NCBI GenBank assembly: GCA_026417625.1
Contig: JAOACW010000013.1
Coordinates: 1-40,608 of the forward strand
Reading direction: 5' to 3'
Length of the DNA: 40,608 bases
From: Syntrophales bacterium
GTDB lineage: Bacteria > Desulfobacterota > Syntrophia > Syntrophales > UBA8958
Below are positions 1-40,608 of this stretch, piece by piece. A program made the position numbers and the translations under genes. The notes beneath the pieces are model-generated. The model saw nothing but the letters and a program-made list of their open reading frames with translations, searched no databases and was not told the DNA's origin. Numbering within the stretch: the stretch's first letter is position 1; each line of letters opens with the position of its first letter.

Positions 1-1648
1 CGTCGAGTCTTTTTTTCCACGTAAGGATCTCATCTGATGGTGGTTTTACTGCAGGGGCAGGGTGTGTCTTTGAACCACAAACAGGGCATGGCTCACCTTC
101 TTTTAGTTCTATGGCAAGGAAAGACGCGCTTTCAGCAAGCTCAAGTTTGTGGATTTTTGATGTTATTTTATCAATGCGGGTTTGGATATCATTTTTAATG
201 GATATCAGCTCATCGTCAGCAGTCTCTGGTGTATTGAGCGGTGTTTCAGGGAGAAATGTTTTCCATATTTCAAACAAATTTTTCTTTTCTAAATCCATAG
301 AAGATGTGAGGGATGAAAGGTTTTGCCGTTCCTCTGTGATATTGGCTTCTATTTCTTTTAGCATCCCCATGTGCTTCTCTATGGTTGAAAGTGTGTTTAA
401 GAGATTGTACTCATGATCACTTAATGCAATCTCTTTTGCTTCGTCTTTAAGTGCATCCCTTCTTTTTTCTAAAATTTTTCTATTTTCTGTGAGGGCCGTT
501 ACATTTTTTACCTTTTCTGCCAACTGGGTTTTTATGTTGTTTAGTGTCATCTCTTTTTCGGTTTTATCTTTCTCTGTATCTGTAATTTTCTTTTTTAGTT
601 CTATCGCCTCATCCACTGATTTTAAAGTAACGGCTATCTCTTTTTCCCTTTTTGTTTTTTCTTCTTCAAATGTCTTTTCCTCTTCCTTTAGCTTCGATAG
701 AGAATTGTTTATGTTTTCCACTTCTTTAATGGCAGTTTCGATAAAATGGAAAGACCTTTCTATCTCCTTCTGCCAGTAGTCTATATTTGCAAAGTCCCTT
801 CTGAAAGGGGCAACCTTTTCTGCATTTTTGAGCCTTTCTCTCGTATTTTCCATGTCTCTTTCATGGCGAAGGAGTATCTTTATATTTCTTTCAACGATTT
901 CTTTGTTTTTCTGTAATCTATAGAGGTCTTTTAATTCTGAAAGCCTATCTTCTTTTTCTTTGAGTGTCTTTGTTGCTTCGTCTATTTTTGCCTCTATCTC
1001 TTTTATTCGGGAAGCCTTTTTAAAAAGCTGCTCTTCACTCACATCTCTTAGCTGTTCGAGATTGGTATTTATATTATTTAGCTCCAATGAGTTTATTTTT
1101 GACCTTTCAGTGAGTTTTTCCCACAAGCGCTCTCCAAATATTTCAAGGCCGAATATCTTTTCCAAAAGGGATGCCCTATCTGCAGGCTTTGCAGTCAGAA
1201 ACTCGCTGAACTTATTCTGTGGTAGGGCTATGATCTTTGTAAACTCATCATATGTAAAACCACCTATGATTTTTGAAATCTTTTCATTAACCTCTCTATC
1301 CTTTTCTGCTATGGGCATATCTTTATCGTCTACGACATGATAAAGGGTTGCTTCAGTCTTTTTTTCTGTTTTTGTCCTTACAATTTTAAATACATTTGAC
1401 CCTGTCTTAAATGTAAATGAAACAAAGAGTCTTTTTGCCTTTGGATTTATGGAGATATTGATTGCATTTCCCGCCCTATCGATTCTGCCGAAGAGGGCAT
1501 ATGTTATTGCATCAATTATCGTTGATTTGCCCGCTCCTGTCTCACCAAATATTCCGAAGATTTTGTCTTTCAAAAAATGGGAAAAATCAATCTCAGCCTT
1601 AGATGCGTAACTATTTATACCGGAAAAGGAGAGAAAAAGTGGCCTCAT
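1..1648 (-). CDS. sbcC: Exonuclease subunit SbcC, N-terminal part (runs off left edge)
   Basis: SMC-like ATPase subunit of the SbcCD (Rad50/Mre11-type) nuclease that opens DNA hairpins and processes double-strand ends. The frame is open from an ATG at 1648 to the window edge, giving 549 codons. Residues 35-42 are the Walker A motif GETGAGKS after an N-terminal beta strand (MRPLFLSFSG). A long charged, Leu/Glu/Lys-rich coiled coil follows. Near the edge comes the zinc-hook motif CPVC (C521 and C524), where two SbcC coils dimerise through a zinc ion. The second coil and the C-terminal signature/Walker B half lie outside the window. The ATG overlaps the sbcD stop (ATGA), so the two subunits are translationally coupled. 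Identification is firm; only the C-terminal half is unseen. Confidence 0.93.
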   Translation of the reverse strand, partial: MRPLFLSFSGINSYASKAEIDFSHFLKDKIFGIFGETGAGKSTIIDAITYALFGRIDRAGNAINISINPKAKRLFVSFTFKTGSNVFKIVRTKTEKKTEATLYHVVDDKDMPIAEKDREVNEKISKIIGGFTYDEFTKIIALPQNKFSEFLTAKPADRASLLEKIFGLEIFGERLWEKLTERSKINSLELNNINTNLEQLRDVSEEQLFKKASRIKEIEAKIDEATKTLKEKEDRLSELKDLYRLQKNKEIVERNIKILLRHERDMENTRERLKNAEKVAPFRRDFANIDYWQKEIERSFHFIETAIKEVENINNSLSKLKEEEKTFEEEKTKREKEIAVTLKSVDEAIELKKKITDTEKDKTEKEMTLNNIKTQLAEKVKNVTALTENRKILEKRRDALKDEAKEIALSDHEYNLLNTLSTIEKHMGMLKEIEANITEERQNLSSLTSSMDLEKKNLFEIWKTFLPETPLNTPETADDELISIKNDIQTRIDKITSKIHKLELAESASFLAIELKEGEPCPVCGSKTHPAPAVKPPSDEILTWKKRLD

Positions 1649-2844
1649 ACCTTATCCTCCTCTTCATCTTTTATAAGGGAGAGGAATAACTCCATTACAT
1701 CAGATGAGGGTTTTTCTTCCCTTTTTGACATGTAAAACCTTCTAAACCATTCTTCAGGGGAAAGATCACTGATTTCATAGACATCCATCTCATCGTGGAC
1801 ACCTTCTGTTTTTATTTCTACTGTAAACAATGCAAGTCTTTCCCCATGCGCCTTTTCTAGATTTTTTATATCATCTGAGGTGAGTGGTCTTTTTAGACCG
1901 CTCAAGGCCAGATAGAGGATTTTATCATCTCTTGCGGGTTCAAGGGCCTCATCCATTGAGGAAGCGACCCTAATTTCAATAAGTTCAGAGATATTAAGGG
2001 GTATTTTTTTAACAGAGTTATCTTTGAGGTCTATTACATGGACGTATTTTTCCCTTTCAGATACATCGGGGGTAAAAGGAATGATTGAGCCTGAATAGGC
2101 TATGTTCTTAGATATCATCTGGGATGAGTGGAGGTGCCCTAAGGCAATATAATCGTATGTATCTGGGAAGAACTCTGATGGAATAAAATAAGATCCACCT
2201 ATAAATAGAGGCCTTTCCTCTTTTGGTATTGCCCTTGCGTTTTTAACATAGAGGTGTGAGAGAAGGATTGTCCATTCAGGATCAAAGGGATGGCCCTGTG
2301 CAATAAGTTCTCTTATCTTTTCTGCATATTCGAGGTCCCTCGTACCTATATCATCAGTTAAAAACGCCTCACCGAGTCTGTACTCAGATGCATAAGGGAG
2401 TAGATGGATTGAAAGGGTTTTTCTCTTGTCCCTGTCTTCTATGAGAAAGTACCTATCTTGACCTTTTATTAGCCATCTGTCTTTTTCTATTAAAATTCCA
2501 GAAAAGTTTTCCTTTACAAAGCCAGCAATAAATATCAGGTGTTTTTGGGATAAGGGATTTAAGGCAGATAGTCTCTCTGGGGAATCGTGGTTTCCTGCTA
2601 TTATAAAGGTTGGGCATGACAGATCCGCTATTTTCTTTAAACTTTCAATAAAAAGTCTCTCTGCCCTTCCTGGAGGGTTTGGTGAATCGAACACATCACC
2701 GCCTACAATGACCACATCTACTGATTCTTGTTTAATTATCTCAATAAGTCGATTTAAGATCCGTTCCTGAAGTGGTAAAAAATCAAAACCTGTATAAGGT
2801 ACGGTCTTTCCGAGATGCCAATCAGCTGTGTGGAGTATCTTCAT
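1645..2844 (-). CDS. sbcD: Exonuclease subunit SbcD (Mre11-type)
   Basis: Metallophosphoesterase nuclease subunit of SbcCD. The 399-residue protein carries the calcineurin-like metal-binding motifs in order: DWHLG (residues 8-12), GGDVFD (about 48-53), GNHDSPE (about 83-89), a SHLY histidine motif near 192, and GHLHS near 236. These give the two-Mn active site expected for the family. The C-terminal third is the capping domain that contacts SbcC. Length is normal for the family. Its stop overlaps the sbcC start by four bases, so this is a two-gene operon transcribed leftwards. No clear promoter was picked out in the gene-poor region upstream. Confidence 0.94.
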   Translation of the reverse strand: MKILHTADWHLGKTVPYTGFDFLPLQERILNRLIEIIKQESVDVVIVGGDVFDSPNPPGRAERLFIESLKKIADLSCPTFIIAGNHDSPERLSALNPLSQKHLIFIAGFVKENFSGILIEKDRWLIKGQDRYFLIEDRDKRKTLSIHLLPYASEYRLGEAFLTDDIGTRDLEYAEKIRELIAQGHPFDPEWTILLSHLYVKNARAIPKEERPLFIGGSYFIPSEFFPDTYDYIALGHLHSSQMISKNIAYSGSIIPFTPDVSEREKYVHVIDLKDNSVKKIPLNISELIEIRVASSMDEALEPARDDKILYLALSGLKRPLTSDDIKNLEKAHGERLALFTVEIKTEGVHDEMDVYEISDLSPEEWFRRFYMSKREEKPSSDVMELFLSLIKDEEEDKV

Positions 2845-2857
2845 TATATATTAAACC

Positions 2858-3045
2858 TTAGTTTTCTATCTCAACCCCTGATTCTTCTAAAGGTTCTTTG
2901 ATGGCATTGTAAGTGAGTTAAGATCAAAACCGGCTTCACCTATGGCCTCGACTACCATTTTGATCTCCCCTGTAGCTTCGGCTACATTCCCTGTATACGA
3001 TTTAGGCTTGTATAATACTATTTTATAACAGCAGCAATTTTCTTT
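2858..3045 (-). pseudogene. Possible frameshifted remnant of an unrecognised protein
   Basis: On the minus strand a peptide-like frame runs to about 2920 with sequence such as YTGNVAEATGEIK and VVEAIGEAGFDLN. The neighbouring frame then continues plausibly as NAIKEPLEESGVEIEN and stops at 2858. Joining the two needs a single one-base shift near 2915-2925. There is no good start codon or ribosome-binding site at the upstream end, where a stop lies near 3046. I do not recognise the family. It could be the decayed C-terminal end of a gene or simply chance coding-like sequence. Confidence 0.3.
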
Positions 3046-3350
3046 TTACCGAGGTTTATAAATCAGTTTGGTTAGCCCTGGTGGGGCAGGTATTAGAGGT
3101 AGTCCCGGAAGGGAATTATTCTCATTTGTGGAGAAGTTTTGGATTCTGGAGAGGGCAAAGGAGAAGAGTTAGGCTAATGGAGATATTGATACGGAGCATT
3201 ATGGGTTTTCATATATTGGGACGCTTAAAGGTGGATAGGGTTGGGTGCTACTTAACGAACTAGCCGAACTCACGTTGGATAGATGATGTTTATACGGGGC
3301 ATCTTTGTTCACCATCGCTTGACTGGAAAGGCGAGGTTATAGCAGGACGG
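3046..3350. other. Gene-poor stretch, no supported gene
   Basis: About 300 bases between the possible remnant and the tRNA-Phe terminator. Both strands are interrupted by stops in all frames except one 60-codon plus-strand frame with no recognisable protein character and no ribosome-binding site. I see no terminal inverted repeats, no transposase motif and no known structured RNA here. It may be decayed sequence at an old insertion point next to the tRNA gene. Confidence 0.4.
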
Positions 3351-3353
3351 CCA

Positions 3354-3390
3354 ATTAAAAATAGGGGTTACGCTCAAATTTCGTAACCCC
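3354..3390 (-). terminator. Rho-independent terminator of tRNA-Phe
   Basis: A perfect 9-bp stem (GGGGTTACG at 3364-3372, CGTAACCCC at 3382-3390) with a 9-nt loop. On the minus strand it is followed by a T-rich run (TATTTTTAA). It lies about 10 bases past the 3' end of the tRNA-Phe gene. Confidence 0.8.
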
Positions 3391-3400
3391 TTCATTTTCC

Positions 3401-3476
3401 TGGTGGGCCAGGGCAGAATCGAACTGCCGACACTCGGATTTTCAGTCCGATGCTCTACCGACTGAGCTACCGGCCC
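3401..3476 (-). tRNA. tRNA-Phe (GAA)
   Basis: A 76-nt cloverleaf with the CCA end encoded. The acceptor stem GGGCCGG pairs with CTGGCCC (one G-T pair), the discriminator base is A, the D arm contains AGCTCAGTCGGTAGAGC, and the T arm contains GTTCGATTC. The anticodon loop CTGAAAA gives anticodon GAA for phenylalanine. It has its own promoter and terminator, so it is a single transcription unit. Confidence 0.97.
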
Positions 3477-3492
3477 GTGTTATTTTTTTATG

Positions 3493-3520
3493 TTTATAAA
3501 AACTCACTTTCCTTTGTCAA
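3493..3520 (-). promoter_or_regulatory. Sigma-70 type promoter for tRNA-Phe
   Basis: TTGACA (3520-3515) and TATAAA (3498-3493) on the minus strand, separated by 16 bases. The -10 box ends 16 bases before the tRNA 5' end. The spacing is slightly short, but both boxes are near consensus. Confidence 0.7.
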
Positions 3521-3530
3521 GGCCTATTTA

Positions 3531-3998
3531 TTAACCTGTAACTCTAGTCACAACTGTCCCAGCAATTTTGTCATGCCATCCCTGTTTTCTTTTGTCGAAC
3601 GCTATCCAGATATAGCCTAACATAAAAAAAATGCTTGATATTAGGTATCCAACCCATCGTAGAAAAGCTATACCAAAAGACATATCACCACCGGAGATGG
3701 GGACGACACGCAATCCTAAGGCTTTCTTGCCAGGTGTTTGACCTGTAGTACCGTGAAAGTAAACGTAATAACACATGTTAATGAGCATACAAGATATATG
3801 ATATGCTATAATAAACACACCTCCGCTCTTCATGAGTGATTCTAGGTCATGGTCAGTGGGGAAGGAGAGGAGGCCTAAATAGCCTCCTAGGAGACTGAGG
3901 ATCAAAAGGAGCGCATAAAAAAAGTTCAGGATTAGTTGATCGATAATAGCTGCAAAGAATCTCCTCCAAAATCCACCGTATGATGTGTATCTATTCAT
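3531..3998 (-). CDS. RDD family membrane protein
   Basis: A 155-residue membrane protein. The N-terminal motif GGFWRRFFAAIIDQLIL has the Arg...Asp pattern that names the RDD family (residues 8-24). Hydrophobic spans follow at about 17-45, 62-82 and 108-132. The conserved TTGQTPGKKALGLRVV loop (about 84-99) and the C-terminal QGWHDKIAGTVV motif are both present, so the domain is complete. The function of RDD proteins is poorly defined; some act in ion or osmotic stress transport. Its ATG overlaps the rsmE stop (ATGA), so it is the last gene of the prmA-rsmE-RDD operon. Confidence 0.87.
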   Translation of the reverse strand: MNRYTSYGGFWRRFFAAIIDQLILNFFYALLLILSLLGGYLGLLSFPTDHDLESLMKSGGVFIIAYHISCMLINMCYYVYFHGTTGQTPGKKALGLRVVPISGGDMSFGIAFLRWVGYLISSIFFMLGYIWIAFDKRKQGWHDKIAGTVVTRVTG

Positions 3999-4777
3999 GT
4001 ATCGCTTTGTTTACTTCCTTTACCTGAGTGAAAGAGATTACCCCACGCGTATTGTATTAGGGCAAGTGTTACTATAGTTGCTGTTTCTGTCCGAAGTATC
4101 CTATCACCCAAGCCTACTATTTGAAAACCCCTATCCTTTGCCGCATTGATTTCCATTTCAGTGAAACCACCTTCAGGGCCCACAACGACGAATATACCAC
4201 TTCCCGACTCAGCTGATTCCTTAATTACGTCACGAAGAAGGTGTTCTTTTTCGCGTTCCCACAACATCAACTTTCTCCCAAATCCTTCTGCAACAGCGAA
4301 TACGTCTGGCCAGGATCCAACCGGTAGGATTTCGGGAATATCCAACCGGTGACTCTGACGGGCAGCTTCTGTTGCTATTTTAAGCCACCGTAATCGTTTA
4401 AGTTCCGTTTTTTTTTCTTCTGGACGAGATACCGAACGTTCGCTAATGAAGGGGACAACGCATTTTACACCGAGTTCTGTAGCTTTCTGTAATATAATAT
4501 CCATTTTCGCGGAGCGAATGAGGGCCTGAGCCAGGAATAAAGTGAAGTCCGGAGATGTTGTTTCCTTAATGAGGGATATCACTTTTACAGAAACCTTTCC
4601 AGATGGGTTTTTTAAAAATTGGCTTTGGTACTCTTTTCCTTGGCCGTCGAACAATATTACTTCTTCACCCTTGGATAAACGTAGTACATGCAAAAGATAG
4701 TGAGTTTGACTGGGTGATAACTCGTATACTCTACCCACTTCAACGGGAGGGGGGATAAACAAGCGGGGACGCGTCAC
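3995..4777 (-). CDS. rsmE: 16S rRNA m3U1498 methyltransferase RsmE
   Basis: SAM-dependent methyltransferase of the SPOUT (trefoil-knot) class that makes N3-methyluridine 1498 in 16S rRNA. The N-terminal PUA-like part begins VTRPRLFIPP. The knot motifs VVGPEGGFTEMEI and GDRILRTETATIVTL sit near the C-terminus. I chose the GTG at 4777: it overlaps the prmA stop as GTGA and has GAGGG nine bases upstream. A longer reading from a GTG at 4816 would add 13 residues with no homology-like character. The result is 260 residues, near the family norm of about 245. It is translationally coupled to prmA upstream and the RDD gene downstream. Confidence 0.93.
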   Translation of the reverse strand: MTRPRLFIPPPVEVGRVYELSPSQTHYLLHVLRLSKGEEVILFDGQGKEYQSQFLKNPSGKVSVKVISLIKETTSPDFTLFLAQALIRSAKMDIILQKATELGVKCVVPFISERSVSRPEEKKTELKRLRWLKIATEAARQSHRLDIPEILPVGSWPDVFAVAEGFGRKLMLWEREKEHLLRDVIKESAESGSGIFVVVGPEGGFTEMEINAAKDRGFQIVGLGDRILRTETATIVTLALIQYAWGNLFHSGKGSKQSDT

Positions 4778-5712
4778 CCAGCTGATCCCTCTTTTTTTAG
4801 TATATAACAGAGCCACTCACGCTCTGTAATTGTCCGGTAGTGAATGAGTGGTTTTGCCAGGAAGCGATCTTCGATATTTTCTCGGTCTACGTCCACTAGA
4901 CCAGAAATTACAAGAAATCCTCCTGGTTCAAGAAGGTTAATGAGGTGGTTCTTTAGTCTCAAAAGTGTTTTTGCTGTGAGATTGGCGACGATAAGGTTAA
5001 ATGAGGCATGTATGTTGTTAACATCGTTGTTCACAACCATTACTCGATCACTTACATTATTTGTTATTACGTTTTCCTTCGCTATCTCCGCTGCTTGTCT
5101 GTCTATCTCTACGCATAACACCTTTTGAGCTCCCAGTTTTGCAGCTGCTATCCCCAGGATACCAGTTCCTGTACCCACATCTAGGACGTGCCATTCAACG
5201 TTGCCCTTTTCCCGTAGGATTATATCCTCAATAGCTTCCAGACATAGTCTTGTTGAAGGATGTTGTCCGGTACCGAAGGCCATACCGGGATCCACTTCAA
5301 TGACCACATCGTGTCCTACGGAAGAATACCGTTCCCAAGTGGGTTTGATAACAATATTCTTCGTTACTTTAATGGGCCGAAAGTACTTTTTCCATTCTTC
5401 GGACCAATCAGCAGCAGCGAGGTCTTCGACGGTAAAAGAGATTTCTGGGTATTCGGGAAAAAGTTCGGACAGCTCTTTTATGTATTTTTTGAAAGAGGAT
5501 AGTCTGTGGTCGAGGCGTAAATCCCGGGGCAGGAAGAAATTAAAAGTTCGCATAGCAGACATCTCTGACATGTCCGTATCATCTTCACTTTCCAAGGACT
5601 CTTCTACTATCCCCTGAGCACCTTGCTCAATGACAAAATTGGAAGCGGCTTCAAAGAGTGAAACAGGGGTGAATACTTTAATTTTGACCCATTTTTCTTT
5701 CACAGTTTTCAT
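4774..5712 (-). CDS. prmA: Ribosomal protein L11 methyltransferase PrmA
   Basis: SAM-dependent enzyme that trimethylates ribosomal protein L11. The N-terminal substrate-recognition domain (about 1-130) is followed by the Rossmann methyltransferase domain. The latter has DVGTGTGILGIAAAKLGA as motif I, VLCVEID as motif II, and VANLTAKTLL in place of the NPPY-type motif. FGTGQHPSTRLCLEAI before motif I is also typical of PrmA. The reading starts at ATG 5712, though TTG 5715 is possible; AAAGG lies just upstream. It heads the prmA-rsmE-RDD operon, which has its own promoter in the divergent gap with the tetrapyrrole operon. Confidence 0.92.
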   Translation of the reverse strand: MKTVKEKWVKIKVFTPVSLFEAASNFVIEQGAQGIVEESLESEDDTDMSEMSAMRTFNFFLPRDLRLDHRLSSFKKYIKELSELFPEYPEISFTVEDLAAADWSEEWKKYFRPIKVTKNIVIKPTWERYSSVGHDVVIEVDPGMAFGTGQHPSTRLCLEAIEDIILREKGNVEWHVLDVGTGTGILGIAAAKLGAQKVLCVEIDRQAAEIAKENVITNNVSDRVMVVNNDVNNIHASFNLIVANLTAKTLLRLKNHLINLLEPGGFLVISGLVDVDRENIEDRFLAKPLIHYRTITEREWLCYILKKEGSAG

Positions 5713-5735
5713 CAACCTTTCTTTTAGATTCTGTC

Positions 5736-5764
5736 TTTATAAAATTTTTTTTCTTTTATTTCAA
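5736..5764 (-). promoter_or_regulatory. Sigma-70 type promoter for prmA operon
   Basis: TTGAAA (5764-5759) and TATAAA (5741-5736) on the minus strand with a 17-base A/T-rich spacer. The -10 box is about 24 bases upstream of the prmA start codon. Confidence 0.6.
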
Positions 5765-5789
5765 GCGACTTGAATTTTAGGTGGATAAC

Positions 5790-6482
5790 GTGATACTTAA
5801 AAACGTAAGAACAATGAAATTTTATCCCATTTTTGTAAATGTTAAGGATAGACTGTGCACGGTTGTAGGCGGCGGAGAGGTTGCGGAACGGAAGGTTAAG
5901 CGTTTGCTCGAATGTGGTGCCCGTGTGGTGGTTGTTTCTTCTGAGATTACAGAAGGTTTAGCCAAGCTTAGGGACGCGGGTTTGATTACACACATATCAG
6001 AGGAATACCGTTCAAGTCATATTAAAGGTTCTTTTCTCGTCATTGGTGCCACAAATCGAAGAGAGACGAATAAGAAGATAAGTGCCGATTGCAGAAGGGA
6101 AAATGTGCTTGTTAACATTGTAGACAGCCCTGATGAGTGTGATTTTATTGTGCCTTCTGTTTTGACTCGCGGAGACCTTACTGTAGCGATTTCCACTGGT
6201 GGTAGGAGTCCTGCCCTTGCCCGTAGAATTAGAGAAGAGCTCGAGACTACCTTTGGTGAAGAATATGCGGTTCTTTCCGAAATTTTAGGTAGATTGAGGG
6301 TTCGGGTTAAATCACAGAAAGACGAAGCGAAAGCTAATCGAGATGTTTTTTATAGGTTATTGGAAACAGATATCTTAGAAGCCATAAAAAAAAGGGATTG
6401 GTCCGAGGTTAGGAGAATTATTAAGGAAGTGGTGGGTGAAGATACAGATATAGTTATAACTGATGAGATATGCAAACTGTAA
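5790..6482 (+). CDS. Precorrin-2 dehydrogenase (siroheme synthase N-terminal type)
   Basis: NAD-dependent enzyme that oxidises precorrin-2 to sirohydrochlorin; related forms also chelate iron. The Rossmann start MKFYPIFVNVKDRLCTVVGG gives the family's YPIF motif and the GGGEVAERK dinucleotide-binding loop. VNIVDSPDECDFIVPS and the ISTGGRSPALARRIREE motif follow, both hallmarks of the CysG N-terminal/Met8 family. The protein lacks the C-terminal methyltransferase of CysG; here that activity is in a separate fused gene at 9506. GTG 5790 has GGTGG five bases upstream; ATG 5814 and GTG 5781 are alternatives. It is the first gene of the tetrapyrrole operon and overlaps the next gene by 13 bases. 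Confidence 0.9.
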   Translation: MILKNVRTMKFYPIFVNVKDRLCTVVGGGEVAERKVKRLLECGARVVVVSSEITEGLAKLRDAGLITHISEEYRSSHIKGSFLVIGATNRRETNKKISADCRRENVLVNIVDSPDECDFIVPSVLTRGDLTVAISTGGRSPALARRIREELETTFGEEYAVLSEILGRLRVRVKSQKDEAKANRDVFYRLLETDILEAIKKRDWSEVRRIIKEVVGEDTDIVITDEICKL

Positions 6483-7291
6483 CCGTTCTACTCAAAGCTT
6501 CTCTTTCTATGTATCTTGTGAGCACGTTTATCTACGCAATGTCTGTATGGGTTAGGCGAGTTCACATTGCTAGATTTGCTGCCGGTGTTCTGTTTGTATC
6601 ATTTGGAATTCACACGTTGTATATTATTCTAAAGTGGACAAATCTCGGTATGGCTCCTATTCACACGCCACATGATGCACTGTCCCTTTTTTCCTGGGCT
6701 GTCACGGGTATTTATCTGCTCTTCCAGCTGAAGACGAAAACGAGAGTACTGGGTGTTTTTGTTTCACCTATAGCTTTAGTATTCATAATTTTTGCCTCAC
6801 ACACGGTCCCTGATACGTTTGAGGTTCCAGAAAGGCTAAGAAGTACTGTTGTGGCAGTTCATGTTTTGCTGACAATTACAGGAGAAGCTTTTTTTACATT
6901 GGCCTCCCTTGCGGGGTTGATGTATCTGATTCAAGACAAGTTGTTGAAGAGTAGAAGATCACGGCCGTGGATTGGATATTTACCTTCTCTCCATGAATTG
7001 GATAGGATAAATGGCATATGTCTTTCAGGTGGTTTCCCCCTCCTTACGCTCGGACTAGTTACTGGATCGCTATGGGCTAAGGTGGTTTGGGGGAACCCAT
7101 GGCCTGTGGATGCAAAGTTCATTTGGGCTTTAGGAGTATGGGTTATTTATGCGTTTCTGCTCCATCAACGTCTTGCCATAGGATGGAGGGGACGCCGGAT
7201 GGCCCTTATTTCTTTGTTGGCTTTTTTGGTTGTGACGATAACCCTGGTGGTTGAAAAGGTTTTTTTTACCACAATGCACAGATTTTTCTAA
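6470..7291 (+). CDS. CcsA/HemX-like cytochrome c assembly membrane protein
   Basis: A 273-residue integral membrane protein with about eight hydrophobic spans. It matches the CcsA/ResC/HemX superfamily: a Trp-rich segment WAKVVWGNPWPVDAKF (about 204-219) and WALGVWVIYAFLLHQRL after it resemble the heme-handling WWD-type region. Conserved histidines occur near 62, 131 and 233. In many bacteria the HemX version sits directly before hemA and influences glutamyl-tRNA reductase level. The same position here, three bases upstream of hemA, supports HemX over a true cytochrome c synthase. No CcsB/ResB partner is in the window, so a cytochrome c role cannot be excluded. Confidence 0.82.
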   Translation: MQTVTVLLKASLSMYLVSTFIYAMSVWVRRVHIARFAAGVLFVSFGIHTLYIILKWTNLGMAPIHTPHDALSLFSWAVTGIYLLFQLKTKTRVLGVFVSPIALVFIIFASHTVPDTFEVPERLRSTVVAVHVLLTITGEAFFTLASLAGLMYLIQDKLLKSRRSRPWIGYLPSLHELDRINGICLSGGFPLLTLGLVTGSLWAKVVWGNPWPVDAKFIWALGVWVIYAFLLHQRLAIGWRGRRMALISLLAFLVVTITLVVEKVFFTTMHRFF

Positions 7292-7294
7292 GGG

Positions 7295-8575
7295 ATGGAC
7301 ATAATACTTGCTGGGCTTAATCATCGAACTGCACCGGTGGAGATAAGAGAGCGTTTGAATATCGCCTTGTGTGAGGAAAACAATCCACTTGAGTTTTTTA
7401 AAGAAAAAGCTTGCATCAGTGAAGTACTCTGTCTGATTACCTGCAACAGGGTGGAAATTCTAGCTACCACGGAAAAAATAGGTGAAGCGGAAAGTGTTTT
7501 AAAGCATTCGCTTCTTCAGCACACCAATCTTTTGTGGGATGATCTCTTTCGATGTGTATATGTTTATTACAACGAGGAGGCGGTTAGGCATCTATTCCGT
7601 GTGGCATCGAGTTTGGATTCTATGATTGTAGGTGAACCGCAGATCCTCGGTCAGGTAAAAGATGCTTATCGTGCCGCTGTAGAACATGGAACAGCTGGCG
7701 TTTTGCTGAATAGAATTTTGCACCATGCGTTTCGAACTGCAAAGAGGGTCCGTTCGGAAACTGGAATAGCAAATAATGCTGTATCTGTGAGTTTTGCGGC
7801 GGTTCAACTCGCTAAGAAGATTTTTGGAAGATTGAAGGGAAAGACAGTACTCGTGATTGGAGCTGGTGAGATGTCGGAACTTACGGTGAGGCACTTGATG
7901 AAAAATGGTGCTGATAGTTTAATAATAACAAATAGAACGTATGAGAGAGCCGTAGAACTTGCCCGGGTTTTTGGAGGTGAAGTTTTTGAGTTCAGTAGAA
8001 TAGGTGAGGCCCTTGAGAAATCGGATATAGTAATTAGTTCCACAGGTGCCCCCGGTTTTTTGATTAGCCGTGATATTATTACTTCTGTGATGCGAAACAG
8101 GCGCCATCGCTTACTTTTCATTATCGACATCGCTGTTCCTCGGGATGTTGATCCCAATGTGGGACTGATTGATAACGTTTTCCTTTTTAATATAGACGAT
8201 CTTCAGGAGATCGCAGACGAAAACATGAACATACGGAGGGAAGAGGCGACCAAAGCGGAGAGGATTGTAGAAGAAGAAGTGGAAAAATTCAGAAAGTGGT
8301 TCAATAGCCTCGACGCGGTACCAACGATTGTTGCTTTAAGGAGGAAGGTAGAATCCATAGTGGAAGGTGAATTGGCAAGGGCTAGCTCCTGGTTGAAGTC
8401 TCTGGAAGAAAAAGATAGGCAAGAAGTGGATATTCTCATACGTTCTATAATCAACAAGGTTCTCCACGATCCCATGGTTGCTCTTAAAGAGATGTGTTAC
8501 GATAGAGCAGGGAAGCCATACGTTGCTGCGGTGAGGAGGATTTTTCGTCTTCAGGAAGAGGAGGATGAAAAATAA
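7295..8575 (+). CDS. hemA: Glutamyl-tRNA reductase
   Basis: First committed enzyme of the C5 tetrapyrrole pathway: NADPH reduces glutamyl-tRNA to glutamate-1-semialdehyde. The N-terminal catalytic domain contains GLNHRTAPVEIRE (7-19) and the nucleophile C50 in TCNRVE. SSLDSMIVGEPQILGQVK is the conserved active-site segment. The NADPH-binding domain has VLVIGAGEMSEL, and the C-terminal dimerisation helix includes the DPMVALKE region. At 426 residues it is normal length. It is immediately downstream of the HemX-like gene and overlaps hemC by 11 bases. Confidence 0.96.
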   Translation: MDIILAGLNHRTAPVEIRERLNIALCEENNPLEFFKEKACISEVLCLITCNRVEILATTEKIGEAESVLKHSLLQHTNLLWDDLFRCVYVYYNEEAVRHLFRVASSLDSMIVGEPQILGQVKDAYRAAVEHGTAGVLLNRILHHAFRTAKRVRSETGIANNAVSVSFAAVQLAKKIFGRLKGKTVLVIGAGEMSELTVRHLMKNGADSLIITNRTYERAVELARVFGGEVFEFSRIGEALEKSDIVISSTGAPGFLISRDIITSVMRNRRHRLLFIIDIAVPRDVDPNVGLIDNVFLFNIDDLQEIADENMNIRREEATKAERIVEEEVEKFRKWFNSLDAVPTIVALRRKVESIVEGELARASSWLKSLEEKDRQEVDILIRSIINKVLHDPMVALKEMCYDRAGKPYVAAVRRIFRLQEEEDEK

Positions 8576-9491
8576 AGTTCTGTGTATCGGTACTAGAGGA
8601 AGCCCCCTTGCTATGGTTCAGACCGAAGGGGTGGTAAATAGGATTTCAGAACGTTATCCTCAATTATCCTTTCGCATTGTTCCTATCAAAACAAAGGGTG
8701 ATATCCTGCATGAGGAATTACTTAGCACGATAGGGGGGAAGGGTGTTTTTGTTAAGGAGATTGAAGATGCCCTTCTTAAGGGAACAATTGATATGGCCGT
8801 TCATAGTTTAAAGGATATGCCTGTAGATTTGCCCCCAGGGTTGTGTATTGGTGCCATTACTGCCCGAGAGGATCCCAGAGATGTGTGGATTTCAAGGAGC
8901 AATGTAAAATTTGAGAGGTTGCGTAAGGGGGCCAGAATAGGAACGAGCTCTCTGAGGCGTAAATTTCAACTGCTGACCATTTATCCCGATTTAAATATTG
9001 TTCCGATTCGAGGAAACCTCGATACGAGGATCAAAAAGATACATACGGAAAATCTCGACGGTATAATTGTTGCGGCAGCTGGTTTAAGGAGGATGGCTTG
9101 GACGGAACTGGCAACACAGTTTCTGCCACCTGAAACGTTGTTGCCTGCTGCGGGACAGGGTGCTCTTGCCATCGAGATCCGGGAGGATGCGGAGCATTTA
9201 AGAGAGATGCTGGCTTTTTTGCACTGCGGTGTGACGGAAAGGGAAGTTCAGGCGGAAAGGGCTTTTCTCAAGTGCATAGGAGGAGGGTGCCGATTACCCG
9301 TGGCGGTTTTTGCTCAGACTAAAGGAGATACGTTGATGATATCAGCTTTGCTGGGAACGCCTGATGGCAGAATGATAATAAGAGAGGAACTGAAGGGTCC
9401 GGTGGATGATCATATAAATCTGGGCGTACAGCTTGCGGAAAACGTGCTTTCCCGGGGGGGAAAGGCAATACTTAAACTTGTGTGCAAATAG
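8565..9491 (+). CDS. hemC: Hydroxymethylbilane synthase (porphobilinogen deaminase)
   Basis: Polymerises four porphobilinogens into hydroxymethylbilane on a dipyrromethane cofactor. The cofactor-attachment cysteine is C242 in CIGGGCRLPV. Other family motifs are IGTRGSPLAMVQT at 8-20, AVHSLKDMP, RIGTSSLRRKFQL and RGNLDTRI. At 308 residues it is typical. The ATG at 8565 is inside the hemA end and is preceded by GGAAGAGGAGG, a strong ribosome-binding site, so translation is probably coupled to hemA. Confidence 0.96.
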   Translation: MKNKVLCIGTRGSPLAMVQTEGVVNRISERYPQLSFRIVPIKTKGDILHEELLSTIGGKGVFVKEIEDALLKGTIDMAVHSLKDMPVDLPPGLCIGAITAREDPRDVWISRSNVKFERLRKGARIGTSSLRRKFQLLTIYPDLNIVPIRGNLDTRIKKIHTENLDGIIVAAAGLRRMAWTELATQFLPPETLLPAAGQGALAIEIREDAEHLREMLAFLHCGVTEREVQAERAFLKCIGGGCRLPVAVFAQTKGDTLMISALLGTPDGRMIIREELKGPVDDHINLGVQLAENVLSRGGKAILKLVCK

Positions 9492-9505
9492 GGAGGAGCT
9501 GCCCT

Positions 9506-11065
9506 GTGGTTGCCGAAAAAGGGAAGGTTTACATTGTTGGTGCAGGTCCTGGTGATCCAGATCTCATAACTCTGAAAGGCATACGTTACCTTCGGGACGC
9601 TGATGTGATTATCCATGATCATCTTGTCAGTGATGAACTACTAGCATATACGAAGACTGGTGCTGTTATTATTTATGCAGGGAAGGAAAGGGCAAAACAC
9701 ACATTGTCACAGAAGGAGATCAATGATCTTCTTGTGGAAAAAGCTCGGGAAGGTTTGAGCGTTGTGCGTTTGAAAGGTGGGGATCCTTTTGTTTTCGGAC
9801 GTGGCGGTGAGGAGGCTGAGTATTTGGCAGCTGCTGGTATCCCATATGAAATTGTACCGGGTGTGACTTCCGCAATTGCTGTCCCTGCATACGCTGGAAT
9901 TCCCGTAAGTCATAGGGGTTTGTCATCCACGTTTGCCATCGTTGCAGGTCAGGGTGAAGGGGAGGAAAACATACCTTGGAGATCGCTGCGAGATATAGAT
10001 ACCGTTGTTTTCCTTATGGGGGTTAAAAACTTATCCCACATATGTAACTCTTTAATAAAGGAGGGGAAAGACCCTGAAACTCCTGTTGCGCTTATTCACT
10101 GGGGTACAACACCTAACCAGTTTACCATTACGGGTAGTTTGGCTACCATTGCGCATAAAGCTGAGGAGGTGGGTATCAAACCTCCTGCAGTGTTTGTGGC
10201 TGGACCTGTTGTACGCCTGCGTGAGATAATAGCATGGTTTGAAAAAAAACCTCTTTTTGGTGTTGGGGTGGTTGTGACTCGGGCTAAGGGACAGTTAGAA
10301 CCTTTCGCGGGGATGTTAAGGGATTTGGGCGCGAGGGTGCTTCTTTTCCCCACCATAGAAATAGCACCACCCACCGATTGGGCAGTTTTGGATGGTGTGC
10401 TTAAGCGTATTGGGAAGTACGAGTGGTTGATCTTCACAAGTGTAAATGGTGTTAAATTCTTTTTTAAGCGTTTGCGGGAAAAGAATATGGATGTGAGGGA
10501 ATTGAAAGGTATCCGCATAGCAGCTATCGGACCGGTAACTGCTTCCCTATTAAGTGAAAAGGGGTTAAATGTGGAGATCGTTCCTCAAGAGTTTGACTCC
10601 GCAGGTTTTGTAGAGGCCTTCAGGAAGTGGAATATTAAAGGATCACGGGTTTTGATCCTTCGGACGGAATTGGCGGGAAACCTATTGCAGGAAGGTTTAA
10701 AGAAACAGGGGGCGCATGTTGAAGTCGTGCCCGTGTATAGAACAGAAGTACCTCAGGAAAGTAAAAAAGAAGTGATGGAGCGTTGGTTAGCCTCGGGATT
10801 GGTGAATGTATTAACATTTACCTCGAGCTCCACGGTGGCGAATTTCTGTAAGATTATGGGGTCGGATTTCACTCCTCCTAAAGAGGTGAAAATTGCCGTT
10901 ATAGGTCCGGTGACTGCTGAGGAGGCGAGGAAGAGGGGGTTTTCCGTGGATATTCAACCAAGGGTTTATACCGTTTCTGCTCTTGTTGATGAGATTAAGC
11001 GGTATTTTGTGGATTTTAGGAAGTGTGTAAATGAAAATAATATCATGAAAATTTCGAAAGTGTAG
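9506..11065 (+). CDS. Fused uroporphyrinogen-III C-methyltransferase / uroporphyrinogen-III synthase
   Basis: Two enzymes in one 519-residue chain. Residues 1 to about 240 are the SUMT (CobA/CysG C-terminal) domain, with [36 protein letters not shown] and [18 protein letters not shown]. It methylates uroporphyrinogen III at C2 and C7 to precorrin-2. Residues about 250-519 are the HemD domain, which cyclises hydroxymethylbilane; [17 protein letters not shown] and [13 protein letters not shown] are typical of it. GTG 9506 was chosen because GGGAGGAG lies eight bases upstream; an in-frame GTG at 9482 lies inside hemC without one. The fusion joins HemC's product directly to the siroheme branch, whose next enzyme is the first gene of this operon. 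Confidence 0.93.
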
Positions 11066-11076
11066 GGGATAGGTGT

Positions 11077-12015
11077 ATGGGAAGAAAAGTAACTGTAATA
11101 GGTGCGGGGAATGTGGGAACGACTGTTGCCCAGCATCTGGTGGAAAAAGAACTTTGCGATGTGGTTTTGATTGATATTTTGGAGGGGTTACCTGAAGGGA
11201 AAGCGCTGGACCTTCAGGAAGCCGCACCGATCGAAGGGTACGATGCCCGTTTAACAGGGGGATGTGATTATGCATTGTCAGAGAATTCAGATTTGATTGT
11301 GATCACGGCAGGTATCGCACGGAAACCAGGAATGAGTCGTGATGATTTGCTGAGCACAAATGCGGGAATTGTTCAGTCTGTAACAACACAGGCCGTTCGG
11401 TATTCTCCGGAGGCTATAATTATTGTGGTTAGTAACCCTCTGGACGCGATGTGTCACGTGGTTCTTGAGACGAGTAAATTTCCCCGCGAAAGAGTAATAG
11501 GTATGGCAGGAGTTCTCGATGCAGCACGTTTCAGGACATTTGTAGCTTTAGAATTGAATGTATCAGTGGAAAGCGTGTTCGCTACCGTTTTAGGCGGACA
11601 TGGTGATACAATGGTTCCCATTCCTAGGTATACTACTATTGCAGGTGTGCCAATAACGGAGATTCTTCCCGAAAGTACGATCGCTGCACTTGTTGAAAGA
11701 ACGAGGAAGGGTGGTGCAGAGATCGTTAATTTCTTAAAAACGGGGAGTGCGTATTATGCTCCAGCGGCAGCAGTCGTGGAGATGGCAGAATCAATATTAA
11801 AGGATAAACGTAAGATCCTTCCTTGTTCGGTATATCTCCAGGGGGAGTACGGAATTTATGATACTTTTCTTGGCGTTCCTGTAAAATTGAGTTCAAAGGG
11901 TGTTGAAGAGATATTTCAGATACCCCTAACGGAAGAAGAACAGACTTTGCTTGCAAAGTCTGCGGAGGCTGTTCGAGAACTTGTATCGCTTATGAAAATA
12001 AAATCTAAATGTTAA
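11077..12015 (+). CDS. mdh: Malate dehydrogenase (NAD-dependent, LDH-like type)
   Basis: Interconverts malate and oxaloacetate with NAD. The 312-residue protein opens with the Rossmann loop [29 protein letters not shown] carries the two substrate arginines that mark malate over lactate specificity. VSNPLDAM and the catalytic histidine motif GGHGDTMVP follow. The class is the tetrameric, lactate-dehydrogenase-like Mdh common in anaerobes and Bacillus. It starts 11 bases after the HemD fusion gene with a GGGGATAGGTG leader, so it may be read through from the tetrapyrrole operon. The 3' end overlaps the convergent gene by 11 bases. Confidence 0.95.
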
Positions 12016-12889
12016 CGGTGTTTTCGTCACTTAATTTTTTCATTTTCTTTGAAATGTGTGTGCCAAAGCGTGTGAATATAACAGCTCCCATACCTATAGT
12101 AATAGCAAGTACCTTCACCATCCAGCCTATGACGGGTAACCATCCCACTAACCATATTACCAAAAGCCCCCAGAAGGTTGTCTGAAACATAGAGTGTGCT
12201 TTCTTTTTTAAACTTCTGAATAACCATTCGCCGGTGATTTCGCATGCGGCGATAAATCCCATAAGGGAAGCAACTACAACGAAAATGATTTCTAAGGGGA
12301 TGAGAACGATACCCACAACGGAAACGGTCAGTAGTGCCGCAAGGGGAACGATCAGTATTAGGGCCAATAAGCCCCATAATGTGACTCTTAGGGTATCTTT
12401 TTCAATGGCTTGTGCCACAACCTTCAGATGACGTGGTACTAGAATGGTTAGAATCAATGAGATTATGAAGATCAGGAAGAATATTAGTAAGGAGAAGATT
12501 GCCCATAGCCATGACCATCCTTCCCATTCCTCGCTGAGGATTTCCGTTATAGCGTCTGAGATTTTTCCCGGGTTTATTTCAAGTGTGCTGCCCCGAATTT
12601 CTGCTCCTCTGCCTGTGACGATTGCTCCACCAATGCACATAACGTTACCCTCGACTGTGGCTTTACTTGTCAGGACAACGGAGCCGCCAACACTTACAAT
12701 ATTTCCATCTACGTGACCGGATACGGTAATTTGTCCGTTTATGGTGATTATGTGGTGAACCCTGGTGCTTTCATCGATAATTACGTCTTGACCGATGCGA
12801 AAGATGTTTTTTACCTCCGCATGAACAGTGTTTAAGAATAAGGTAAATAATATCGTGACTGCCAAAAAAGGTATGCTGTATGTCCTCAT
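12005..12889 (-). CDS. Polymer-forming (bactofilin-like) domain membrane protein
   Basis: A 294-residue secreted/membrane protein. A signal peptide-like N-terminus (about 1-24, ending VHA) is followed by a short beta-solenoid at about 40-110 with repeating turns such as [20 protein letters not shown] and [15 protein letters not shown], the pattern of bactofilin-type polymer-forming domains. Four or so transmembrane helices then cover about 127-280. No enzyme motif is visible. The domain order (exported solenoid, then helices) suggests an envelope scaffold. Function is unknown; the family assignment rests on the repeat pattern. It ends inside the mdh 3' end (convergent overlap). Confidence 0.75.
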
Positions 12890-12908
12890 AGAAACATTTT
12901 CATGATTT

Positions 12909-13556
12909 TTAGGTTTTTCTATACCTTAGATATTCATATAAACCTGGCATTAGGGAAAGCACAATTATGCCAATGATGACGACTGTAAAGTTATCCCGGA
13001 CTATGGGCAAATCACCAAAGAGATATCCCCCGGGGATTAATACGCCTGTCCAGCATAGGCTGCTTGTTACATTGTAAAGGGAGAACTTTCCGTAGTGCAT
13101 CATACCCACGCCTGCCATGAAGGGCGCGTACGTTCTTATAATGGGCACGAAGCGGGCAATAAATATAGTTTTTCCTCCGTATTTTTCATAGAAATTTTGG
13201 GTTCTAATTAGATATTCTTTTTTGAGGAATCGGTTTTTGCTGTCGTTAAACGCCCGCGGTCCCACGTACCTGCCAATAGCATAATTGGTTGTGTTTCCCA
13301 GAACTGCAGCGATGGAAATGATGAGCGTCAACCAGGTAACCTGGAGAGTTTCTCCAATATATGGATTTGCTGCCAAGGTTCCTAAGGCAAATAGCAACGA
13401 GTCTCCAGGAAGAAAAGGGGTGACGACTAGGCCCGTTTCACAAAAGATGACGATAAACACTATAACGTAGGTCCAAACCCCACAAAATGCGATAACATCA
13501 CCGAGATGTTTGTCCAGGTGAAACAATAACTCTATACCGTTACTTAGAAGATCCAC
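12909..13556 (-). CDS. DedA family membrane protein
   Basis: A 215-residue member of the DedA/SNARE-associated family, which acts in lipid-carrier (undecaprenyl phosphate or phospholipid) flipping and envelope homeostasis. Diagnostic motifs are FCETGLVVTPFLPGDSLLF (about 38-56) and the re-entrant loop FIARFVPIIRTYAPFMAGVG. GGYLFGDLPIV follows near 175-185. Five or so hydrophobic spans fit the family. Translation starts at GTG 13556, with GAGG about eight bases upstream. It is divergent from the GerMN gene. Confidence 0.92.
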   Translation of the reverse strand: MDLLSNGIELLFHLDKHLGDVIAFCGVWTYVIVFIVIFCETGLVVTPFLPGDSLLFALGTLAANPYIGETLQVTWLTLIISIAAVLGNTTNYAIGRYVGPRAFNDSKNRFLKKEYLIRTQNFYEKYGGKTIFIARFVPIIRTYAPFMAGVGMMHYGKFSLYNVTSSLCWTGVLIPGGYLFGDLPIVRDNFTVVIIGIIVLSLMPGLYEYLRYRKT

Positions 13557-13584
13557 GTCGATACCTCACTAACATGAGCGTATT

Positions 13585-13613
13585 CTTTTATTGAAATCCT
13601 TTTAGAGTGTCAA
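13585..13613 (-). promoter_or_regulatory. Possible sigma-70 promoter for dedA
   Basis: TTGACA (13613-13608) and TAAAAG (13590-13585) on the minus strand with 17-base spacing, about 29 bases upstream of the GTG start. The -10 box is weak. Confidence 0.45.
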
Positions 13614-13676
13614 TCAAGTTTTATGAGCTGTATAACATTTTCCTGAAAACTTGACCCCATCGTTCTGGTATCTTTC

Positions 13677-13705
13677 TTGACTGGTCATCCAAAATAAAAT
13701 AAAGT
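13677..13705 (+). promoter_or_regulatory. Possible sigma-70 promoter for the GerMN/EF-G unit
   Basis: TTGACT (13677-13682) and TAAAGT (13700-13705) with 17-base spacing in an A/T-rich stretch, 27 bases ahead of the ATG at 13733. The boxes are imperfect but well placed. Confidence 0.45.
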
Positions 13706-13732
13706 ATTTTAATTTAAATAGTAGGTTTCGCA

Positions 13733-14356
13733 ATGGTGGTTAGAAGGGGCAAGAAAAATTTCGAGCACGGTACGCTAAAAGGTCGGATGAAAGCTAAAAA
13801 GCCTTTGCTGTTTGTGATATTGTCCATTATAGTGGGGTTTCTTGTCTTTGTTTTTTTAACGATATTTGACTACGTTTACCCCCCTGTGGACGGTAAGCAT
13901 GCACAGATGAAAAAGAAGGAACGTATAGGGGTGGTTCTCTATTTCTGTGATACTAATGAAAGGTTTCTAGTACCAGAAAAGAGGTTTATACCTAAGGAGA
14001 CAGAACAGGCGAAGCAGGCAAAAGAGGTTGTTCAGGCCCTAATTGCAGGTTCGAAAACAGGTCTAGTGAACACTTTACCCGACGGTGTGGAAGTTCTGAA
14101 TGTTAGCATAAAGGGGGATACAGCAATTGTTGATTTTAATAAAGCTCTCTTACACAATCACCCGGGTGGTAGTGCTGCCGAATTGGCCACAGTTTATTCC
14201 ATAGTGAATAGCGTAACTGAAAATGTCCTCGGTGTAAAAAAAGTTAAAATACTGGTATCTGGGACAGAGGTACCATCTATAAAAGGGCACGTTGATATCA
14301 CTCAACCGTTTTCACCAAACAGAGAGCTGATTGCATTGTCAAAAAAGGAAGAATGA
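13733..14356 (+). CDS. GerMN domain protein (membrane-anchored)
   Basis: A 207-residue protein with a basic N-terminus, one transmembrane segment at about 24-48 (LLFVILSIIVGFLVFVFL) and an exported GerMN domain. The domain runs about 64-190 and includes VVLYFCDTNERFLVPEKR, VQALIAGSKTGLVNTLPDGV, GDTAIVDFNKALL and SIVNSVTENVLGVKKVKILV. GerMN occurs in spore germination protein GerM and in many non-sporing bacteria as an envelope domain; no spore genes are seen here. The first ATG has only a weak AGGT upstream; ATG 13787 is an alternative that keeps the membrane segment. It is followed 12 bases later by the EF-G gene. Confidence 0.85.
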   Translation: MVVRRGKKNFEHGTLKGRMKAKKPLLFVILSIIVGFLVFVFLTIFDYVYPPVDGKHAQMKKKERIGVVLYFCDTNERFLVPEKRFIPKETEQAKQAKEVVQALIAGSKTGLVNTLPDGVEVLNVSIKGDTAIVDFNKALLHNHPGGSAAELATVYSIVNSVTENVLGVKKVKILVSGTEVPSIKGHVDITQPFSPNRELIALSKKEE

Positions 14357-14368
14357 GGGGAATGGAAG

Positions 14369-16402
14369 ATGGCATCTAAGTCTCGTCTATCTCGGATCAG
14401 AAATATCGGCATAGTGGCTCATATAGATGCGGGAAAGACCACGGTTACGGAAAGGATCCTTTATTACACTGGTCGTTCTTACAAGATGGGAGAGGTTCAT
14501 GACGGAGAAGCTGTGATGGACTGGATGCCACAGGAACAAGAACGGGGTATAACGATTACCTCGGCTGTCACCACGTGTAACTGGAGAGGACATGAAATTC
14601 ACATAATAGATACACCTGGTCATGTTGATTTTACAATTGAAGTGGAGAGGAGTTTGCGTGTTTTGGATGGGGCTGTGGTTGTCTTTTGTGCTGTAGGCGG
14701 CGTGGAACCTCAATCGGAAACTGTTTGGTATCAGGCGGATAAATACGGTGTTCCAAAGGTTGCTTTCATCAATAAAATGGACCGCGTGGGTGCTGACTTT
14801 GAGCGAACCATTGCTATGATGAACGAACGTTTTTCCTCAATTCCACTGCCAATTCAGATACCATGGGGCATAGAGGAACAATTTAACGGGGTTATTGACA
14901 TTATTAGAATGAAGGCTGTGACGTGGGATGCGGAGAGTCTTGGGTTGAAATATTCTTACTGTGAGGTACCAGAGGGAGAAAAAGAGAGGATGCTGGAGAG
15001 AAGAGAGAGATTAATTGAAACACTTGCCGAACTGGATGATAATATAATGGAAAAATATTTAAATGGACTGGAAATCTCTGAGGAAGAAATTCTCGAGGTT
15101 ATAAGAAAGGCTACTCTTGGCTTAAAAGTGGTGCCGGTTCTATGCGGTGCGGCGTTGCGCAACAAGGGCATTCAACTTCTTCTAGACGCAGTGGTAGATT
15201 TTCTCCCCTCTCCTGAGGATATACCTCCTGTAAGAGGTATTAATCCAGTGACAGGTTTGGAAGAGCGCCGTAAAAGTAGCGTGAACGAGCCTTTTTCAGC
15301 CCTTGTTTTTAAGATTATGCAGGATGAGGGTAGGAAGCTCACTTATCTTAGGATTTATTCGGGGCGATTACAAGCGGGTGCAGATGTTTTTAACATTTCT
15401 AGGGGAAAACGAGAAAAGATTTCCCGTCTTTTAAAGATGCATGCGAACAAAAGAGAACGTATAGATGAGGCAGCTGCTGGGGACATTGTGGCTGTTATGG
15501 GATTAAAAGAGGCCAAAACGGGCGATACCCTTTGTGATGAAAATTGCCCTATATTGCTCGAATCTATCGATGTTTATGAACCCGTTATCAGTCAGGCAAT
15601 AGAGGCCAAGACACCGGCTGATCAGGACAGGATAGTCTTTGCTTTAGAGAAGCTTTTGGAAGAGGATCCCACATTAAGATTTAAGTACGATGATGAAACG
15701 GCGCAGATGGTTCTCTCTGGTATGGGTGAACTACATCTGGAAATTGTCATAGACCGCCTTATAAGGGAGTTTAACGTTCATGTTAATGTAGGAAAACCAC
15801 GGGTGATGTACAGGGAGGCCATTACTGAGGCTGTAAGTGCCGTTGGTGTGTTTGAAAGAGAAATTGGAGATCGAAAGCATTTTGCAGAGGTCCATCTGTA
15901 CATGGAACCACTGGAGAGGGGTAAAGGTCTGGAGATCGTTCCACCTAAAGAAGATTTGCCCATACCTCCTGAGTTCTATGATGCCATTATGGAAGGAATA
16001 AAAGAAGCTGCCCTGAGTGGTCCCTTAGCGGGTTACCCAGTTGTGGATGTTAGGGTGGAAATCACAGGTGGATTATACCGCGAGGGCGAAGCTTCTCTTA
16101 TGGCATACAAAGTTGCTGCTTCCAGCGCCTTCAAAGAGGGATGTATTTCAGGTTCTCCTGTTCTTCTTGAACCTATTATGATTGTTGATGTAATTACCCC
16201 TTCAGATTTTTTGGGTGAAGTTATAGGGGATATCAATGCGAGAAGAGGAGAAGTACAATCACTGAGCACACGAGGACAAGTTACAGAGATAAGGGCGCGG
16301 GTACCTTTGAGGTCTATGTTTGGATATTCCACAGATTTAAGATCACTGACCCAGGGAAGGGCGACCTTTTCCATGCGCTTCAGTGTCTATGATAGATTTT
16401 GA
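14369..16402 (+). CDS. Elongation factor G family GTPase (probable second paralogue)
   Basis: A five-domain translational GTPase of 677 residues. G motifs are AHIDAGKTT (17-25), the switch-II motif DTPGH (81-85) and NKMD (135-138); the effector segment ERGITITSA is intact. Domains II to V follow, with the domain IV/V part ending [15 protein letters not shown]. It lies outside the str operon (no rpsL, rpsG or tuf nearby) and has [15 protein letters not shown] where most housekeeping EF-Gs have [15 protein letters not shown]. Both points suggest the second EF-G paralogue that many Deltaproteobacteria carry, but it could be the only copy. Its stop overlaps the potassium-channel start (TGATG). 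Confidence 0.88.
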
Positions 16403-17586
16403 TGAAAACTGACGATCTATTTTCAATGATTTTGCATAGAGTTTCTCGATTCATCCGTCACCCTTTTGTGGAGATTGGGTTTATCCTCCTCTTTGTCATT
16501 TTTATAAGCGCGTTTATAGTTTTTTGGTTTGAAACCATGGCACCTCAATCCAACATAAATTCTTTATGGGATGGCATCTGGTGGGCTGTTGTAACCATGG
16601 GAACAGTGGGTTATGGTGACAGATACCCGGTGACCACAGGTGGAAGGATAGTTGGAATTTTACTTATTTTCAGTGGTGTGGGATTGATGTCCCTTTTTAC
16701 CGCAACAGTAGCCACATTCTTCATAGAGAAAAGGTTAAAGGAGGGTAGGGGTTTGGACAGGGTAAGAAATAAGAACCACATTGTCATTTGTGGGTGGAGC
16801 GAACATGTGGATGATCTGTTACAGGGATTGGATAGTTTCGGAGTGATGGAACACCGGGAGGTTGTACTTGTAAATGAACTTTCCAGTGATGAGATAGAAG
16901 CCTTGCAAGTTAAATATGGAAAGTATAAGCTAAAATTTGTGAAGGGTAATTACGTACAAGAAGAAGTTCTTTTGCGGGCTAATGTAAAGAAGGCAGAGGC
17001 GGTGATTTTAATGGCTGATGCCTCTTGTGGTTATCAGACGGATAGAATGGATGAAAAGACGATTTTAGCGGCTCTAGCAGTAAAATCTATCGCTCCTCAC
17101 GTTCGTATTGTTGCTGAACTGTTGAAGCAGGAGAACAGAGCGCACCTAAAAAGGGCTAATGTAGATGAGATTGTGGTGAGGGACGAATATACAGCTTCCA
17201 TTCTCGCAGGAACTATAAGGTCACCAGGTTTAACTAAGGTTATTTCGGGGATACTGAATATTGACAGTTACTGTAAATTGTATCGTTTACCCATCCCACA
17301 GGAGTACATTGGGAGATCTTTTAGGGAGCTTTTCTTTCACTTCCGAGAAAGGGAAAAGGCCCTACTTTTGGGTATAATTAAGGAGAAAAAAACGATAAAG
17401 CTCGAGGATATCCTCTCGGATGATACGTCTGCTGTTGAGGTCTTCCTGCGAGAGAAGATAAAAGAGACAAAAAAGGAGTTTATGGTGGAAAGGGAGTCAG
17501 AAAGAATTGTATTGAATCCTGAAGATGATTATCCGATAGCACCGGGAGATTCGGCTATTGTTCTCATGAGTGGGAAATTATTGTAG
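16402..17586 (+). CDS. Potassium channel with TrkA-N (RCK) regulatory domain
   Basis: Two-transmembrane potassium channel subunit. Helices lie at about 26-46 and 80-105, with the selectivity filter TVGYGD (68-73) between them. A cytoplasmic RCK/TrkA-N domain starts at HIVICGWSEHVDDLL, although its dinucleotide loop departs from GxGxxG. A TrkA-C-like segment ending APGDSAIVLMSG (near 380) closes the protein. Start ATG 16402 overlaps the EF-G stop; TTG 16399 is less likely. Such channels are gated by nucleotides, ions or c-di-AMP in other bacteria. A diadenylate cyclase gene occurs at 31469, but a functional link is only inferred. Confidence 0.92.
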   Translation: MKTDDLFSMILHRVSRFIRHPFVEIGFILLFVIFISAFIVFWFETMAPQSNINSLWDGIWWAVVTMGTVGYGDRYPVTTGGRIVGILLIFSGVGLMSLFTATVATFFIEKRLKEGRGLDRVRNKNHIVICGWSEHVDDLLQGLDSFGVMEHREVVLVNELSSDEIEALQVKYGKYKLKFVKGNYVQEEVLLRANVKKAEAVILMADASCGYQTDRMDEKTILAALAVKSIAPHVRIVAELLKQENRAHLKRANVDEIVVRDEYTASILAGTIRSPGLTKVISGILNIDSYCKLYRLPIPQEYIGRSFRELFFHFREREKALLLGIIKEKKTIKLEDILSDDTSAVEVFLREKIKETKKEFMVERESERIVLNPEDDYPIAPGDSAIVLMSGKLL

Positions 17587-17595
17587 TTAGGGGCT

Positions 17596-18117
17596 GTGGC
17601 ATTGCGGGAGGATGATTATAGCGTTTTTAGTGGTTCGGAGATTTTTAGGGATTTAGACCACGTCCAAATTGGGAAAATCCTGGGTATTGCCCGAGTGGTT
17701 AAGTTCAGAGCTGGAGAGGTGATACTACGTGAGGGTGATATAGGAGATACGATGTACATAATGAAGGAGGGAACCGTTGAAGTCATAAAAAACCTTGTTC
17801 TAGTTGAGATTGAAGATAGTGAGGATAGAAAGAAAACAAAGGTTTTCACAAAACTGGAAGCGAAAGATCACGCTGTCTTTGGAGAGTTGGCATTGTTGGA
17901 TGCTATGAAGAGGACGGCTACGGTGAGAGCTGTGACTGATTGTGTGTTATATGAGATAAATAGAGCTGATTTTTTAAAACTTGCCGAAGAAGATTGTAAA
18001 TTGGGTTACCGTGTAATTTTGAACCTGGCAAAGATAATTGGTGCCCGTTTAAGAAAAGCTGATGAGGAAACGGTGAAGTTAACCACAATTTTGAGCATTG
18101 TATTAAGCGAGGTGTGA
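17596..18117 (+). CDS. Cyclic nucleotide-binding domain protein, no effector domain
   Basis: A 173-residue protein consisting almost wholly of one cyclic nucleotide-binding (Crp-type) beta barrel. The roll begins FRDLDHVQIGKIL, then FRAGEVILREGDIGDTMYIMKEGTVEVI. The phosphate-binding cassette-like segment FGELALLDAMKRTATVRA is at about 95-112. The C-terminal helix lacks a helix-turn-helix, so it is not a Crp-like DNA-binding protein. The arginine in KRTATV may meet the cyclic phosphate. It sits 9 bases after the potassium channel and 1 base before the sigma-54 activator, so it may pass a nucleotide signal to one of them; which one cannot be told. Confidence 0.88.
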   Translation: MALREDDYSVFSGSEIFRDLDHVQIGKILGIARVVKFRAGEVILREGDIGDTMYIMKEGTVEVIKNLVLVEIEDSEDRKKTKVFTKLEAKDHAVFGELALLDAMKRTATVRAVTDCVLYEINRADFLKLAEEDCKLGYRVILNLAKIIGARLRKADEETVKLTTILSIVLSEV

Positions 18118-18118
18118 C

Positions 18119-20233
18119 GTGATTATCACGCTTCTAGATAAAGATAAGCTTCTGGACAGCATATTCAGGGTAAGCACTTTGCTAACCGCGGATGCCGATC
18201 TTTCGGTGATACAGACAAAAATACTCGAAGAGCTGCTTTATACCCTTGATTTTGACAGGGGCATGATTCGTTTCTTCGACTCCACTAGGCGTTATCTAGA
18301 AGTTCAGGTAGTGAAAAATTTTCCTTTAGAGGAGGAAAAAAGGGCTTTTGACTTAGCGCTCGATGTGACACGTCACAATTGCCTTTCTACTTTTGTGGCA
18401 AGATCTGGTGAGATTGCTATTGTGGAAAAGGCAGTTAGAGATTCCAGGATTACGTCACTGGACCGATACATTACGAGCTTGGCAGAAAAAGGGTCGGTCA
18501 TCTGCGTGCCCTTAAAAGTAGGGGATAGCGTAATTGGCACTATGGAGGCATGGCGGGAGGAGGAGAGTATTTTCTATCCAGAGGAAATCAGTATTATTCA
18601 GGCTTTTGCGAATCAAATGAGCATAATCATACAGAACGCCCGACTGTTGAAAGCAGGTGAGGAGAAGATTAGACAGCTTACGGTGTTGCAGGAGGTTGTC
18701 TCTGAGCTTAACGTATATAGCACGTTAGATGATGGAATTTTGAAGATTGTTCTTCGTGGTGCTAAAGAGATTACTGGTGCCGACAGTGCAATAGTATACT
18801 TCTGCGACTTGCAGCGGGATCGCTGTATGGTGGCTGATGAGAACAATTCTGTAATTGACGCTAGAGATGGATTTGATGAAAGGATGGGCAAAAGTAGTTT
18901 TCTCATTAAAGAAGCGATTGAGAGCGGAAATTTCGTTGTAAAACAGTTGCCCGTGGAAATTCCCCCGATGGAGTCCGATACCCCATATTTCACAACTCGG
19001 ACGGAGCTGGCAATACCCTTTGCAATAAGGGACAGATTCAAAGGTGCGCTTTATCTCTCAAAAAACAAAGGTAGTTTCACTGAGGATCAAATCAATGCGC
19101 TAGATATTTTGGTTAAGAACGCAGCTACGACATACGATAATGCCATTATGAATTCTCTTCTCCACCAGGAGGCGGAATCCCTCAAATCAGAACTGGAGAG
19201 AATGAAAGAGAGAGAAGATAAATTACTGGGTTTCCAAGATATTCTGGGCAAGTCAGAAAAAATGTTGGAGATTTTTCGGATCATTGCAGATGTTGCTGGC
19301 CATAATACCAACATTCTCATACAGGGGGAGAGTGGAACGGGCAAGGAATTGGTAGCTAGAGCAATTCATCGCCACTCTCCTAGGAGCAACAAACCTTTTG
19401 TAGATGTCAATTGTGCTGCCATCCCCCCAACACTCCTTGAAAGTGAGCTTTTTGGGTATGAAGCAGGAGCTTTTACCGACGCCCGGAAGAGAAAAATAGG
19501 TCTCCTGGAATACGCGAATGGTGGGACTATGCTTCTCGACGAGATAGGTGAGATGAACATTCAACTGCAGGCGAAATTCCTCCGGATGTTGGAAGATGGG
19601 CATATCCGACGTCTTGGAGGTACAGAAAAGATTCCTATTGATGTTCGTTTTATCTTCTCCACAAATCGTGATCTTGCAGAAATGGTGTCGAAGGGTACTT
19701 TTCGGGAAGACCTATTCTACAGGATAAGGGTTGTGCCTATCGTTATACCACCTCTAAGAGAAAGACCGGATGATATAATTCTGTTAGCTAACCATTTTGT
19801 GAAGGAGTTTAATCAGAAGTTTCGCAAAAAAATTAGGGGATTTGATAAGGAGACTGAACGAATACTCCAAGATTATCCATGGCCTGGAAATGTAAGAGAA
19901 CTGAGGAACATCATTGAAAGGGTTATGATTTTGAAAAATAAAGGCAAATTTATCACCGCTGATGATTTGCCCAGAGAGATTGTAAGGGGCAGTCAATCAA
20001 AGTCAGATTGGCTTATTGAACCCCTTTTGGATCAACTTCCCTTTGATGGTATTGACTACAAGAAAGTAACAGAAAAAATCCTCTTAGATATAAAGAACCG
20101 TCTTCTCCAGAACGCCCTTATTAAAGCTCGAGGAAATAAGTCTGAGGCTGCTCGACGATTGGGTATTTCAAGGTTTAAGCTTATAAGGGAACAAAAGAAA
20201 TTGGCCCAAAAACTCTCAAGCGATATCCACTGA
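18119..20233 (+). CDS. Sigma-54-dependent transcriptional activator, GAF-GAF-AAA-Fis
   Basis: A 704-residue enhancer-binding protein. Two GAF sensor domains occupy about 20-175 and 200-340, joined by a coiled coil to the AAA+ domain at about 375-610. Walker A is GESGTGKE (403-410) and Walker B is MLLDEI (471-476). The sigma-54 contact loop reads GAFTDA (450-455), not the usual GAFTGA. RFIFSTNRDL and FREDLFYRIRVV are the sensor regions. A Fis-type helix-turn-helix ends the protein (GNKSEAARRLGISRFKLIR, about 672-690). GTG 18119 has GCGAGGT upstream and starts one base after the preceding stop. The next 500 bases hold a -24/-12 promoter and phased inverted half-sites, a likely target. Confidence 0.94.
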   Translation: MIITLLDKDKLLDSIFRVSTLLTADADLSVIQTKILEELLYTLDFDRGMIRFFDSTRRYLEVQVVKNFPLEEEKRAFDLALDVTRHNCLSTFVARSGEIAIVEKAVRDSRITSLDRYITSLAEKGSVICVPLKVGDSVIGTMEAWREEESIFYPEEISIIQAFANQMSIIIQNARLLKAGEEKIRQLTVLQEVVSELNVYSTLDDGILKIVLRGAKEITGADSAIVYFCDLQRDRCMVADENNSVIDARDGFDERMGKSSFLIKEAIESGNFVVKQLPVEIPPMESDTPYFTTRTELAIPFAIRDRFKGALYLSKNKGSFTEDQINALDILVKNAATTYDNAIMNSLLHQEAESLKSELERMKEREDKLLGFQDILGKSEKMLEIFRIIADVAGHNTNILIQGESGTGKELVARAIHRHSPRSNKPFVDVNCAAIPPTLLESELFGYEAGAFTDARKRKIGLLEYANGGTMLLDEIGEMNIQLQAKFLRMLEDGHIRRLGGTEKIPIDVRFIFSTNRDLAEMVSKGTFREDLFYRIRVVPIVIPPLRERPDDIILLANHFVKEFNQKFRKKIRGFDKETERILQDYPWPGNVRELRNIIERVMILKNKGKFITADDLPREIVRGSQSKSDWLIEPLLDQLPFDGIDYKKVTEKILLDIKNRLLQNALIKARGNKSEAARRLGISRFKLIREQKKLAQKLSSDIH

Positions 20234-20243
20234 ATTATTCTGC

Positions 20244-20278
20244 GTGCGGGAAATGCACGGTCTGTGCAATTTATGCAC
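20244..20278. promoter_or_regulatory. Phased inverted half-sites, candidate enhancer (UAS)
   Basis: Half-sites alternate in orientation at exact 10-base steps: GTGCG at 20244, TGCAC at 20254, GTGCA at 20264 and TGCAC at 20274. The last two form a palindrome, TCTGTGCA-N5-TGCACAGA (20261-20281). They lie on one helix face, 150-185 bases upstream of the sigma-54 promoter, immediately after the activator gene. This is the usual geometry of an enhancer for such activators. Confidence 0.6.
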
Positions 20279-20331
20279 AGATTAGTGGTATGGTCATATT
20301 ACTGCTAGATCGTTCTTTTCATTCCTATAGT

Positions 20332-20360
20332 GTGCGTTAAGCGCACGTTTTTATTTTTTT
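20332..20360 (+). terminator. Terminator of the activator gene, overlapping a third half-site pair
   Basis: GTGCG (20332-20336), loop TTAAG and CGCAC (20342-20346) form a short stem followed by GTTTTTATTTTTTT. It can end the K-channel/activator transcript about 100 bases past the stop. The stem is only 5 bp, extendable by wobble pairs. The same GTGCG-N5-CGCAC spacing matches the enhancer half-sites at 20244-20278, so the element may also bind the activator, about 84 bases upstream of the -24 box. Confidence 0.55.
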
Positions 20361-20429
20361 AGGAAATGGTGATTTGTAAGACCCGTGTTCAGCTGCGTGA
20401 TGAGAATCCTCTGGGTGTGTTTTTCTCTA

Positions 20430-20445
20430 TGGCATGCGAATTGCA
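20430..20445 (+). promoter_or_regulatory. Sigma-54 (-24/-12) promoter
   Basis: TGGCATG-N4-TTGCA, matching the RpoN consensus TGGCAYG-N4-TTGCW at every defined position. GG is at 20431-20432 and GC at 20443-20444, exactly ten bases apart. The expected start of transcription is near 20456. The only annotated sequence downstream on this strand is the small-RNA/micropeptide region that follows. Confidence 0.8.
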
Positions 20446-20464
20446 TATAAAATAGTAGTGGTTG

Positions 20465-20557
20465 ATGAGTGAAGCTGGGTTTTATGACAGGCTTGGTTGT
20501 GGCGTTTGTGATGGAAGTGGATGTGGGTATGAGCGAAAATTGGAAACATTGGGATAG
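20465..20557 (+). CDS. Possible 30-residue cysteine-rich peptide
   Basis: ATG to TAG frame of 30 codons. The middle reads LGCGVCDGSGCGYE, with three cysteines (C12, C15, C20) and glycine-rich spacing, flanked by acidic and basic ends (MSEAGFYDR and ERKLETLG). The pattern resembles small metal- or thiol-binding knuckles, but I do not recognise a family. Against translation, the predicted transcription start leaves only about nine bases before the ATG and there is no good ribosome-binding site. It may be chance sequence in a small RNA. Confidence 0.35.
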   Translation: MSEAGFYDRLGCGVCDGSGCGYERKLETLG

Positions 20558-20700
20558 ATTTTAAGCTCTTTCTCTCCAAAGAGTAGTAGAATTTCCTAGC
20601 CGGTGGGTGGTTTTTCCCTCCTTTCCACCCACCGCCCCCCCCTTCAGATATCGTACACTGAAAGGGCTTTTTTATAGTCCTTTCAGTTTAACATATTTTT

Positions 20701-20734
20701 GGTGGATGGTTACATGGTAACCCTCCACCTTTTT
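20701..20734 (+). terminator. Strong rho-independent terminator of the sigma-54 transcript
   Basis: Outer stem GGTGGA/TCCACC and inner stem GGTTAC/GTAACC with one mismatch, a 3-nt loop and then TTTTT (20730-20734). The T run is on the plus strand and touches the ychF stop codon, so it ends the plus-strand transcript and not ychF. Confidence 0.75.
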
Positions 20735-21827
20735 ACACGTGAAACTTGAACAAAGCTATATCGCCATCTTTCATTATGTATTCTTTACCTTCAGACCTAA
20801 TAAGCCCTTTTTCTCTTGCGTGTGTTAGACTTGGTGTTTTTATGAAATCGTTGTAGTTAATGATCTCTGCACGAATAAAACCCTTTTCCATATCGCTGTG
20901 TATTTTCCCAGCTGCTTGAGGTGCCTTTGTGCCTTGAGGAATTGTCCACGCCCTTAGTTCTGAACCAACGGTGGTGTAGAATGTTATAAGGTTAAGAAGA
21001 TCGTACCCTTCTCTTATTAGTTTTACGAGACCGGATTCTTCCAATCCCATACTATCCAGAAAGGCCTTCCGATCTTCTGGAGGAAGTTCAATCATTTCAG
21101 CTTCAAGATCACCGCAGATCACAATTACTTTTGCACCTTCCCGAAGGGCGATCTCAGTGATCTTTTCGACGTCACTACTTTTTTCTTTTAAATCTGTTTC
21201 ACCTACATTTGCTACGTATAGGACTTTTTTTCCCGTTAAGAGATGGAGATCTTTCAAAAACCCTTTTTCCTCTTCCTCCAGTCTAAGTGTATGAATGGGT
21301 ATACCCCTGTTTAACATGTCTTCTAACATACTGTAAAACTCTAATTGTTTCGCCGCTACTCTGTCTCCCCCTTTTGCTGCTTTCTCTGTACGAGCGATTC
21401 TTCTGCTCAGTGTCTCTAGATCGGCTAATATAAGCTCTGTTGTCACGATCTCGATATCTCTTACGGGATCAATTGAACCGTACATGTGGGCTACGTCGGG
21501 ATTTTGAAAACACCTCACGATGTGAATTACAGCATCTACTTCTCTTATATGTCCAAGAAATTTATTTCCCAAGCCTTCTCCTTTGCTTGCTCCTCTTACA
21601 AGACCGGCAATGTCGTAAAATTCCATTACAGTAGGGGTAACTCTGGGAGGGTTTAGGATTTTGGCCAGATTATCCAGGCGCGGATCGGGTACAGGGACAA
21701 TACCCACATTTGGCTCAATGGTGCAAAAAGGATAGTTGGCTACTTGTGCACCCGCTGCGGTGAGGGCGTTAAAAATTGTTGATTTACCCACGTTTGGGAG
21801 GCCTATGATACCGCAGCGAAAACCCAT
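20733..21827 (-). CDS. ychF: Ribosome-binding ATPase YchF/OLA1
   Basis: Obg-family P-loop protein that prefers ATP to GTP, associated with ribosomes and stress response. The 364-residue chain has the G1 loop GLPNVGKS (8-15), YDIAGLVRGAS as the DxxG region, and the altered G4 motif NVGE in place of NKxD that gives ATP specificity. A coiled-coil insert sits at about 130-200. The C-terminal TGS domain includes FYTTVGSELRAWTIPQGTKAPQAAG. It has its own promoter, and the hppA terminator separates it from the pth-hppA operon that usually runs into it. Confidence 0.96.
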   Translation of the reverse strand: MGFRCGIIGLPNVGKSTIFNALTAAGAQVANYPFCTIEPNVGIVPVPDPRLDNLAKILNPPRVTPTVMEFYDIAGLVRGASKGEGLGNKFLGHIREVDAVIHIVRCFQNPDVAHMYGSIDPVRDIEIVTTELILADLETLSRRIARTEKAAKGGDRVAAKQLEFYSMLEDMLNRGIPIHTLRLEEEEKGFLKDLHLLTGKKVLYVANVGETDLKEKSSDVEKITEIALREGAKVIVICGDLEAEMIELPPEDRKAFLDSMGLEESGLVKLIREGYDLLNLITFYTTVGSELRAWTIPQGTKAPQAAGKIHSDMEKGFIRAEIINYNDFIKTPSLTHAREKGLIRSEGKEYIMKDGDIALFKFHV

Positions 21828-21854
21828 TTTTCTGGTGCACCTACTTTTGTGGTT

Positions 21855-21883
21855 ACGTTAGTGATTTTTTATTTGAGTGTCAA
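21855..21883 (-). promoter_or_regulatory. Sigma-70 type promoter for ychF
   Basis: TTGACA (21883-21878) and TAACGT (21860-21855) on the minus strand with 17-base spacing, about 28 bases upstream of the ATG. AGGTG precedes the start codon. Confidence 0.6.
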
Positions 21884-21891
21884 GGTAATAA

Positions 21892-21920
21892 AAAAAGCGC
21901 CTCATGAAGAGGCGCTTTTT
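21892..21920 (-). terminator. Terminator of the hppA operon (bidirectional shape)
   Basis: A 12-bp stem, AAAAAGCGCCTC paired with GAGGCGCTTTTT, with a 5-nt loop. On the minus strand a run of seven T follows the stem, directly after the hppA stop at 21937. The symmetric A and T runs would allow termination in either direction. Confidence 0.85.
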
Positions 21921-21936
21921 AGAAGACGGTAATATT

Positions 21937-24387
21937 TTACTCTTCTTCCACAAGTTTTTCTGCTTCAATCCGCATTGTGTAGAAGGACCTGTATACGAAG
22001 ATCAGAGCGATTATGAAGAATACGATTGCCAAACCCAATTTTATAGATGCGTTTGTCATTGTCACCGCAATTTCAGTGGTTAACAGTCCGAAAAGGGTTG
22101 TGAACTTAATAACAGGGTTCATTGAAACGGAGGATGTATCTTTGAAGGGGTCACCCACGGTGTCACCAACTACAGTCGCTTCGTGGAGAGGGGTATTCTT
22201 CTGTCTCAGGTCTACTTCTACTATCTTTTTGGCGTTATCCCAACAACCACCCGCGTTCGCCATGAAGACTGCCTGGAACAAACCAAAAAACGCTATGGCG
22301 ATCAGATAACCGATGAAGAAGTAGGGATCAAAGAAGGCAAGACCCAGGGCCATGAAGAAGATGACGATAAAGATGTTGATCATTCCCCTCTGGGCGTACA
22401 CTGTGCAAATGCGAACCACTTCCTTGCTGTCTTCAATTGAAGCCTGTTCCTTATCGAGTCGAAGGTTCTTTTTTATGTAAACGACCGCTCTATATGCTCC
22501 CACTACTACTGCCTGGGTTGATGCACCCGTAAACCAGTAAATCATACAACCACCCATGATGAGACCGAGAATAACTTCCGGCTGGACTAGACTGAGTTTA
22601 GCTATGGCATTACCAAATAATCGTTCCAGAAGTATAATGATGCCGAAGACCATAGTTGTAGCTCCCACTACAGCTGTACCAATCAGCACTGGTTTTGCCG
22701 TCGCCTTAAAGGTGTTACCAGCACCATCACATGATTCTAGGTAATGCTTAGCTTGTTCGAAATCTGCGGGGATACCAAAATGCTGTTTTGCTACGTCGGA
22801 AGCGTCAGGTCGTGACTCGATCATGGAGAGCTCGTATATAGACTGGGCGTTGTCAGAAACAGGGCCGAAGCTGTCTACAGCAATCGTTACTGGACCCATT
22901 CCAAGAAATCCGAAAGCCACGAGTCCGAACGCAAATACTGGTGTTGCAAACTTAAATGCGGGGGGCATTATTTCGATTACCGCGGGTGACTGTGAAGCGA
23001 CATAAGCGATAACCATTAGAATGAGTATTACCAATCCCTGCCAGAAACCTGAGAAGTTACCAGAAACAAATCCGGAAAGGATGTTTAGGGAGGCTCCACC
23101 CTGACGGGACGCATTAACAACTTCCTCACAATGCCGGGACTCTGTGCTTGTGAACACCTTTGTAAATTCTGGGATGAGAGCACCAGCAGCGGTACCGCAG
23201 CTGATTATTATGGATAGAGCTATCCAAAGTGGTAGTCCACCTGAGTGGGGAATGTCGGAGAGCAAAAAGTAGCTGGCCCCAAAAGTTACAAGTATGGATA
23301 TTGTCGATGTGATCCATACTAAGTTTGTGAGAGGTTGTTCAAAGTTGAAGTCCTTTTTGCCACCAAAGACTGTTTCGCTGAGACTGTGGTTAACAAAATA
23401 GGAGATTAGAGAGGTCAGGATCATAAGGATACGCATAACAAATATCCAGACGATTAGTTTTCCACCCATTGAAGGGTTTTCCGCCAGAGCCAGAGCCAGG
23501 AAGGTAATCAAGGCCACTCCTGTAACACCATACGTTTCAAAACCGTCTGCGGTGGGTCCCACTGAATCGCCAGCGTTGTCACCCGTGCAGTCAGCTATGA
23601 CACCAGGGTTTTTGGGGTCGTCTTCTGGTAAGTGGAACACTATTTTCATGAGGTCTGAGGCGATGTCTGCGGTTTTTGTGAAAATACCTCCGCAAATACG
23701 GAGGGCACTAGCGCCTAGAGACTCACCGATTGCAAATCCTATGAAGCATGGCCCAGATAACTCCTTGGGAATGTAGGCTAAAATGATGATCATAAAGAAC
23801 AACTCAATGCTCACGAGTAGCAATCCTACGCTCATACCTGAACGCAGACATATGTTTACTATACTCAGAGGATTGCCACTTAAAGATGCAAAAGCCGCAC
23901 GGGAGTTCGCGATTGTGTTACTCCTCATTCCGTACCATGCAACGCTATAAGATCCCAATATTCCGAAGATTGAACATATAAGGATGACCAAAATTCCAGT
24001 TATAGGTGTGGGTGATAGGACACCGAAGTAGTATACAATACATATGGCGATAAGTACCCACAGTACTGTTAGGAATTTACCCTGTTGGATCAGGTAAGTT
24101 TTGCATGTTTCCCATATGATGTTTGAGACATCCAGCATAGCTTGGTGGGCGGGTAGTTTTTTAGTCTGAATGTACTGAACCGCACCAAAAAGCATGCCGA
24201 TGGCACAGATGATAAGACCGAGATTTAAAAGTAACATCCCGCTTACGCTTCCGTGCATGAATGTAACTCCTGATAGATCGGGCAAAATGATGTCTGCTTC
24301 ACTTGCAAATGCGGCGTGGACCGTGAGCAGCATCATGAGCGTAGGGATGACGCCTAAAGAAAAACACTTCCCTCTTCCTTTAAACAT
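21937..24387 (-). CDS. hppA: Membrane-bound pyrophosphatase (proton/sodium pump)
   Basis: Couples PPi hydrolysis to ion export across the inner membrane. The protein is long (816 residues; usual 660-770) with about 16 membrane spans and a signal-like N-terminus. Catalytic loops are FTKTADIASDLM (236-247), PEDDPKNPG (254-262), ADCTGDNAGD (265-274), and GDTVGDPFKDTSS near the C-terminus. GNTFKA (555-560) has lysine where potassium-dependent enzymes have alanine, predicting a potassium-independent pump. The segment after ADCTGDNAGD reads SVGPTADGFETYG, where the common form has VAGMGADLFESY, so it is a divergent subfamily. It starts three bases past pth, with GGAGG upstream. Confidence 0.95.
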   Translation of the reverse strand: MFKGRGKCFSLGVIPTLMMLLTVHAAFASEADIILPDLSGVTFMHGSVSGMLLLNLGLIICAIGMLFGAVQYIQTKKLPAHQAMLDVSNIIWETCKTYLIQQGKFLTVLWVLIAICIVYYFGVLSPTPITGILVILICSIFGILGSYSVAWYGMRSNTIANSRAAFASLSGNPLSIVNICLRSGMSVGLLLVSIELFFMIIILAYIPKELSGPCFIGFAIGESLGASALRICGGIFTKTADIASDLMKIVFHLPEDDPKNPGVIADCTGDNAGDSVGPTADGFETYGVTGVALITFLALALAENPSMGGKLIVWIFVMRILMILTSLISYFVNHSLSETVFGGKKDFNFEQPLTNLVWITSTISILVTFGASYFLLSDIPHSGGLPLWIALSIIISCGTAAGALIPEFTKVFTSTESRHCEEVVNASRQGGASLNILSGFVSGNFSGFWQGLVILILMVIAYVASQSPAVIEIMPPAFKFATPVFAFGLVAFGFLGMGPVTIAVDSFGPVSDNAQSIYELSMIESRPDASDVAKQHFGIPADFEQAKHYLESCDGAGNTFKATAKPVLIGTAVVGATTMVFGIIILLERLFGNAIAKLSLVQPEVILGLIMGGCMIYWFTGASTQAVVVGAYRAVVYIKKNLRLDKEQASIEDSKEVVRICTVYAQRGMINIFIVIFFMALGLAFFDPYFFIGYLIAIAFFGLFQAVFMANAGGCWDNAKKIVEVDLRQKNTPLHEATVVGDTVGDPFKDTSSVSMNPVIKFTTLFGLLTTEIAVTMTNASIKLGLAIVFFIIALIFVYRSFYTMRIEAEKLVEEE

Positions 24388-24390
24388 CGT

Positions 24391-24981
24391 TCAACCTCCT
24401 CGATTTTGATTGATAGTTCTCTTGTGAAACTTGTTCATAGCCGCCTGTATACCCAGAGAGATGGTGTATACTATTGCTTCTGAGGCTTTTTGGATGACCG
24501 CAGGAAGCATTTGCATTTCCTCATGGGAAAAGGGGCTAAGCACGTACTTATCTGTTATTGATTTTAACGGGGATTTCCCAATGCCCAGACGAACTCTAAT
24601 AAACGATGAATCCCCTATGTGTTCAATGATGGACTGCAGACCTTTATGTCCCCCGTGGCCTCCACCGAATTTGAGACGTAACGTAGCAAAAGGAAGATCG
24701 AGATCATCGTGAACTACAATTAAATCCTCCGGTTTGTTGATTTTGTATCGGTTTACGATTTTTGCCACCGCCTTTCCGCTGAGGTTCATATACGTTTGTG
24801 GTTTTACCAAAAGAACCTCATTTCCTTTAATCGATCCTTTACCGTATAGGGCATCGAATCCCACTTTTGAAATACTAATCCCGTTTTCTTCGGCCAATTT
24901 GTCTATTACCATGAACCCGACGTTATGTCGGGTAAAGGTGTATTTTTTTCCAGGGTTTCCCAACCCTACTATGATTTTCAC
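24391..24981 (-). CDS. pth: Peptidyl-tRNA hydrolase
   Basis: Recycles peptidyl-tRNA released from stalled ribosomes. The 196-residue protein has the family start IVGLGNPGKKY, the catalytic histidine H19 in TRHNVGF, the LLVKPQTYMNLSG segment and the catalytic aspartate in VHDDLDLP. FGGGHGGHKGLQSI is also diagnostic. It lies between rplY and hppA in one minus-strand operon. Confidence 0.96.
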   Translation of the reverse strand: MKIIVGLGNPGKKYTFTRHNVGFMVIDKLAEENGISISKVGFDALYGKGSIKGNEVLLVKPQTYMNLSGKAVAKIVNRYKINKPEDLIVVHDDLDLPFATLRLKFGGGHGGHKGLQSIIEHIGDSSFIRVRLGIGKSPLKSITDKYVLSPFSHEEMQMLPAVIQKASEAIVYTISLGIQAAMNKFHKRTINQNRGG

Positions 24982-25021
24982 TTACTTTTCCATTCACGGT
25001 TTTACCCTGTTTAGATAACAG

Positions 25022-25633
25022 CTATTTTTTTGTCGGTTGAGCTGCGGACTCGCCTGGTGATTTCAGAGAGGCCCGTGTAGGAGCTATATATATAACCGGA
25101 ATGTTTCCAGCTTCCCGAATTGTAACACCTTCAGGGACTTTTATATCCCTTGCCTTTACCGAGTCACCTACATCAAGCCCACCAATGTCTACTTCTATAT
25201 ACCCAGGCATATCCGAAGGAGAGCAGGAAACCAGTATTTCTCTCTTGAGAATCTGTAGTTCCCCACCTCTTACCACGCCAGGTGACGTGCCTGTTGTCTT
25301 TACTGGAAGGGCTACATTTATCTTTCTTCCAGGATCAATTCTATAAAAGTCAGCATGCATGATAGTGGGTTTGAAGGGGTGTATTGTGTAATCCTTTATC
25401 AGGGTAAGCCTTTCCTCTGTTTTCCCGTTAACGTCAATCATAAGTTTAATGAAGAACTTGCCGTCGGCTTTAACAATTAATTTTTTTAAGTCTTTTTCAC
25501 TGACGTATAGTAGTTCATTTTGCGAATTGGGACCGTAAAGAATCGCCGGCACGAACCCCTGGGTTCGCAATTTTCTAGCAACTCCCTTGCCGGATCCTTT
25601 ACGAATAAAGGCTTTAAGCTGTTTAATGTCCAT
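25022..25633 (-). CDS. rplY: Ribosomal protein bL25, long (Ctc) form
   Basis: 5S rRNA-binding large-subunit protein. The N-terminal L25 domain (about 1-95) contains GSGKGVARKLRTQGFVPAIL and IMHADFYRID. The C-terminal Ctc/TL5 beta domain (about 100-185) includes LPVKTTGTSPGVVRGGELQI and GYIEVDIGGLDVGDS. The last 20 residues are a Ser/Pro/Lys-rich tail. At 203 residues it is the two-domain general stress form. The start codon follows AGGAGG by ten bases, and the gene is 14 bases after prs. Confidence 0.95.
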   Translation of the reverse strand: MDIKQLKAFIRKGSGKGVARKLRTQGFVPAILYGPNSQNELLYVSEKDLKKLIVKADGKFFIKLMIDVNGKTEERLTLIKDYTIHPFKPTIMHADFYRIDPGRKINVALPVKTTGTSPGVVRGGELQILKREILVSCSPSDMPGYIEVDIGGLDVGDSVKARDIKVPEGVTIREAGNIPVIYIAPTRASLKSPGESAAQPTKK

Positions 25634-25647
25634 TGTTGGATGGCCTC

Positions 25648-26589
25648 CTAAATAAATAGTGAGCTGACCGACTCATCATAGTAAATACGTCTTACAGCTT
25701 CCGCGAGCAAGCTCGCGATGGAGAGCACTTTTATTTTGTTGCAAGATTTTGCCTTTTCGTGAAGAGGGATCGTGTCTGTGACAATGACCTCTCTAAGACA
25801 AGAGGTGTTTATACGTTCAATTGCCGATCCAGATAGCACAGGGTGTATGCAACAGGCACATATGTCTGTAGCTCCTGCATCTTTTAGGGCTTCGGCTGCC
25901 TGTACAATGGTGCCGGCTGTATCTATCATATCATCAAGGATGATCACGGGCCTATTCTTAACATCTCCTATGATGTTCATTACCTGTGATTCATTGGGGC
26001 CTTCTCGTCTTTTGTCAATGATCGCAAGGTTTACCCCAAGTCTTGTTGCATATGCTCTCGCCCGGACTACACCACCCGTATCTGGCGATACTATTACGGT
26101 TTTGTCGGTGAAGTTTTTCTGTATGTATTTTAAGAGAATGGGCATTGCATATAGGTTATCCACGGGTATGTTAAAAAAACCCTGAATTTGTCCAGCGTGG
26201 AGATCCACTGAAAGTATGCGATTTGCTCCTGCTGTTGTGATTAGATCAGCTACGAGCTTGGCGGATATCGGTGCTCGGGGCGCTACTTTTCTATCCTGCC
26301 GTGCGTATCCATAGTACGGAATAACAGCGGTTATTCTATATGCGGAAGCCCTTTTTAGGGCGTCGATCATAATAAGAAGTTCCATGAGATTTACATTCAC
26401 AGGGGGACAGGTGGATTGTATTATGAAGATATCCATGCCCCTCACATTTTCATTTATTTCGACCCTCGTTTCACCATCGCTGAACGTTCCAACGTTGGCT
26501 TTTCCGAGAGGAACCCCCAAGATATTGCATATTTTCTCAGCAAGTTCTCTGTTGGCATTTCCTGAAAAGATCCTTATTTTTTCCAACAT
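25648..26589 (-). CDS. prs: Ribose-phosphate pyrophosphokinase
   Basis: Makes PRPP from ribose-5-phosphate and ATP for nucleotide, His and Trp synthesis. The 313-residue enzyme shows the class I motifs: [16 protein letters not shown] (flexible loop region), [28 protein letters not shown], and the PRPP-binding loop [13 protein letters not shown]. The start ATG 26589 has only a modest GAGG upstream. It lies 33 bases downstream of tRNA-Gln, so the tRNA is probably cut from the same transcript. Confidence 0.96.
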
Positions 26590-26622
26590 TAATTTGCCTC
26601 TTGCCTCAAATATATAAGTTCA

Positions 26623-26697
26623 TGGCTGGGGCGGGAGGATTCGAACCTCCGCATACAAGATCCAAAATCTTGTGTCTTACCACTTGACGACGCCCCA
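26623..26697 (-). tRNA. tRNA-Gln (TTG)
   Basis: A 75-nt cloverleaf with encoded CCA. The acceptor stem TGGGGCG pairs with CGCCCCA, discriminator G. The D arm reads GTCAAGTGGTAAGAC and the T arm GGTTCGAATCC. The anticodon loop in AGATTTTGGATCT gives TTG, reading CAA glutamine codons. It is embedded between ispE and prs, a gene order common in Deltaproteobacteria, with no separate promoter seen. Confidence 0.97.
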
Positions 26698-26718
26698 AGC
26701 TCTCTTGATGAACCAAAC

Positions 26719-27573
26719 TCAGTGCACTTGAGTATCTATTTTTAATGACGACGCTGTGTATACTTGACCTGTAACTTTGTTTATCAGTTCTTTTCTTGCT
26801 TTTTCCAAGGCTTCTTCCCTGTCAAATATACCAAAAACCGTGGGTCCACTTCCTGTCATAAGCGTCCCCAAAGCTCCATGGTCCATCAGAAGTTCTTTTA
26901 ATTTACCAATAATGGGATACATTTTAATAGATACGTCCTCTAAATCATTGCTCAGTCCACTAATTATATCCTCCCATCTCAAGAACCGAGGAATGCTATA
27001 ATGGATTCTTCTGTTTGTCAATCCCAAATTGAGTTTTTCGTAGACTAGGGCGGTTGATAGGGGAAATCCTGGGTTTATGAGAAGATAATAGATAAAGGGA
27101 CATTCTTCACAGGGTATTAGCTCGTCTCCTATGCCTAAAGCCCATGCTGTTTTTCCAAGCACAAAAAAAGGTACATCTGCCCCTAACATAGCTCCCATTT
27201 TCATGAGTTCTTCCGTATTCCAACGGTTGTTTATCATTTCGTTAATTGTAAGGAGTGTTGTTGCTGCATTTGAACTTCCACCTCCTAGACCTGCTGCAAC
27301 GGGTATCCTTTTTACCAGATCGATTTCTACTCCGAAGGGCCAACCTGAGTGTGAGAGTATTAATTCTGCTGCCCTGTATACCAAGTTGTTTCTGTCTGTG
27401 GGGAGATTGGAATTGAGACATTTGAGTTGTATACCTTTTTTGCGTTTAACAAATCTTAATTCATCGAAAAGAGTTATTGGTTGCATTAAGGTTTGAAGAT
27501 CATGGTAACCATCTGGTCTTTTACGGAGCACTTTCAGGTGGAGATTAACCTTAGCGGGAGATAATCTTCTCAT
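26719..27573 (-). CDS. ispE: 4-diphosphocytidyl-2-C-methyl-D-erythritol kinase
   Basis: GHMP kinase of the MEP isoprenoid pathway. The 284-residue protein starts with SPAKVNLHLKVLRKRPDGYH, which carries the substrate lysine and YH motif. The ATP-binding glycine loop is PVAAGLGGGSSNAATTL (about 90-106), followed by LGADVPFF with the catalytic aspartate. MTGSGPTVFGIF is the third GHMP motif. Its ATG overlaps the DUF1844 stop as ATGA. Confidence 0.95.
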   Translation of the reverse strand: MRRLSPAKVNLHLKVLRKRPDGYHDLQTLMQPITLFDELRFVKRKKGIQLKCLNSNLPTDRNNLVYRAAELILSHSGWPFGVEIDLVKRIPVAAGLGGGSSNAATTLLTINEMINNRWNTEELMKMGAMLGADVPFFVLGKTAWALGIGDELIPCEECPFIYYLLINPGFPLSTALVYEKLNLGLTNRRIHYSIPRFLRWEDIISGLSNDLEDVSIKMYPIIGKLKELLMDHGALGTLMTGSGPTVFGIFDREEALEKARKELINKVTGQVYTASSLKIDTQVH

Positions 27574-27974
27574 TTTTTTGAGGTTTCTCTAACATATCGC
27601 ATCCTCAATTCGAACAAGAGGTCATCAAGTAAATGCTTTTCATTGCTCTCCAGATTCCCCTCTGTTTTCTCTTTGAGCATCGCTAAGGTATCAATTATGT
27701 GTTTTGCAGCCGCAAGGTTACGCTGACTCGCTTTACCCGTTGCATCTGTAAAATCTCCAAAGTGGTACATAGCTGTTGTGCTCAGGGAGAGGATGAAGTT
27801 AGAAAAGGTAACTTCTGGGAAGTGCTGATCTTTCTCTTCTTCAGCAGCACCCTCTACTTTCTCTCGCTGCTGATCCTCCTCCTGCGATTTAGATTTTGCT
27901 TCTTCTTTGAGCTCACCCGATTCAGTTAAAATTCTCCTATCCTTTACTACAAAACCCTTTTTGTCCTCTTCCAT
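27570..27974 (-). CDS. DUF1844 domain protein
   Basis: A 134-residue soluble protein of unknown function. The first 50 residues are Glu/Lys/Gln-rich and probably disordered. The C-terminal part is the conserved DUF1844 domain, with FSNFILSLSTTAMYHFGDF and AAKHIIDTLAMLKEKTEGNL. It is coupled to ispE by a four-base overlap and follows htpX by 18 bases. No catalytic motif is visible. Confidence 0.85.
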   Translation of the reverse strand: MEEDKKGFVVKDRRILTESGELKEEAKSKSQEEDQQREKVEGAAEEEKDQHFPEVTFSNFILSLSTTAMYHFGDFTDATGKASQRNLAAAKHIIDTLAMLKEKTEGNLESNEKHLLDDLLFELRMRYVRETSKK

Positions 27975-27992
27975 ATTTACTCGGAACCTCCT

Positions 27993-28847
27993 TCAGAACA
28001 TGGCTCTCATAGCGCGTAAGCGAGCGATCCTTTCCTCAATGGGTGGATGGGTGCTGAACAAGTGCATTAGAGAGCGGCCGGTAAGGGGATTCACTATGAA
28101 CATATGAGCTGTTGAGGGATTGGCATTCATGGGATTAACTTGTGAAGCATATGCCAGTTTTTCAAGGGCTGAGGCCAAGGCATAAGGTTTCCCAGTGATC
28201 CGTGCTCCTCCTTCATCAGCCATGTATTCCCGTGAACGGGAAATGGCCATTTGGATAATAGTGGCAGCGATAGGAGCGAGTATTGCTGTAAGAATCAAGC
28301 CTATAATTCCACCTGGGTGTTCGTCCTCGTCACTTCGTGACATTCCACCGAAGATGGCAGCCCATTGTGCCATATTTGCAAGCATCACAATCGCGCCGGC
28401 AATTGTTGCTGCTATGGAACCGATGAGGATATCGAGGTTCTTGATGTGTGTTAACTCGTGACCAATAACACCCTCCAGTTCTTCACGGTTCAGTAGTCTA
28501 AGTATACCCTCGGTAACAGCAACTACCGCGTGTTGTGGATTCCTACCTGTGGCAAATGCATTTGGTGTATCTGAGGGTATGATGTATACGCGGGGCATGG
28601 GTAGGCCTGCGCGAAGAGCTAATGTTCTAACTATATCGTAAAGTTCTGGTGCTTCCACCTCTGACACCTCTTGGGCGTCGTACATACTAAGGACGATGCG
28701 ATCGGAGAACCAGTATGCTCCGAAGTTCATGATGGTGGCAAATATAAAAGCGATAATTACGCCATTTTTACCACCTACCACTCCACCGATTATAATTAGA
28801 AGTCCTGTAAGGGCTCCTAATAACAAGGCGGTGCGCAGTGAGTTCAT
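27993..28847 (-). CDS. htpX: M48 family membrane metalloprotease HtpX
   Basis: Inner-membrane zinc protease for damaged membrane proteins and part of the heat-shock response in many bacteria. Transmembrane helices lie at about 7-25 and 28-48, with another pair near 140-200. The zinc motif is HELTH (130-134), followed by KNLDILIGS. The third ligand glutamate lies in [27 protein letters not shown] is conserved. At 284 residues it is normal length. It follows clpB by 11 bases in one operon with an rpoH gene nearby. Confidence 0.95.
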
Positions 28848-28858
28848 ATTTTCCTCCT

Positions 28859-31456
28859 TTATTGTAAGTTATTTTTGTTGAATGTCAGTTCACCGGAGTT
28901 CGAAACATCTATAGTTATATTATCACCCTCACGTATGGTCCCTTCCAGTATCTTTTTGGCTAAAGGATCGAGAACAGATTTTTGAAGGGCCCTTTTTAAG
29001 GGTCGAGCCCCGTATACTGGGTTATACCCTATGCTAACAATATAATTTTTTGCCTCTGGTGTCAATTCTAGGGAAATTTTCCTGTCTTCCAAGCGCTTTT
29101 TTATGAGGTTGATCTGGATATCAACGATTTTACCTATATCTTCTTCGGTTAATGAGCGGAACATTATGATGTCGTCTATCCTATTTAGGAATTCCGGTTT
29201 AAACGTCGCGCGGAGGATTTCAAAAACTCTGTTTCTTTTTTCCTCTTCACTAAGGTAAGGATCCTGAATCCATTGGCTGCCTATATTGGATGTCATGATT
29301 ACAATGGTATTTTTAAAATCCACTGTGCGACCGTGTCCGTCCGTTAAACGCCCGTCATCCAGTATTTGGAGAAGGATATTAAAAACATCGGGATGAGCTT
29401 TTTCTATTTCGTCGAAAAGGATGACGGAATAAGGACGACGGCGCACCGCTTCGGTTAGGTATCCTCCTTCTTCGTAACCAACGTAGCCAGGTGGTGCTCC
29501 TATCAGTCGGGCAACTGCGTGTTTTTCCATGTATTCTGACATGTCAATTCTGATCATTGCCTGCTCATTGTCGAACATGAATTCTGCCAGGGCCCTGGCG
29601 AGTTCCGTTTTTCCTACACCTGTTGGTCCGAGGAAGATGAAAGAACCAATGGGTCTATTGGGATCTTGGAGACCCGATCTGGCTCTTCTTAGCGCGCTTG
29701 AGACAGCTGCAATTCCCTCATCCTGGCCTATTACACGTTGACTTAACCGCTCTTCCATGTGGAGCAGTTTTTCAACGTCGCTTTCCATCATTTTCGCAAC
29801 AGGTATACCTGTCCATTTAGCAACCACTTCAGCTACATCTTCCGCGTCTACCTCTTCTTTAAGCATGCGATGGTCTTTCTGGATTTCAGCTAATTTTCTT
29901 TGCTCTTCCTCCATGGCCTTGTTCAGTTCGATTAGTTTTCCGTAACGAATTTCTGCTGCTTTCGCCAGATCACCTTCTCTTTGGGCATTTTGTTCCTCTA
30001 TCTTAAGTTTTTCAATCTCGCTTCGTATTTCCTGGATACGCTTTATGCATTCCTTCTCCTTTGCCCAATGGATTTTCATTTCCTCCATTGAACGACGTAG
30101 TTCTTCCAACTCTGCTTCTATCTTTTTACGTCTTTCGAGAGCCGTTTGATCTGTTTCCTTCAATAGAGATTGCCGTTCAATTTCGAGCTGTGTGATCTTT
30201 CTTTCCACTGCATCTATTTCTGCAGGTAAACTGTCCAGCTCTATTCTTAGACGAGAAGCTGCTTCATCTATGAGATCCACTGCTTTGTCCGGTAGAAAAC
30301 GATCACTTATGTATCTGTTTGAAAGAGTGGCTGCAGCTATTATGGCCGCGTCCTTTATTCGGACACCGTGGTGCAACTCATAGCGTTCTTTAAGACCCCG
30401 TAGTATTGCTATGGTGTCTTCAACCGTTGGTTCCCTGACTAGGATGGGCTGAAATCTCCTCTCAAGTGCCGGGTCTTTCTCTATGTATTTTCGATATTCG
30501 TTTAGTGTGGTTGCACCGATGCAACGCAACTCCCCTCTTGCAAGAGCTGGTTTCATCATGTTTGAGGCATCTACCGATCCTTCGGCGGCACCTGCACCCA
30601 CTACTGTATGGATTTCATCAATGAAAAGAATAATTTCTCCATGAGAATCTACAATTTCTTTGAGAACTGCTTTCAGTCGGTCTTCGAATTCACCCCGGTA
30701 CTTTGCCCCAGCGACAAGCGCACCGATATCCAAACCGATTATGCGTTTATTCTTAAGATTTTCTGGAACATCTCCGTTTACGATGCGTTGTGCCAGTCCT
30801 TCTACTATCGCGGTTTTCCCAACTCCTGGCTCTCCTATCAGGACAGGATTATTTTTTGTTCTACGAGAGAGTACCTGAAGGATCCTCCGTATTTCTTCAT
30901 CCCTACCTATGACAGGATCGAAAGCTCCCTTTGCAGCTAATTCGTTGAAGTCTTTAGAGAATCTCTTTAGGGCTTGATATTTATCCTCAGGATTCGGGTC
31001 AGTTATTCGTTGTGATCCTCTAATCTCCACGAGGGCTTTCAGCAGACCTTCTTTGGTTATTCCTTCCCGTTTGAAGATACGATGTGCTTCGGAATCCTTG
31101 TCATCGGTGACTGCCAACAGGATATGTTCCACACTGACGTACTCATCTTTCATGCGGGCAGCTTCCATCATAGCGGCGTCGAGTACTCGGTTCAGTCGGG
31201 AAGTAATGTACATTTGGCCCGTTCCAGGACCTTCAACTCTGGGAATTCTTTCCAATGATTTTTTTAGGGAATCCTGGATTGAGGCTATGTTTGCCCCCAT
31301 TTTTTTTAGTATGGAGACAGCGATTCCTTCGCGCTGATTGATAAGAGCTAGAAGTAAATGCTCTACATCAACAGCCTGATGACCGTAAGTTGATGCTAAG
31401 TTTTGGGCTTCTTGTAACCCTTCCTGAACTTTTAGTGTCATTTTATCGAAACGCAT
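28859..31456 (-). CDS. clpB: ATP-dependent disaggregase ClpB
   Basis: Hsp104-family protein disaggregase that works with DnaK. The 865-residue chain has an N-terminal double-Clp repeat (1-150) and a first AAA+ domain with Walker A GEPGVGKT (208-215). The long coiled-coil M domain covers about 410-530 (rich in Glu, Arg and Lys), which separates ClpB from ClpA and ClpC. The second AAA+ domain has GPTGVGKT (about 606-613), and the arginine-finger region [10 protein letters not shown] follows. No ClpP-binding IGF loop is expected. It lies between the diadenylate cyclase gene and htpX. Confidence 0.96.
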
Positions 31457-31468
31457 TGTTATATTCCT

Positions 31469-32335
31469 TTACTCAGTTGGTTTTTCAATGCTTACTACAA
31501 TTTTTCCATTCTTGAATATTGAAACGTTACCTGATGACTCAGAAAGAACTATCGCTGTTGCTTTAGTTACGCTCGTAATTCCTGCAGCTGCTATATGACG
31601 GCTTCCTAGACCTTGGGGAAAGTCTTTGCTGTCCAGGGCTGCACTTAGGTGTCGCCCAGCGGTTATGATTGTTCCATCGTTTTTTATTATGAAGGCACCA
31701 TCCAGTGCAGCAAACTCTTTTATTGTACCTTTTAATTCGGGATTCACTATGTTTCTCTCCATCTCCGTATAGCCGTGAAATGGATTCATTATCATCTGCC
31801 GGGAGAGTTGTAGGACGCGATCGTGATCACCAATTACGAATATTGTGCCCACTTTACGTCCCTCCCTACCCTGGGCAGCAAGTTCAAGGGCGAGATTGAG
31901 TACAGCACTGAACACTTCAGGGTATACTTCCTCTGTCACATCTGTGAAGTACTCCGTTATTAAAAATTCGAATTCTTTTCCTACATCTATTACGAATAGG
32001 CTGTCCACGTAACCAAAACGGGGAACACCACTTAGACAAACAATTTTATCTCCTTTTTTGAATAAACCTGTGGAGATACCTTTGACGATGGCTATTTTAA
32101 TCTGTCCTACTCTGGTGAGAGTTAAATTTGGTACTTGTATGGTTGTACATCGCCCTTTAAATTTCTCAGGGAGTTTGTTATCCTTAGTTATAAGGATGAG
32201 TTCGTATCCCTGAGAGCCATCTAAGCTTAATGAAAGGTTGTCCGCTGCATCAGCGTACATGAGTAATGCCCGTGCTTCAATAGTTTGAGCTATCTGGCAC
32301 GCAGACTCTATCATGACCCGGTTTATATCGTTCAT
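31469..32335 (-). CDS. Diadenylate cyclase, DacZ-like (DisA_N domain)
   Basis: Likely makes cyclic di-AMP from two ATP. Residues to about 130 form a pyruvate-kinase-like alpha/beta domain (LILITKDNKLPEKF, GDKIVCLSGVPRFG), and the DAC domain follows (about 140-285). DAC motifs are FAALDGAFII (DGA at 212-214) and LGSRHIAAAG (246-248), where the usual RHR reads RHI. GTIFVIGDHDRV is also typical. ATG 32335 was chosen because GAGGAG lies five bases upstream; a TTG at 32347 would add four residues. It heads the long minus-strand operon through clpB. Lack of the third RHR arginine makes activity uncertain. Confidence 0.82.
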   Translation of the reverse strand: MNDINRVMIESACQIAQTIEARALLMYADAADNLSLSLDGSQGYELILITKDNKLPEKFKGRCTTIQVPNLTLTRVGQIKIAIVKGISTGLFKKGDKIVCLSGVPRFGYVDSLFVIDVGKEFEFLITEYFTDVTEEVYPEVFSAVLNLALELAAQGREGRKVGTIFVIGDHDRVLQLSRQMIMNPFHGYTEMERNIVNPELKGTIKEFAALDGAFIIKNDGTIITAGRHLSAALDSKDFPQGLGSRHIAAAGITSVTKATAIVLSESSGNVSIFKNGKIVVSIEKPTE

Positions 32336-32383
32336 ATTTCTCCTCAAAACTCTTTTCGATTACGCAGGATTTTTTTCTTTCAT

Positions 32384-32412
32384 AAGTTAACCACCCGTGC
32401 TATGGGTGTCAA
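32384..32412 (-). promoter_or_regulatory. Possible sigma-70 promoter for the dacZ-clpB operon
   Basis: TTGACA (32412-32407) and TAACTT (32389-32384) on the minus strand, 17-base spacing, about 49 bases from the ATG. The -35 box is back-to-back with the rpoH promoter. I found no sigma-32-type -10 (CCCCAT) at suitable spacing. Confidence 0.5.
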
Positions 32413-32434
32413 GATGAGAGGTTTTTTGAGTGCC

Positions 32435-32464
32435 TTGACAAGGGGTTGTTTCGGTATTTATACA
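32435..32464 (+). promoter_or_regulatory. Sigma-70 type promoter for rpoH
   Basis: TTGACA (32435-32440) and TATACA (32459-32464), spacing 18, or TTATAC at 17. About 41 bases separate the -10 box from the TTG start at 32506. Confidence 0.6.
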
Positions 32465-32505
32465 ATAAAAACAATTGATTTTATTGCTATATTTGGAGGT
32501 GCGTT

Positions 32506-33366
32506 TTGGATCTTCCAGTTGTAACCGATACGTTAGATCGGTACATTGAAGAGATCAACCGTTTTCCCATTCTAAGTGCGGAAGAAGAATTCAAGCTCGC
32601 TGTGCAATTTAAGAGGGATCACGACATGAAAGCTGCGGAGAAACTGGTGGTCTGCAATTTGCGGTTTGTTGTCAAGATCGCGCATGAGTACAGGAACTAC
32701 GGGGTAAAGTTGGCGGATTTGATCCAAGAGGGTAATATCGGATTGATGCATGCCGTTAAGAAGTTTGATCCATACAAAGGTTATCGGTTGATTTCTTATG
32801 CTGTCTGGTGGATTCGGGCCTACATACAGAACTACATAATAAAGACATGGAGTATAGTGAAGATAGGTACCACACAGGCGCAAAGGAAATTATTTTTCAA
32901 GATCAACCAGGCGAAGAAGCAACTGGAAGAACTCTCTAGAAAAAATCCTGAATTTGGGGAAATAGCGGAGACATTGGGGGTAAAGCCTATAGAAATCGAG
33001 GAGATGGATCTCAGGATGAGTGGTCGCGATCTCTCATTGGATGCCTATATTGATGAGGATGGAGAGGTAACTCATTTGGATCATCTAACGTATGAGGGTG
33101 ACGATCAGGAGACTGCACTGATAAAGCGGGAAGAAATGGCTTTGGTTCAACGGCACATAGCAGGAGCTTTGGCAAAGCTTACAGAGAAAGAGAGATTTAT
33201 TATCGAACATAGGGTAATGGCTGAAAACCCTATGACGCTTCAGGAGATAGGTGACCACTTTCACATAACAAGGGAACGGGTCCGACAAATTGAAAAACAA
33301 GCATTAAAGAAGTTACGATTGGCCCTACCGCACTTAAGAGAGGAACCGCCACTTCTTGAAGGGTAG
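32506..33366 (+). CDS. rpoH: RNA polymerase sigma factor RpoH (sigma-32 type)
   Basis: A 286-residue group 3 sigma-70-family factor. Region 1.2 begins DRYIEEINRFPILSAEEE. Region 2 contains LRFVVKIAHEYRNYG, DLIQEGNIGLMHAVKKFD and SYAVWWIRAYIQNYI. QRKLFFKI (126-133) matches the RpoH box specific to heat-shock sigma factors. Region 4.2 ends LQEIGDHFHITRERVRQIE. The start is TTG 32506 with GGAGG six bases upstream. It is divergent from the dacZ-clpB-htpX operon, two of whose genes are classic RpoH targets. The stop is four bases from the dnaB stop (convergent). Confidence 0.93.
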   Translation: MDLPVVTDTLDRYIEEINRFPILSAEEEFKLAVQFKRDHDMKAAEKLVVCNLRFVVKIAHEYRNYGVKLADLIQEGNIGLMHAVKKFDPYKGYRLISYAVWWIRAYIQNYIIKTWSIVKIGTTQAQRKLFFKINQAKKQLEELSRKNPEFGEIAETLGVKPIEIEEMDLRMSGRDLSLDAYIDEDGEVTHLDHLTYEGDDQETALIKREEMALVQRHIAGALAKLTEKERFIIEHRVMAENPMTLQEIGDHFHITRERVRQIEKQALKKLRLALPHLREEPPLLEG

Positions 33367-33370
33367 TTTG

Positions 33371-34729
33371 TCAGTCAATACGCGCTAGATTTTCGAACGA
33401 TGTGAACTTCTCGAGAAAAGCGAGTTTGATAGTTCCTGTTGGGCCGTTTCTCTGCTTTGCAATGATGACTTCAGCTATACCTTTTTCGGGATTATCCTCT
33501 GATCGGTTGTAGACCTCATCACGGTATATAAAAGCTATAACATCTGCGTCTTGTTCGATAGCGCCGGACTCTCTAAGATCCGCCATTTGCGGTCTTCTGT
33601 TGGTTCTGTCTTCGACTTTACGGTTAAGTTGGGAAAGAGCAATAACTGGTACGTTTAATTCTTTTGCAAGGGCCTTCAAAGATCTACTGATTTCAGATAT
33701 TTCCTGCTCTCGCGATTCTTTGTATCCAGTTGATCTCATGAGTTGTAGATAGTCTAAAATGATCAGACCTAATCCTTGTTCTGCTTTCAGTCGCCTAGCC
33801 TTTGCCTTCATCTCCAACACTGTTATCGCTGGAGTATCATCAATGAAAATTGGGGCATCCGCCAGAAGACCAGCAGCTGTAGCCAGTTTTGGCCAATCTG
33901 TTTCACCGAGAAATCCCTTGCGAAGTCTGTGAGAATCAACTTTTGCTGTCGAGGCCAGTAGCCTCATAGCTATTTGTTCTTTTGCCATTTCCAGAGAGAA
34001 TATAGCCACGGGAATACCTTTCTCGATTGCTACGTACTGTGCTATGTTCAAGGCAAAAGCCGTTTTACCCATGCTTGGTCGACCCGCTATAATTATGAGA
34101 TCTGACTTTTGTAAACCTGCTGTCAGTTCGTCTATTTTTTCAAAACCAGTTGGGATACCGGTTACAAGCTCTCTTCTTTTGCTCAAATTTTCAATCGTTA
34201 TGAAACTGTGCTTAATGATCTCTCGCAATGAAGTGAAAGACGATCTCACTTTGTGTTCTGATATTTCGAAGATGGCGTGCTCTGCTTCATCCAAAACCTC
34301 TTCGATGTCGCCATCAGCATTGTATGTTTTTTCGAGAATCTCCGTTGCTGTATCTATGAGCTTTCTCAGAATAGCCTTTTCTTTCACTATTTTTGCGTAG
34401 TGATCAACGTTTGCCGCTGAAGGAACGGCGTCGACAAGAGTGGAGAGGTATGAAATACCTCCAACAGCATCTAGTTCATTTCTGTCCTTAAGTAAATTGC
34501 TCAAAGTAATAAGATCAACTGGTTCGTTTCTTTCCGTTAGATCTTGGATTGCAGTGAAGATTTTCCTATGTGACTCTCTGTAGAAATCTTTGGCTGTTAG
34601 AATTTCCTGAACAGTGTACAATGCTTTGTTATCCAGCAAGATGCTACCTAAAACCGACTGCTCTGCTTCTATATTCTGCGGTGGAACGCGATGTTTGACC
34701 CCTGATGAGTTTTCTTTCTTTCTCTTCAT
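33371..34729 (-). CDS. dnaB: Replicative DNA helicase DnaB
   Basis: Hexameric fork helicase. The 452-residue protein has the N-terminal domain starting [20 protein letters not shown] (about 15-34) and the RecA-type core with Walker A GRPSMGKT (216-223) and IILDYLQLM as Walker [11 protein letters not shown] and [18 protein letters not shown] are DnaB signatures. No intein is present; length is normal. The start overlaps the rplI stop by four bases, and the gene ends the rpsF-rpsR-DUF2232-rplI-dnaB operon. Confidence 0.97.
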
Positions 34730-35172
34730 ACTTCCGCTGTAACAACTACTTTAATTTCTGCAGTTATCCCTGGATGTATCCTTATTTTGACCGGAAATTC
34801 CCCCAAGCTTTTTATTGGTTCATCCAGAAGGATGGATTTTCTATCAATTTCCACACCTTGAGCTTGCAAAGCTTTTTCTATGTCTTTGCTATTTACGGAA
34901 CCATAGAGTTTATCCTGTAACCCAACCCGACGGGGAATATAACATGTAAGACCGTGTATTTTTTTGTATTTCTCCTCGGCAATTCTCCTGATTCTAACCT
35001 CTTTTTGGGCTGTCCTTTCTCTTTCCCGTTGCAGTTGGGTAACATTTTCCAACGTTGCTTCTCGAGCCAAACCTTTAGGGAAGAGAAAATTTCTTGCGTA
35101 CCCATCGGATACATTTATCACTTCGCCTGATTTTCCCAAGCCTTTTACATCTCTTGTCAGTATAACCTTCAT
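34726..35172 (-). CDS. rplI: Ribosomal protein bL9
   Basis: Large-subunit protein with two globular domains on a long helix. The N-terminal RNA-binding domain is [20 protein letters not shown] and [13 protein letters not shown]. The connecting helix is rich in Arg/Glu/Lys (about 45-75). The C-terminal domain ends [16 protein letters not shown]. At 148 residues it is normal. Its stop overlaps the dnaB start (ATGA-type). Confidence 0.96.
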
Positions 35173-35202
35173 GTTCTTTTTTGAATTTGCCTTCCCTTAA
35201 TT

Positions 35203-36174
35203 TTATTGCAGATCAGGGCTGCTAATATGTTTTCGGAAATTCACCCATAAATCGAAAAGGCCAAGCAGAATAACCGGAATCAACAAATACTGTTGGAACA
35301 CGAGAAACATGTAAAAAACATACCTCAAGATACGTGGAACATTTTTAGTTTTGAAAAAATATGCGATTATTGCTACCCCCTGAATTAAATATACCATAAG
35401 ACAGATCATAAGTCCATTTATCCCGACCCATTTCAGAGTGGTTGTGGGAAGTATAATACACGTTCCACTTGCTATGAAAAACCATACATACCAATCAGGG
35501 GCTTTCCATTTTGTTAGGTCTCCAAACGAAGGACTGGGTAAATTATTCATGATAAGGATCTCTCTGGCAGATACAATATTCAACCATACAGTTAAAGTTA
35601 TGCTAATTAATGCAAGCGCCGGTGATGTGTAGGTTAGAAAAGTAATTATTTCTTCAGTGTTTTCCTTTATTTGGGAAATCTGCTCCGGCAGGATGTCCAT
35701 ACGGCTGTAGAGATCAACACTTTTCTTGATGGTTGCGGCAATATAACCTTTTACTACCTCTAGTGGGGGGGTGTTTGTTTGGTAACTGTAGAATAGAATA
35801 AAAAGGAACAATGCTGAGAACCCAAAAAGTGAGCACAAGAAAGTTGTCTTTTCAATGCTTAGGTTTTTTTCGAATAACTCTGAAAGGACGATCCCTAATG
35901 ACACGAAAAAGATAAAAGGTAAAAAGGACAATGGGGAAACAGCTATTGTTCGAGAGATACCATGTGTTATTAAAAAAGCGAGCGTAACTGTAATCGCACC
36001 GCCAGTACGACCGACTTTTGCAAACAATAAGACAATGGGTAACGGGATCATAACCAGTATAAATGATCCTATTAAGGGAACAAAAATTGCTGTTAGGGTT
36101 AATAGGGAAAGAAGTAAAGTATTCTTTAAGACAGTTTTTAAAGCCTGTGCTATTTTTTTTGCATTGTTCATCAT
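35203..36174 (-). CDS. DUF2232 (YybS-like) membrane protein
   Basis: A 323-residue protein with about eight hydrophobic spans (for example LLSLLTLTAIFVPLIGSFIL and FCLLFGFSALF-type segments near the N-terminus), a cytoplasmic/periplasmic loop near 135-175, and a Gly/Trp-containing loop FGDLTKWKAPDWYVWFF at about 215-231 that is typical of the DUF2232/YybS family. Its function is unknown. Placement between rpsR and rplI is a conserved position for this family in Deltaproteobacteria. No good ribosome-binding site precedes the ATG at 36174; an inverted repeat (36176-36231) ends just before it. Confidence 0.8.
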   Translation of the reverse strand: MMNNAKKIAQALKTVLKNTLLLSLLTLTAIFVPLIGSFILVMIPLPIVLLFAKVGRTGGAITVTLAFLITHGISRTIAVSPLSFLPFIFFVSLGIVLSELFEKNLSIEKTTFLCSLFGFSALFLFILFYSYQTNTPPLEVVKGYIAATIKKSVDLYSRMDILPEQISQIKENTEEIITFLTYTSPALALISITLTVWLNIVSAREILIMNNLPSPSFGDLTKWKAPDWYVWFFIASGTCIILPTTTLKWVGINGLMICLMVYLIQGVAIIAYFFKTKNVPRILRYVFYMFLVFQQYLLIPVILLGLFDLWVNFRKHISSPDLQ

Positions 36175-36175
36175 G

Positions 36176-36231
36176 GCCCGCTTTTAGTTAAATTTGGAGT
36201 TTCATTCCAAGTTTCCCAATTTTCAGCGGGC
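36176..36231 (-). repeat. Inverted repeat before the DUF2232 start
   Basis: GCCCGCT and AGCGGGC arms, 42 bases apart (36176-36182 and 36225-36231), with a smaller TTGGA/TCCAA pair between them. On the minus strand the structure lies between rpsR and DUF2232 and ends two bases before the ATG. It could limit readthrough translation of the membrane protein. The arms are only 7 bp. Confidence 0.35.
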
Positions 36232-36246
36232 TAAAAATAACCTTAT

Positions 36247-36510
36247 TCAGCCTTCCCTTATTATGAAAGGAAGCAGTGCTAAGATCCTGGCTCTTTTTAT
36301 AGCAACAGTTAGGTTTCGCTGATGCTTGGCACAGTTACCTGTGATGCGCCGGGGCATAATCTTGCCTCGTTCAGTGATAAATTCTTTCAGAATGGTAGGG
36401 TTTTTATAATCTATCTTGATGTTGGAATCCGTACAGAAGCGACAGAATTTCCTCCTATGGAAATACTTCTTTTGGACTTTTGTTTGTTTCGCTGCTTTGG
36501 CGTTGGTCAC
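36247..36510 (-). CDS. rpsR: Ribosomal protein bS18
   Basis: Small-subunit protein that pairs with S6. The 87-residue protein has the S18 core [19 protein letters not shown] and [42 protein letters not shown] keeps two cysteines (CRFC) and a later C/H pair (NCAKH), the zinc-binding form of S18. Translation starts at GTG 36510 with GGAGG six bases upstream. Confidence 0.96.
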
Positions 36511-36550
36511 GATTTTCCTCCATTAATTCTCTATTTTAAAAGACTTTGTT

Positions 36551-36967
36551 TTAACCTTCAAGCGGGGGAGATGTTTTTTGTTGAACCCTAGCGATTGTGG
36601 CTTCTTCTTTTACGCCGATTGGTTCAGTCTTTTCCGAAATATTACTCGACAGATCTTTCTGTATGGAGTTACTGTCAAAGCGATCTTCTGTTCTTACTGT
36701 GATGAACCTGAGTATCCGTTCGTCAATCTTAAAGTTTCTTTCTAGTTCCTTAGGAACTATAGGTTGACCTGCATAGTCCAATAATACGTAATAGCCCCTC
36801 AGATGCTTTCTAATTTCATAGGCCAATTTTTTCCTTCCCCATCGTTCAACATTAATGGGGACCCCCTTTTTTTCTTGGATGATTCCAATATAGTTATCAA
36901 TTATGTTTTGAATCTCTTCGTCAGAAAGGTCTGCGTTAATAACAAAAACGGTTTCGTACCTTCTCAA
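36551..36967 (-). CDS. rpsF: Ribosomal protein bS6 with C-terminal extension
   Basis: Small-subunit protein. The ferredoxin-like S6 fold covers residues 1 to about 95: RRYETVFVINADLSDEEI, NVERWGRKKLAYEIRKHLRG and YYVLLDYAG. About 40 extra residues follow, rich in Ser, Glu, Lys and Gln, ending QQKTSPPLEG; such tails vary among species. Translation begins at TTG 36967, with GGAGG six bases upstream. It is the first gene of the operon, preceded by a likely S6:S18 leader. Confidence 0.95.
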   Translation of the reverse strand: MRRYETVFVINADLSDEEIQNIIDNYIGIIQEKKGVPINVERWGRKKLAYEIRKHLRGYYVLLDYAGQPIVPKELERNFKIDERILRFITVRTEDRFDSNSIQKDLSSNISEKTEPIGVKEEATIARVQQKTSPPLEG

Positions 36968-36974
36968 GGTTATC

Positions 36975-37019
36975 CTCCTTTCGGCTCTATAGTCCAGGTA
37001 GTAAACCTGAACAAGGAGT
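36975..37019 (-). promoter_or_regulatory. Likely S6:S18 autoregulatory leader of rpsF
   Basis: On the minus strand CTCCTT (37018-37013) pairs with AAGGAG (36980-36975), which is the ribosome-binding site itself. Inside, CAGG/CCTG forms a hairpin and a CCG (36984-36982) sits unpaired next to the outer stem. Known S6:S18 leader motifs have a CCG bulge mimicking the 16S rRNA site of the protein pair. Binding would close the ribosome-binding site. The fold was done by eye. Confidence 0.6.
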
Positions 37020-37072
37020 CTTTGTTATTTTAGTTTTGAGAGCGGTCCTCTACCATAAGTTCCATTTCAAAA

Positions 37073-37112
37073 TCAAGTTCAAATGATAAGTTTTTACAAT
37101 CTGAGAACTTGA
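37073..37112. repeat. Inverted repeat in the rpsF/small-gene divergent region
   Basis: Perfect 8-bp arms TCAAGTTC (37073-37080) and GAACTTGA (37105-37112), 24 bases apart, between rpsF and the divergent 58-residue gene. It may be an operator or chance. No convincing promoter boxes were found in this gap. Confidence 0.3.
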
Positions 37113-37179
37113 TATTCTATGTTGAGTGATGTAAGTAGAACTCTTAAAGCTTAAAGAAAACGGAGAGGGGAACGGTGAC

Positions 37180-37356
37180 ATGGCTACAGTGATGCCGGAA
37201 AGTGAGGGAGTTAAAAAAGCAATAAAATGGATATCTGCGTGTATAGAAGAGGATAGCAGCCAATCTCTCAACAAGCTTATTGAGAAAGCTGCACTCCAAT
37301 TTGATCTTTCCCCATTGGAGACGGATTTCCTTTTTAATTTTTTTAAGAAACGATAG
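37180..37356 (+). CDS. Small 58-residue protein, unrecognised
   Basis: ATG to TAG frame of 58 codons with GGAGAGGGG nine bases upstream, the best ribosome-binding site in this area. The product is soluble and amphipathic-helical: EGVKKAIKWISACIEED, LNKLIEKAALQFDLSP, then ETDFLFNFFKKR. It looks like a single helical domain. I recall short proteins of this style (DLSP...E..FL..F pattern) in Deltaproteobacteria but cannot name a family. No membrane span or metal motif. A longer minus-strand frame over the same bases has no ribosome-binding site and poor protein character. Confidence 0.7.
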   Translation: MATVMPESEGVKKAIKWISACIEEDSSQSLNKLIEKAALQFDLSPLETDFLFNFFKKR

Positions 37357-37427
37357 TTTTGTACACTCAATTTGGTGGTCTGTAGTCCATCATAGATGTG
37401 GTTTTGGACTTAAAAATATACGTCTGT

Positions 37428-38501
37428 TTATTCGTACTCCGCTACCTTTTCTTCACCTGACAAAACTCTAAGGCCCCCTTCGGCGAGGGCTTGCATTTCA
37501 TCCTCTCCGGGAAAGACAAAGACGGGTGCAATAAATTTCACTCGATCTTCAATCCAGTTGATGAGCATGGAAGAATGGGCTAACCCACCTGTAATTACTA
37601 TGGCTTCGAGTTCCCCTTTTAAAACTGTGGCCATGGCCCCGATGTCTTTTGCAATCTGGTAAGCCATAGCCTCGTATATGAGTTTTGCCTTCTCATCTCC
37701 TTTGGAGATCATTTCTTCTATTTTTTGGGCGTCGTTGGTTCCGAGGTAAGCGGTAAGCCCTCCCCGTCCAACCAGGTAACTTTCTAATTGTTTTTTTTCG
37801 TATTTGCCCGAAAAGGCTAGATTTATAAGCTCTAAAGAGGGCAAGCCCCCGGCCCTTTCAGGTGTAAAGGGTCCCTCTGAAAGACCGTGGGTGCAATCGA
37901 TAACTTCTCCTTTTCTGTGTGCTCCAATGGTTATACCTCCACCGATGTGTGCCACCACACAGTTAATTTCCTCATATCTTTTCCCCAGTTGCTTTGCCAG
38001 GCGTCTTGCCGCTGCTTTCTGGTTTAAAGCGTGAAATGCGCTTTTCCTTTCCACTTCGGGAATGCCCGAGATCCTGGCAATGGGTTGGAATTCATCTGTG
38101 CTTGGTGCATCAATTACAATCGCCGGCTTTCCCGTTTTCTCGGATAAACGGAGTGCCATTGCTGGTCCTAGTGCTGAGGGGTGTTTACCGTATTTCCCCT
38201 CTATGAGGTCTGAACACATTTTTTCATTTATGCGGTATGCCCCAGCTGGAGATGGTTTCCCCAGTCCTCCACGACTGACTATCAGATCAATTTCCTCTGG
38301 TGGAATCCCTTTTGTTAGAATAAAGTTGATAACGTCTTCTTCTCTTCGAGGTAGCTGGTCCTCAAGGGTGGAAAATTTTGATAGCTCTTCGGCTGTATAA
38401 CGTATGGTGTCCACAGCGATTGCCTTTTCACCTTTGAAGATGGCTACTTTTGTTGACGTAGAACCAACGTTGATGACTAACAGTTTTTTTGCAGGCTCCA
38501 T
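37428..38501 (-). CDS. buk: Butyrate kinase (acetate/butyrate kinase family)
   Basis: Converts butyryl-phosphate (or a related acyl-phosphate) plus ADP into the acid and ATP. The ASKHA-fold protein has the first phosphate loop INVGSTSTKVAIF at its N-terminus, VSRGGLGKPSPAGAY, then VAHIGGGITIGAHRKGEVID and ITGGLAHSSMLINWI. ATG 38501 has GGAGG eight bases upstream; the ATG at 38516 directly abuts the preceding stop without one. The result is 357 residues, matching the family. It is the last gene after two phosphate acyltransferase genes, giving a complete acyl-CoA to ATP route. Confidence 0.92.
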   Translation of the reverse strand: MEPAKKLLVINVGSTSTKVAIFKGEKAIAVDTIRYTAEELSKFSTLEDQLPRREEDVINFILTKGIPPEEIDLIVSRGGLGKPSPAGAYRINEKMCSDLIEGKYGKHPSALGPAMALRLSEKTGKPAIVIDAPSTDEFQPIARISGIPEVERKSAFHALNQKAAARRLAKQLGKRYEEINCVVAHIGGGITIGAHRKGEVIDCTHGLSEGPFTPERAGGLPSLELINLAFSGKYEKKQLESYLVGRGGLTAYLGTNDAQKIEEMISKGDEKAKLIYEAMAYQIAKDIGAMATVLKGELEAIVITGGLAHSSMLINWIEDRVKFIAPVFVFPGEDEMQALAEGGLRVLSGEEKVAEYE

Positions 38502-38516
38502 GAGTATGTCCTCCAT

Positions 38517-39410
38517 TCAGGCGATGAGGGCTGCAAGGGCAAGCTCAACAACTCTGTTTTCTTGTGAAACGAATGGTACATTGAGAACCACAGGTTTTAA
38601 AGATCCAAGTAGTACACCAGCGGTCTGCATTCTTCCAAAATATACTAACGCTTCGGCGAGTAAATAGCCAGTGTCGATTTCAGGAAGAATATATATATCA
38701 ACATTACCGGTTACAGGGCTATCTACCCCTTTGCGCGCAGCAGCTTCTTTACTAAGGGCACAGTCTATATCTAAAGGACCCTCTATTATGGCACTGCCAA
38801 ACTGACGTCTTTCTCCCATTTTGGAAAGTATAGCCGCGTCAATGGTAGAAGGTATGTTGGGGTTTACCTGCTCTATTGAAGAAAGGATCGCTACGTTGGG
38901 TTTTTCCATACCTAAGAGCCGGGCGAGTTTCAGTGCATTTTGAAGTATTTGTTGTTTTTCAACGAGGGTTGGTTCGTTGTTTATGAACGTATCGGTAACA
39001 ATGATAAGTTTTTCTCTTTTCAAAAGTGAAAAAACTGATGCGTAACTTAATATAGTGCCCTTTTGAGCCAATTTGGTATCTTTTCCAAGAACTGTTTCGA
39101 AAAAATCACCGTTGTTGTTTTCACCCTGTATTAAAGCATAACCATTGTTATTTAAAACCAGTTCTATGCCCTGGGCAACAGCCTCATGTTTGGTGCCTGT
39201 TACTTCATAAGCGACTTTATCTGAGGGTAGTGAAGAGGCCACAGAGCTTATCAGACGGGATTCCCCCAGCAGGAGAACTTTGGATACGATGTTTTCTGAA
39301 ATTGCATTACGTAAGACAGGAATATCCGATTCACCTGGATTTGCTAAAACTGCACAGCTCAAAGGTTTTTTCTTTGCTGATATAATTAGGTCTGCAAAAG
39401 TTTTTATCAT
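38517..39410 (-). CDS. ptb: Phosphate acyltransferase, phosphotransbutyrylase-like (copy 1)
   Basis: Member of the phosphate acetyl/butyryltransferase family, exchanging CoA and phosphate on short acyl groups. The 297-residue protein includes YALIQGENNNGDFFETVL, IIVTDTFINNEPTLVEKQQI, PNVAILSSIEQVNPNIPSTIDA and the C-terminal phosphate-binding region VDIYILPEIDTGYLLAEALVYFG-like segment. Start ATG 39410 has GGAGG 9-10 bases upstream and directly abuts the stop of copy 2. Substrate (butyryl, isobutyryl or other) cannot be read from sequence. Confidence 0.85.
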   Translation of the reverse strand: MIKTFADLIISAKKKPLSCAVLANPGESDIPVLRNAISENIVSKVLLLGESRLISSVASSLPSDKVAYEVTGTKHEAVAQGIELVLNNNGYALIQGENNNGDFFETVLGKDTKLAQKGTILSYASVFSLLKREKLIIVTDTFINNEPTLVEKQQILQNALKLARLLGMEKPNVAILSSIEQVNPNIPSTIDAAILSKMGERRQFGSAIIEGPLDIDCALSKEAAARKGVDSPVTGNVDIYILPEIDTGYLLAEALVYFGRMQTAGVLLGSLKPVVLNVPFVSQENRVVELALAALIA

Positions 39411-40334
39411 TTATCCTACCTCCCCTTCCATTCTGCTCGCAAGGGACACACACATCGCCAATTGCTGTACAATGTTGTCCGCCGTATCAGCTCTTGATGG
39501 TATACACACAGGACCTCTGGAGGTAGCGACTAGAGAACTCCGGGTCACATCGAGGAAAAAATCGAGTTTACATATCACATTTCCTGTATCCAGCCTGGGC
39601 ATTAGTAATATGTGAGGTATCTCGTTCAGGTTAATGCGACTGTAGTCCACATGTTCCTGAGAAGATCCCATGAAAATCTCCGTGAAGGATGTCACAGGAA
39701 TTATTTCACAGGGTCCGAATACTCCTTCTGTAGCCATTTTCTTTAGCTCTTCAGCGTCGATATAGGAGGTGAGCTTACCCCCAACAAAGGGTCTCTGACC
39801 GGAAAGAACGGCAATTTTTGGTTTTGGATAACCCAACAAGCGGTATACAAATACGGCATTCTTAACAAGGTCAACTTTTGTTTTCAAATCAGGTCTTATA
39901 TTAACGCCAGTATCGGTGAAAATTACCAAATGATCTACGCCCGGTATTTCCCAAAAAGTAAGCACGCTCACCTTCATACCTGATGAGATCTTGGCTTCAT
40001 TGCGGATAATGGCTCTGTAAATGTAGGAAGTGGGTATTTGCCCTTTGCCTGCTATAGGTACAGCACCGGAAAATAGCATTTCAATACCCAAATCTGCGAT
40101 GTTCTGTGGATCTTCTGCATGTATTTTCTGAAAAGCATCTATACTGAAACCAATTTTTTCGGCCATGATGGCTATTTTACGTTCGTTGCCTACGAGGATC
40201 GGTTCAACGTATCCAAGTTCATGACTCTTTTTCACAGCTTTCATGAATTCTTCGTCTTCAGGAGCAAGGACTGCCAGTTTCTTAGGCCCTTTTTCTCCGG
40301 CCTCAGTCTCAAAGTCTTTAAGCGCTCTGATCAT
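39411..40334 (-). CDS. Phosphate acyltransferase, phosphotransbutyrylase-like (copy 2)
   Basis: A second, clearly different member of the same family (about 307 residues). Family traits are [23 protein letters not shown] at the N-terminus (Rossmann-like), [21 protein letters not shown] in place of the usual VTD loop, [11 protein letters not shown], and [18 protein letters not shown] near the C-terminus. It is only loosely alike to copy 1, so it is not a recent duplicate; the two may form a hetero-oligomer or use different acyl groups. ATG 40334 has GAGG nine bases upstream; ATG 40349 is possible. It is the first gene of the ptb-ptb-buk operon. Confidence 0.75.
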
Positions 40335-40373
40335 CCTTATTAACCTCATTTTTTGCCGATTCTACTGGAAAAA

Positions 40374-40379
40374 ATTATA
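40374..40379 (-). promoter_or_regulatory. -10 box of the ptb-buk operon
   Basis: A perfect TATAAT on the minus strand 25 bases before ATG 40349. At 17-base spacing the -35 position is AGACCA, far from consensus, which fits a promoter needing an activator such as the adjacent LysR protein. Confidence 0.45.
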
Positions 40380-40406
40380 GAAGTAAAATATATTATTGGT
40401 CTACAA

Positions 40407-40427
40407 TTGATATCCATAAAATATCAA
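40407..40427. promoter_or_regulatory. Candidate LysR-type operator
   Basis: Perfect dyad TTGATAT-N7-ATATCAA. It contains the T-N11-A spacing of LysR-type binding boxes. It ends two bases before the LysR start codon and lies 28 bases upstream of the ptb -10 box, so it could serve both autoregulation and activation. Confidence 0.55.
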
Positions 40428-40429
40428 AT

Positions 40430-40608
40430 ATGGAATTGAGACATCTACGTTACTTTATCGCCGTTGCGGAAGAACTTCATTTTGGCAGGGCTTCCAAGAG
40501 GTTAAACATATGTCAACCACCCTTAAGTCAGCAGATAAGGCGTCTCGAAGAGGAGATAGGTGTACAACTTCTGTATCGAAATAGACGCAATGTGGAACTA
40601 ACTCCGGC
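40430..40608 (+). CDS. LysR family transcriptional regulator, N-terminal part (runs off right edge)
   Basis: The 59 codons visible form a LysR winged helix-turn-helix: [20 protein letters not shown], then [20 protein letters not shown] and [19 protein letters not shown]. The effector-binding domain is beyond the window. The gene is divergent from the ptb-ptb-buk operon, the usual arrangement for a LysR protein and its target. There is no clear ribosome-binding site before ATG 40430 because the dyad occupies that position. The ligand is unknown. Confidence 0.9.

Follow-up and report, generated by a model that had tools for sequence, protein, structure and literature searches.

The inverted repeats that lie between the gene of a sigma54 activator and a sigma54 promoter in this Syntrophales genome are very probably an enhancer of three sites, dedicated to a conserved RNA that has not been catalogued and not to a protein operon. 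Six half-sites are read in the window, by which we mean the whole 40,608-nucleotide stretch of DNA that was analysed (GTGCG at 20244, TGCAC at 20254, GTGCA at 20264, TGCAC at 20274, GTGCG at 20332 and CGCAC at 20342). They pair into three GTGCR-N5-YGCAC dyads with 5-bp spacers (Table 1), the middle one lying in a perfect 21-bp palindrome, TCTGTGCA-ATTTA-TGCACAGA (20261-20281). The sequence confirms these six positions as an earlier note on this DNA had given them, and its placing of the array 84-186 bp upstream of the -24 box is borne out by the promoter TGGCATGCGAATTGCA, which starts at 20430. Centre to centre the dyads are spaced 20 bp and then 68 bp, and since 68 bp amounts to ~6.5 helical turns the third dyad does not share the helical phase of the first two. 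The array is a rigid set of three dimer sites, not the helically phased half-site 'code' that the note had proposed, whose 10-bp phasing merely restates the geometry of a dyad; nor is it an open-ended tandem array, as there are exactly three dyads and no other copies in this genome.

Exact GTGCR-N5-YGCAC sites number four in the whole 1.79-Mb genome, three of them in this array. The fourth (C2:134052), with a score of 9.3, lacks a sigma54 promoter within 1.5 kb. A genome-wide search for a second tandem pair at up to three mismatches returned four matches, one of them this array, against three for a reversed-pattern control. With nothing beyond this locus and tandem pairs at the level of the control, a strict-dyad regulon in this genome was rejected; here the array has no evident target other than the RNA.

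Table 1 Features at and around the dyad array (positions in the window)
Feature	Position	Strand	Basis
Elongation factor G gene (fusA), head of conserved cluster	14369..16402	+	NCBIfam EF-G 2e-274; synteny
K+ channel-type protein, RCK/TrkA_N domain	16399..17586	+	Domain match; synteny
cNMP-binding domain protein, 5′ of activator gene	17596..18117	+	Pfam 1.7e-21; position kept in many relatives
Sigma54 activator (bEBP), 704 aa, GAF-GAF-AAA+-Fis HTH	18119..20233	+	Pfam Sigma54_activat 9.4e-69, GAF domains
Upstream activating site (UAS), probable, dyad 1, GTGCG-GGAAA-TGCAC	20244..20258	.	Sequence; PWM score 17.1; first site of 20/68 array kept at orthologous loci
UAS, probable, dyad 2, GTGCA-ATTTA-TGCAC	20264..20278	.	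Sequence; spacing to dyad 1, 20 bp; PWM score 21.6
UAS, probable, dyad 3, GTGCG-TTAAG-CGCAC	20332..20346	.	Sequence; spacing to dyad 2, 68 bp; PWM score 22.2
Sigma54 promoter (-24/-12), TGGCATGCGAATTGCA	20430..20445	+	Only + strand match in window to TGGYA-N6-YYGCW
Predicted sigma54-dependent RNA, ~280 nt	about 20456..20734	+	Promoter-to-terminator interval; fold z-score -2.65
HP1, defining hairpin, CGGTGGGTGG-TTTTTCCCTCCTTT-CCACCCACCG, loop CCCUCCUUU	20601..20634	+	CM R1 E=2.2e-13, own genome
HP2, ACTGAAAGGG...TCCTTTCAGT	20657..20687	+	Predicted fold; CTGAAAGG/CCTTTCAG helix kept in relatives, two-sided changes
Terminator hairpin HP3 with its U-tract, GGTGGATGG...CCCTCCACC-TTTTT	20701..20734	+	Predicted fold, relatives compared
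Gene of presumed YchF-like GTPase, convergent with RNA	20733..21827	-	ORF; synteny with relatives

The setting of the dyads is that of the upstream activating sequences of bEBPs: they lie within roughly 80-250 bp 5′ of a -24/-12 promoter, the adjacent activator has an AAA+ sigma54-interaction domain, a GAFTGA-type loop and an HTH, and the distance to the promoter varies between loci around a fixed internal spacing. The activator ends in a Fis-type HTH_8 domain (Pfam, E=5e-7), and its AAA+ loop, as read in the ORF, is GAFTDA, which is among the functional GAFTGA-type loop variants (PMC4641369). Scores against the NCBIfam equivalogs fell short of the cut-offs for NorR (317 against 476 bits), NifA (363 against 529 bits) and FhlA (292 against 830 bits); the protein was not assigned to any of the three, and its likeness to NorR is one of working mode at most. 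It is encoded last in a cluster ordered fusA, K+-channel protein, cNMP-binding protein, activator. Between the sigma54 promoter and the convergent gene beyond it, whose product we take to be a YchF-like GTPase, there is no convincing protein gene; three hairpins are found there instead.

We collected orthologues of the activator from relatives and compared the DNA 3′ of their stop codons. Nearly every one is followed by the same array, a sigma54 promoter and an HP1-type hairpin, and an equivalent promoter is present with nearly all related arrays. Of 75 distinct loci of the hairpin RNA for which sufficient upstream DNA was available, three sites were recognised at 59, two at 10 and no array at 6, counts that were obtained with a scoring matrix trained on exact palindromes of the same order and that are not independent events, many of the loci being akin. 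Among the 59 three-site arrays, 55 have a first gap of 20 bp, and the second gap is 62-70 bp (mode 68), with site 3 lying 80-182 bp from the -24 box across loci; the same matrix applied to 414 kb of neighbouring DNA as a control gave 18 single matches and no pair. A fixed internal geometry combined with a floating promoter distance is as expected of an enhancer-bound oligomer acting by looping, and, with ~6.5 turns in the 68-bp interval, the sites are not as a rule all in strict helical phase.

At two loci (L019, L021) the array is missing beside the activator, and in these genomes the hairpin RNA sits elsewhere (G028 C36) or 1.9 kb downstream (G022), with a sigma54 promoter and a pair of dyads, at a spacing of 22 or 20 bp, in front of it. 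Because the array goes with the RNA, it belongs to the promoter of the RNA and not to the activator gene. It is likewise kept with the RNA promoter, unlinked from the activator, in G028 (L142), in G044 (L144) and in second copies at other loci. These copies, found in some genomes, comprise promoter, RNA and an array with gaps of 20/65 or 20/68, and lie at L068, L076, L088, L132, L119 and L129. In G044 (C1:1969277-1970776) the activator match ends at query residue 508 of 704, the RNA, a small ORF and two dyads persisting, and the activator there may be truncated. The genome G031 belongs to a genus, g25, that lacks the activator, and it has no activator orthologue and, at its hairpin locus, no array and no sigma54 promoter; two HP1-type hairpins lie directly behind its fusA (L145 1580-1940). 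Taken together, these comparisons indicate that the dyads very probably serve the neighbouring sigma54 activator as its upstream activating sites. To that extent the earlier proposal of a binding array for this protein stands, on a spacing kept in dozens of relatives, on an array that follows the promoter when unlinked and on its absence from the activator-less lineage; what falls away is the 'code'.

We placed the start of the predicted RNA from the -12 box and its end at the U-tract, transcription itself being a prediction. Its defining hairpin, HP1, has 99% of cells paired and four pairs with two-sided change, and none of 500 shuffles reached its covariation score; the loop (UUUUUCCCUCCUUU as DNA in the window), which is predicted to be unpaired, hardly varies, and neither does part of the stem. 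A C-tract rather than a U-tract lies 3′ of HP1, which is therefore not an intrinsic terminator. The helix of HP3 also shows two-sided changes in relatives, most of which carry a second CCCUCC loop on HP3; the window copy does not. For the window RNA and 11 related loci there was no Rfam family match above the gathering threshold. We conclude that this is a structured RNA with compensatory changes, uncatalogued in Rfam.

Ahead of HP1, ~18 of 26 activator-adjacent loci have a ~70-aa ORF with paired FFLS and FFLPE motifs (between the sigma54 promoter and HP1 at L004-L010, L014, L015, L017, L022 and L025-L029), and this small protein has no Pfam match and often no obvious Shine-Dalgarno sequence. 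The window RNA has a short ORF that is rich in Cys (MSEAGFYDRLGCGVCDGSGCGYERKLETLG); being neither conserved nor matched in Pfam, it was set aside. The 5′ part of the RNA at L023, L024 and L026 has an extra hairpin with arms GAGACC...GGTCTC that replaces or accompanies the small ORF, and at L042/L043 the RNA is shortened, with ~100 nt before HP1.

With a covariance model the hairpin RNA was detected in 86 of the order's 149 genomes (Syntrophales-type MAGs); in a 297-genome sample of the phylum the model found four genomes, all of this order and none outside it. When GTDB genomes were scanned with a hairpin pattern, 70 stretches matched, and 66 of them are in records titled Syntrophales, Syntrophaceae, Syntrophus or with broader proteobacterial names; the four unrelated matches (Pseudoalteromonas, Flavobacteriales, Colwellia, Verrucomicrobiales) have no array and no promoter and were taken as chance. 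Activator orthologues, full-length or partial, are present in 76 of the 149 genomes, and the two features occur together in 75, neither in 62, the RNA only in 11 and the activator only in 1, a co-occurrence that partly reflects linkage. Some of these 12 discordant genomes can be attributed to the incompleteness of MAGs.

A strict tandem-pair search over 155 genomes found mainly RNA loci. In one family (f13), arrays spaced 19-20 bp, some with a recognisable third site, stand with sigma54 promoters before other genes, which we read by eye: sucC (succinyl-CoA ligase beta; L202, L207, L210) and porG (2-oxoacid:ferredoxin oxidoreductase gamma; L203, L205, L208, L209, L211). At L204 (~1500-2100), three dyads with gaps of 20 and 71 and a near-consensus sigma54 box are followed by oadG/oadB-like sodium-pump decarboxylase genes; these adjoin genes resembling ATP synthase membrane subunits. 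Since array and promoter together also precede sucC and porG in this family, the array is a portable operator. Its distribution suggests that the regulon has expanded in this one family and points to central energy metabolism as the sphere of the activator.

From these comparisons we consider it likely that the locus would work through a three-dimer enhancer, an adjacent activator and looping to the sigma54 promoter. Three dimers of the GAF-GAF-AAA+-Fis activator would occupy the three GTGC-N7-GCAC dyads, whose fixed 20 + 68 bp layout would scaffold one active hexamer, as with NorR. DNA looping would then bring the hexamer to sigma54-RNA polymerase at the -24/-12 element, and the promoter would fire upon a signal sensed by the GAF domains. 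The product would be the ~280-nt RNA, with HP1 as its conserved core and the HP1 loop exposed as an anti-Shine-Dalgarno-like sequence. By analogy, the chances are about even that this RNA acts in trans by pairing with the ribosome-binding sites of target mRNAs, and this is the weakest step of the mechanism. Complements of the loop (AAAGGAGGG) occur 56 times in this genome against 43 for the reversed pattern and are not clearly enriched. We take the HP1 loop to be identical to the host's own anti-Shine-Dalgarno sequence; a 16S 3′ end was not found in this assembly or in the four relatives searched, where two matches were not 16S 3′ ends.

The words GTGC and GCAC are short enough to cluster by accident, and the window holds 183 such half-sites. 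Windows simulated with the same dinucleotide make-up, however, contain a mean of 0.05 dyads, none of 300 had three dyads inside a 120-bp span or a pair spaced exactly 20 bp, and the layout is kept in dozens of loci; chance clustering was rejected on these grounds, and its probability is negligible. Alternatively, the dyads might be operators that lie by accident between activator gene and promoter and serve some other DNA-binding protein, such as a CRP/FNR-like or repressor dimer, with the activator binding elsewhere. A generic dimer palindrome would suit such a protein, and the cluster does encode a protein with a cNMP-binding domain, but no DNA-binding domain was detected in it, and several loci with the activator directly behind fusA lack this protein and retain the array. 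Array, sigma54 promoter and activator are moreover gained and lost together, and we regard a foreign operator as quite improbable; sites for the neighbouring activator are the reading we retain.

What the RNA does admits of other answers too. It might be mainly the mRNA of the FFLS...FFLPE protein, with HP1-HP3 merely its 3′ untranslated region and terminator, as the frequency of the ORF at activator-adjacent loci would allow. Yet HP1 is kept where the ORF is missing, in the window RNA and at L016, L018, L020, L023, L024 and L030, as well as in the shortened copies, where no ORF was seen by eye between promoter and hairpin, and the C-tract behind HP1 does not make an intrinsic terminator; this explanation is unlikely. 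A rather more serious possibility, though still one we doubt, is that the loop of the hairpin serves to bind a protein or to sponge another RNA and does not pair with Shine-Dalgarno sequences. Near-invariance of a loop together with part of its stem is typical of protein sites, and the modest count of loop complements in this genome fits the same idea; on the other side, the CCUCC loops of NfeR1/alpha-r14 pair with translation start regions (PMC10746234).

A bolder reading, which we consider less likely than not, is a regulatory module that defines the Syntrophales lineage, in which a metabolite-sensing sigma54 activator behind fusA drives an RNA that mimics the 16S tail and tunes translation via Shine-Dalgarno occupancy, and in which the enhancer has been copied to sucC, porG and a sodium-pump decarboxylase. 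If true, one signal would control energy metabolism both directly and via the RNA. For a mostly uncultured, energy-limited syntrophic order, the analysis provides a defined activator, a searchable operator of fixed geometry and an RNA family absent from Rfam, and the layout of three dyads offers a natural way to test how bEBP dimers are arranged along DNA to build a hexamer. Because the copies before sucC and porG suggest a central-energy signal, both the sensed ligand and the targets of the RNA are directly testable.

A sigma54 activator with a non-coding RNA nearby is already known as a kind; in the sources searched, this activator, this operator and this RNA family seem not to have been described before. 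The Qrr RNAs of Vibrio are a catalogued family, unlike the window RNA, which matches no Rfam family. In Vibrio the sigma54 activator LuxO switches on these regulatory RNAs (PMC10162802), an arrangement like the one proposed here but with a different sensor class. In Desulfovibrio vulgaris, the sigma54 activators DVU0653, DVU0679 and DVU2359 are predicted to control a non-coding RNA, which for DVU0653 and DVU0679 lies just downstream of the activator's own gene (PMC4641369). Unlike the window activator these two are two-component response regulators, and the likeness of the pairs is one of description; in the phylum sample the window hairpin was detected in no genome from beyond the order.

The anti-Shine-Dalgarno ('cuckoo') sRNAs of Alphaproteobacteria, NfeR1/alpha-r14 and CcsR, have several hairpins with C-rich anti-Shine-Dalgarno loops, CCUCCUCCC (PMC10746234, PMC10253847), and the CcsR RNAs of Rhodobacter are co-transcribed with the gene of a small protein, CcaF1 (71 aa, DUF1127; PMC10253847). 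The RNA described here has another sequence, comes from another phylum and has a predicted promoter of another class (CcsR has RpoHI/RpoHII promoters), and its small protein has no Pfam match. It resembles them in its hairpins with C-rich anti-Shine-Dalgarno loops, that of HP1 being predicted unpaired and similar, not identical, to theirs, and in the small-protein ORF ahead of HP1 in many relatives. At the level of the enhancer the nearest comparison is NorR, whose three enhancer sites at norVW in E. coli are essential and scaffold the oligomer (PMC2941729). The window system has another site sequence, an RNA rather than norVW as its target and two GAF domains in place of one, and it shares with NorR a GAF-AAA+-Fis activator and three enhancer sites 5′ of a sigma54 promoter (PMC2941729).
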